Assembly: GCA_023254245.1 (NCBI GenBank)
Contig: JALQYE010000015.1
Location: forward strand, 1-38,470
Length of the DNA: 38,470 bases
From: Emticicia sp.
GTDB taxonomy: Bacteria; Bacteroidota; Bacteroidia; Cytophagales; Spirosomataceae
Reading direction: 5' to 3'
Part shown: positions 1 through 38,470 of the stretch, piece after piece
How the letters are laid out: each line of letters starts with the position of its first letter
Position numbering within the stretch: the first letter of the stretch is position 1
Notes under the pieces: model-generated
Seen by the model: the letters and a program-made list of their open reading frames with translations, nothing else
Told to the model about the DNA's origin: nothing
The model's database searches: none
Made by a program: the position numbers and the translations under genes

Positions 1-25
1 ATAGTGATTTTGTTATATAGTTGGT

Positions 26-59
26 CGTTGATTGACGAAGATTGTTCCGTCAATCAACG
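26..59 (-). terminator. Hairpin downstream of gltB
   Basis: A perfect 12-bp inverted repeat (CGTTGATTGACG at 26-37, CGTCAATCAACG at 48-59) with a 10-nt loop lies about 50 bases past the gltB stop codon. There is no clear run of U after it on the minus strand, so a factor-independent terminator is only a guess; it may instead protect the mRNA 3' end. Confidence 0.45.
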
Positions 60-108
60 GTTACTAAATGCTCTGTTATTAATTAAAACACAATTACCGA
101 AAGTCGGC

Positions 109-3100
109 TTAGGCCATTACTTTCTCAGCTTCAGCTTTTTTCTTTCTTTCCATCAATACTCGTTTGTAATCCGTAGGGAATACTTTTACGAAATTCGGAA
201 CTTCGTTGTCGAAATTAGCAAGAATTCTTGCCGCTACTTCACTCTTAGTTTCCTTCAAATGTTTTTCGATGAAAGATTTTAGCATTTCGGCATCATCGGC
301 ATCAACCGTTTCTAAGCCAACCATTTCTTTGTTGCATTTTGCTTCAAATGTTTTGTTTGGATTATACACAAATGCAATACCGCCACTCATACCAGCTGCA
401 AAGTTACGTCCAGTTTCGCCTAAGATAATCGCCAAACCACCCGTCATGTATTCTAAACCGTGGTCACCGATACCTTCAACTACAACTTTTGCACCTGAGT
501 TTCTTACGCAGAAACGTTCGCCTGCCATACCTCTGATATATGCTTCACCCGAAGTTGCACCATAGAATGCAACGTTTCCGATAATCATATTCTCTTCGGC
601 CTTGAAAGTAGCTTTTCTGTCAGGATAAACAACTAATTCTGCACCGCAGAGACCTTTGCCGAAGTAGTCATTTGAGTCACCTTCGAGTTCGAGTTTTAAA
701 CCCTTTGTAGAGAATGCACCGAAAGACTGACCCGCTGTACCTCTGTATTTATAATGAATTGTTCCGTAAGGAAGTCCTTCACCTGCATAAACTTTCGAGA
801 TTTCGTTGGAAGTCATTGCTCCAATCGAGCGATTCAAGTTGTTTACTACATATTCTGCTTCAACTTCTTTTTTGCTTTCTAATGCTGGTTTAGCATCAGC
901 CATCATTTTCCAGTCAAGCACCTGCGAGATACCATGGTCTTGCTCTTCTTGTTTGTATTGAGCAACATCTAATGTTGTTGGCTCTTTAAACAAGATTCCT
1001 GAAAGGTCAATTTTCTTATATTTCCAGTGGTTGATGTCGTCACGTTTTTCAAGCATTTGCGATTGACCAACCATTTCGTTTACTGTACGGAAACCTAACT
1101 CGGCCATGATTTCACGAAGCTCCATTGCCAAGTAGGTAAACATATTTACTACGTGTTCTGGCTTACCGCTAAACATCGCACGAAGTTCTTTATTTTGAGT
1201 AGCAACACCAACTGGGCAAGTATTTAAGTGACACTTACGCATCATAATACAACCAACGGCTACTAAAGCTGCGGTAGCAACGCCAAATTCTTCCGCACCT
1301 AATAAAGCTGCAATCGCAATATCACGACCAGTACGAAGCTGTCCATCAGCTTGCACGGTTATTCTACCACGTAATTTATTTTTAACCAATGTTTGGTGAG
1401 CTTCGGCCAAACCTAACTCCCAAGGTAAACCTGCATGACGAATTGATGAGAGCGGAGATGCTCCAGTACCACCATCGTGTCCTGCAATCAAAACTACATC
1501 GGCGTGTGCTTTGGCAACCCCAGCGGCTACTGTACCAACTCCAGCTTCTGACACTAATTTAACTGAGATTCGGGCATCACGATTTGAGTTTTTCAAATCA
1601 TAAATCAACTGAGCTAAATCTTCAATCGAATAAATATCGTGGTGAGGAGGTGGGGAAATTAGACCAACACCTGGGGTACTATGACGCACACGACCAATCC
1701 AATCATCCACTTTATGTCCAGGAAGCTGTCCACCTTCGCCTGGTTTTGCACCCTGAGCCATCTTGATTTGTAGTTCTTTGGCGTTGGTTAGGTAATGACT
1801 TGTCACCCCGAAACGACCAGAAGCTACTTGTTTGATTGATGAACTTAGGTTATCACCGTTTTTGTCTAATTCATAACGGATTTCGTCTTCGCCGCCTTCA
1901 CCTGAGTTTGAGCGACCTCCAATTCGGTTCATCGCAATGGCTAAGGTTGTGTGTGCTTCCCACGAAATCGAACCAAATGACATTGCACCTGTGGCAAAAC
2001 GCTTGAAGATACTTTCGATTGGTTCTACTTCTTCTAAAGGAATTGAATTTCCTTTTTTGAAGCGTAGTAAACCACGAAGCGTAAGGGCATCTTTGGTTTG
2101 GTCGTTGATTAATTTTGAATATTGCTTAAAGATTTGATAACCTTTTTCTAAATCTTTTTCACCAACACGCCCCGATTGTTGTAATAAGTGAATTGATTGT
2201 GGGTTGAACATGTGACGCTCGCCACGTTGTTTCCACTGATATACACCACCAACCTCTAAACGTTTTACTGATGCTTGGGGAACATCTGGGAATGCTACTT
2301 TATGGCGTACGTTTGCTTCTTTAGCAATTTCTGCTAAGCCCATACCTCCAATACGAGAGATTGTTCCAGTAAAGTATTTATCAACAACAGGCTTGTTTAG
2401 ACCTATACATTCAAAGATTTGAGCTCCTTGGTATGATTGAAGTGTCGAGATACCCATTTTCGAGAAAATCTTCAACAATTCTTTATCAACTGCCTTAATA
2501 TAGTTCTTATTTAAAGTATAATCATCAAATTCTCCTTCAATTAGGCCTTTTTTATTCATCCACGAGAGTGTCTCGAATGCCATGTAAGGACAAATACCCG
2601 AAGCTCCATAACCAATTAGTGCTGCTACGTGGTGGGTTTCCCAAATATCACCTGCTTCAACCAAAATACCTGCTTTTCCACGAATTCCTTTTCTGATGAG
2701 GTGGTGGTGAATAGCGGCTGTTGCTAAAAGCGATGGGATAGGAGCGTGGTCTGAATCAATGGCACGGTCAGAGAGAATTAAAATCTCAAAACCATCTTCG
2801 ATTGCATCTTCTGCATAACGGCAGATACGCTCTAAACCAAATTCTAATGCTTTTCCAATATCGCCAGCTTTAGAATTAAAATAAGTATTGATTGTTTTTG
2901 CTTGGAAACCTTTGTAGTCAACAAAACGAAGTTTATCAAATTCTTCGATTGTCAACACTGGCTGGTCAAGTTGAACCAAACGACAGTGTGCAGGCGATTC
3001 TTTCAATATATTTTCGTTGGCTCCTACGAATGAAATCAACGACATAATAGAACGCTCACGAATCGAGTCGATTGGTGGGTTGGTTACTTGAGCAAATAAT

Positions 3101-4680
3101 TGCTTGAAGTAATAAGATAAGTGTTGGCTTTGGTCAGAAAGGATTGCCAACGGCGTATCTACACCCATTGAGCCAATAGCTTCCATTCCTGTTTGAGCCA
3201 TTTGTGCCAAAATCATACGAAGGTCTTCAGAAGTAAAGCCAAACGTAATCTGACGTTTCAATAAGGCATCTTCGCTGTATTGTTGATACGGACGAATCGA
3301 CTTTGGAAGTTCTTCGGTTTTGATTTTATTTTCATCCAACCATTCTTGATAGGGTTGACGTGAGCAAATATCAGCTTTGATTTCTTCGTCAGGAATGATA
3401 CGGCCTTGTTCCATATCAACTACAAACATTTTACCTGGTTGAAGACGTCCTTTGGATACAACTTTTTCTTGGTCGATGTCAAGTACGCCAGCTTCTGATG
3501 CCATGATAACTGTATCATCGTTTAGCACCCAATAACGAGACGGACGAAGACCGTTTCTATCAAGTGTTGCACCTACCATTTTACCATCAGTAAATGAAAT
3601 TGAGGCAGGGCCATCCCACGGCTCCATGATGGCAGCGTGGTACTCGTAGAATGCTTTTCTGGTTGGGTCCATTGCTTCGTTGCCATCCCATGCTTCAGGA
3701 ACGAGCATCATCATTACGTGCGGTAATGAGCGGCCAGAAAGGTATAATAATTCAATTACGTTATCGAGCTGAGCTGAATCTGAATTACCTAAATCACAGA
3801 TTGGTAAAAGCAAATCCATTTCTTCTTTCGTGAAGAAGTCAGAAATGAATGATTTTTCACCTGCACGAATCCAATTTACGTTTCCTTTTACGGTATTGAT
3901 TTCACCATTGTGAGCAATAAAGCGGAATGGTTGGGCCAATTTCCAAGAAGGGAAAGTGTTGGTTGAGAAACGAGAGTGAATAACGGCAAAAGCCGAAGTC
4001 ACAGCTTCGTTATGCAAATCAGGGAAATAATACTTCAATTGCTCAGTAGTCAATTGCCCTTTGTAAGAGATTGTTCTACACGAAAGCGAAGAGAAATAGA
4101 AGTGTTCTTTAGCTCCAACAACGGCTTCACGAATCACACGAGAAGCATATTGGCGGAGAATATAAAGTTTACGTTCAAAATCAATTTCTTCAGTAATATC
4201 AACGGGACGTTTAATAAATACTTGCTCTACATTTGGTTCAACCGAAGCCGAACCCTCGCCCAAAATATCACCTTTTGTTTCAACAACACGATAACCAAGC
4301 AATTCTAAACCAAGCTTTTCAATCTTGCGGTTTAGAATAGCACGACATTCTTCACGTTCGGTTTCATCCATCGGGAAGAAAATCATACCTACACCATACT
4401 CTCCAACGGCTGGTAAGTGAAAATTGAGTTTATTACACTCATCCAAGAAAAACTCGTGAGGAATTTGGAGTAAAATACCCGCACCATCACCAGTATTTGG
4501 GTCGCAACCACATGCACCACGGTGGTCCATGCGTTCGAGCATTTTAATCGCATCGGCTACAATTCCGTGCGACTTGCGTCCTTTTAAATGAGCTCTAAAG
4601 CCAATTCCACAAGCGTCATGCTCAAACTCTGAGCGATATAAGCCTTGTTGTTGCTCTGTAACTTGTTCAGTTTCAGTCAT
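109..4680 (-). CDS. gltB: Glutamate synthase, large (alpha) subunit
   Basis: This is the 1523-residue large subunit of glutamate synthase, which uses glutamine, 2-oxoglutarate and reducing power to make two glutamates. The frame stays open for 60 more codons upstream, but the start at 4680 puts the class II amidotransferase cysteine (motif DACGIGF) at residue 24, as expected after a short propeptide; the upstream extension looks like untranslated leader. The amidotransferase domain spans about 24-430, then the central domain, the FMN/synthase domain (about 830-1200) and a C-terminal GXGXG beta-helix domain. Cysteines 1144, 1150 and 1155 (C-x5-C-x4-C) are the [3Fe-4S] ligands. Length matches the bacterial family (about 1500). 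The small subunit gene gltD is not in the window; it may lie beyond the left edge or elsewhere. Confidence 0.97.
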   Translation of the reverse strand: MTETEQVTEQQQGLYRSEFEHDACGIGFRAHLKGRKSHGIVADAIKMLERMDHRGACGCDPNTGDGAGILLQIPHEFFLDECNKLNFHLPAVGEYGVGMIFFPMDETEREECRAILNRKIEKLGLELLGYRVVETKGDILGEGSASVEPNVEQVFIKRPVDITEEIDFERKLYILRQYASRVIREAVVGAKEHFYFSSLSCRTISYKGQLTTEQLKYYFPDLHNEAVTSAFAVIHSRFSTNTFPSWKLAQPFRFIAHNGEINTVKGNVNWIRAGEKSFISDFFTKEEMDLLLPICDLGNSDSAQLDNVIELLYLSGRSLPHVMMMLVPEAWDGNEAMDPTRKAFYEYHAAIMEPWDGPASISFTDGKMVGATLDRNGLRPSRYWVLNDDTVIMASEAGVLDIDQEKVVSKGRLQPGKMFVVDMEQGRIIPDEEIKADICSRQPYQEWLDENKIKTEELPKSIRPYQQYSEDALLKRQITFGFTSEDLRMILAQMAQTGMEAIGSMGVDTPLAILSDQSQHLSYYFKQLFAQVTNPPIDSIRERSIMSLISFVGANENILKESPAHCRLVQLDQPVLTIEEFDKLRFVDYKGFQAKTINTYFNSKAGDIGKALEFGLERICRYAEDAIEDGFEILILSDRAIDSDHAPIPSLLATAAIHHHLIRKGIRGKAGILVEAGDIWETHHVAALIGYGASGICPYMAFETLSWMNKKGLIEGEFDDYTLNKNYIKAVDKELLKIFSKMGISTLQSYQGAQIFECIGLNKPVVDKYFTGTISRIGGMGLAEIAKEANVRHKVAFPDVPQASVKRLEVGGVYQWKQRGERHMFNPQSIHLLQQSGRVGEKDLEKGYQIFKQYSKLINDQTKDALTLRGLLRFKKGNSIPLEEVEPIESIFKRFATGAMSFGSISWEAHTTLAIAMNRIGGRSNSGEGGEDEIRYELDKNGDNLSSSIKQVASGRFGVTSHYLTNAKELQIKMAQGAKPGEGGQLPGHKVDDWIGRVRHSTPGVGLISPPPHHDIYSIEDLAQLIYDLKNSNRDARISVKLVSEAGVGTVAAGVAKAHADVVLIAGHDGGTGASPLSSIRHAGLPWELGLAEAHQTLVKNKLRGRITVQADGQLRTGRDIAIAALLGAEEFGVATAALVAVGCIMMRKCHLNTCPVGVATQNKELRAMFSGKPEHVVNMFTYLAMELREIMAELGFRTVNEMVGQSQMLEKRDDINHWKYKKIDLSGILFKEPTTLDVAQYKQEEQDHGISQVLDWKMMADAKPALESKKEVEAEYVVNNLNRSIGAMTSNEISKVYAGEGLPYGTIHYKYRGTAGQSFGAFSTKGLKLELEGDSNDYFGKGLCGAELVVYPDRKATFKAEENMIIGNVAFYGATSGEAYIRGMAGERFCVRNSGAKVVVEGIGDHGLEYMTGGLAIILGETGRNFAAGMSGGIAFVYNPNKTFEAKCNKEMVGLETVDADDAEMLKSFIEKHLKETKSEVAARILANFDNEVPNFVKVFPTDYKRVLMERKKKAEAEKVMA

Positions 4681-4717
4681 CGTACTAATATAATAGTGAT
4701 TTGAAATTGTACCAACA

Positions 4718-4732
4718 CGGAACGTGGTTCCG
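4718..4732 (-). promoter_or_regulatory. Palindrome in the gltB leader
   Basis: CGGAAC and GTTCCG flank a 3-base spacer 38-52 nt before the gltB ATG. It could be an operator or a small leader hairpin. No regulator is identifiable from the sequence. Confidence 0.3.
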
Positions 4733-4835
4733 AGAGTGATTTTGTTGTATTTTTTGTAAAAATCATTGACCCATATAATCTTTTGAATCGAAGAAGTATG
4801 AGGTGGGTTTATGATAAATACATTGCAATATAATA

Positions 4836-4849
4836 CCAAATATATTTGG
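4836..4849. promoter_or_regulatory. Palindrome with back-to-back TAnnTTTG boxes
   Basis: CCAAATATATTTGG is a perfect 14-bp palindrome, so TATATTTG (a match to the Bacteroidota -7 box TAnnTTTG) occurs on both strands. On the minus strand it would start gltB transcription with a leader of about 150 nt. CAAA at 4867-4870 gives a possible -33 TTTG, but the 22-nt spacing is longer than the usual 19-20. Confidence 0.4.
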
Positions 4850-5156
4850 CATAACAACATTTAAACCAAATTTTCTTTCTTTGATAAAAAATACTTGTTT
4901 TAACAACAAATATTATGGGAAAAATACAACGGGTAGTACAAAATTCTTGAGATTTCTGAGTATTTGTTACTAAGTTTTGTGGGAGAGTGCTAAACAGAAC
5001 TCGTTCAATATCTTGGCTATTAATGTATTAGGCACGCAGACTAATATTGGATATTTTTTAGAATTCAGAATTTTAATTCAGTAAGAATTTATATAACTAT
5101 TAGAAGAGATTTAGTAGATAAAGGTATTAAAATACTGATAATCAATATATTATATG

Positions 5157-5164
5157 TATTTTTG
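5157..5164 (+). promoter_or_regulatory. -7 promoter box of the first GH108 gene
   Basis: TATTTTTG matches TAnnTTTG. The upstream element at the right distance is poor (ACTG ending 19 bases before the box). Initiation a few bases downstream would leave the ATG at 5154 outside the transcript and place the ATG at 5187 after a short leader, which supports the later start. Confidence 0.45.
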
Positions 5165-5186
5165 TGCTTCACCATCAAAATCAGTT

Positions 5187-5801
5187 ATGATTATTCAAAA
5201 AAGTAAATTATTCACAACACTTCTTTTAATCTTTTCTTTTCAATTTTTATCTGCTGCATCATTCGATAAATACTTCCCGAAACTAATCAAGTTTGAAGGC
5301 CTTGGCTACGGAATTCACCAGCCAATTTGGGGAGACAAATCATTTTCAAGAAACGAAGCATATTCGATTTACAAAACACATTATTGGGATAAGTATCATG
5401 CTTCGATGTTTAAAAGCCAGGGTGTAGCCGAAGTTTTAATTGACCAAATTATCAATGCTGGCGTTGGTAAAGAGTGCGTTAATATTAAAGCCTTTGAAGC
5501 AATCATTGGTGTAAAACAAGACGGTTATTTATCGATAAGTGATATTAAAAAAGCCAATAGCTTTAAATTTCCAGAGGAAATTATCAACCCATTCGTTAAT
5601 TACCGTTTACATTACTATAATAGTCGAGCGAATGCTAAAAAGTATCGTGGTTGGATAACCCGTGCAAAAAGTTTTTATCGTAGAACTAAAGAAGGAAATT
5701 TATTGGCCGACTATCTGATTTTACCAAAAATGTTGATAAAAACGGAAAATCCAATCATTTCTGAGTACGAAGCCGAAGTGACTTTGGTTACCAATGAATA
5801 A
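5187..5801 (+). CDS. Secreted GH108-like muramidase (copy 1)
   Basis: This 204-residue protein begins with a signal peptide (MIIQKSKLFTT..., cleavage probably after LSAA). The body resembles the GH108 lysozyme-like family that cuts peptidoglycan glycan strands, followed by the family's C-terminal peptidoglycan-binding-like part. Visible family features are FEG near the mature N-terminus (the presumed catalytic Glu), EAYSIYKTHYW, an AEVLIDQIINAG segment, a DG-containing turn and a final GW..RAKSFY. Where most GH108 enzymes have EGGY followed by a DP-x-D-x-GG-x-T stretch, here only EGLGYGI is present, so the substrate loop is shortened. An ATG at 5154 is in frame, but I chose 5187 because of the signal peptide, the promoter box and the paralog length. 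A nearly gap-free paralog follows. Activity is inferred, not shown. Confidence 0.72.
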   Translation: MIIQKSKLFTTLLLIFSFQFLSAASFDKYFPKLIKFEGLGYGIHQPIWGDKSFSRNEAYSIYKTHYWDKYHASMFKSQGVAEVLIDQIINAGVGKECVNIKAFEAIIGVKQDGYLSISDIKKANSFKFPEEIINPFVNYRLHYYNSRANAKKYRGWITRAKSFYRRTKEGNLLADYLILPKMLIKTENPIISEYEAEVTLVTNE

Positions 5802-5814
5802 AATCTAAGCGTTT

Positions 5815-5865
5815 AAAAATACTATCAGTTATAAAATTTACGTTTTATTGACTGATAGTATTTTT
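5815..5865 (+). terminator. Long hairpin terminator after GH108 copy 1
   Basis: AAAAATACTATCAGT (5815-5829) pairs perfectly with 5851-5865, and ATAAAA (5831-5836) with TTTTAT (5843-5848) inside it, leaving a 6-nt loop. The right arm ends in TTTTTATTT. It sits just after the stop codon and looks functional in both directions, suggesting the two paralogs are transcribed separately. Confidence 0.7.
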
Positions 5866-6051
5866 ATTTAGAGCAAAAATTTTGCCACCATCAAATCTAA
5901 ATATTTATTTAGATACTACCGCTAAATAAATGTTTTAATAAACTACTGATAATAAGCCTATTACTAATTTCTACTTGTTCAAGTCTCAATTTTATTATTA
6001 AGCGGTATAATTTTTGTTACTGAATATACTGTCTGGAAAAAATATATTACA

Positions 6052-6654
6052 ATGAACCTTAGAAAAGTTATCTTTACCTTGCTGGTAATCAGCTTGTTAT
6101 CTGCTATTTGTGTAGTTTTTGTCAATCAAGCCGCATCTTTTAATAAATATGCTCCTAAATTATTGAAATTTGAAGGAGAAGGCTACGGGATTCATAAACC
6201 CATTTGGGGTGATAAAATCTTTACCAAAGATGAAGCACTCTATATTCACCGCCATCATTATTGGAATCGCTTTTTAGGAAACCATTTTAAAAGTCAGGAA
6301 GTTGCCGAAGTTTTGATTGACCACCTAATTAATGCAGGCGAAGGTCGTGAAAACCGCAATATTAAAGCTTTTGAAAAAATTATTGGCGTGCCACAAAATG
6401 GAGTTCTGACAATGAGTGATGTTAAAGCTGCCAACGATTTTGAATACCCAGAAGATATTGTAAACCCTTACGTTGAATACCGTTTACGTTATTATCGTTC
6501 ACGAAAAGATGCGAAAGTAAATAAAGGTTGGTTTAAAAGGGCTAAATCATTTTACATGCAGGAATCTGAACGAGAAGATGAAGATAATATTATAGAAGAC
6601 TATATTGTTGTGCCGAAAAATCAACAACATAATATCGTTGAGGATATAAAATAA
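6052..6654 (+). CDS. Secreted or membrane-anchored GH108-like muramidase (copy 2)
   Basis: This 200-residue paralog of the preceding gene aligns without gaps over the mature region, with clearly more than half of the residues identical. The N-terminus has a long hydrophobic stretch (about residues 6-26) ending in NQAAS, which could be a cleaved signal or an uncleaved anchor. The conserved core is FEGEGYGI, PIWGDK, EAL, HHYW, AEVLID, INAG, NIKAFE, NPYVEYRL and GW..RAKSFY. The short EG-x-GYGI motif again replaces the normal EGGY region, so the change predates the duplication. The tail after about residue 165 is acidic and differs from copy 1. Likely role: peptidoglycan cleavage in the periplasm or outside the cell, by family inference. 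Confidence 0.7.
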   Translation: MNLRKVIFTLLVISLLSAICVVFVNQAASFNKYAPKLLKFEGEGYGIHKPIWGDKIFTKDEALYIHRHHYWNRFLGNHFKSQEVAEVLIDHLINAGEGRENRNIKAFEKIIGVPQNGVLTMSDVKAANDFEYPEDIVNPYVEYRLRYYRSRKDAKVNKGWFKRAKSFYMQESEREDEDNIIEDYIVVPKNQQHNIVEDIK

Positions 6655-6708
6655 TATACAATCTTACCTAATAAACTTTTCCCTAAAAACACCTCGTGAG
6701 TAAAGTGT

Positions 6709-6732
6709 CCTCCTTTCAGCAATGAAAGGAGG
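6709..6732. repeat. 10-bp hairpin with GCAA loop
   Basis: CCTCCTTTCA (6709-6718) and TGAAAGGAGG (6723-6732) form a perfect stem closed by a GNRA-type GCAA loop, in the convergent gap between GH108 copy 2 and cysN. The right arm resembles a Shine-Dalgarno sequence, but no gene follows. It is probably a terminator-like or repeat-derived structure. The gap also holds an imperfect AAACTA/TAGTTT hairpin at 6799-6820. Confidence 0.4.
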
Positions 6733-6852
6733 GGAGAGGGCTTCGGTTATGGGCAAAAAAAAGACAGCCAATTAGCCGCCTATTTTTTTATCTAACCTAA
6801 ACTAATAGAACTGATAGTTTGGTTGATGAATATTTTTCTAAAACTAAATATT

Positions 6853-8112
6853 TTATTCTACAAATCCAACACCCACGGTGCCATTGCTACTTTCATCTAT
6901 CAAAATAAATGAACCGTTAGCAGGATTTTCCTCATATTTGTCCGCAAAAATCGGGCTTGCAGTCTTTAATGAAATCCAACCGATTTCGTTGAGCTTTAGA
7001 CCACCATCTGCTGGAGCTTCATTACTTAAAGACATATTTTTGATGTCGATTACCGAACTGATGTTTGTAACCTTTGCTTTTACTCGGTTGATACCGTGTT
7101 GAAGTAAATACGTTTTGCCAACAGTAAGCATTTGGCTATCGAGCCAACAAATCTTTGCTTTGATTTCTTTACGAGATTCTGGTTGCTCTCCAACTTTTAC
7201 GAGCATATTTCCACGACTCACATCAATATTGTCTTCGAGTGTAATCACAACCGATTCTTTGGCATTTCCCGACTCTAATTGTGTACCAAACTTTTCGATA
7301 GTTTTGATTTTGCTGATTTGTCCGCTCGGAAGTGCTTCCACTAAATCGCCGACTAAGAATGTTCCGCTGGCAATTTTTCCTGCATAACCTCTATAATCGT
7401 GGTATTCTTCAGTTTTTGGACGAACAACGTGTTGAACTGGGAAACGAGCTTGAATCGTGCTCAATTCAGAATTTTGAGTACTGAAATGCTCCAAAGTATC
7501 AAGCAAGGTTGCTCCATCATACCACGGTGTTTCTTCAGATTTACGAACTAAATTCTCGCCATAAAGAGAAGAAATCGGAATAAATTGGAGAGTCTGTCCT
7601 TTAAAACTAACTTGCTCTGCAATTCCAAGAAGTTCAGCTTTGATAGCTTCAAACTTTTCTTGACTGTAAGCAACCAAGTCCATCTTATTTACAGCCACAA
7701 TAATATTCTTAATGCGAAGCATTGAAGAGATATAAAAGTGGCGTTTGGTTTGCTCAACTACGCCATTACGAGCATCAATTAGAATAATCGAAACCGATGT
7801 GTTAGATGCTCCCGTAACCATGTTTCGAGTATACTCGAAGTGACCAGGAGTGTCAGCAATAATGTATTTACGATGAGGCGTGCTAAAATAAATATGAGCC
7901 ACATCAATCGTAATTCCTTGTTCACGCTCAGCAATTAGACCATCAGTTAAGAGCGATAAATCCAAGAAATCAAGGCCTTTACGCTTTGAAGCTGACTCAA
8001 GAGCTTCTATTTTATCTTGTGTAATTGAGTTCGTTTCATAGAGCAAACGTCCGATGAGTGTACTTTTACCGTCATCTACTGAGCCTGCGGTTGCAATTCT
8101 AAGTATATCCAT
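6853..8112 (-). CDS. cysN: Sulfate adenylyltransferase subunit 1 (GTPase)
   Basis: CysN is the GTPase subunit of ATP sulfurylase; GTP hydrolysis drives formation of adenosine 5'-phosphosulfate (APS) from sulfate and ATP with CysD. The 419-residue protein has the G-domain motifs GSVDDGKST (10-18), DTPGH (87-91) and NKMD (142-145), followed by two EF-Tu-like beta-barrel domains. There is no fused APS kinase (CysC) domain: the protein ends after the second barrel. It is the last gene of the minus-strand sulfur block. The 116-bp gap to cysD is bounded at both ends by a G/C-rich palindromic repeat, so coupling to cysD may be unusual. Confidence 0.95.
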   Translation of the reverse strand: MDILRIATAGSVDDGKSTLIGRLLYETNSITQDKIEALESASKRKGLDFLDLSLLTDGLIAEREQGITIDVAHIYFSTPHRKYIIADTPGHFEYTRNMVTGASNTSVSIILIDARNGVVEQTKRHFYISSMLRIKNIIVAVNKMDLVAYSQEKFEAIKAELLGIAEQVSFKGQTLQFIPISSLYGENLVRKSEETPWYDGATLLDTLEHFSTQNSELSTIQARFPVQHVVRPKTEEYHDYRGYAGKIASGTFLVGDLVEALPSGQISKIKTIEKFGTQLESGNAKESVVITLEDNIDVSRGNMLVKVGEQPESRKEIKAKICWLDSQMLTVGKTYLLQHGINRVKAKVTNISSVIDIKNMSLSNEAPADGGLKLNEIGWISLKTASPIFADKYEENPANGSFILIDESSNGTVGVGFVE

Positions 8113-8228
8113 AGCCCCCTAACCCCCAACGGGGGAATTTTAAATTCCAATTTCAACTGAAAAAGGATTAAGTTAATGTATTTTATTATTAAAGAACAAA
8201 TTTTTCCCCCATTGGGGGCAAGGGGGCT
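8113..8228. repeat. Inverted pair of C5/G5 palindromic repeats
   Basis: Copy 1 (8113-8137, AGCCCCCTAACCCCC then AACGGGGGAA) and the inverted copy 2 (8204-8228, its complement with a few changes) face each other across 66 AT-rich bases. The outer ends AGCCCCCT/AGGGGGCT are perfect 8-bp inverted repeats. Each unit also folds on itself (CCCCC-N3-GGGGG). Copy 1 touches the cysN start codon and copy 2 touches the cysD stop codon. It looks like an interspersed REP- or MITE-type element. Confidence 0.7.
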
Positions 8229-9164
8229 TTAAAAATATCCCGCTTGTTTACGTTTTTCCATGGCTGCTTCTGAGCGTTTGTCGTCAATTCTGGCTCCACG
8301 CTCCGAAATTTGTGCCGAAAGAATCTCTCCGATTACATCATCTAAGTTATCAGCCGTTGATAAAACCGCAGCTGTACAAGTCATATCGCCAACCGTACGG
8401 AAACGTACCTGAGTTTTGTACGGAACTTCGTCTTCTGACTTATTGATAAATTCAGAATCTGCCCAAATCATACCGTCACGCTCAAATACCTCACGTTCGT
8501 GGGTGAAATAAATTGAGGGGATTCTTAATTCTTCTTCTTTGATATAATTCCAAACATCTAATTCCGTCCAGTTTGAAATTGGGAAAACTCTCACGTTTTC
8601 GCCCAATTCGATTTTACCGTTGAGCATATCGAATAATTCTGGACGTTGTTTCTTGGCATTCCACTGACCAAAATCATCACGAACAGAGAATATACGTTCT
8701 TTTGCACGAGCTTTTTCTTCGTCACGTCTTGCTCCACCAATACACGCATCAAACTTAAATTCTTCGATTGCATCTAAGAGGGTTACAGTTTGAAGTGCAT
8801 TACGGCTGGCATATTTTCCAGTTTCTTCTTTTACTTTGCCTTGTTTGATTGAATCTTCTACGTAACGCACGTGAAGTTCTAATCCAAGTTTATTCACCAA
8901 CCAGTCACGGTATTCAATCGTTTCTGGGAAGTTATGTCCTGTATCAACATGGAGGAGTGCGAAAGGAATTTTACCAGGGTAAAATGCTTTTTGGGCAAGT
9001 CTTACTACCGTAATCGAATCTTTTCCACCCGAAAATAATATAGCAGGTTTCTCGAATTGAGAGGCTACTTCACGCAAAATATAAATGGCTTCATCTTCCA
9101 ATTCTCTTGGAAACGAGCTATCATTTGCTTGATAAACCGTTGTTTTTTCTGAAAAAGTACTCAT
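8229..9164 (-). CDS. cysD: Sulfate adenylyltransferase subunit 2
   Basis: CysD is the catalytic subunit of ATP sulfurylase, of the ATP pyrophosphatase (PP-loop) fold; it joins sulfate to AMP while CysN supplies energy from GTP. The PP-loop SGGKDS is at residues 45-50, the family motifs HVDTGHNFPET and GGARRDEEKARAKER follow, and the C-terminus ends with the typical RSEAAMEKRKQAGYF. Length (311) is normal. It is read between cysH (145-bp gap, two small hairpins at 9179-9192 and 9254-9268) and cysN, completing sulfate activation. Confidence 0.96.
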   Translation of the reverse strand: MSTFSEKTTVYQANDSSFPRELEDEAIYILREVASQFEKPAILFSGGKDSITVVRLAQKAFYPGKIPFALLHVDTGHNFPETIEYRDWLVNKLGLELHVRYVEDSIKQGKVKEETGKYASRNALQTVTLLDAIEEFKFDACIGGARRDEEKARAKERIFSVRDDFGQWNAKKQRPELFDMLNGKIELGENVRVFPISNWTELDVWNYIKEEELRIPSIYFTHEREVFERDGMIWADSEFINKSEDEVPYKTQVRFRTVGDMTCTAAVLSTADNLDDVIGEILSAQISERGARIDDKRSEAAMEKRKQAGYF

Positions 9165-9178
9165 TCTAATGAATTACG

Positions 9179-9268
9179 ACGGGGAAACCCGTACGATTTA
9201 TAATTTACGAACAAAGATTTAGAAATTCATTCGTACTGATATTTATTAAAATACTCGTTTGTAACGAG
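9179..9268 (-). repeat. Two small hairpins between cysH and cysD
   Basis: ACGGG-GAAA-CCCGT (9179-9192, GNRA loop) and CTCGTT-TGT-AACGAG (9254-9268) lie in the 145-bp gap. The second is followed on the minus strand by ATTTTAATAAA and could weakly terminate or process the cysH message. Confidence 0.35.
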
Positions 9269-9309
9269 CAAAAACTCCACAAAGTTAGCAGTTCTTTTGG
9301 TAAATCGAA

Positions 9310-9987
9310 TTACCCTGCATGAAGTCCGCACTCTTTTTTCGATTCTTCCCACCACCAACGGCCAGCTCTTGGGTGTTCGTCTGGGCCGATTGCTCGTGTA
9401 CAAGGTTGGCAACCGATACTTATAAAACCTTTTCGGTGAAGCGGGTTATCTGGTACTTTGTTTTCGGTAATATATGTCAATACATCTTCGTAAGTCCAAT
9501 GTATTAGTGGGTTGAACTTCCAAACTTTATTGCCTTCATCCCATTCCCAAATCTTCATGTCATTACGGTTTTCCGATTGTTCAGCACGTAAACCTGTAAT
9601 CCAAACCTCAGCACCTGCTAATGCTCTTTTTAATGGCTCAATTTTACGAATGAAGCAACATTCTTTACGATTTTCAACTGATTCATAAAAACTGTTAGCT
9701 CCTTTTTGTGTAACAAGTTGCTGAACTTTCTCAGTATTTGGGTAAAATACTTCAATGTTTTTCTTGTAACGAGAGCGAGTACGGTCAATTAACTCGTAAG
9801 TTTCTTGAAAAAGACGACCAGTATCCAAAGAAAAGACTTTTATATCAAGGTCATTTTTGAAAATGGCATCAGTTATTACTTGGTCTTCTTGTCCCAAAGA
9901 AGTTGAAAAGACAACTTTTGAAGGATATTGACTGTCAATATAGCTAAGGCCCTCAGCTAATGTATATTTTTCTAAAATATCTACCAT
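9310..9987 (-). CDS. cysH: Phosphoadenylyl/adenylyl-sulfate reductase, APS type
   Basis: CysH reduces activated sulfate to sulfite with thioredoxin as electron donor. The 225-residue protein has Cys pairs C110-C111 and C193-x2-C196, the CC...CxxC set that binds a [4Fe-4S] cluster and marks enzymes using APS rather than PAPS, plus the catalytic C220 in the KKECGLH tail. The PP-loop-like STSLGQED is near residue 28. No cysC (APS kinase) is present in the block, which agrees with direct APS reduction. It lies 50 bases after the transporter gene and 145 bases before cysD on the same strand. Dependence on APS is inferred from the cysteine pattern. Confidence 0.94.
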   Translation of the reverse strand: MVDILEKYTLAEGLSYIDSQYPSKVVFSTSLGQEDQVITDAIFKNDLDIKVFSLDTGRLFQETYELIDRTRSRYKKNIEVFYPNTEKVQQLVTQKGANSFYESVENRKECCFIRKIEPLKRALAGAEVWITGLRAEQSENRNDMKIWEWDEGNKVWKFNPLIHWTYEDVLTYITENKVPDNPLHRKGFISIGCQPCTRAIGPDEHPRAGRWWWEESKKECGLHAG

Positions 9988-10037
9988 GAGAAATTATGAA
10001 TAGCAATTATTTTTGAACCTCGTAAATCGATTTTTAT

Positions 10038-10919
10038 TTAAAGCCAAACTTTAGCTAAATTCCAGATATTTAATAAAACGACCAATACTCCAACCGAAAT
10101 CATGATGGTTTTAGGCTTGAATAATTTTACTAAAAATGCACCTAATGGAGCTGCAAAAACACCACCAATGATTAGTCCTGCAATTGCTTGCCATGCTTGA
10201 ATATCAATAAATAGCATGAAAACACCCGTGCTAAAAAATGATACAAAAAACTCAGCTGTATTCACAGTTCCGATTGCTTCTTTTGGGGCATTACCTTTAC
10301 TAATGAGGTTGGATGTAACCAAAGGCCCCCAGCCTCCACCACCAACTGAATCAAGAAATCCACCAAAGAGACCTAATAAGCCTAAATTCTTATTTTGTGG
10401 TTCGGTTGGTCGAGTTTTGAAAGCTTTTGAAATAATAACACTTCCCAAAATAATCATATAGATTGAGATATACGGCTTAATCATCTTTCCATCGAAAACA
10501 TCTGAAATCAGATAAGCACCAATCATAGCACCAACTACACCTGTCAAAACAATTCGAAAAAACAATTTTTTGTCGATATTTCCGAAATAGATATGTGATA
10601 GCCCCGATACTCCAGTTGTAAATACTTCAGCAGTATGAACACTGGCTGTTGCATAGGCTGGTGGCACTCCAAGCCCTAAGAGCATTGAGGTACATGATGC
10701 CCCGTATGCCATACCCAAAGCTCCATCAACCAATTGAGCTAAAAAGCCTGCTCCAGTGTAGTATAATAAATTGGTGTCAAACTGAAAATTGAAACCATTT
10801 AAACCAGTCGAAATTCTGTATATCAGGATTCCAAGCAGTGAAACTTTCATGAAAATCATGGCGTAGGCAATGAATTTCATCTGAACGTTTTCACTTAATG
10901 CAAGGGCGATTCTTTTCAT
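10038..10919 (-). CDS. TSUP (TauE/SafE) family transporter, probably for sulfate or sulfite
   Basis: This 293-residue membrane protein has about eight hydrophobic segments. The two halves carry related motifs, GFLAQLVDGALGMAYG (58-73) and GLFGGFLDSVGGGGWGP (183-199), the internal duplication typical of the TauE/SafE (TSUP) family. Members move sulfite, sulfate, sulfonates or other organic anions across the inner membrane. It lies 11 bases after the reductase gene and 50 before cysH, so it is almost certainly co-transcribed with sulfate reduction genes. No other sulfate transporter gene (cysPTWA, sulP) is in the window, so uptake of sulfate is plausible; export of excess sulfite is the alternative. 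Confidence 0.88.
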   Translation of the reverse strand: MKRIALALSENVQMKFIAYAMIFMKVSLLGILIYRISTGLNGFNFQFDTNLLYYTGAGFLAQLVDGALGMAYGASCTSMLLGLGVPPAYATASVHTAEVFTTGVSGLSHIYFGNIDKKLFFRIVLTGVVGAMIGAYLISDVFDGKMIKPYISIYMIILGSVIISKAFKTRPTEPQNKNLGLLGLFGGFLDSVGGGGWGPLVTSNLISKGNAPKEAIGTVNTAEFFVSFFSTGVFMLFIDIQAWQAIAGLIIGGVFAAPLGAFLVKLFKPKTIMISVGVLVVLLNIWNLAKVWL

Positions 10920-10930
10920 AAATTTTATAA

Positions 10931-13009
10931 TTACGCAACTTCTAATGTTGATTTAATAGCCTCACGAATAAGCATTGCCTGTCTTAAAAACTCTTCCGAA
11001 GTAGAGATATAATCTAAAGCAAAATCGTTGCTTGGTTCATTTTTGTTGATTTGCAAAATTTGCTCTTTTATATTTCCACCAAATTCGCTTTCAAAGTGCT
11101 TGTCGAATTCTGAAATAATCCCGTGTTGCGTGCTGCAATTAATATTTTTATCAAGTAATAATGCTTTGGCAGTGTTTACTTGAGATTGATACGCATAGTA
11201 TATGGCATCAGCAATGCGGTCTTCATTGAAGGCTTCTTTTGCCCACTCGATTTTTTCTTCTGATTCGTAGAAAAGTGTAGCAACTAAGTCAATGATTACA
11301 CTGGCACATTCGCCAACTCCAATTTCGGTTTGGAAAATTTCATCACGGCCCCAATCAACAAAATCTGTATCAACTAAAGTTGTCAAATCAGCTAAAGGCT
11401 TCAATAAAGTATAGAAGTATTTTTCGCCTTGACGGTCATAGTAGTCATTGAAATATTCTCCTTCCAAACCATTTGCTTCGTAATCATTTAAGACTGTACG
11501 AAGTAATTGTGGCCCTCTTTTGCTCGGAATTTTTATTACTTTATCAGCAATTCTTCCACCACCATTTCCAGTTGTACCTCCGCCAAGTAATACTTGCAAA
11601 GCTGGTAAAACTTTTCCTGCCGATTTTAATGAGCTACCATGAAATCCGATGTGAGCCATACTGTGCTGACCACAAGCGTTCATACAACCCGAAATTTTGA
11701 TTTGCATGTTATTTTCCTCAATCAATTCAGGAAAATCTTCTTTCATTACTTTTTCCAATTCAAGCGAAATACTTGTACTATCAGATATAGCCAGATTACA
11801 AGTATCTGTTCCTGGGCAAGCAGTAATATTTACAATGCTATTTGCCCCTGGAGCAGCTAAATTATGCTCGCTTAGAATATCAAATACAGCCACGAGATTT
11901 TCAGCTTTTACAAAACGAAGCAGTAAACCTTGGTTTACAGTTACACGAACGTCGTCAGCCACCAAACCAGCAAGTTTTTCGATTAAGCTACGAGAAACAG
12001 TACTTGAAATATTTCCTAACGGAACTCTCACAAAAACACCGTAGTAACCTGCTTGTTTTTGGGCAAAAGCGTTAGTTTTAAACCAATTTTGGAATTCTAC
12101 GCTATCTTTCGTATTGATTGCTGATTCGATTCCTGTTTCAGATTCTGATTTTTCAGTATTTATTTTATACGTTTTTACTTTCAACGAAATTTTTTCTTCT
12201 TCAACGAGTTGCATGAATGCTTCGAAACCAATTTTAGCAATCAAGAATTTCAAACGAGCTTTATGACGAGAGTTTCTTTCTCCATGACGGTCGAAAACTC
12301 TTAGAACAGCTTCGATAAAAGGTATAATTGCATCTTCTTCGATAAATTCGTAAGCTAAATGAGCTAATTGTGGTTGAGCACCTAAGCCACCACCCAACAT
12401 TACTTTGAAACCACGAACGCCATTGTTAATTTTTGGAATAAATCCTAAATCGTGCATGTAGCTGAGTGCTGTATCGTCGTCGGTATTTGAAAATGACATT
12501 TTGAATTTACGTCCCATTTCTTGACAAACTGGGTTACGCAAGAAATATTCAAAAGTGGCATGCACGTAAGGAGTAATATCGAAAGGTTCATTTGGGTCGA
12601 TGCCCGCAGTAGGAGAGCCAGTAATATTTCTTACAGTATTTCCACAAGCTTCACGTAGCGTTATATTATCTTGTTCAAGTTTTGCCCAAAGTTCGGGAGC
12701 TTTATCAAGACTCACAAAGTGAATCTGAACATCTTGGCGAGTCGTAAAGTGGAGGTTTCCAGTAGAGTATTCGTCTGAAATATCAGCAATACGTTTCCAT
12801 TGCTTCAAAGTCATTTTACCATAAGGTAACTTGATTCTAATCATTTGTACACCTTGCTGGCGTTGGCCATAAACCCCACGGGCAAGTCTTAGACTACGAA
12901 ACTTCTCTTCGTGAATTTTTCCTTCACGAAACATTCTAATCTTACGCTCTAAATCTATGATGTCTTTTTCGACTAAAGGATTTTCTAACTCCGTACGAAA
13001 GCTTTGCAT
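10931..13009 (-). CDS. Siroheme sulfite (nitrite) reductase with C-terminal HEPN-like domain
   Basis: Residues 1 to about 545 are a siroheme/[4Fe-4S] reductase: N-terminal ferredoxin-like half-domains, and cluster/siroheme cysteines C398-x5-C404 (ACPGTDTC) and C442-x3-C446 (GCMNACGQH). This family includes ferredoxin-dependent sulfite and nitrite reductases; the flanking cys genes make sulfite to sulfide the likely reaction. Residues about 565-692 are extra and mostly helical, with the look of a HEPN domain (AIYYAYQSQVNTAKALLL, then a THG-like QHGIISEFDKHF). No flavoprotein subunit (cysJ) is nearby, so electrons probably come from ferredoxin. It is the first gene of the sulfur block, preceded by a TATATTTG box and a palindrome. 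Calling it cysI would be reasonable, but the enzyme subtype is unsettled. Confidence 0.88.
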   Translation of the reverse strand: MQSFRTELENPLVEKDIIDLERKIRMFREGKIHEEKFRSLRLARGVYGQRQQGVQMIRIKLPYGKMTLKQWKRIADISDEYSTGNLHFTTRQDVQIHFVSLDKAPELWAKLEQDNITLREACGNTVRNITGSPTAGIDPNEPFDITPYVHATFEYFLRNPVCQEMGRKFKMSFSNTDDDTALSYMHDLGFIPKINNGVRGFKVMLGGGLGAQPQLAHLAYEFIEEDAIIPFIEAVLRVFDRHGERNSRHKARLKFLIAKIGFEAFMQLVEEEKISLKVKTYKINTEKSESETGIESAINTKDSVEFQNWFKTNAFAQKQAGYYGVFVRVPLGNISSTVSRSLIEKLAGLVADDVRVTVNQGLLLRFVKAENLVAVFDILSEHNLAAPGANSIVNITACPGTDTCNLAISDSTSISLELEKVMKEDFPELIEENNMQIKISGCMNACGQHSMAHIGFHGSSLKSAGKVLPALQVLLGGGTTGNGGGRIADKVIKIPSKRGPQLLRTVLNDYEANGLEGEYFNDYYDRQGEKYFYTLLKPLADLTTLVDTDFVDWGRDEIFQTEIGVGECASVIIDLVATLFYESEEKIEWAKEAFNEDRIADAIYYAYQSQVNTAKALLLDKNINCSTQHGIISEFDKHFESEFGGNIKEQILQINKNEPSNDFALDYISTSEEFLRQAMLIREAIKSTLEVA

Positions 13010-13033
13010 ATTCTATTTAATGTTTATCTCGCA

Positions 13034-13041
13034 CAAATATA
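13034..13041 (-). promoter_or_regulatory. -7 promoter box of the sulfur block
   Basis: CAAATATA on the plus strand reads TATATTTG on the minus strand, a full match to TAnnTTTG, 25 bases before the reductase ATG. No good -33 element is seen at the usual spacing; the palindrome at 13047-13067 covers that position. Confidence 0.5.
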
Positions 13042-13046
13042 TATTA

Positions 13047-13067
13047 AGTCTATGATAATTATAGACT
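13047..13067. promoter_or_regulatory. Palindromic operator candidate upstream of the sulfur block
   Basis: AGTCTAT-N7-ATAGACT is a perfect dyad with 7-base arms and a 7-base AT-rich spacer. It covers the region just upstream of the -7 box, where a repressor or activator would act. The regulator is unknown, and no regulator gene lies nearby. Confidence 0.45.
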
Positions 13068-13141
13068 ATATGGGTATTTATTTTTCAAGATTATTTGATA
13101 AGTACAATTTTATCAAAAATTTGTATAAAAATAGTATAGAA

Positions 13142-13188
13142 CAAGTTTCTAACTTGTTTATATGAGAAGTAAGCAAGTTAGAAACTTG
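13142..13188. repeat. Nested palindrome pair after rnz
   Basis: CAAGTTTCTAACTTG (13142-13156) and its exact reverse complement CAAGTTAGAAACTTG (13174-13188) form a 15-bp stem with a 17-nt loop. Each arm is itself a dyad (CAAGTT-N3-AACTTG), so a cruciform or two small hairpins are also possible. It lies 14 bases past the rnz stop codon and may end that transcript. The shape suggests an interspersed repeat. Confidence 0.6.
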
Positions 13189-13202
13189 CTCTACGATTAA
13201 AA

Positions 13203-14114
13203 TTAAATTTTGTAGGTTTTTCCTTCTTCGGCTAAAAAGGTATTTTCAAAAACCTCTTTTGCTTCTGAAAGATGAGAATCAAGGGTCTTATAGCGTGAAG
13301 AGTAATGCCCAATAATCAATTGTTTGGCATTAGTTTGTTTGGCAATCATGGCTGCTTGGCGAGCCGTTGAATGATTGGTTTGTTCGGCTCTTTTTAGTTC
13401 GGAGTCAGTAAAAGTTGCTTCGTGATAGATACTGTCAATATTTAGTAACTGATTGATTTTTAGTTCGTTATATGCGGTATCCGAACAATATGCAAACGAT
13501 TTAGAAGTTCCACCTGCTACAGTATAATCTTCATTTTTGTAAGTGATTCCGCTTAGTTCATCATAAATATCGAGTCCATCTTTTAGCATTTTTAGGTATG
13601 GAATCGGGAAATTTGCAGGGAGGTTTTCTACAACGATTTTTCGCTTACTTGCTTTAGAACGAAATAAAAAGCCGCAGCACGGTATTCGATGATGCAGTGG
13701 AATTGTTTCGACTGAAACTAAATTAGTATTGAGTAAAGGAAAGGCATTTTCAGTATTAGTTTCTACAAAATTAATTTTGTAATGCAAACGAGTATCGGAG
13801 TGTTTAAATTGAGCGGTTAGAATTTCGTCGAGACCACGAGGTGCAAAAATAGTTAGGTCTTCTTTTCGTTGGTTCATGCTCCAGCTCGAAAGTAAACCAA
13901 TTAAACCAAAATAATGGTCACCGTGAAGATGGCTAATAAAAATATGACGAATTCTTGAAGATTTGACTTTTTGCTCGAGTAAACGGTACTGCGTACCTTC
14001 GCCACAATCAATCAAAAAAGATTCGTTTTCGATTGATAATAAAAAAGCTGAGGGGTGTCGATTTACAACAGGAGTCGCTGAGCCAGTACCTAAAACTAAA
14101 AAATCAAAATTCAT
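13203..14114 (-). CDS. rnz: Ribonuclease Z
   Basis: RNase Z is a zinc-dependent endonuclease that removes the 3' trailer of tRNA precursors. The 303-residue protein has the beta-lactamase fold signature SHLHGDH at 61-67, an N-terminal GTGSATP loop, and later zinc ligands including a CSDTAY segment and the GHYSSRY motif near the C-terminus. Length matches the short RNase Z form. It follows the STAS gene on the same strand after an 89-bp gap that contains a hairpin, so the two may share a transcript. Confidence 0.95.
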   Translation of the reverse strand: MNFDFLVLGTGSATPVVNRHPSAFLLSIENESFLIDCGEGTQYRLLEQKVKSSRIRHIFISHLHGDHYFGLIGLLSSWSMNQRKEDLTIFAPRGLDEILTAQFKHSDTRLHYKINFVETNTENAFPLLNTNLVSVETIPLHHRIPCCGFLFRSKASKRKIVVENLPANFPIPYLKMLKDGLDIYDELSGITYKNEDYTVAGGTSKSFAYCSDTAYNELKINQLLNIDSIYHEATFTDSELKRAEQTNHSTARQAAMIAKQTNAKQLIIGHYSSRYKTLDSHLSEAKEVFENTFLAEEGKTYKI

Positions 14115-14126
14115 AAAATGGTCGAT

Positions 14127-14197
14127 AGTCCACAGACAACGGACGATAGTAGTAGAAAAACTTGTCTCTGTCGTCTGCCGACAGTTGACTGTGGACT
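14127..14197. repeat. Imperfect inverted repeat between the STAS gene and rnz
   Basis: AGTCCACAGACAAC (14127-14140) pairs with GTTGACTGTGGACT (14184-14197) at 13 of 14 positions. The inner part holds further related GACGAC/GTCGTC-like pieces. TCGATAG-CCA words recur at about 35396-35406, hinting at a dispersed intergenic repeat. Confidence 0.5.
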
Positions 14198-14203
14198 TTT
14201 TAT

Positions 14204-14626
14204 TTAGAATTTTCCTTCTGTAAAGCCATTATCTTCGCCTAAATCGAATTCGTCATCGTTTTCTTCACGGAAATCGTTCTCTAAATCGTTCATAAATACG
14301 GCATCAATTGCTTCATCAACAGTTGGTAATAAGACAATTTCTGGTATTTTTTCGCCATCAATGAGGTCGAGAATGTCGTCATCTTTCGTGCAAACAATAA
14401 ATAAACCTTGCTCAGTACGGCAAACACGGGTTGCTTTTCTGAGAAGAGAAAGGCCCGATTCGTCAATTTCTAAAACTTTAGTAAAATCGACAATCATATT
14501 AGTTAAACCTTCACGATATAAAACAACGATTTGTTTTTCGATTTCAGCTGTAATTGATTTGTCGAATTTATTATCGTTTAGTTGGATAAGGGCGTAGTGT
14601 TCGGTTTTCTCAACAGAATAACTCAT
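14204..14626 (-). CDS. STAS-domain protein (anti-sigma factor antagonist-like)
   Basis: This 140-residue protein has a STAS fold over residues 1 to about 110, similar to SpoIIAA/RsbV-type anti-anti-sigma factors and to STAS parts of other signalling proteins. The family motif is DESGLSLL (55-62); Ser57 aligns with the serine that partner kinases phosphorylate. The last 28 residues are strongly acidic (about half Asp/Glu) and are not part of the fold. No anti-sigma kinase, phosphatase or sigma factor gene is adjacent, so its partner is unknown. The neighbour rnz is probably only co-transcribed. Confidence 0.8.
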   Translation of the reverse strand: MSYSVEKTEHYALIQLNDNKFDKSITAEIEKQIVVLYREGLTNMIVDFTKVLEIDESGLSLLRKATRVCRTEQGLFIVCTKDDDILDLIDGEKIPEIVLLPTVDEAIDAVFMNDLENDFREENDDEFDLGEDNGFTEGKF

Positions 14627-14729
14627 AATTGATGATAGCTTTTTGTTTTTTGCAAATTTAAGCCAAAAATTTATTTTTAGGTGTCTGTCGAAATATTATT
14701 TCGTGAATTTATGGCTAAAACGTTTGAAT

Positions 14730-15620
14730 TTAGGAAATAAATTTATCAAGAATGACATCAACTAATTTATTTACAGAACGAATTTTCGAAGCAATTGTTT
14801 TGCCAAATGTTGGCTTGTTTGGGTCTTCAAAACCGTATTTAGGTGTGATTTTTGAAAGTTTTTTATAAGAATGCTTATTTAATTTCTCCGTGTACTCGCT
14901 TGGAAAAGCTCTATCACGGTAATTAATTGAATAGAGTTTTGAGTTAGATTTAAGCTGATTGAGATTTCTTTCTGGTAAATTCCAATAACCAATATTTATA
15001 CCCGATTCTTTTAGAATATGTACTCCATCAAACATGGCAGGAACGTGTTCGAGCCATAGTTGGTCGGCATTGAGTCCTTTACACATATTTTTGAATCCTT
15101 TTTGGCGGGTGTTGTTTCCCCACCACGCCAAGAATTTAGTTGTTTCTACTGAGTTTTTCAGACCTATAAAACCAGCATGATAAATACCTGAGTTAAGAAT
15201 TTGCTTTTCGTCGGGGTGAACGTTAGCAAATAATAATTGAGGAGTGATAATGATGTTTGATTTATTTAGAAGGCTATCAATGAATGAAATTGATTGAAAA
15301 ATAACAGAAGTACAATCGATAAATAATAATTTTTCTGTTTTCTTGAGAAAATATTCTGCAAAAAATGGCTTGCAATCAGCTACCATTTCTTCGTGTGTAT
15401 AACGTTCGGACATACCTCCAAAACCATTAATATTGAGTGACTTAACTCCAATAATAGGGTAGGGAGATTGAATGAAATTCGGAATATTAGTTTCTTCGTC
15501 AACTAAACCAATTTGAAACTCAAAATCGGGGTTATGAATTTTTACAGAATCACCCAAAACAAGGGCATTTGCCAGTTGATTGATAGTACAAACTGTAAAT
15601 ATGATTGGTGATGATGCCAA
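14730..15620 (-). CDS. GT8-like glycosyltransferase paralog, probably inactive
   Basis: This 296-residue protein is a paralog of the transferase at 16924-17907; both begin (P)IIFTVCTINQ or LVFTLCSVNY and share GD-S, NPDFE, IGLVD, GIY..GF and YWNL.ER. The metal-binding DxD of the paralog (DPD, 104-106) is DCT here (102-104), and the later FFHYSGY, which supplies a His ligand in such enzymes, is replaced by INYRDRAF. The DQ pair (186-187) is kept. The only possible start is TTG at 15620, because a stop lies six codons upstream without an ATG. The frame is intact over its whole length, so a non-catalytic partner role is possible; otherwise it is a decaying copy. It is the last gene of the polysaccharide block, separated by an 89-bp gap with a strong hairpin. 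Confidence 0.72.
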   Translation of the reverse strand: MASSPIIFTVCTINQLANALVLGDSVKIHNPDFEFQIGLVDEETNIPNFIQSPYPIIGVKSLNINGFGGMSERYTHEEMVADCKPFFAEYFLKKTEKLLFIDCTSVIFQSISFIDSLLNKSNIIITPQLLFANVHPDEKQILNSGIYHAGFIGLKNSVETTKFLAWWGNNTRQKGFKNMCKGLNADQLWLEHVPAMFDGVHILKESGINIGYWNLPERNLNQLKSNSKLYSINYRDRAFPSEYTEKLNKHSYKKLSKITPKYGFEDPNKPTFGKTIASKIRSVNKLVDVILDKFIS

Positions 15621-15662
15621 TTTGAATATTTTCTTTTAATTAATAAAATTATTTAGGCTACA

Positions 15663-15706
15663 ACGTCGGCAAGTAGTACCACTATAGGTTGTATCCTTGC
15701 CGACGT
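15663..15706. repeat. Hairpin within the polysaccharide operon
   Basis: ACGTCGGCAAG (15663-15673) and CTTGCCGACGT (15696-15706) form a perfect 11-bp stem around 22 nt. It falls between the GT4 gene and the degenerate GT8-like gene and could reduce expression of the latter. Confidence 0.55.
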
Positions 15707-15709
15707 GCT

Positions 15710-16927
15710 TTATAAAACGCTTTTTAGTGCGTTTTCAATATTATTCGTGCATTTTTCTAATGTCCATTCTTTACGTACATAATCTGCTGCAAAAATACCC
15801 ATTTCTTTTCTCATAGCTGAATTTTCGCTCAATAAGTCTAAGTACTTTGCTAAATTTTTAGGATTTCTATCACTCAAAAAACCATTTTTATTCGGAATAA
15901 TAGTTTCTTTTACTCCACCTTCTTGCAAAGCTATGACTGGTGTTCCGCATGCATTTGCTTCGAGTGGAGCAAAGCCAAAAGGTTCAAGTTGCGATGTGTA
16001 AATCATGCAAAGTGCATTTGAAAGCAAGGATACGAGTTCGTTATCCGAAACCATCGTTTTTATTTCAAAACTTACCCCTGTTTGTTTGGCTAAGGATTGC
16101 ATTTCTTCGGCATAAGTTTGACTAACCATGTTGGCTACCCAAATGAGTTTTATACCTTTATTTTTCATTTGAGCCATTGCTTCAACAGCCAAACGGGGGT
16201 TTTTATTGACATAAAAGTTGCCCAAACCAATCACATAATCAGATTTTTCTATTTGGGTTGGCTTGAAAATCTCAGAATCAATGCCCAAATAACACACTTC
16301 GGCGGGTGTCCCGTAGGCTTTTAGGCAACTTTCAGCCGAATAAATTGAATTAACCAAAACCTTATCAAATGCTTCGTAGTTTTTTCTTTCTTCTCGCATT
16401 TGCACTCTATTTCTACGCTCTACCCATAAATCTTCTAAGAAAGGCAGCCAATAGCTTCTACGAAAAACTTTACCAGATGCACCTTGTGGGGCTTCCCATA
16501 CAAGTCTCGGTAGTGATTCGTAAAAAAATCGGAATGGTTCACCCAAATACAAAACTTTTGGAATCTTTACATGCTGGCTAATAAAGGGAACTGCGTAGAA
16601 GAAACAACTATTGGCAAATAGGACATCGAAACCACCTGCATTTATCTCATCGGCACACTGCTTACAATGGGCTTCCATATCAAGCATATTTTGGTCTTTT
16701 TCAAAGAAAATAGACTTGAATTTGTCTTTTAGTGAGGTTTCCTTGGTTCTATTATAAGTTATTTTGTGAATTTTTACATCAGAAGGAATCTGCATAAATC
16801 CATCAGCATCGGGCGAATTACTCCAAATTTCGATTTGGTGTCCACGCTGATGCAGCCCATTCAAATGATAGTTTAAAGCTCTACTTCCTCCACCGCTTGG
16901 AAGATTATGCCAAATTGCGATTTTCAT
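15710..16927 (-). CDS. Glycosyltransferase family 4 protein
   Basis: This 405-residue GT-B enzyme has an N-terminal acceptor domain starting MKIAIWHNLPSGGGSRALNY and a C-terminal nucleotide-sugar domain with the GT4 E-x7-E motif EPFGFAPLE near residue 318, followed by ANACGTPVIA. Such enzymes transfer a sugar with retention of configuration onto a growing glycan at the cytoplasmic side of the membrane. The start overlaps the stop of the GT8-like gene upstream by 4 bp (ATGA), so the two are translationally coupled. The donor and acceptor sugars cannot be read from the sequence. Confidence 0.9.
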   Translation of the reverse strand: MKIAIWHNLPSGGGSRALNYHLNGLHQRGHQIEIWSNSPDADGFMQIPSDVKIHKITYNRTKETSLKDKFKSIFFEKDQNMLDMEAHCKQCADEINAGGFDVLFANSCFFYAVPFISQHVKIPKVLYLGEPFRFFYESLPRLVWEAPQGASGKVFRRSYWLPFLEDLWVERRNRVQMREERKNYEAFDKVLVNSIYSAESCLKAYGTPAEVCYLGIDSEIFKPTQIEKSDYVIGLGNFYVNKNPRLAVEAMAQMKNKGIKLIWVANMVSQTYAEEMQSLAKQTGVSFEIKTMVSDNELVSLLSNALCMIYTSQLEPFGFAPLEANACGTPVIALQEGGVKETIIPNKNGFLSDRNPKNLAKYLDLLSENSAMRKEMGIFAADYVRKEWTLEKCTNNIENALKSVL

Positions 16928-17907
16928 AGTTTTTCAATCAAAGATGCTAATTTTTCAAGTGGCATTTTAGCATATTTTCTTACACGTACCAAGCGTTGAA
17001 CTTTTTTGGGTTTGATGTAGTCACACTTGAAGTTTTTCCAATAAAGTTCGTTGTTAGTCAGAAGTTGGTTTCTGTATAGCTCAAAAAGTGGAATGATATC
17101 TGGACGATTTTCGAAACTGATGCGGTCTTGATATTTTGAAACTTCGTTTGGTTTGGCAATCAGATAACCACTGTAGTGGAAAAACTGCAAGGGTATGTTT
17201 CCATTTATTACCCAACTATTCTCTACAAACGAACAAACACGCTCATGTAGATTCCAATATGCTACGTTGTTTCCTAAGTGTTTATCAATGAATACTTTAT
17301 CGAAATAAACTGGAAAAAACTCGGCCCAGTGTTGGTCAACAAAAAGACCATTACAAAGGTCGATTTTACATTCTTTTTCGAGTTTGTCACACCACCAAGT
17401 AACCATTTTTTGAGCTTCTTCTGAGCGTTTGATAGCTACAAACCCAAAATTATAAATGCCCGTATTGATAATATCTTCTTCACTTTGCCATTTTGTATCA
17501 TTATATGGCGTTGTCATGTGTGGCGTAACAACAATATTGTTTTCGGCTAAATTTTTAGTGAGATGTTTGAGCTTGTCAAAAACAATAATGTCAGGGTCAA
17601 AATAGATGATATTGGTAATATCTGGTCTATTTTTTAAGAAATAATCAAAATAGTAAGGTTTAACGGCGGTATTTAATTCGGTTATATCATAGCGGTCACA
17701 CATTCCAACGAAATCAGGAATGTTGATTTTATCTACTTCAAGTAATTGATAGTCAGGTAGTTTTGATTTGTCAATATCTTTTGTATCGAGTTTGTCAACC
17801 AAACCGATTATGTATTCAAAATCAGGATTTTGTTCACGTAACGAGTCGCCAAGCGTGTGTGCTTGAGCTAAATAATTGACCGAGCAAAGTGTAAAAACAA
17901 GTGTCAT
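16924..17907 (-). CDS. GT8-like glycosyltransferase
   Basis: This 327-residue GT-A type enzyme has the metal-binding motif YFDPDIIVF (DPD at 104-106), a VDQHW segment (190-194) and FFHYSGY (242-248), whose His is the usual second metal site in retaining GT8-like enzymes. The N-terminus VFTLCSVNYLAQAHTLGDSL is typical of this polysaccharide-locus family. It probably adds one sugar to the repeat unit. Its stop overlaps the start of the downstream GT4 by 4 bp. It is the intact paralog of the gene at 14730-15620. Confidence 0.85.
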   Translation of the reverse strand: MTLVFTLCSVNYLAQAHTLGDSLREQNPDFEYIIGLVDKLDTKDIDKSKLPDYQLLEVDKINIPDFVGMCDRYDITELNTAVKPYYFDYFLKNRPDITNIIYFDPDIIVFDKLKHLTKNLAENNIVVTPHMTTPYNDTKWQSEEDIINTGIYNFGFVAIKRSEEAQKMVTWWCDKLEKECKIDLCNGLFVDQHWAEFFPVYFDKVFIDKHLGNNVAYWNLHERVCSFVENSWVINGNIPLQFFHYSGYLIAKPNEVSKYQDRISFENRPDIIPLFELYRNQLLTNNELYWKNFKCDYIKPKKVQRLVRVRKYAKMPLEKLASLIEKL

Positions 17908-17915
17908 ATGATAAA

Positions 17916-17979
17916 GGTCTGTACCGAAGGCCTGACCGAATTATTTTGGAGTTATTGGGTTAGACCTTCGGTGTAGACC
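17916..17979. repeat. 22-bp inverted repeat overlapping a gene end
   Basis: 17916-17937 (GGTCTGTACCGAAGGCC...) pairs with 17958-17979 at 18 of 22 positions; all four differences are transitions, some of which allow G-U pairs. The right arm covers the stop and last codons of the GT4 gene that ends at 17960, and the left arm lies 8 bases before the next start codon. Confidence 0.55.
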
Positions 17980-19126
17980 CCAGTAGACTTTCAATTTTCA
18001 ATACCGAATTCTCAAAACTATACTTATTCAGTACCTTATCTTTGGCTTTTTGCCCCAGTTGCTTGGCAAAAGATTGATTTAAAAACAACTTAGTAATACT
18101 CGAAGCCATGGCGAACGTATTCAAATAAGGTACAATTATTCCAGCATCTTCCTCAATGAATTCACTACAACCGCCAGTTTTATCAAAACCAATCATAGTT
18201 TTTTGTGCCAGTGCTGCTTCAAGCATTACGAGTGGGAATGGGTCTTCTCTCGAAACTATCGTAAAAATATCTAAACAGTTTATTAATTCAACCGCATCGG
18301 GTGTTTGTTCGATAAATGTAATTTTATCTCCGATTCCCATTTTTGCGATATCGTATGAAATTTGCTCATAGTAATCGCCTTCTTTTTTGATACCAATCCA
18401 AACGAAATGGCAATTTTCATTGCTTGTATTGAGAATTTGGTTGATTACTTGCAAAAAAACATCAATGCCTTTTCTCCATTCGGCGTTTCCGCATCCACCA
18501 ATCAAAAATCCACTTTCAGGAAGATTATATTTTTGCTTAATTAATTGATTATCAGTTGCTTCAATTCGATTAAGAATTGCTCCATTATCTACGAATGAAT
18601 GAATAACTTCAATTTTCCGAGCTGAGACTGAATGATTTTCTATGATATTTTCGGCCACCGCTTGTGAGCAAGCAATAATTTTTGTGGCATATCTAAATAA
18701 AAACTCACGGTCAGTAGCTTGTGAATAAAGCTGTATAGAAAACTCTAATTCGTGAATGTGAGCCAATAATGGTGCTTTCACATGTTCGGTCAGTTTTGGT
18801 AAAACATGAGCAGAAGCAATAGTATTGGCATAGAGATAATCGAAATTTGAGTTTTGGAGGTACTCCAGAAGTTGTAGAGTGGCATTTGGCTCATGCTGAC
18901 TCTTCACCAGTTTTGAAATGGCTTTTTTTATGCCTTTTTTCTGGGAATTTGTATTTGGCCAATAATGATTGGTACAGATTTCGGCAAAATCATTTTTAAG
19001 AACACCTCCTCCAAGCAATAAAAGTTGCATTTCTACACCTTTTTGCTTTAAATATCTCATGATACTCAATAAAAAAAGTTGAGCCCCAGCTCGATTAGCA
19101 TCATGACTTATGAATAGAATTTTCAT
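17960..19126 (-). CDS. Glycosyltransferase family 4 protein
   Basis: This 388-residue GT-B enzyme starts [20 protein letters not shown], where GAQ is the glycine-rich donor/acceptor loop, and has the E-x7-E motif [13 protein letters not shown] followed by GFDKTGG. It shares this [14 protein letters not shown] form with the GT4 at 19720-20820, so these two are closer relatives of each other than of the GT4 at 15710. The start overlaps the gmhA stop by 4 bp, indicating coupling. The sugar is unknown. Confidence 0.9.
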
Positions 19127-19716
19127 GAAATAGTTGGGTTTAAAACTTTTTTCTCAATGAGCATTATCAGAATATGAATGACCTTGATATGAATTTCTTG
19201 GATACGGTCAGCATAGCCAAAATGTGGTACTCTGATTTCGATATCGGCCATTCCTGCCAGCTTTCCGCCATCTTTTCCAGAAAAAATAACCACTTTCATG
19301 CCTTTTTCACGAGCTGCTTGGGTAGCATTGATGATATTCTTTGAGTTACCACTCGTACTAATTCCAAGCAAAACATCTCCTTCATTTCCCAAACCCTCAA
19401 TGAACCTTGAAAAAATATAATCAAAACCATAATCATTACCTACACACGAAATATGGCTTGGGTCTGAAATTGCAATAGCCGCCAATGATTTTCGGTTATC
19501 ACGATAGCGGCCCGAAAGTTCTTCGGCAAAGTGCATGGCATCACAATGCGAGCCACCATTGCCACACGAAATAATTTTATTGCCTTTTTTGATAGCATCG
19601 GCCATCAAATCAGCAACTTTTTCGATATTATTTATAGTTACATCCGAACTCATAAAATCAATGAGCACCTTTTGTGCTTCTTGAAGTTCGGCTAAAATTT
19701 CGTTGTAATTTATCAT
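19123..19716 (-). CDS. gmhA: D-sedoheptulose 7-phosphate isomerase
   Basis: GmhA turns sedoheptulose 7-phosphate into D-glycero-D-manno-heptose 7-phosphate, the first step to ADP- or GDP-linked heptose. The 197-residue SIS-fold protein contains the characteristic [38 protein letters not shown] and [19 protein letters not shown] blocks, extremely close to the enterobacterial enzyme and including its zinc ligands (His and Glu of the first block, Gln and His of the last). It is embedded in the glycosyltransferase operon, 3 bases from one GT4 gene and overlapping another. The later pathway genes (hldE, gmhB or the GDP branch) are not in the window. Confidence 0.95.
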
Positions 19717-19719
19717 TTT

Positions 19720-20820
19720 TTAATCAAAAATTGAGTCCCATTTGCTAATTTGGTTTTGAATATCAAATTCTAAGGCTCTATTTTTTAGTTTTTCTTTGTC
19801 AATAATCAATGTTTTATTTTGTACAGAAATCATTGCTTCTGTCAAATCTTTTGGGTTAAAGCTATCAATGCTTTTTCCCATTCCTTCTTGAATAAATTCT
19901 GAAATTCCACCTGAATTATAACCAACAATTGGTTTTCCGAGATAAGCAGCTTCCATCATTACTAAAGGAAACGGGTCTTCTTTAGCTGTCAGCACAAAGC
20001 CATCGGCAATATTTAAATAATCATAATATTCATCCGATTTTTCGCCAATTTCGATAAAGTTTAGTTTTTCAAGCTTAGTTCTTTGACGAATGTAATGCAA
20101 AACCCCCGTTTGTTTGACACTTCCGAGCCAAGCAATATAGGTGTTTGCGGGTAAAAACTCAAACAAATCGCATACAGTATCATAGCCTTTACGGAGATTC
20201 ATTGAACCTGACATTATCCAAACAAAAGCGTCAGTTGGAATATTTAAGTTTCGACGAATGCTTTCAGTAGAACTTTTTAGCTGTATTGTTTGGGTATCAA
20301 TAAACGAGTGGAGTAGAAGGGTATTTTGATATCCCATTTCTTTTACTCGTTTTTCTACGATTGACGAACAGCAAATTATTCTATCGGCATTATCGAACAT
20401 GAACTTAAATTCATCGTATCTAATTTCATCATAAATACTTACCAGCTCATGCACATGTAGGTCGTAAGGAACTTGAAGTTTAACTGCTAACTTGGCAAAT
20501 TGTGGCATTGTGAGGGTATTAAGGTACCAACGGTCTGCTTTTATTTGCTTTTGTAAATCAATTAGTTTTTTTTCTTCGGGAGTAATCTTGAAGATTTTAT
20601 AATAAATACCTTCATAGATTTTGTATAAAAATCCTCGTTTGGAAGTATTGACAAAAGTTTGGTCAGCAGTTGAGTAGTTGGCAAATAATTCCCCATTCTG
20701 ACGAGTGTAAATAGCTGTTTTTATCTTACCAGAAAGGCGTTTCAGTAAATACCAAAGTAGCATTTCCGAACCTGTGCGTCCGCCTGTGGGAGTGATAAAA
20801 AGAACTAATTTTTTACTCAT
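19720..20820 (-). CDS. Glycosyltransferase family 4 protein
   Basis: This 366-residue GT-B enzyme begins MSKKLVLFITPTGGRTGSEML, with the glycine-rich loop TGGRTGSE, and carries [21 protein letters not shown], whose two Glu form the GT4 catalytic E-x7-E. It is a relative of the GT4 at 17960. It ends 3 bases before the gmhA start. A 116-bp gap with an imperfect hairpin separates it from the GT2 upstream. Role in assembling the repeat unit is inferred from the locus. Confidence 0.9.
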   Translation of the reverse strand: MSKKLVLFITPTGGRTGSEMLLWYLLKRLSGKIKTAIYTRQNGELFANYSTADQTFVNTSKRGFLYKIYEGIYYKIFKITPEEKKLIDLQKQIKADRWYLNTLTMPQFAKLAVKLQVPYDLHVHELVSIYDEIRYDEFKFMFDNADRIICCSSIVEKRVKEMGYQNTLLLHSFIDTQTIQLKSSTESIRRNLNIPTDAFVWIMSGSMNLRKGYDTVCDLFEFLPANTYIAWLGSVKQTGVLHYIRQRTKLEKLNFIEIGEKSDEYYDYLNIADGFVLTAKEDPFPLVMMEAAYLGKPIVGYNSGGISEFIQEGMGKSIDSFNPKDLTEAMISVQNKTLIIDKEKLKNRALEFDIQNQISKWDSIFD

Positions 20821-20877
20821 AGATTGGTTATTTATTATTAGAAAATTAGTTTACTGGTTATTTGACAATTAGGCAAC

Positions 20878-20921
20878 TTGTTACTGTGGAATTATATTTG
20901 TTAACTAATTTCCAGTAACAA
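20878..20921. repeat. Imperfect hairpin in the GT2-GT4 gap
   Basis: TTGTTACTGTGGAA at about 20878-20891 pairs with TTCCAGTAACAA at 20910-20921, with one bulged base. The rest of the 116-bp gap is AT-rich and without an ORF. Confidence 0.45.
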
Positions 20922-20936
20922 ATACACTAATTACTA

Positions 20937-21914
20937 CTAACCAAGTTTATAAAATGTTGGTTTTTTAAGTAAAATATTCCAAAAATATTTTGTGAAAATG
21001 CCAATCATATTGGAAAACTTCTTTTGATTTTCAAGTTCTGAAAATGGATTTCTGAAATTTATGGCATTGGATACTATTTTCATCAAAAAAAAGGTTGGCA
21101 CCCAAAGCCAATAATGAAGCATCAATAAAAAATAGTGTAAGGCTCCAAATTGTTTACGAATCCAAACTAAATTAGAAAGCTGAATTTGATGGTCAAAACG
21201 ATTAAAATAGGTGTAGTTTTGGGCCTCATCGTATCGTTCGGGCTTACTTCCCCATTCTTCATGAATGATATTACAATCTTTAAATACCAATAATTTCCCA
21301 AGTTTACTGAGTCGATAGCCCCATTCAGTATCTTCACCATACAGAAAAAACTCTTCGTCGAGTCCGCCAGTTTTTTCAAAGCCTTCTCGCCTTACCATTA
21401 AAAATGCAGCAGCGATATAATCAACTTGTTCGGGGTCTTGATATTTTGTCTGACGAATGAGTGAATTTAGAATATTACGAAACTTTGGTGGAACTATCCA
21501 AAAATCACGTCGAAATGTAAAAGTATGGTAAAACGTACGAGGACTTAAATCGGGATAGACTTGATATGCACCACCCGCAATAGCATCTGGCCGAGCATCG
21601 AGATTGGCAGCACAAGTATCAATTACTGGTTCGTATAATTTTGTGTCGGAGTTGAGTAAAAGCAAGTATTTTCCGTTCGCAATTCGCATTCCTGCGTTAT
21701 TTGCACGAGCAAAACCTGCATTATAATTCATTGATAACCAAATAGTTTCGGGAAAGAAGGATTTAATATATCCTTCGTCGTCTCCTTTTGAAGCATTATC
21801 GACAACTATTACTTCGTAGCTAACTTTGGTAGTAAATTGTTTGATAGTTTTGATACAATCAACAATTAATTCGGGCGTACGGTAATTGACAATTATGATA
21901 GAAACAGTTACCAA
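20937..21914 (-). CDS. Glycosyltransferase family 2 protein
   Basis: This 325-residue inverting GT-A transferase has VSIIIVNYRTPELIVDCI at the N-terminus, VVDNASKGDD, then NYNAGFARANNAG and LLLNSDTKL (NSDT at 88-91 as the DxD equivalent), and GEDTEWGYRL further on. This pattern is that of rhamnosyltransferase-like GT2 enzymes in O-antigen and capsule loci. A hydrophobic C-terminal segment (about 255-275) may hold it at the membrane. The start is TTG at 21914; a stop lies eight codons upstream and no ATG is available. Confidence 0.9.
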   Translation of the reverse strand: MVTVSIIIVNYRTPELIVDCIKTIKQFTTKVSYEVIVVDNASKGDDEGYIKSFFPETIWLSMNYNAGFARANNAGMRIANGKYLLLLNSDTKLYEPVIDTCAANLDARPDAIAGGAYQVYPDLSPRTFYHTFTFRRDFWIVPPKFRNILNSLIRQTKYQDPEQVDYIAAAFLMVRREGFEKTGGLDEEFFLYGEDTEWGYRLSKLGKLLVFKDCNIIHEEWGSKPERYDEAQNYTYFNRFDHQIQLSNLVWIRKQFGALHYFLLMLHYWLWVPTFFLMKIVSNAINFRNPFSELENQKKFSNMIGIFTKYFWNILLKKPTFYKLG

Positions 21915-21939
21915 ATGAAACTTAGATTTAAGTGTTTAC

Positions 21940-23019
21940 TCAAAGATTTTCGTTGATGATACTCGCAATACGTTCTACATCTTCCAATGCTAAATCGTAA
22001 TAAAGAGGCAAAGATAGTGCTCTTTGTGCAATGTTCTCAGAAATTGGGCAAGGATTATAGAAATCTAAGTAAGGTAACTGGTTGAGTGATGGATAAAAAT
22101 ATCTTCTTGGAGTAATTTCGTGCTGCTTAAGTGCTTCAGTAACTTGTAAAAGTTTAGCTTCAGACTCCAATATGACTGGGTAGTAAGCATAATTATACTC
22201 AAAGCCTTCAATCTCATTGCTTGGGCGTTGGAGTTTTTCCCAATTCAATAATTCGTCATATTTTTCTGAAACAACTCTACGATTACTGACAATATCGGCA
22301 ACTTTCGGCAAATTACACAAACCCATTGCAGCATGAAACTCAGAGTTTTTTGCATTGATTCCCATTGTATAATAGTCATCGTTCTTATGTCCAAAACTGC
22401 GGTATAGTTCCAGTTTTTTATTCAGTTCTGTATCATTACTCACAACGCATCCGCCTTCGATACTGTGAAAAACTTTCGTAGCATGAAAACTACATGTAGT
22501 AATATCGCCAAATGAAAGTACAGATTTACCTTTGTAAGTTGCTCCAAAACCGTGAGCTCCGTCGTAAATAACTTTTAGATTATATTTTTGAGCAATGGTT
22601 TCAATTTTTTCAACGTCACATGGGCGGCCATAAACGTGCGTAGCCATAATTGCCGTGGTTTTTTCGGTAATGGCTGCTTCAATAAAATCTGCATTGATAT
22701 TGAAAGTCTTTGGCTCGATATCGACAAAAACTGGTTGCAGATTTTCCCACAAAATAGAAGTAGTGGTGGCACAGTAGGAGAAAGGCGTAGTAATGATTTC
22801 GCCTGTTAGGTTCAATGCTTTAAGAGCAATCTGAATCGCTATTGTTCCGTTTCCAACAAAAAGAAGATGTTCAACGTTTAAATATTCCTTTAACTGCCCT
22901 TCGAGTTTTCTAACCAATGGCCCATTATTGGTAAGCCACGTGTTTTCCCAAATACCTTTGATAATTTCTTGGTATTCTTCAATCGGAGGTAAAAAAGATT
23001 TTGTTACGTTTATAGCCAC
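21940..23019 (-). CDS. DegT/DnrJ/EryC1-family sugar aminotransferase
   Basis: This 359-residue PLP enzyme transfers an amino group to a keto-sugar nucleotide, giving an amino-deoxy sugar. The PLP lysine is K182 in SFHATKVFHSIEGG, and D153 in YDGAHGFGA contacts the pyridine nitrogen. The family's TPFSY and ATHVYGRPCD segments are present. Start is GTG at 23019. It is the only nucleotide-sugar enzyme besides gmhA in the locus, so the polymer probably contains an amino sugar; the matching dehydratase genes must lie elsewhere. Which carbon is aminated cannot be read from the sequence. Confidence 0.88.
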   Translation of the reverse strand: MAINVTKSFLPPIEEYQEIIKGIWENTWLTNNGPLVRKLEGQLKEYLNVEHLLFVGNGTIAIQIALKALNLTGEIITTPFSYCATTTSILWENLQPVFVDIEPKTFNINADFIEAAITEKTTAIMATHVYGRPCDVEKIETIAQKYNLKVIYDGAHGFGATYKGKSVLSFGDITTCSFHATKVFHSIEGGCVVSNDTELNKKLELYRSFGHKNDDYYTMGINAKNSEFHAAMGLCNLPKVADIVSNRRVVSEKYDELLNWEKLQRPSNEIEGFEYNYAYYPVILESEAKLLQVTEALKQHEITPRRYFYPSLNQLPYLDFYNPCPISENIAQRALSLPLYYDLALEDVERIASIINENL

Positions 23020-23085
23020 TGTAAAATGCCAATGAAGGCTGTATAATTTGATGATTATTACTATTTTGGGGTCTTACTGTGTGAA

Positions 23086-24330
23086 TCAAATAAGTCCATC
23101 TATCTTCCAAGTTTGTACTGGAATATTAATAGGTCTGACTGCTCCTGGCCATTTTCCGTACCAATTTGTACCTTCCCGCCAATCGGCCACATCAAAGCTG
23201 ATGGCATCTTCCATAAAGAAAATTGGGTCGGCTGTATCTTTTACAATCATAACCGAAATGTAATAAGAACCATCATTCAAGAAATTACCTGGAATTTCAA
23301 GCATTCCTTTGATAAGACCTTTCGAGAACGTTTTGGCTTGGCTTCCTACATTAAATACACATTCGCCAGTCATGTTATACAAGAACATACTCAAATTCAA
23401 ATGTGCTGATTCAAGCATATTCCAAAACTCAATATTTACTTTCAATGGCGTACGAACATCAATATTTTTGCTTCCATTGATAAATTCGGGTACTACCTCA
23501 ATATTTTTAATTCTTACTTGGTCAGTTCCTGGTGCTTCTTCGGGTGTTTCCCAATTCTGTTGTAATTGGAATTTAGAAATACTGGTCATGTAATCATGTA
23601 GTACTTCTCCAACTTCACCGTATTTTATTAGATGTCCTTTTTGTAAAAAGGCAGCCTTATTACAAAGCCCTTGGATGGCAGTTGCGTTATGGCTTACAAA
23701 TAAAATTGTTCGTCCACTACTCGAAACATCTTTCATTTTGCCGAGACATTTCTTCTGAAATTCAGAGTCACCAACGGCCAAAACTTCATCAACGATGAGT
23801 ATTTCGGGTTCGAGGTGTGCTGCGATGGCAAAGCCCAAACGAACGTACATACCTGATGAGTAACGCTTTACGGGAGTATCTAAGAATTTTTCGATACCAG
23901 CAAAACTTACGATTTCATCAAATTGGCTTCTGATTTCGTGTTGTTTCATGCCCAAAATTGCACCATTCAAGAAAATATTTTCGCGGCCAGTAAGTTCTGG
24001 ATGAAACCCTGTTCCAACTTCCAATAAACTTGCCATTCGGCCATTTACTTTTACTTGTCCGCTGGTTGGCTCAGTAATTCGACTTAAAATTTTGAGCAAA
24101 GTAGATTTCCCTGCACCATTAGAACCAACGATTCCGATACGGTCGCCCTGCTCAATATCAAAACTTACATTTTTTAAAGCCCAAAATACTTCTTTGGTTT
24201 CTTCTTCATCTTTCGAAGTAAATAACTCACTGAAAAAGCCCGACATACTTTCTTTCAGATTTTGGTATTTCTTCTTTTTATGACTCAGAATATACTTTTT
24301 TGATATATTTTCAATCGAAATTGCTTTCAT
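23086..24330 (-). CDS. Polysaccharide ABC exporter ATPase with C-terminal cargo domain (Wzt type)
   Basis: This 414-residue ATPase powers export of a complete polysaccharide across the inner membrane. Walker A is GSNGAGKST (69-77), the signature is YSSGMYVRLGFA, and Walker B is LIVDEVLAVGD. Residues about 250-410 form an extra beta-rich domain of the Wzt C-terminal type, which in known O-antigen systems binds the non-reducing end of the cargo glycan. An unusual charged insert, KKKKYQNLKESMSGFFSEL, precedes the nucleotide-binding core, as in teichoic-acid and O-antigen exporters. The permease gene is the next one upstream (125-bp gap with a small hairpin at 24348-24364). Confidence 0.93.
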   Translation of the reverse strand: MKAISIENISKKYILSHKKKKYQNLKESMSGFFSELFTSKDEEETKEVFWALKNVSFDIEQGDRIGIVGSNGAGKSTLLKILSRITEPTSGQVKVNGRMASLLEVGTGFHPELTGRENIFLNGAILGMKQHEIRSQFDEIVSFAGIEKFLDTPVKRYSSGMYVRLGFAIAAHLEPEILIVDEVLAVGDSEFQKKCLGKMKDVSSSGRTILFVSHNATAIQGLCNKAAFLQKGHLIKYGEVGEVLHDYMTSISKFQLQQNWETPEEAPGTDQVRIKNIEVVPEFINGSKNIDVRTPLKVNIEFWNMLESAHLNLSMFLYNMTGECVFNVGSQAKTFSKGLIKGMLEIPGNFLNDGSYYISVMIVKDTADPIFFMEDAISFDVADWREGTNWYGKWPGAVRPINIPVQTWKIDGLI

Positions 24331-24347
24331 TTATTATTTACAAAAAA

Positions 24348-24364
24348 GTCATTTTACAAATGAC
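24348..24364. repeat. Small hairpin in the permease-ATPase gap
   Basis: GTCATTT-TAC-AAATGAC with A-rich sequence to the left lies 17 bases before the ATPase start codon. It is weak and could modulate translation or be incidental. Confidence 0.35.
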
Positions 24365-24455
24365 CTTTGTGATAATTGTTACAAATTTATTATGTACTTG
24401 TGGTTGAAAAACTAATAGAAATCATGTTTTGAAAAATAATTTTCAATTCAGATTT

Positions 24456-25286
24456 TTATAGGTGGTCAACGAATGAATTTTCATTTTTGCGGAAAAACCA
24501 AATCGAAAACAATACTGAAATGGCGACAAAAATGAGCATCGGAATAAAACTTTGCCAATTAAAGTCCGCAAAGTCTCCCAGTAAACACCAGCGTAACCCA
24601 TCAATTGTACCCGCTACAGGATTTAGATTGTAAATCGGATACCACCATTCATTTCTTACTCGTTCACTTGAATAAGCAACTGGTGAGATAAAATAACCAA
24701 ACTGAACCACAAATGGGATAATTTGGGCAATATCACGATATTTTACGTTTAACACCGAAGCGAAAAGTCCTGCACCAAAAGCACCTAAATAGGCCAAAAA
24801 CAAAAATATTGGAGCAAATATAATGTGCCAACTTGGAATAAATTGGTAATATATACAAAACACAAAGAACATAGCAAAAGCAATCATTGCATCAAGTAAA
24901 CCAACCAAAAGCGAGCTAAAAGGTATAATTATTCTTGGGAAATAAACTTTTGAAACTAAGTTTCCATTTCCTACGATACTATTACTAATTTGTGAAAGTG
25001 ATTGTGAGAAAAATAGCCAAATAATAACTCCAGGAATGACAACAAGCATATATGGAATGCTTGAATCTTGCTCTAATTTAGCAATTTTGCCGAAGGCAAA
25101 AACCATAACCATTGCAGTCATTAATGGTCGGATTACTCCCCATGCTACTCCCAAAACAGTTTGTTTGTAGCGAACCATTACATCACGTTTGCCGAGAATC
25201 CAGAATAATTCTCGCTGACGCCATACTTCTCTCCAATAATGTAAGGCAGATTTTCCTGCTTTTATTACTACTTCGTCTCTTTCCAT
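24456..25286 (-). CDS. ABC-2 type polysaccharide permease (Wzm type)
   Basis: This 276-residue inner-membrane protein has about six hydrophobic segments after a cytoplasmic N-terminus with WRQRELFWILGKRDVMVRYKQT, the amphipathic region typical of O-antigen and teichoic-acid ABC permeases. Later it has the RDIAQIIPF and SPVAYSSE motifs of the family. It forms the export channel with the ATPase encoded just downstream. It follows the co-polymerase gene after 25 bases, so the export proteins form one unit. Confidence 0.92.
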   Translation of the reverse strand: MERDEVVIKAGKSALHYWREVWRQRELFWILGKRDVMVRYKQTVLGVAWGVIRPLMTAMVMVFAFGKIAKLEQDSSIPYMLVVIPGVIIWLFFSQSLSQISNSIVGNGNLVSKVYFPRIIIPFSSLLVGLLDAMIAFAMFFVFCIYYQFIPSWHIIFAPIFLFLAYLGAFGAGLFASVLNVKYRDIAQIIPFVVQFGYFISPVAYSSERVRNEWWYPIYNLNPVAGTIDGLRWCLLGDFADFNWQSFIPMLIFVAISVLFSIWFFRKNENSFVDHL

Positions 25287-25311
25287 TTATTCAAAAAATC
25301 ATCTTGACTTA

Positions 25312-26403
25312 TCAGTTCACTAACTCTTTATAGGATTTTCTCATGATTATAAAAATTAAGCATAAGAAAAAGCCAACTAATGCTCCTTTTTGTGTATTTC
25401 CACCAACAGTGTAAGTACGTTGAATTAGTGGCAATCGAACTGGTTGTAAGACGGTGAAAAGAGGAGTTTGATTAATCAACTGCATTTTTATCTGTTCTAC
25501 CGCTGCTAATTGTTGATAATATTGGGTAGATACATAGTTATTACTACGATTCAACTGCATGGTTCGCATAGGTGCAGTCGGGTCAACTGCATTTTGATTC
25601 TGAAATTGAGCGTTAGCCAATTGACGGTCAGTTGAACTTAACTTTCCTTCTAATTCCCGCAATCTTGACATCTGAATGTCATAAATTTTTCGGGTCTTTT
25701 GCGTTCTTACTTCCCCATAAAATTCTTCAAGGGTTTCTAAAAGTGTTTCTAACCAAACTTTGGTTAAAAACTCACTATTAGTAGTTGCCGACAAAACCAT
25801 AATCGAACCCATCTTATCAAGTGGTTGAAGTGCTGTTTGTGCTTCAAGTTTTTCGTAGATGGTAGAAAGCATGATATTCTCATCCTTCGTAAAATCGTTT
25901 GGTGATTTTGGTTTAAATTGATATTTAATTGCCTTATAGTTCGGTTCATGAAGGAAATCTCCTCCCCATTCTTTTTTTGCAATATCACTGCTATCTTTAT
26001 AGAAATTGATAAAAAGAGTTTTCTTTCCACCAATCAAAACTTCTTTCATCAAGGCTTTTTCATAGAGTGTTTTAGATGAAATCAATAAGCCAAAGTTTCC
26101 ACCACTAAACAAATCATTTGAGGTTGTTCCACCACCAATGCCAAAAGCTCCTGCAAGTCCACCAAAGCCACCTAAACCCATTTGTTGGCCTCCGCCTGCT
26201 TCTAAATTAAACTGAATTTCTCCTGTGTAATCTGTATCTTTTAGTTCTTTTACATCAAGCAAGATACTAATCAGTGTACCAAGAGCAATACTAATTAAAA
26301 GTAACCTCCATTCATTTCCAATGAGTTTGAAAATGCCAATTATTTTCTTTATTAAATCTTTGGTATTTATTTGCTCTTCTTGTATTGTTTGATATTCTGC
26401 CAT
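25312..26403 (-). CDS. Wzz-type polysaccharide co-polymerase / chain-length protein
   Basis: This 363-residue protein has an N-terminal transmembrane helix (about 31-48, EWRLLLISIALGTLISILL), a long periplasmic part with coiled-coil character (about 225-285), and a C-terminal helix (ALVGFFLCLIFIIM) preceded by a proline- and glycine-containing stretch (LPLIQRTYTVGG), the classic Wzz layout. There is no cytoplasmic tyrosine kinase domain. A Gly-rich segment (about residues 69-93) is exposed after the first strand. It lies 38 bases after the SLBB gene; the two probably form the trans-envelope path. Confidence 0.9.
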   Translation of the reverse strand: MAEYQTIQEEQINTKDLIKKIIGIFKLIGNEWRLLLISIALGTLISILLDVKELKDTDYTGEIQFNLEAGGGQQMGLGGFGGLAGAFGIGGGTTSNDLFSGGNFGLLISSKTLYEKALMKEVLIGGKKTLFINFYKDSSDIAKKEWGGDFLHEPNYKAIKYQFKPKSPNDFTKDENIMLSTIYEKLEAQTALQPLDKMGSIMVLSATTNSEFLTKVWLETLLETLEEFYGEVRTQKTRKIYDIQMSRLRELEGKLSSTDRQLANAQFQNQNAVDPTAPMRTMQLNRSNNYVSTQYYQQLAAVEQIKMQLINQTPLFTVLQPVRLPLIQRTYTVGGNTQKGALVGFFLCLIFIIMRKSYKELVN

Positions 26404-26441
26404 TTTACTTTTTCTCGATTTTAATTTACAACAACGCTCAA

Positions 26442-28922
26442 TTATTTAGATAATTGAAAAATAGCCAATACACTTAAAAACGTGGTAATTGTTCCAGCAA
26501 TGGTAGCAAATAGACCTTGTACTTGAGCAATTTGTTGTTGAGCTGTAACAGTTTTTTGTGGAATAATAATTTCTGAACCTGGTGCTACTTTTGGATAGAG
26601 ATTTACAAACAAGACTCTACGAGTTCTATCCACAGAGCCATTGGCATACAAGATATAAGATTTGCTTCTCAATGATTTCTTTGTAAATCCACCCGCATTT
26701 GAGATATAATTGATGAAGTTTTTATCATCTAAATATTTTACAGTAGTTGGATAAAGAACTTCTCCTTGTACACGTACAGTTTCAAGTCGTTTAGGGATTC
26801 TAATGATATCGCCATCTTGCAAAATCATATCTTCATTAGAACCAGGGTTTTGCATGATTTTAGTTAAGTTAATTCCGATTGAAGATACAGTTGTGGCATT
26901 AACATCTTCAACTTGTACAGCCTGATTTCCTCTAACACTATTGGTGATTTCTGTAATTGCTTTGCGGCGTTGGGCAAGTTCAATTTCGCTTAATTGAATC
27001 TGACGAACTAACGTAGCTCCTTCTAAATATGCTTGTGGGCTTAAACCACCCGCTCTCTCAATTAAATCAGAAATTTTTTCAGTTTTACTTTTAATACCGT
27101 AGGTAGCAGGGAAAATTACCTCACCCTGAATTTCGGCAAAGGTTTGTTCGATATAATTTGGAGAACGACGAATAAAGATTTCATCAAATGGAAATAAAAC
27201 AAATTTATTTCCTGTTTGGTCAACTTTTAAGTCGGCATTGATATTGAAAGTATATGTATCCGAAATTTGAGCATTAGCTGCAGTTGGGTCAACATTACGT
27301 TTACGACGTACAACCTCAACTCTTGATAATGATGCAGATTCTGATAAACCTCCAGCTTTTACCAATACATCTTCAATAGTCATATTTCTCAAGAATGGCA
27401 TCTCTATTCCATCAATAGCAGCAGGATTATTTAATGCTCCTTGAATACGCACGTAAGCAGGCTCTGTCAAGTCAAAAATAGAAGGAATTGTAATAATATC
27501 TTCACGTTTTAGTACTACATCAGCTGACTTGCCTTTTACGATATCATCATAATTAACCGAGATATTCTCAACAATCATATCTTCACGAGTGCGTATAATT
27601 GAAATTCTTCCAACTAAAGCTTCTCCTTTCAGACCTTCTGCTGATTTAATTAATTGTGAAAGTGTTGGGCTGGTTTCTAAAGAATATTCACCTGGACGGA
27701 AAATAGCACCGTTTACGGCCACCATATTTTCAAAACGCTCTAAAACTCGTTCAATCACAACTGAATCACCAGATTGCATTTTAAAAGTCGGGAAATCTGC
27801 TTCTAATACGTCTAAAAGTTTTCTCTCACGTGCCGTGTTTCTATAAACTTTCAATCGATGATGATAGGCATAAGGTGCAAATCCACCTGCGTACTCAATC
27901 AATTTATTAAGTTTTTCGTCTTCTAAAAGCTCAAATAAACCTTCTCTTTTTGTATTTCCTTTTACTGCAACTCGTGAAGTATAAGGCAACACTTGAATAA
28001 TATCTTGGTCTTGAAGAATTATATTGTTTTTAGTAAATCCATTCATTAAAAGTTCATAAATGTCGAATGTAGCAACAACACGATTACTTCTAATAATATT
28101 AATTTTACGGTACGTTCCAACTTCATTTGGGCCTCCACACGCATACAAGGCATTTTGCACTGTCGATAACGATGATAATGTGTACGTACCTGGAGCAATT
28201 ACTTCCCCTGTTACTGTTACTTTTATGCTACGAATATTTCCTAATGAAACATTTAAAAATGTGTTAGCTGGAAATCCAGAGTATGGATTCAATCCAATAT
28301 ATATTTTTGATAAACGACTTTTAAGTCTTTCTTTTGCTTGTTCGATTGTTGAGCCAGCTAAATAAATCAGACCTACTTTATCTAAGGTAATGTATCCATC
28401 AGCCGAGATAATTGGCTTATACATTACTTGAGAATAACCATAAATATCAATTAGAAGTTGGTCGTTAGGGCCAAGAACATAATTACTTGGTGTAGCAATA
28501 TTTATAGCAGGTGTTGGGTCAAACTTTACGGTGTTAAATAAATTGTAGCCAAATATTCTTCTTCTGAGGGTAGCTTTAGCAGCATCTTGCTCGGTTTCTT
28601 GTTCACGAATAATTCTTAGGGAATCTTCTTTATTGATGGCTCGTTGGTCAGCAGGATTTGCTTGCACGTTTCTTGCGGCATTGGCATCAGTTGCATTCAA
28701 AGCTCGATTTTTGGCTGGTAGCGGCATATTGGGAGTTGCTTGATTCGCATTGCCAGTATTTGCAGGTATACCAGTCGGAATATTGGTTGGGAGGTTAGTA
28801 GGAATGGCAGTTGGGCCAGTAGGTGTAGCAACAGGATTTTGTCCAAATGTTTTGCTAAAAATCAGTATAAAAAGCGTAAATTTGAAAAAAAATTGTGAAA
28901 AACGAATCTTGCTTAATTTCAT
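26442..28922 (-). CDS. SLBB-domain outer-membrane polysaccharide export protein
   Basis: This 826-residue protein resembles the Wza/OPX family but is much longer. I chose the ATG at 28922, which begins a signal peptide (MKLSKIRFSQFFFK...SKTFGQ); an in-frame ATG at 29024 would add 34 polar residues before it. After a Pro/Asn/Ala-rich linker with repeated I/L-PT-N/G units there is a polysaccharide-export domain (YVLGPNDQLLIDIYGYS), then about six SLBB repeats, recognisable by openings such as VTGEVIAPGTY, VNGAIFRPGEY, IQGEVIFPATY and VQGEVLYPTTV and by closings AGG. A single hydrophobic segment ends the protein (FLSVLAIFQ). It is first in the operon and should form the outer-membrane outlet. 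Confidence 0.92.
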   Translation of the reverse strand: MKLSKIRFSQFFFKFTLFILIFSKTFGQNPVATPTGPTAIPTNLPTNIPTGIPANTGNANQATPNMPLPAKNRALNATDANAARNVQANPADQRAINKEDSLRIIREQETEQDAAKATLRRRIFGYNLFNTVKFDPTPAINIATPSNYVLGPNDQLLIDIYGYSQVMYKPIISADGYITLDKVGLIYLAGSTIEQAKERLKSRLSKIYIGLNPYSGFPANTFLNVSLGNIRSIKVTVTGEVIAPGTYTLSSLSTVQNALYACGGPNEVGTYRKINIIRSNRVVATFDIYELLMNGFTKNNIILQDQDIIQVLPYTSRVAVKGNTKREGLFELLEDEKLNKLIEYAGGFAPYAYHHRLKVYRNTARERKLLDVLEADFPTFKMQSGDSVVIERVLERFENMVAVNGAIFRPGEYSLETSPTLSQLIKSAEGLKGEALVGRISIIRTREDMIVENISVNYDDIVKGKSADVVLKREDIITIPSIFDLTEPAYVRIQGALNNPAAIDGIEMPFLRNMTIEDVLVKAGGLSESASLSRVEVVRRKRNVDPTAANAQISDTYTFNINADLKVDQTGNKFVLFPFDEIFIRRSPNYIEQTFAEIQGEVIFPATYGIKSKTEKISDLIERAGGLSPQAYLEGATLVRQIQLSEIELAQRRKAITEITNSVRGNQAVQVEDVNATTVSSIGINLTKIMQNPGSNEDMILQDGDIIRIPKRLETVRVQGEVLYPTTVKYLDDKNFINYISNAGGFTKKSLRSKSYILYANGSVDRTRRVLFVNLYPKVAPGSEIIIPQKTVTAQQQIAQVQGLFATIAGTITTFLSVLAIFQLSK

Positions 28923-29102
28923 ATCAATAACGTTATTTGTCGGATGACTTTCTCTTTTATTATTTTTACAAACGAAAAAGTTATGCAAAGTAACACAAGA
29001 TTTTTTATTTTGTTGCTGTTTCATGTTAAGTATGTATTAAAAAGAACTTTGGAATACAAAGTAAATGATAAAACCTCAAACTACAAAATATTCTAATAAA
29101 AA

Positions 29103-30995
29103 ATGGCTGAGATTAAAGAAGCAACGTATAACGAAGACAGTATTCGCTCACTTGACTGGAAAGAACATATCCGCCTACGCCCAGGTATGTATATCGGTAA
29201 ATTGGGCGACGGGTCGGCTGCGGATGATGGAATCTATGTATTGCTTAAAGAGGTGATGGATAATTGCATAGACGAATATGCAATGGGGTATGGAAAATCA
29301 ATCGAAATAAAACTCGACGAAGGTAGGGTAGAAGTACGTGATTATGGCCGAGGAATTCCGCTTGGAAAAGTGGTGGATGTGGTTTCAAAAATTAATACTG
29401 GGGCAAAATATGATAGCAAGGCATTTCAAAAAGCGGTTGGTTTGAACGGAGTTGGTACAAAAGCTGTGAATGCTCTTTCTACATATTTTAAAGTGCAGGC
29501 TTTTCGTGATGGAAAATCGAAATGGGCGGAGTTTAATAAAGGTGAATTGACAAAAGAATCTGAAATATCAGACTCTGACCAAAAAAATGGAACTCACGTA
29601 ATTTTTGAGCCAGATAATTCAGTATTTAAGAATTATCATTACATTCCGCAATTTGTTGAAGCAATGATTTGGAATTACTGCTATCTAAATGCTGGAATGA
29701 CGATTGTATTCAATAAACAAAAGTATATTTCACAAAATGGACTTTTAGATTTATTGAGAAGAAAAACCGATGAGGATTCTTTGCGTTACCCAATTATTCA
29801 TCTGAAAGGAGAAGATATTGAGGTGGCACTTTCGCATGGTAATCAGTATGGAGAAGAATATTATTCGTTTGTAAATGGCCAAAATACTACTCAAGGAGGT
29901 ACGCACCTTTCTGGATTTAAAGAGGCTTTAGTTCGTACCATTCGTGAACATTTTGGTAAAGATTATGCTCCCGAAGATATTCGTCAGTCAGTTATTGGTG
30001 CAATTTCGATTCGTGTGCAAGAACCTGTTTTTGAGTCTCAAACCAAAACGAAACTTGGTTCGGCTACAATTTCACCAGAACCTAACTCGCCAACCGTCCG
30101 AACGTTTATCAGTGATTTTTTGAAAGAGAAGTTGGATAACTATCTTCACATGAATTTGGCGGTGAAAGAAGCCATCAAGAAAAGAATTGAGCAGTCGGAG
30201 CGTGAGCGAAAAGAATTGGCTGGGGTAAGAAAATTGGCAAACGAAAGAGCCAAAAAAGCTAATCTTCACAATAAAAAATTGAGAGATTGTCGTTTTCATT
30301 TAGATGATGAGAAAAACGAAAAACGTTTCGATACAGTTATGTTTATCACCGAAGGAGATTCTGCCAGTGGTTCGATTACAAAGGCACGAAATCCAGAGTT
30401 GCAAGCGGTATTTAGTTTGCGTGGTAAACCATTAAACAGCTTCGGCCTTACAAAGAAAATTGTGTACGAAAACGAAGAGTTTAACCTACTTCAACACGCC
30501 CTTAATATCGAAAATGGTTTAGAAGATTTGCGTTACAATAAAATTATTATTGCGACCGATGCCGACGTAGATGGTATGCACATACGTTTGTTATTGCTGA
30601 CGTTTTTCTTACAGTTTTTTCCTGATTTAGTGCGTGAAGGACACTTATATATTCTTGAAACACCACTTTTTAGGGTTAGAAATAAGAAAGAAACTATTTA
30701 CTGCTATTCGGATGAAGAACGTCAAAAAGCCATAAGTAAACTTTCGCCAAAACCAGAAATCACCCGTTTTAAGGGCTTGGGTGAGATTTCACCAAATGAA
30801 TTTGAAAATTTTATCGGAGAAAATATTCGTCTTGAACCTGTAATTCTTGAAAAAGAGTCATCTATTCCTAAAATTCTGAGTTATTACATGGGTAAGAATA
30901 CACCTGAACGTCAGAAATTCATCATCGAAAACCTTCGTGTTGAAAAAGATGAAATTGATGAAGTTTTGGCTGAAATTTTAGATATAAAGGCATAA
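29103..30995 (+). CDS. parE: DNA topoisomerase IV subunit B
   Basis: This 630-residue type IIA topoisomerase ATPase subunit passes DNA strands with ParC to decatenate chromosomes. The GHKL ATP site shows [17 protein letters not shown] and [14 protein letters not shown]; the transducer lysine lies in the QTKTKLGS loop; the TOPRIM domain has [11 protein letters not shown] and DADVDGMH; and the tail is [12 protein letters not shown]. Length is that of ParE rather than of the longer GyrB. The GyrB/ParE split is judged on length and on the [19 protein letters not shown]-type TOPRIM; parC is not in the window. It is divergent from the polysaccharide operon over 180 bp. Confidence 0.93.
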
Positions 30996-31006
30996 CATTC
31001 TAAATA

Positions 31007-31036
31007 TCGGTGGTTTTGGTTGCGTAAAACCACCGA
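31007..31036 (+). terminator. Hairpin after parE
   Basis: TCGGTGGTTTT (31007-31017) pairs perfectly with AAAACCACCGA (31026-31036) around 8 nt, 11 bases past the stop. It lacks a direct U-run, though TTTTGTT follows about 13 bases later. Confidence 0.5.
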
Positions 31037-31197
31037 TTGGAATAGAAAATTTTGTTATTTGTCTTGTTGTAAATTAGATTTAAGTAAAAATTAAGACGTT
31101 TAAAAAGACCTAATAGCAATTTTTTGTTATTTGTAAATAGCAAACAAATCCTATAATCAAAGAAATTTATTTATAACCAAACCAACCTCTTATTAAA

Positions 31198-32271
31198 GTG
31201 ACTCTCGACGAAGTTAGAAAAGATATTGATACCATTGACGACCAATTGCTCGTATTGCTCAATCAACGCATGAAACTCGTACATAAAGTAGGTGAAATTA
31301 AGCGTTCGACAAAAGCTATTATCTACCGACCAGAGCGTGAAAAGCAAATTCTTGACCGCATGAATGCTCAAAATGATGGTCCACTAAATAAGGAAGCCAT
31401 CGAAGCTATTTATTTAGAGATTTTTGCGGCTGCACGTAATATCGAATTACCCGAAAGAGTTGCCTATCTTGGTCCCGAAGGAAGTTTTACTCACCAAGCT
31501 GCCGAGAGTCGTTTCGGTGCAATGTCAGAATACATGACCTTGCCTACCATCAAGTCGGTTTTTGAGGCAGTTGATACTGGTAGAGCAAAATTTGGTGTTA
31601 TTCCTATCGAAAATAACCAAGAAGGTATCGTTTATGAAACCGTTGATTTGCTTAATGCAATGAATGTAAACATAGCTGCAGAATTGAAAATTCCTGTACA
31701 TTTTGCATTAGCTACTGAGGCCGAAAATCCTTCAAAAATTAAGCGTATTTATTCAAAAGATATAGCCTTTCGTCAGTGTAGAGGTTTTTTGAATAAATAT
31801 TTTGAACAAACCCATCCTGAGGAAATTCAAGTAGAGTCAACTTCTAAAGCGGCAAAATTGGCTGCTGAAGACCCTGAAAGTGCCGCTATTTGTTCGGAGA
31901 TTGCTGCTAAGCTGTTTGCATTACCTGTTTTGTTCAATAATATCGAAGATAATAGTCAGAACCGTACTCGTTTCTTTATTTTAGCGAAAGATTTTGTAAA
32001 TGCAAAAAGCGAAAACGATAAAACCACTATTATTGCTCGCCTACCAGATACCGACAAACCAGGTATTTTGGCTGCTTTCTTGCAAGATTTCAAAAAGTCA
32101 GGTATCAACCTAACTAAAATAGAAAGCCGCCCATATAAAGGCGATGAAGATTTTAATTTTTGGTTCTTTATCGAATTAGAAGGTTTCTACAAAGATGAAA
32201 ATGTAGAAAAGGTTTTCAAGAAATATAAAAACTCAATTAAGTGGTTGGGAAGTTATGTAAGAAACGCTTAA
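31198..32271 (+). CDS. pheA: Bifunctional chorismate mutase / prephenate dehydratase
   Basis: This 357-residue P-protein converts chorismate to prephenate and then to phenylpyruvate for phenylalanine synthesis. The start is GTG at 31198. Residues 1 to about 85 are an AroQ-type mutase (IDTIDDQLLVLLNQRM, RPEREKQIL), residues about 87-265 the dehydratase (YLGPEGSFTHQAA, PIENNQEGIVYET, NRTRFFIL), and about 280-357 an ACT domain (PGILAAFLQDF, KIESRP). The ACT motif ESRP is kept, so feedback by phenylalanine is likely. The dehydratase motif reads ENNQEG instead of the usual ENS-x-EG, a minor change. A strong terminator follows. Confidence 0.95.
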   Translation: MTLDEVRKDIDTIDDQLLVLLNQRMKLVHKVGEIKRSTKAIIYRPEREKQILDRMNAQNDGPLNKEAIEAIYLEIFAAARNIELPERVAYLGPEGSFTHQAAESRFGAMSEYMTLPTIKSVFEAVDTGRAKFGVIPIENNQEGIVYETVDLLNAMNVNIAAELKIPVHFALATEAENPSKIKRIYSKDIAFRQCRGFLNKYFEQTHPEEIQVESTSKAAKLAAEDPESAAICSEIAAKLFALPVLFNNIEDNSQNRTRFFILAKDFVNAKSENDKTTIIARLPDTDKPGILAAFLQDFKKSGINLTKIESRPYKGDEDFNFWFFIELEGFYKDENVEKVFKKYKNSIKWLGSYVRNA

Positions 32272-32409
32272 ACCAGTTCTGAATTCTGAGTTTATAGTTT
32301 TGAGTTCTCTTAGTTTTTTATGTTCAAAAATGACCATAAGCGGTTTGTAATAGCAGAAAAGTTGTATTAGTTCATTCTCAACTCAGAATTCAGAACTCAA
32401 GAAACTGGT
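32272..32409. repeat. Large inverted repeat after pheA
   Basis: AGTTCTGAATTCTGAGTT (32275-32292) is the exact reverse complement of 32380-32397, with an 87-nt loop; outside it ACCAGTT (32272-32278) matches AACTGGT (32403-32409). The left side also carries a partial second copy of the word TTGAGTTCT. It starts right after the pheA stop codon. Confidence 0.6.
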
Positions 32410-32422
32410 ACAATTATTGTTA

Positions 32423-32446
32423 AAAGGTGGGCGTTCGCCCACCTTT
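32423..32446 (+). terminator. Terminator of pheA
   Basis: AAAGGTGGGCG and CGCCCACCTTT form a G/C-rich stem with a tight GUUC loop, followed by CTTGTT. This is the strongest intrinsic terminator candidate on the plus strand. The remainder of the 381-bp convergent gap up to 32621 shows no ORF of note. Confidence 0.75.
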
Positions 32447-32621
32447 CTTGTTATAATACAATTCTGAAAAAAGATTTTCAGTTTGTTACCTCCCAATAAT
32501 TTTTGTTTACTGCTGGTACAGTCATTGCAACATAGTTTCCAAGATTTAATCGAAAGCTAATATTGACTTTGAAAATATTTTTAAGATTATTTCATGGAAA
32601 ATAAGTACAAAGCAGTTTGAC

Positions 32622-32649
32622 AAAAAACCACCTATTGGGTGGCTTTTTT
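32622..32649. terminator. Bidirectional terminator of the small membrane protein gene
   Basis: AAAAAA-CCACC-N5-GGTGG-C-TTTTTT gives a stem with A and T tracts on both sides. On the minus strand it lies 4 bases past the stop at 32653 and should end that transcript; it could also stop read-through from pheA. Confidence 0.75.
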
Positions 32650-32652
32650 GTT

Positions 32653-32886
32653 TTATTTCTTTCTAAAAATGGCTGCTAATGCAATGATTACCCAAACAAT
32701 ATTAACCGCTACAGAAGGGTAGGCATGATGTGCGTAGGTATTGATAATGAAGCAGATTCCTCCTACTAAGTTAGCCCAAATGTATTTACTATCTTTTGAG
32801 TCAAGTTTGCCTTGAATATTCAAAAAATAGGAGCCAACAATCAGGAGTGAGCCAATCCAGCCAATGATTTCTATAAATAATGTCAT
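32653..32886 (-). CDS. Small membrane protein, CBU_0592-like
   Basis: This 77-residue protein has three hydrophobic segments (about 3-20, 37-53 and 56-74). The pattern IIGWIGSLLIVGSYFLN, then YIWANLVGGICFIINTYAH, then VAVNIVWVIIALAA matches a family of small, widely distributed membrane proteins named after CBU_0592, whose function is unknown. It lies 29 bases after ribF on the same strand and has its own terminator. I assign no function. Confidence 0.75.
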   Translation of the reverse strand: MTLFIEIIGWIGSLLIVGSYFLNIQGKLDSKDSKYIWANLVGGICFIINTYAHHAYPSVAVNIVWVIIALAAIFRKK

Positions 32887-32915
32887 TGATTTAATTTCTT
32901 ATAAGGTGTAATTTA

Positions 32916-33845
32916 TTAAAGGCTTAAAATTTCTTTCGATTTTGTCTTATCAGCCAGAATTTGGGCCTTTAATTCGTCTAAACCGTTGAATTTCTGTTCA
33001 GGTCTGATATAATCTATAATCTCAACAGTTACGGTTTCGCCATAAATATCATCATCAAAATTAAAGATATTTACTTCTTGTGTTCGTCCGATTCCATCAA
33101 CAGTCGGGCGAGTACCAATATTCATCATTCCCTCGTGCCATTGATTACGGAAGAAAGTTCTGACCGCATAAACACCATTGGCAGGAATCAATTTATAAAA
33201 TTGAGAAACCTGTACATTGGCAGTAGGGAAACCAATTGTTCGGCCAAGCTGGCGGCCTTTCACTACAATTCCTGTGAAACTGTATTTTCTACCCAACAAT
33301 TCATTGGCCGAACTAACTTCACCAATCATTAGAGACTGGCGAATTTTAGTTGAACTAATTGTCAAATTTTCGATTTCTTGACGTGGAATTTCTTCAATTT
33401 CGATACCAAATAACTCTGAATTTGCCTTCAAATAATCAAAGCCACCTTCACGGTTTCGTCCAAATCGGTGGTCGTAACCAATAACTAATTTTTTTGTGCC
33501 GATTTGCTTCAAAAGAATATCTTTTACGTATTCTTCCGAAGTTAATTCCGAAAATTCACGAGTAAAAGGAATCACCAAAAGATGGTCAACTCCCTGATTT
33601 TCAAGTAATTCTATCTTTTCATCAATAGTAGAAAGTAGTTTTAAATCCTGACTATCTTTTGAAACAACTACTCTTGGATGCGGCCAAAAAGTAAGTACAA
33701 CTGATTCTCCGCCCGTTTTTTGAGCGGTTTCTCTTAAAATTTGAAGAATTTTCTGATGCCCCAAATGCACGCCATCAAATGTTCCGCTTGTAACTACGGC
33801 ATTTTTAAGAGCCTCAAAGTCTGCTAAATTATAATATACTTTCAC
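32916..33845 (-). CDS. ribF: Bifunctional riboflavin kinase / FAD synthetase
   Basis: RibF makes FMN from riboflavin and then FAD. The 309-residue protein has the N-terminal nucleotidyltransferase domain (TSGTFDGVHLGHQKIL at about 20-35, ISSTKIRQSL later) and the C-terminal kinase domain (GRTIGFPTANV, GVYAV, NIGTRPTV). Start is GTG at 33845, overlapping the truB stop codon by 4 bp (GTGA), so it is translationally coupled to truB. Confidence 0.96.
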   Translation of the reverse strand: MKVYYNLADFEALKNAVVTSGTFDGVHLGHQKILQILRETAQKTGGESVVLTFWPHPRVVVSKDSQDLKLLSTIDEKIELLENQGVDHLLVIPFTREFSELTSEEYVKDILLKQIGTKKLVIGYDHRFGRNREGGFDYLKANSELFGIEIEEIPRQEIENLTISSTKIRQSLMIGEVSSANELLGRKYSFTGIVVKGRQLGRTIGFPTANVQVSQFYKLIPANGVYAVRTFFRNQWHEGMMNIGTRPTVDGIGRTQEVNIFNFDDDIYGETVTVEIIDYIRPEQKFNGLDELKAQILADKTKSKEILSL

Positions 33846-34540
33846 TGCTGATTATTCAAATTTTCAAGTTGACTAAGTCTTTCAGGTACACTTTCTAAAA
33901 ACTGCTCAATCGTAAGCGAGTTTTCAATCTTAAATTCACCAATGCGGGTTCTACGCAATGAACTCATATAAGCCCCTGAACCAAGTAATTTACCAAAATC
34001 TCTTACCAAACTTCTGATATAGGTACCTTTAGAACATACAATTCTGAAAGCTATCTCTGGAAAATTGGCCGTATCAATATCAAATTCTTTTATTTCAACT
34101 TGTCGGGATTTGATAATTACTTCTTCACCCTTTCTTGCCGATTCGTAGGCTCGTTTGCCATTAACTTTAATAGCAGAGTGGGCGGGTGGAATCTGCTCTA
34201 TCACACCCGAAAGTTGACTGACTACTTGATTGATAGCCTCTTGCGTAATATGATTGATGGGGTATTCAGCATCAAATTCTGTTTCTAAATCTACTGATGG
34301 CGTGGTTTTTCCGAGAACTAATGTGCCTGTATATTCCTTTTCTTGTGCTTGGAAAGTATCAATTTGCTTGGTCATTTTTCCCGTACACAAAATTAATAAA
34401 CCCGTTGCCAGAGGGTCAAGCGTTCCTGCGTGACCTACTTTTTTATATTTTCCTGCCCAACGAACCTTATTCACCACATCAAAAGATGTCCATTTCAAAG
34501 GTTTGTCAATCAGTATTACTTCATTCCTTTCGTCTGTCAT
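33842..34540 (-). CDS. truB: tRNA pseudouridine(55) synthase
   Basis: TruB makes pseudouridine 55 in the T-loop of tRNAs. The 232-residue protein has the catalytic Asp at D42 in [12 protein letters not shown], preceded by [10 protein letters not shown] and followed by the [13 protein letters not shown] motif. It lacks a full C-terminal PUA domain, as is usual in short bacterial forms. Its start overlaps the uppP stop by 4 bp (ATGA) and its stop overlaps the ribF start, so the three genes are tightly coupled. Confidence 0.96.
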
Positions 34541-35328
34541 ATCACTTTCAAATCATAGCCAGCGGCCAAAAGTCCCAAAATTATTAAGCCAACCACAATG
34601 CGGTAGTAGCCAAAAACTTTAAAACCATATTTTTGTAAATAACTAATAAAAAACTTGATAGCGGCCATTGCCACAATAAAAGCTACAATATTTCCGATAG
34701 CGAGTAGCTGTAATTCATTTGTAGAGAACGTAAGTGTACCCGCCTTAAATGCTTTCAAAAGCTTATAACCAGAGGCTGCAAACATGGTAGGAACTGCCAA
34801 AAAAAATGAAAATTCAGCCGATTCTTTGCGTGAAAGTCCTTGAAACATTCCACCAATGATGGTTGCCGCCGAACGAGAAACACCAGGTATCATAGCAATA
34901 CACTGAAAAAGACCAATTTTTACAGCATCAATGTAAGTAATATCTTCTTTAGTAGCTTTTTTCTCAAAATATTTATCAATAAAAACCAATATAATTCCGC
35001 CCAGAACCAACATAATTGCCACTACGCCTACACTTTCGAGTAATTGGTCAATGAAATCGTTTAAAGCAAAACCGATTATAGCGGCTGGTATAAAAGCTGC
35101 TAATAGTTTTTTATAAAATTCAAAAGATTGAAAAAAACGTTTCCAATATAAAACCACCACCGAAAGTATTGCTCCAAATTGAATATTTACTTCAAAAACC
35201 TTCGTAAAATCAAGTTCGCTAATTCCCATCAACGATGAGCCAATAATCATGTGTCCAGTTGAGCTGATTGGCAAATATTCGGTGATGCCTTCGATGATAG
35301 CAAGGATAATTGCTTCAATAAAATTCAT
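34537..35328 (-). CDS. uppP: Undecaprenyl-diphosphatase
   Basis: UppP (BacA) removes a phosphate from undecaprenyl diphosphate, recycling the lipid carrier for peptidoglycan and surface polysaccharides. The 263-residue inner-membrane protein has the two signature regions [14 protein letters not shown] (13-26) and [13 protein letters not shown], which contain the catalytic Glu, Ser and Arg residues, and seven to eight hydrophobic segments. It is coupled to truB and follows DUF3098 after a 134-bp gap with a hairpin. Confidence 0.96.
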
Positions 35329-35363
35329 GGATTGTTAAAAGTTAAAGAGGGTAAATAAATACG

Positions 35364-35436
35364 AAAACTGATAGTAAATTGTCCATTGTTATTAGTCGAT
35401 AGACCATTGCAATGTAACTTTTTGACTATCAGTTTT
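35364..35436. repeat. Hairpin between DUF3098 and uppP
   Basis: AAAACTGATAGT (35364-35375) and ACTATCAGTTTT (35425-35436) form a perfect 12-bp stem around 49 nt. The same core, ACTGATAGT/ACTATCAGT, makes the terminator at 5815-5865. Confidence 0.55.
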
Positions 35437-35462
35437 TTATAAAATATATTTTCAATGAAATT

Positions 35463-35702
35463 TTACTTTTTCTTGAAAATGGTGTAAAACTGAAAAATAA
35501 AACCAATGAAGGCGATAGCTGGCCCGAGGGTTATTCCTAAAAATCCGAAACCAAACTCTTCTTTATCGAGGGTCATGATAAAGAAACCTGCAAAAATGAG
35601 TACGATGCCCACAATCATCAAGGTATAATTAGTTTTGCTAAACGGAAGAGCTTCTTGATTTCCTGTTTGTTCGGTTGGGGTGTTGTTTGTAGTATTTTTC
35701 AT
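35463..35702 (-). CDS. DUF3098 membrane protein
   Basis: This 79-residue protein has a polar N-terminus and two hydrophobic helices (about 27-44 and 52-74), including IVGIVLIFAGFFIM and GITLGPAIAFIGFIFQF. It matches the DUF3098 family, which in Bacteroidota sits next to ftsX and uppP as it does here. A role with FtsX in cell-envelope processes is suggested only by this context. Confidence 0.82.
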   Translation of the reverse strand: MKNTTNNTPTEQTGNQEALPFSKTNYTLMIVGIVLIFAGFFIMTLDKEEFGFGFLGITLGPAIAFIGFIFQFYTIFKKK

Positions 35703-35802
35703 TGTATAAAATTTTCGGTATTAATTTTTTCAAGTGATTGATAAAACTATAAATGTTTTTAATTACTCTGGATTGCTAACTATTGACTGTAAACTTGATT
35801 AC

Positions 35803-36684
35803 TTAATATAAATCTTCCAAATCAGTACGCAAATAACGGTACATTGATTGGAATGTACTTAAAACACCAATTAGAATACCCAGCATAATTACAAATCCAC
35901 ACAAAGTAGCAAGTTTGGTGAAGTTTTGTAAAACCCCCAAGTTTTCAATTTCACGAATCGCTATTTGCTCAACTATAACTAATAGAACTGAAGCTATTAC
36001 TCCTGAAATAAAGCCTTGCAAAATACCCCTATTTATAAAAGGTTTTTGAATAAACCAATCGGTTGCACCAACCAATTGCATACTTCTAATAATGAAGCGT
36101 TGCGAATATAATGCCAGTCTGATTGTATTATTGATGAGTAGAACAATGGCTATCAGCAATAAAACCACAATCGAAGCGATGATAATATAGGCTTTATTGG
36201 CATTTTTGTTAATACTATCCACAAAATCTTTGGCATAATCGGCTTCAAAAATTCCTGGAACATTTTCTAAATCAGCTTTAATTTTAGCCAGTTCATCTTC
36301 TTTAAAATATTCTTCTTTTAATTTTAGGCTAAAGGCATCTCGGTAAGGATTTTCACCCAGTATTGAACGAAAATCTTCGTTGGTTTCTTTCAATACTTTT
36401 TCGGCAGTGCTTTCTTTTGAGATAAATTTTATTTGCGGAACATTTTCAGAATAAGCAACGTAATTTTTTTGAGCAATCAGGTTTCTAACTGAATCCTTTT
36501 GAATCTGGGTCAGCGATTTATCTAAATATACCTGAACTTCAATATTTTGCTTGATGTACAAAACTAATTGCTTGGAAGTTAGGGCTATCCAACCACTAAA
36601 TGCCACCAAAAATAAAGCCGCTGTTAGACTTAGAATGATGAGCATACTCGGATAACTACCTAATTTTCTATTTTTTTTCTGCAT
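35803..36684 (-). CDS. ftsX: Cell division protein FtsX
   Basis: FtsX is the integral partner of the ATPase FtsE and controls peptidoglycan hydrolases at division. The 293-residue protein has one N-terminal transmembrane helix (MLIILSLTAALFLVAFSGW), a periplasmic loop of about 130 residues, and three helices at the C-terminus (IIIASIVVLLLIAIVLL, GFISGVIASVLLVI, ATLCGFVIMLGILIG). LYSQRFIIRSMQLVGAT is the FtsX-like permease signature. ftsE is not adjacent, which is common in this phylum. Confidence 0.92.
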   Translation of the reverse strand: MQKKNRKLGSYPSMLIILSLTAALFLVAFSGWIALTSKQLVLYIKQNIEVQVYLDKSLTQIQKDSVRNLIAQKNYVAYSENVPQIKFISKESTAEKVLKETNEDFRSILGENPYRDAFSLKLKEEYFKEDELAKIKADLENVPGIFEADYAKDFVDSINKNANKAYIIIASIVVLLLIAIVLLINNTIRLALYSQRFIIRSMQLVGATDWFIQKPFINRGILQGFISGVIASVLLVIVEQIAIREIENLGVLQNFTKLATLCGFVIMLGILIGVLSTFQSMYRYLRTDLEDLY

Positions 36685-36712
36685 ATTTATTTACTCAATG
36701 ATAAATCCTCTG

Positions 36713-36720
36713 CAAAGATA
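36713..36720 (-). promoter_or_regulatory. -7 promoter box of ftsX
   Basis: CAAAGATA on the plus strand reads TATCTTTG on the minus strand, a full match to TAnnTTTG, 28 bases before the ftsX ATG. No clear -33 element is visible at the expected distance. Confidence 0.45.
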
Positions 36721-36778
36721 AAGGATGTTGTATAAAATACGCAGAATTTAATGATTTTTAACAGAAGAATAGGAAAGT

Positions 36779-37621
36779 TTAGGCTACTTCGCTTTTCCAA
36801 CGAGCAATTCTTTCAGGCATGTTTTGCTCTATAATATTTTTAACAACTTCCGTAATTTCCTCAACAGTAGCATCGGGCGAGAAATAAATTGGCTCTTTAA
36901 ACTTAACTTTCAATTCTGTATTACGCTTTTTATAGTTAAGCCCTGATTTATTGAACGCTCTACGAAAGCCATCAATTACCACTGGAACAACAATGGGATT
37001 ATTATCTTTGATGATGTGAGCGGTACCTTTGCGAATTGGAGCGTAGGGACTTGTTGTTCCCTGTGGGAAACTTACAACCCAACCAAACTTTAATCCTTTG
37101 GCAACATTGTCGCCAGCCGAGGTATCAAGTGTACGTTTCACATTTTCGCCTTTTGCACGCCAAGAACGTTCTACTAAGATAGCCCCTGCTAAACTAAAAA
37201 TTTTTGGTATTAATCCTTCTTTCATGGTTTCGCTGGCCGCAACATAAAAGGTTCTTGCTCGTGGAGCAAATAAAGCTATCGGCAAAACTCGATTACGAAA
37301 ACCCCATTTAACCGAGCAAAAAATATGATAAAAAGCAATAACATCAGCAAAGTATGTTTGATGATTGGATATAAAATAGACATTTTGGTTAGGAAGCTTT
37401 TCTAAAAATTCAGCTCCCTCAACCTTTAATTGATTGGCAACTGCCAAACGCCAATATGTGGGAATTCCTGCTATTAAAATGATAAAACGTTTAAGTATCA
37501 GCCAATTACCAAATGGGTCACGTTCGAATATGCCAAATATATCTACATACGACACATATCTAAAGAATGGATTTGGGTCGTTGTTGGGAATTGGGAGAAA
37601 ATTTTTAATTATTCTAATCAT
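36779..37621 (-). CDS. 1-acyl-sn-glycerol-3-phosphate acyltransferase-like protein
   Basis: This 280-residue protein has the PlsC-type H-x4-D motif NHQTYFAD (about 86-93) and a second block FPQGTTSPYAPIRKGTAHI, followed by PVVIDGFR. Such enzymes add the second acyl chain to lysophosphatidic acid in phospholipid synthesis at the inner membrane. The second block normally reads FPEGTRS; here the Glu is Gln. I start at the ATG at 37621; a TTG two codons upstream is possible. The acyl acceptor is not certain. Confidence 0.88.
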   Translation of the reverse strand: MIRIIKNFLPIPNNDPNPFFRYVSYVDIFGIFERDPFGNWLILKRFIILIAGIPTYWRLAVANQLKVEGAEFLEKLPNQNVYFISNHQTYFADVIAFYHIFCSVKWGFRNRVLPIALFAPRARTFYVAASETMKEGLIPKIFSLAGAILVERSWRAKGENVKRTLDTSAGDNVAKGLKFGWVVSFPQGTTSPYAPIRKGTAHIIKDNNPIVVPVVIDGFRRAFNKSGLNYKKRNTELKVKFKEPIYFSPDATVEEITEVVKNIIEQNMPERIARWKSEVA

Positions 37622-37743
37622 TCTCAAAACTAAGTTCTAATTTATATATGGTTTAGGTGTTTTATAATTGAAAGATAATAAATATATGGCATTAATCAAA
37701 AATCAAACTTGAAAAAGATTTCTCAATGAGGTATTTTTAAAGC

Positions 37744-37780
37744 AAAAGCGTTGATTTTCGATGAGAAAACCAACGCTTTT
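37744..37780 (-). terminator. Terminator of the bifunctional nuclease gene
   Basis: AAAAGCGTTG (37744-37753) and CAACGCTTTT (37771-37780) pair fully, and TTTTC/GAAAA extend the stem after one mismatch around a 5-nt loop. It lies 23 bases past the stop of the minus-strand gene, with A/T tracts on both sides. Confidence 0.75.
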
Positions 37781-37803
37781 TATGTTTTGGAGCGAATCTA
37801 ATA

Positions 37804-38400
37804 TTAATTTCGCTTGCTAATTTCATCTCTAATTTTAGCGGCTTTTTCGTATTCTTCTTCAGCCAATGCTTGCGAAAGCATTTTGTTTAGTTCTTCCAAA
37901 CTAAGGTCTTTCAAGACATCTTTAGCTGATTTTTGTGGTCGAGTAGTTGCTGGTTCAACCAATTCTTCGGTTTCATCTGCTTGCTCGGCTTCGTGAGTTG
38001 TTATACCTGCATCGCTTAGAATTTGTTCAGTAGTATAAATTGGTACTTGGAAACGTAAACCAATGGCAATTGCATCCGACGGCCGAGCATCAACGGTTTT
38101 CTGACGAATGCCATCTGTACAAACAATTTTAGCAAAGAAAATACCCTCTCTGAGGTCAGAGATAATAATTTCTTCGACCGTAAAATCGAATGCACGAGCA
38201 AATGATTTGAATAAATCGTGCGTCATTGGTCGATTTGGTGTAATGTGTTCCATCTCAATAGCTATAGCTTGAGCTTCAAACATACCAATGATAATCGGTA
38301 AACGACGGCTCCCACCTTCTTCCGATAAAACCAATGCAAATGAGCCAGTCTGAGATTGACTTGGCGATAATCCTAATATTTCGAGTTTTATTTTTTCCAC
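37804..38400 (-). CDS. Bifunctional nuclease (DUF151) family protein with UVR motif
   Basis: This 198-residue protein has a bifunctional-nuclease domain over residues 1 to about 135 (LPIIIGMFEAQAIAIEME, then DARPSDAIAIGLRF). Plant members of this family cut RNA and DNA; bacterial roles are poorly known. Residues 136-165 are a linker rich in Glu and Thr, and 166-198 form a UVR (UvrB/UvrC) coiled-coil motif (LNKMLSQALAEEEYEKAAKIRD), which usually binds a partner protein. The start is GTG at 38400. A TATATTTG box lies only 5 bases upstream on this strand, so the message may be nearly leaderless. This domain pair is common in Bacteroidota. Confidence 0.88.
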   Translation of the reverse strand: MEKIKLEILGLSPSQSQTGSFALVLSEEGGSRRLPIIIGMFEAQAIAIEMEHITPNRPMTHDLFKSFARAFDFTVEEIIISDLREGIFFAKIVCTDGIRQKTVDARPSDAIAIGLRFQVPIYTTEQILSDAGITTHEAEQADETEELVEPATTRPQKSAKDVLKDLSLEELNKMLSQALAEEEYEKAAKIRDEISKRN

Positions 38401-38404
38401 GGTG

Positions 38405-38412
38405 CAAATATA
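38405..38412 (-). promoter_or_regulatory. -7 box next to the nuclease-gene start codon
   Basis: CAAATATA reads TATATTTG on the minus strand, a full consensus match, with its last base 4 nt from the GTG. If used, the transcript would begin at or inside the start codon. No -33 element is visible. Confidence 0.35.
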
Positions 38413-38470
38413 AATAAAACTTGGGTTTTATTCCTTCTAAAAATTTGTGTTTTTCGAGCGATGTCTTTTT

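Follow-up and report, generated by a model that had tools for sequence, protein, structure and literature searches.

Results

Organization of the locus

The window comprises 38,470 nucleotides of a genome (531 contigs, 82% complete) whose nearest named relatives belong to Emticicia (83% for B of E. aquatilis). It holds a polysaccharide cluster with the order Wza-like export protein, ORF 25312-26403, Wzm/Wzt ABC exporter, DegT aminotransferase, GT2, GT4, GmhA, GT4, A, GT4 and B, where A denotes the GT8 paralog with intact metal sites and B the paralog without them (Table 1). A and B form the end of the cluster, and STAS and metallo-beta-lactamase-fold genes lie beyond B.

Table 1. Genes and sequence motifs of the A-B locus, in window coordinates.
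Feature	Position	Strand	Remark
B, GT8-fold paralog without DxD and C-His	14730..15620	-	296 aa, TTG start
B N233-Y234-R235, opposite H244-Y-S of A	14916..14924	-	N233 invariant in the 10 full-length congeneric B rows
B D186-Q187, conserved DQ	15060..15065	-	D 41/42, Q 40/42 in main B clade
B N143-S-G145, conserved NxG	15186..15194	-	N 41/42, G 42/42 in main B clade
B D102-C103-T104, opposite DPD of A	15309..15317	-	invariant in the same 10 congeneric rows
GT4 gene separating A and B	15710..16927	-	4-nt overlap with A
A, GT8 glycosyltransferase paralog, metal sites intact	16924..17907	-	327 aa
A H244-Y-S-G-Y (C-His)	17164..17178	-	motif alignment
A D104-P-D106 (DxD)	17590..17598	-	aligned with glycogenin DAD by profile A6 (seeded from A)
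Remaining glycan cluster: GT4, GmhA, GT4, GT2, DegT, Wzt, Wzm, ORF 25312-26403	17960..26403	-	domain matches, synteny
Wza-like polysaccharide export protein (Poly_export, SLBB)	26442..29024	-	

The order GT4b-A-(gene)-B is retained in the congeners; 12 named Dyadobacter loci share it and have Wzm/Wzt/DegT upstream as well. The intervening gene varies, being GT4 in the window and GT9, GT2 or DUF5672 in six other loci scanned. The contents of this slot differ between species (window 15710-16927; L032:6616-7635; L047:7323-9168; L055:6181-8281; L120:10987-11739), as if side-branch genes were exchanged inside a fixed pair. Beyond B, the congeneric loci that reach that far have the STAS-domain gene (14204-14626) and an RNase Z-like gene (13203-14114), both on the minus strand in the window, which is likely just stable gene order. 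ORF 25312-26403 (minus strand, 363 aa) gave no Pfam or NCBIfam match at E 0.001; in Dyadobacter it lies between the gene for the Wza-like protein and Wzm, in Emticicia loci it adjoins Wzm and, judged by position, it perhaps encodes a chain-length or co-polymerase protein. The presence in the cluster of GmhA (sedoheptulose 7-phosphate isomerase; 19123-19716, minus strand), together with the GT9 heptosyltransferase-type genes that fill the A-B slot in some relatives, suggests heptose in the glycan. Two intergenic gaps of the cluster contain inverted repeats, one of 11 nt and perfect (15663-15706), the other of 26 nt at 81% (17916-17979). Since a consensus scan of the minus strand found no terminator between the GT4 gene and B, and the 11-nt repeat was not seen in four congeners that share this gene order (G005, G007, G009 and G010), separate transcription of B is not claimed.

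Sequence and predicted fold of A and B

A preliminary description of this DNA, made from the sequence alone, had proposed that two paralogs flank a GT4 gene and that the left-hand one has lost two metal sites. Alignment confirmed both points: the proteins share 36% identity over 221 aa (BLASTP, E 1e-48), A has FDPD (D104-D106) and FFHYSGY (H244), and the positions of B aligned to the DPD and His of A are taken by DCT (102-104) and INYRDR (N233). The frame of B was correctly described as complete, with GDS, GLVD, DQ and YWNLPER kept (NxG is retained as well) and no stop inside it. TTG was likewise found to be its sole start (among ATG, GTG and TTG) upstream of the conserved core; the first start is also TTG in G005, G007, G009 and G010, and ATG in the other six congeners.

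The sequence of A matched Pfam GT8 (PF01501) with E 7e-7 and 29.5 bits against a cut-off of 24.3. B of the window had no Pfam or NCBIfam match up to E 1, so annotation with these libraries would miss its origin, and PF01501 matched 3 of 18 proteins of the B group at E 0.1 (best E 0.0057). The GT8 origin of B therefore rests on the alignment to A and the predicted fold. AlphaFold2 models had pLDDT 78.9 and pTM 0.80 for B and 77.8 and 0.81 for A, the stretch before NxG being modelled poorly in both (pLDDT < 50). The model of B matched LgtC (Z 15.6, rmsd 3.8-3.9 over 225 residues) and glycogenin (Z 15-16), and that of A matched glycogenin-2 (Z 15.3); prediction of both structures, which the preliminary description had proposed as a check, thus returned a GT8-type fold for each. 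Since UGGT (Z 16.4) tied with the GT8 structures, the fold alone cannot single out GT8 for B. Neither profile A2, made from A of the genus plus one near relative, nor profile A1, made from the B group, had a match in the PDB at E 0.01 and E 1. The broader profile A6 matched glycogenin with E 0.0013 over profile positions 3-118 only, a range that aligns the DxD and leaves the C-His beyond reach. Overall, A shows every GT8 feature checked (PF01501, DxD, C-His and predicted fold), whereas B has the predicted GT-A fold and lacks the PF01501 match, the DxD and the C-terminal HxxG His.

Distribution of the metal-site loss

In all 11 Emticicia genomes searched (the window's and 10 others) B is a neighbour of A and carries DCT and N at the two sites. 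In G010, B is split over two contig ends, and its halves show DCT and N. Repetition of these replacements in all 10 congeners makes chance or sequencing error an unlikely cause.

The search covered 98 genomes, the window's own included. In the genome set Emticicia shares one family (f1), which we take to be Spirosomataceae in GTDB naming, with 35 other genera; NCBI taxonomy has the genus in Leadbetterellaceae. A tree of 121 GT8-like proteins, built with the motif columns removed, separated an A clade of 65 proteins from a B clade of 47. Pieces shorter than 210 aa were left out of it, namely the two halves of B from G010, a piece from G020 and a contig-end piece from G035; the last, inspected apart from the tree, has N at the His site. 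D-x-D and His are kept in 65/65 A-clade proteins. In the B clade, D-x-D is absent from 44/47 rows: both sites are gone in 41 (the His site being a gap in two of these, L043 and L059) and three are mixed, with an x-P-E motif and, in two of the three, the His. The other three are intact, with DTD/DAD and HFSG. The x-P-E proteins (L063:7569-8510, L077:7458-8420 and L087:4752-6068; His at the C-His position in L063 and L077) may have a metal site that is rebuilt in part or constructed in another way. At E 1e-10, a search across 295 genomes of the class found homologs outside the family in 20 genomes, all 20 with D-x-D and His; one protein of G092 is counted in both of these control sets, the A clade and the outside homologs. 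Among the genomes searched, at the cut-offs used, metal-less B was seen only in this family.

Crown-type A occurs in 50 genomes. In 46 of them the locus also carries a B-clade gene, at a distance of about 1-4 kb; 41 of these genes are metal-less, 3 mixed and 2 intact. As to the remaining four, B of G010 is cut by the end of the contig next to A, the 3.9-kb contig with A in G019 carries no B, G020 has a B-like piece without metal sites (DPW) close to the end of a contig other than that of A, and the intact B-clade gene of G045 is likewise on a different contig. Ten genomes of the family have A of other subclades only and no B-clade match at E 1e-5.

Conserved and replaced residues in B

The second DxD position was T in 22, S in 8 and N in 6 of the 42 rows of the main B clade, E in 3 and never D. 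The first was D in 26, A in 8 and S in 5 (A or S in 13/42), and the His position was N in 26, D in 12 and H in 2 of 40 scorable rows. The motifs that replace DPD across the clade include DCT, DPS, DPN, DPT, APT, APS, SPT, SPS and DVT. By column entropy the three metal positions rank in the 17th-42nd percentile, counted from the most conserved end, and K84, N143, G145, D186 and Q187 in the 1st-9th; position 84 is K or R in 42/42 rows. The DQ, NxG and K positions presumably line the donor pocket, as in GT8 enzymes. Of 296 positions, 81 are invariant among the ten full-length congeneric proteins, and D102, C103, T104 and N233 are all among them, which indicates that the altered metal site is itself constrained. 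This constraint speaks for a pocket, putative and metal-free, that is in use.

A basic residue (K or R) stands two residues past the lost His in 22/40 scorable rows, including all 10 full-length congeneric rows, and is missing in 18/40. As a possible metal substitute, K139 (37/42 rows) was dropped since the three motif-intact B-clade proteins have it too. The N-x-N of BoGT6a type was not found among the 44 non-intact B-clade rows; D-P-N is present in six.

Selection on B and A

Values of dN/dS were estimated by maximum likelihood (GY94) for 11 of the 45 pairs among 10 congeners, with G010 left out. For B they were 0.02-0.13 in 10 pairs, the 11th failing to converge. The two pairs with dS near 1 gave 0.091 (window-G004, dS 1.04) and 0.132 (G005-G009, dS 0.84); the rest are saturated (dS > 2.5), eight of them giving 0.02-0.05 and one being the pair with runaway dS. 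A value of 1 was rejected in 11/11 pairs (twice the difference in lnL, 96.8-240.5). For A, dN/dS was lower (0.00-0.04, with dS running away in three pairs), and dN was higher for B than for A in all 11 pairs, the ratio of the two being 1.02-1.2 in three pairs and 1.7-3.8 in the other eight. B is faster-changing than A, yet clearly maintained by purifying selection.

Ancestry of B

A more careful tree was built from 64 rows, including 12 of the 65 A rows, 7 other intact rows and 4 of the 20 outside homologs, and omitting L059_4384 and L045_4936 (long branches) and L043_3 (partial). All 41 metal-less or mixed rows included formed one clade (support 81/57), adjoining the three B-clade proteins with intact motifs (G015, G037 and G045) in a joint clade with support 99/97. 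The nearest intact relatives of B are thus B-clade proteins of three other genera and not A. Two of them, in G015 and G037, occupy the slot of B beside A, so a motif-intact enzyme was probably the earlier occupant of this slot. The single clade of the 64-row tree implies one loss of the metal sites; in the quick 121-row tree the proteins L064 and L082 (genus g2) grouped with intact proteins, which implies two. As the trees disagree, the sites are considered to have been lost once or twice in the B lineage.

These results bear on further points of the preliminary description. It had called A the active paralog: the paralogy stands, but the intact form of B is to be sought among the DTD/DAD proteins with His rather than in A. 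Orthologs with a restored motif, named there as evidence against its reading, exist as the three intact B-clade proteins, outside the main metal-less clade and set against the 41 that lack both sites; dN/dS near 1, named alongside them, was not seen. Very recent decay, one of the two explanations offered, is ruled out by the family-wide state of B, its intact frames and its low dN/dS.

Association of A and B

In G040 and G058 the reading frames of A and B share 19 nt, and in G016 a gap of 3 nt separates them, suggesting coupled expression. Evolutionary distances of A and B correlated with r 0.925 over the 38 loci left after filters, and with a partial r of 0.72 given the linked GT4b gene (0/1000 permutations as high), a weak line of evidence in which GT4b orthology is by best hit and A may simply follow the species tree better than GT4b. 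The overlap, the 46/50 linkage and the correlation show that A and B travel together, which is no proof of contact. A gene fusing A and B was not seen among the matches listed for 98 and 180 genomes, and one gene separates the two in the genus of the window.

Discussion

B is an old, selected protein of GT8 fold that lacks the metal sites of its paralog. We consider the best explanation to be that B is a non-transferring partner of A that would hold glycan in a metal-free, putative pocket within a Wzm/Wzt polysaccharide cluster, at a probability of roughly 0.47. In such a role B would have lost the metal-dependent chemistry of transfer and retained the fold and the non-metal part of the sugar pocket, in which the growing glycan or a sugar end may be held. 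It would position or dock A during synthesis of the surface polysaccharide at the inner face of the membrane, ahead of export by Wzm/Wzt. Against a partner of A were counted the intervening gene in the window's genus, the lack of any fusion seen, the 10 genomes with only A of other subclades, the three B-clade members with both metal sites and the two mixed ones with His and x-P-E. Conservation of D-Q and N-x-G and the invariance of D-C-T and N in the genus would also fit a ligand-using or catalytic site better than a bare scaffold.

That last observation is the core of a serious rival, which the preliminary description had not considered: B may be a GT8 transferase that is active without metal and contributes a sugar of its own to the same pathway, groups of the polypeptide standing in for the metal. 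We rate it as quite possible, though somewhat less probable than the partner, and it stays close since the non-metal residues of the pocket rank with the best-conserved columns of B. Within the genus the replacement residues do not vary, the basic residue past the lost His is present in every full-length congener, and motif-intact proteins fill the slot of B in G015 and G037. Precedents are described for BoGT6a, where NXN stands for DXD, two cationic residues near the C-terminus contact the diphosphate and the enzyme is metal-independent (PMC3961637), and for GT14 and prokaryotic GT6, where DxD is described as lost independently (PMC7185993). BoGT6a resembles B in being a bacterial (Bacteroides) GT-A protein with a replaced DXD, and its structure 4ayj is among the Foldseek matches of A; it differs in belonging to GT6, in its proven activity and in its NXN, which B lacks. 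On the other side, no single replacement motif prevails in the B clade, A or S stands in for the first Asp in nearly a third of the rows, and the basic residue is often missing. The scatter of replacement motifs across the subclades of B and the absence of the basic residue in 18/40 rows are the reasons why the partner reading is slightly preferred.

Two further readings are improbable. Cosmc is an ER chaperone of animals and is not known to be a GT8 protein. B might be a chaperone or stabilizer specific for A with its pocket unused, resembling Cosmc, which is described as the helper of one glycosyltransferase, T-synthase (PMC5493369); this would suit the regular pairing with A and the loss of the metal sites, but residues of an unused pocket should drift, and those of B are among the most conserved. 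A shade less probable still is a B that binds metal through other residues, in the manner of GT24, described as having Asp in place of the C-His (PMC7185993). Asp occupies the His position in 12/40 main-clade rows, and L063 and L077 combine x-P-E with His; however, D never occurs at the second DxD position in 42 rows, where E is found in three, and B of the window carries T at this position and N in place of the His. A decaying pseudogene, to which the higher dN of B in all 11 pairs could point, is very improbable given that no stop lies inside any B match listed, dN/dS is far below 1, the replacements are kept in 11 congeneric genomes and the state is family-wide.

For a non-transferring partner of A, the closest known system is GAUT1:GAUT7, the homogalacturonan synthase of plants, whose two GT8 paralogs share 36% identity, as A and B do; one is described as catalytic and the other, GAUT7, as an anchor suggested to bind the growing chain (PMC7933479). 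The cited passages state that GAUT7 activity "has not been demonstrated" (PMC7933479, PMC7533613). One review, in the part cited, describes GAUT7 as a transferase (PMC11820401), which weakens the precedent. GAUT7 is also described as retaining DxD and HxxGxxKPW (PMC7533613), the motifs lost in B; moreover, the GAUT pair is from plants, whereas A-B is bacterial and known from its genes. As expected of a partner of GAUT7 type, B is a paralog of a linked, motif-intact enzyme and is under purifying selection. IRX9 of plant xylan synthesis, a putative glycosyltransferase of GT43, offers a second likeness in that transferase activity is described as not required for its function (PMC4132061); it differs from B in family, kingdom and polymer. 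The GT8 enzymes LgtC and glycogenin share the predicted fold of B and differ at the metal sites, glycogenin having the DxD and LgtC a C-His described as coordinating the metal (PMC7185993), where B has N. More speculatively, and in our judgment rather doubtful, A and B may form a bacterial two-subunit GT8 glycan synthase, the counterpart of GAUT1:GAUT7, in which the pocket of B would grip the growing chain while A adds sugar, having arisen through one or two losses and been kept across the family.

Losses of metal sites in GT-A proteins are already known from single families. Here, however, a GT8 protein devoid of metal sites has been retained next to an intact GT8 paralog in many genera, and sister lineages have relatives whose motifs are intact; the open PMC subset of the literature yielded no description of the A-B gene pair. 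The A/B series offers a tractable natural case in which to ask how a glycosyltransferase may turn into a binding or scaffolding subunit, or how it may come to work without metal. Either answer would aid the reading of bacterial polysaccharide clusters, in which each glycosyltransferase gene is often taken to stand for one added sugar.
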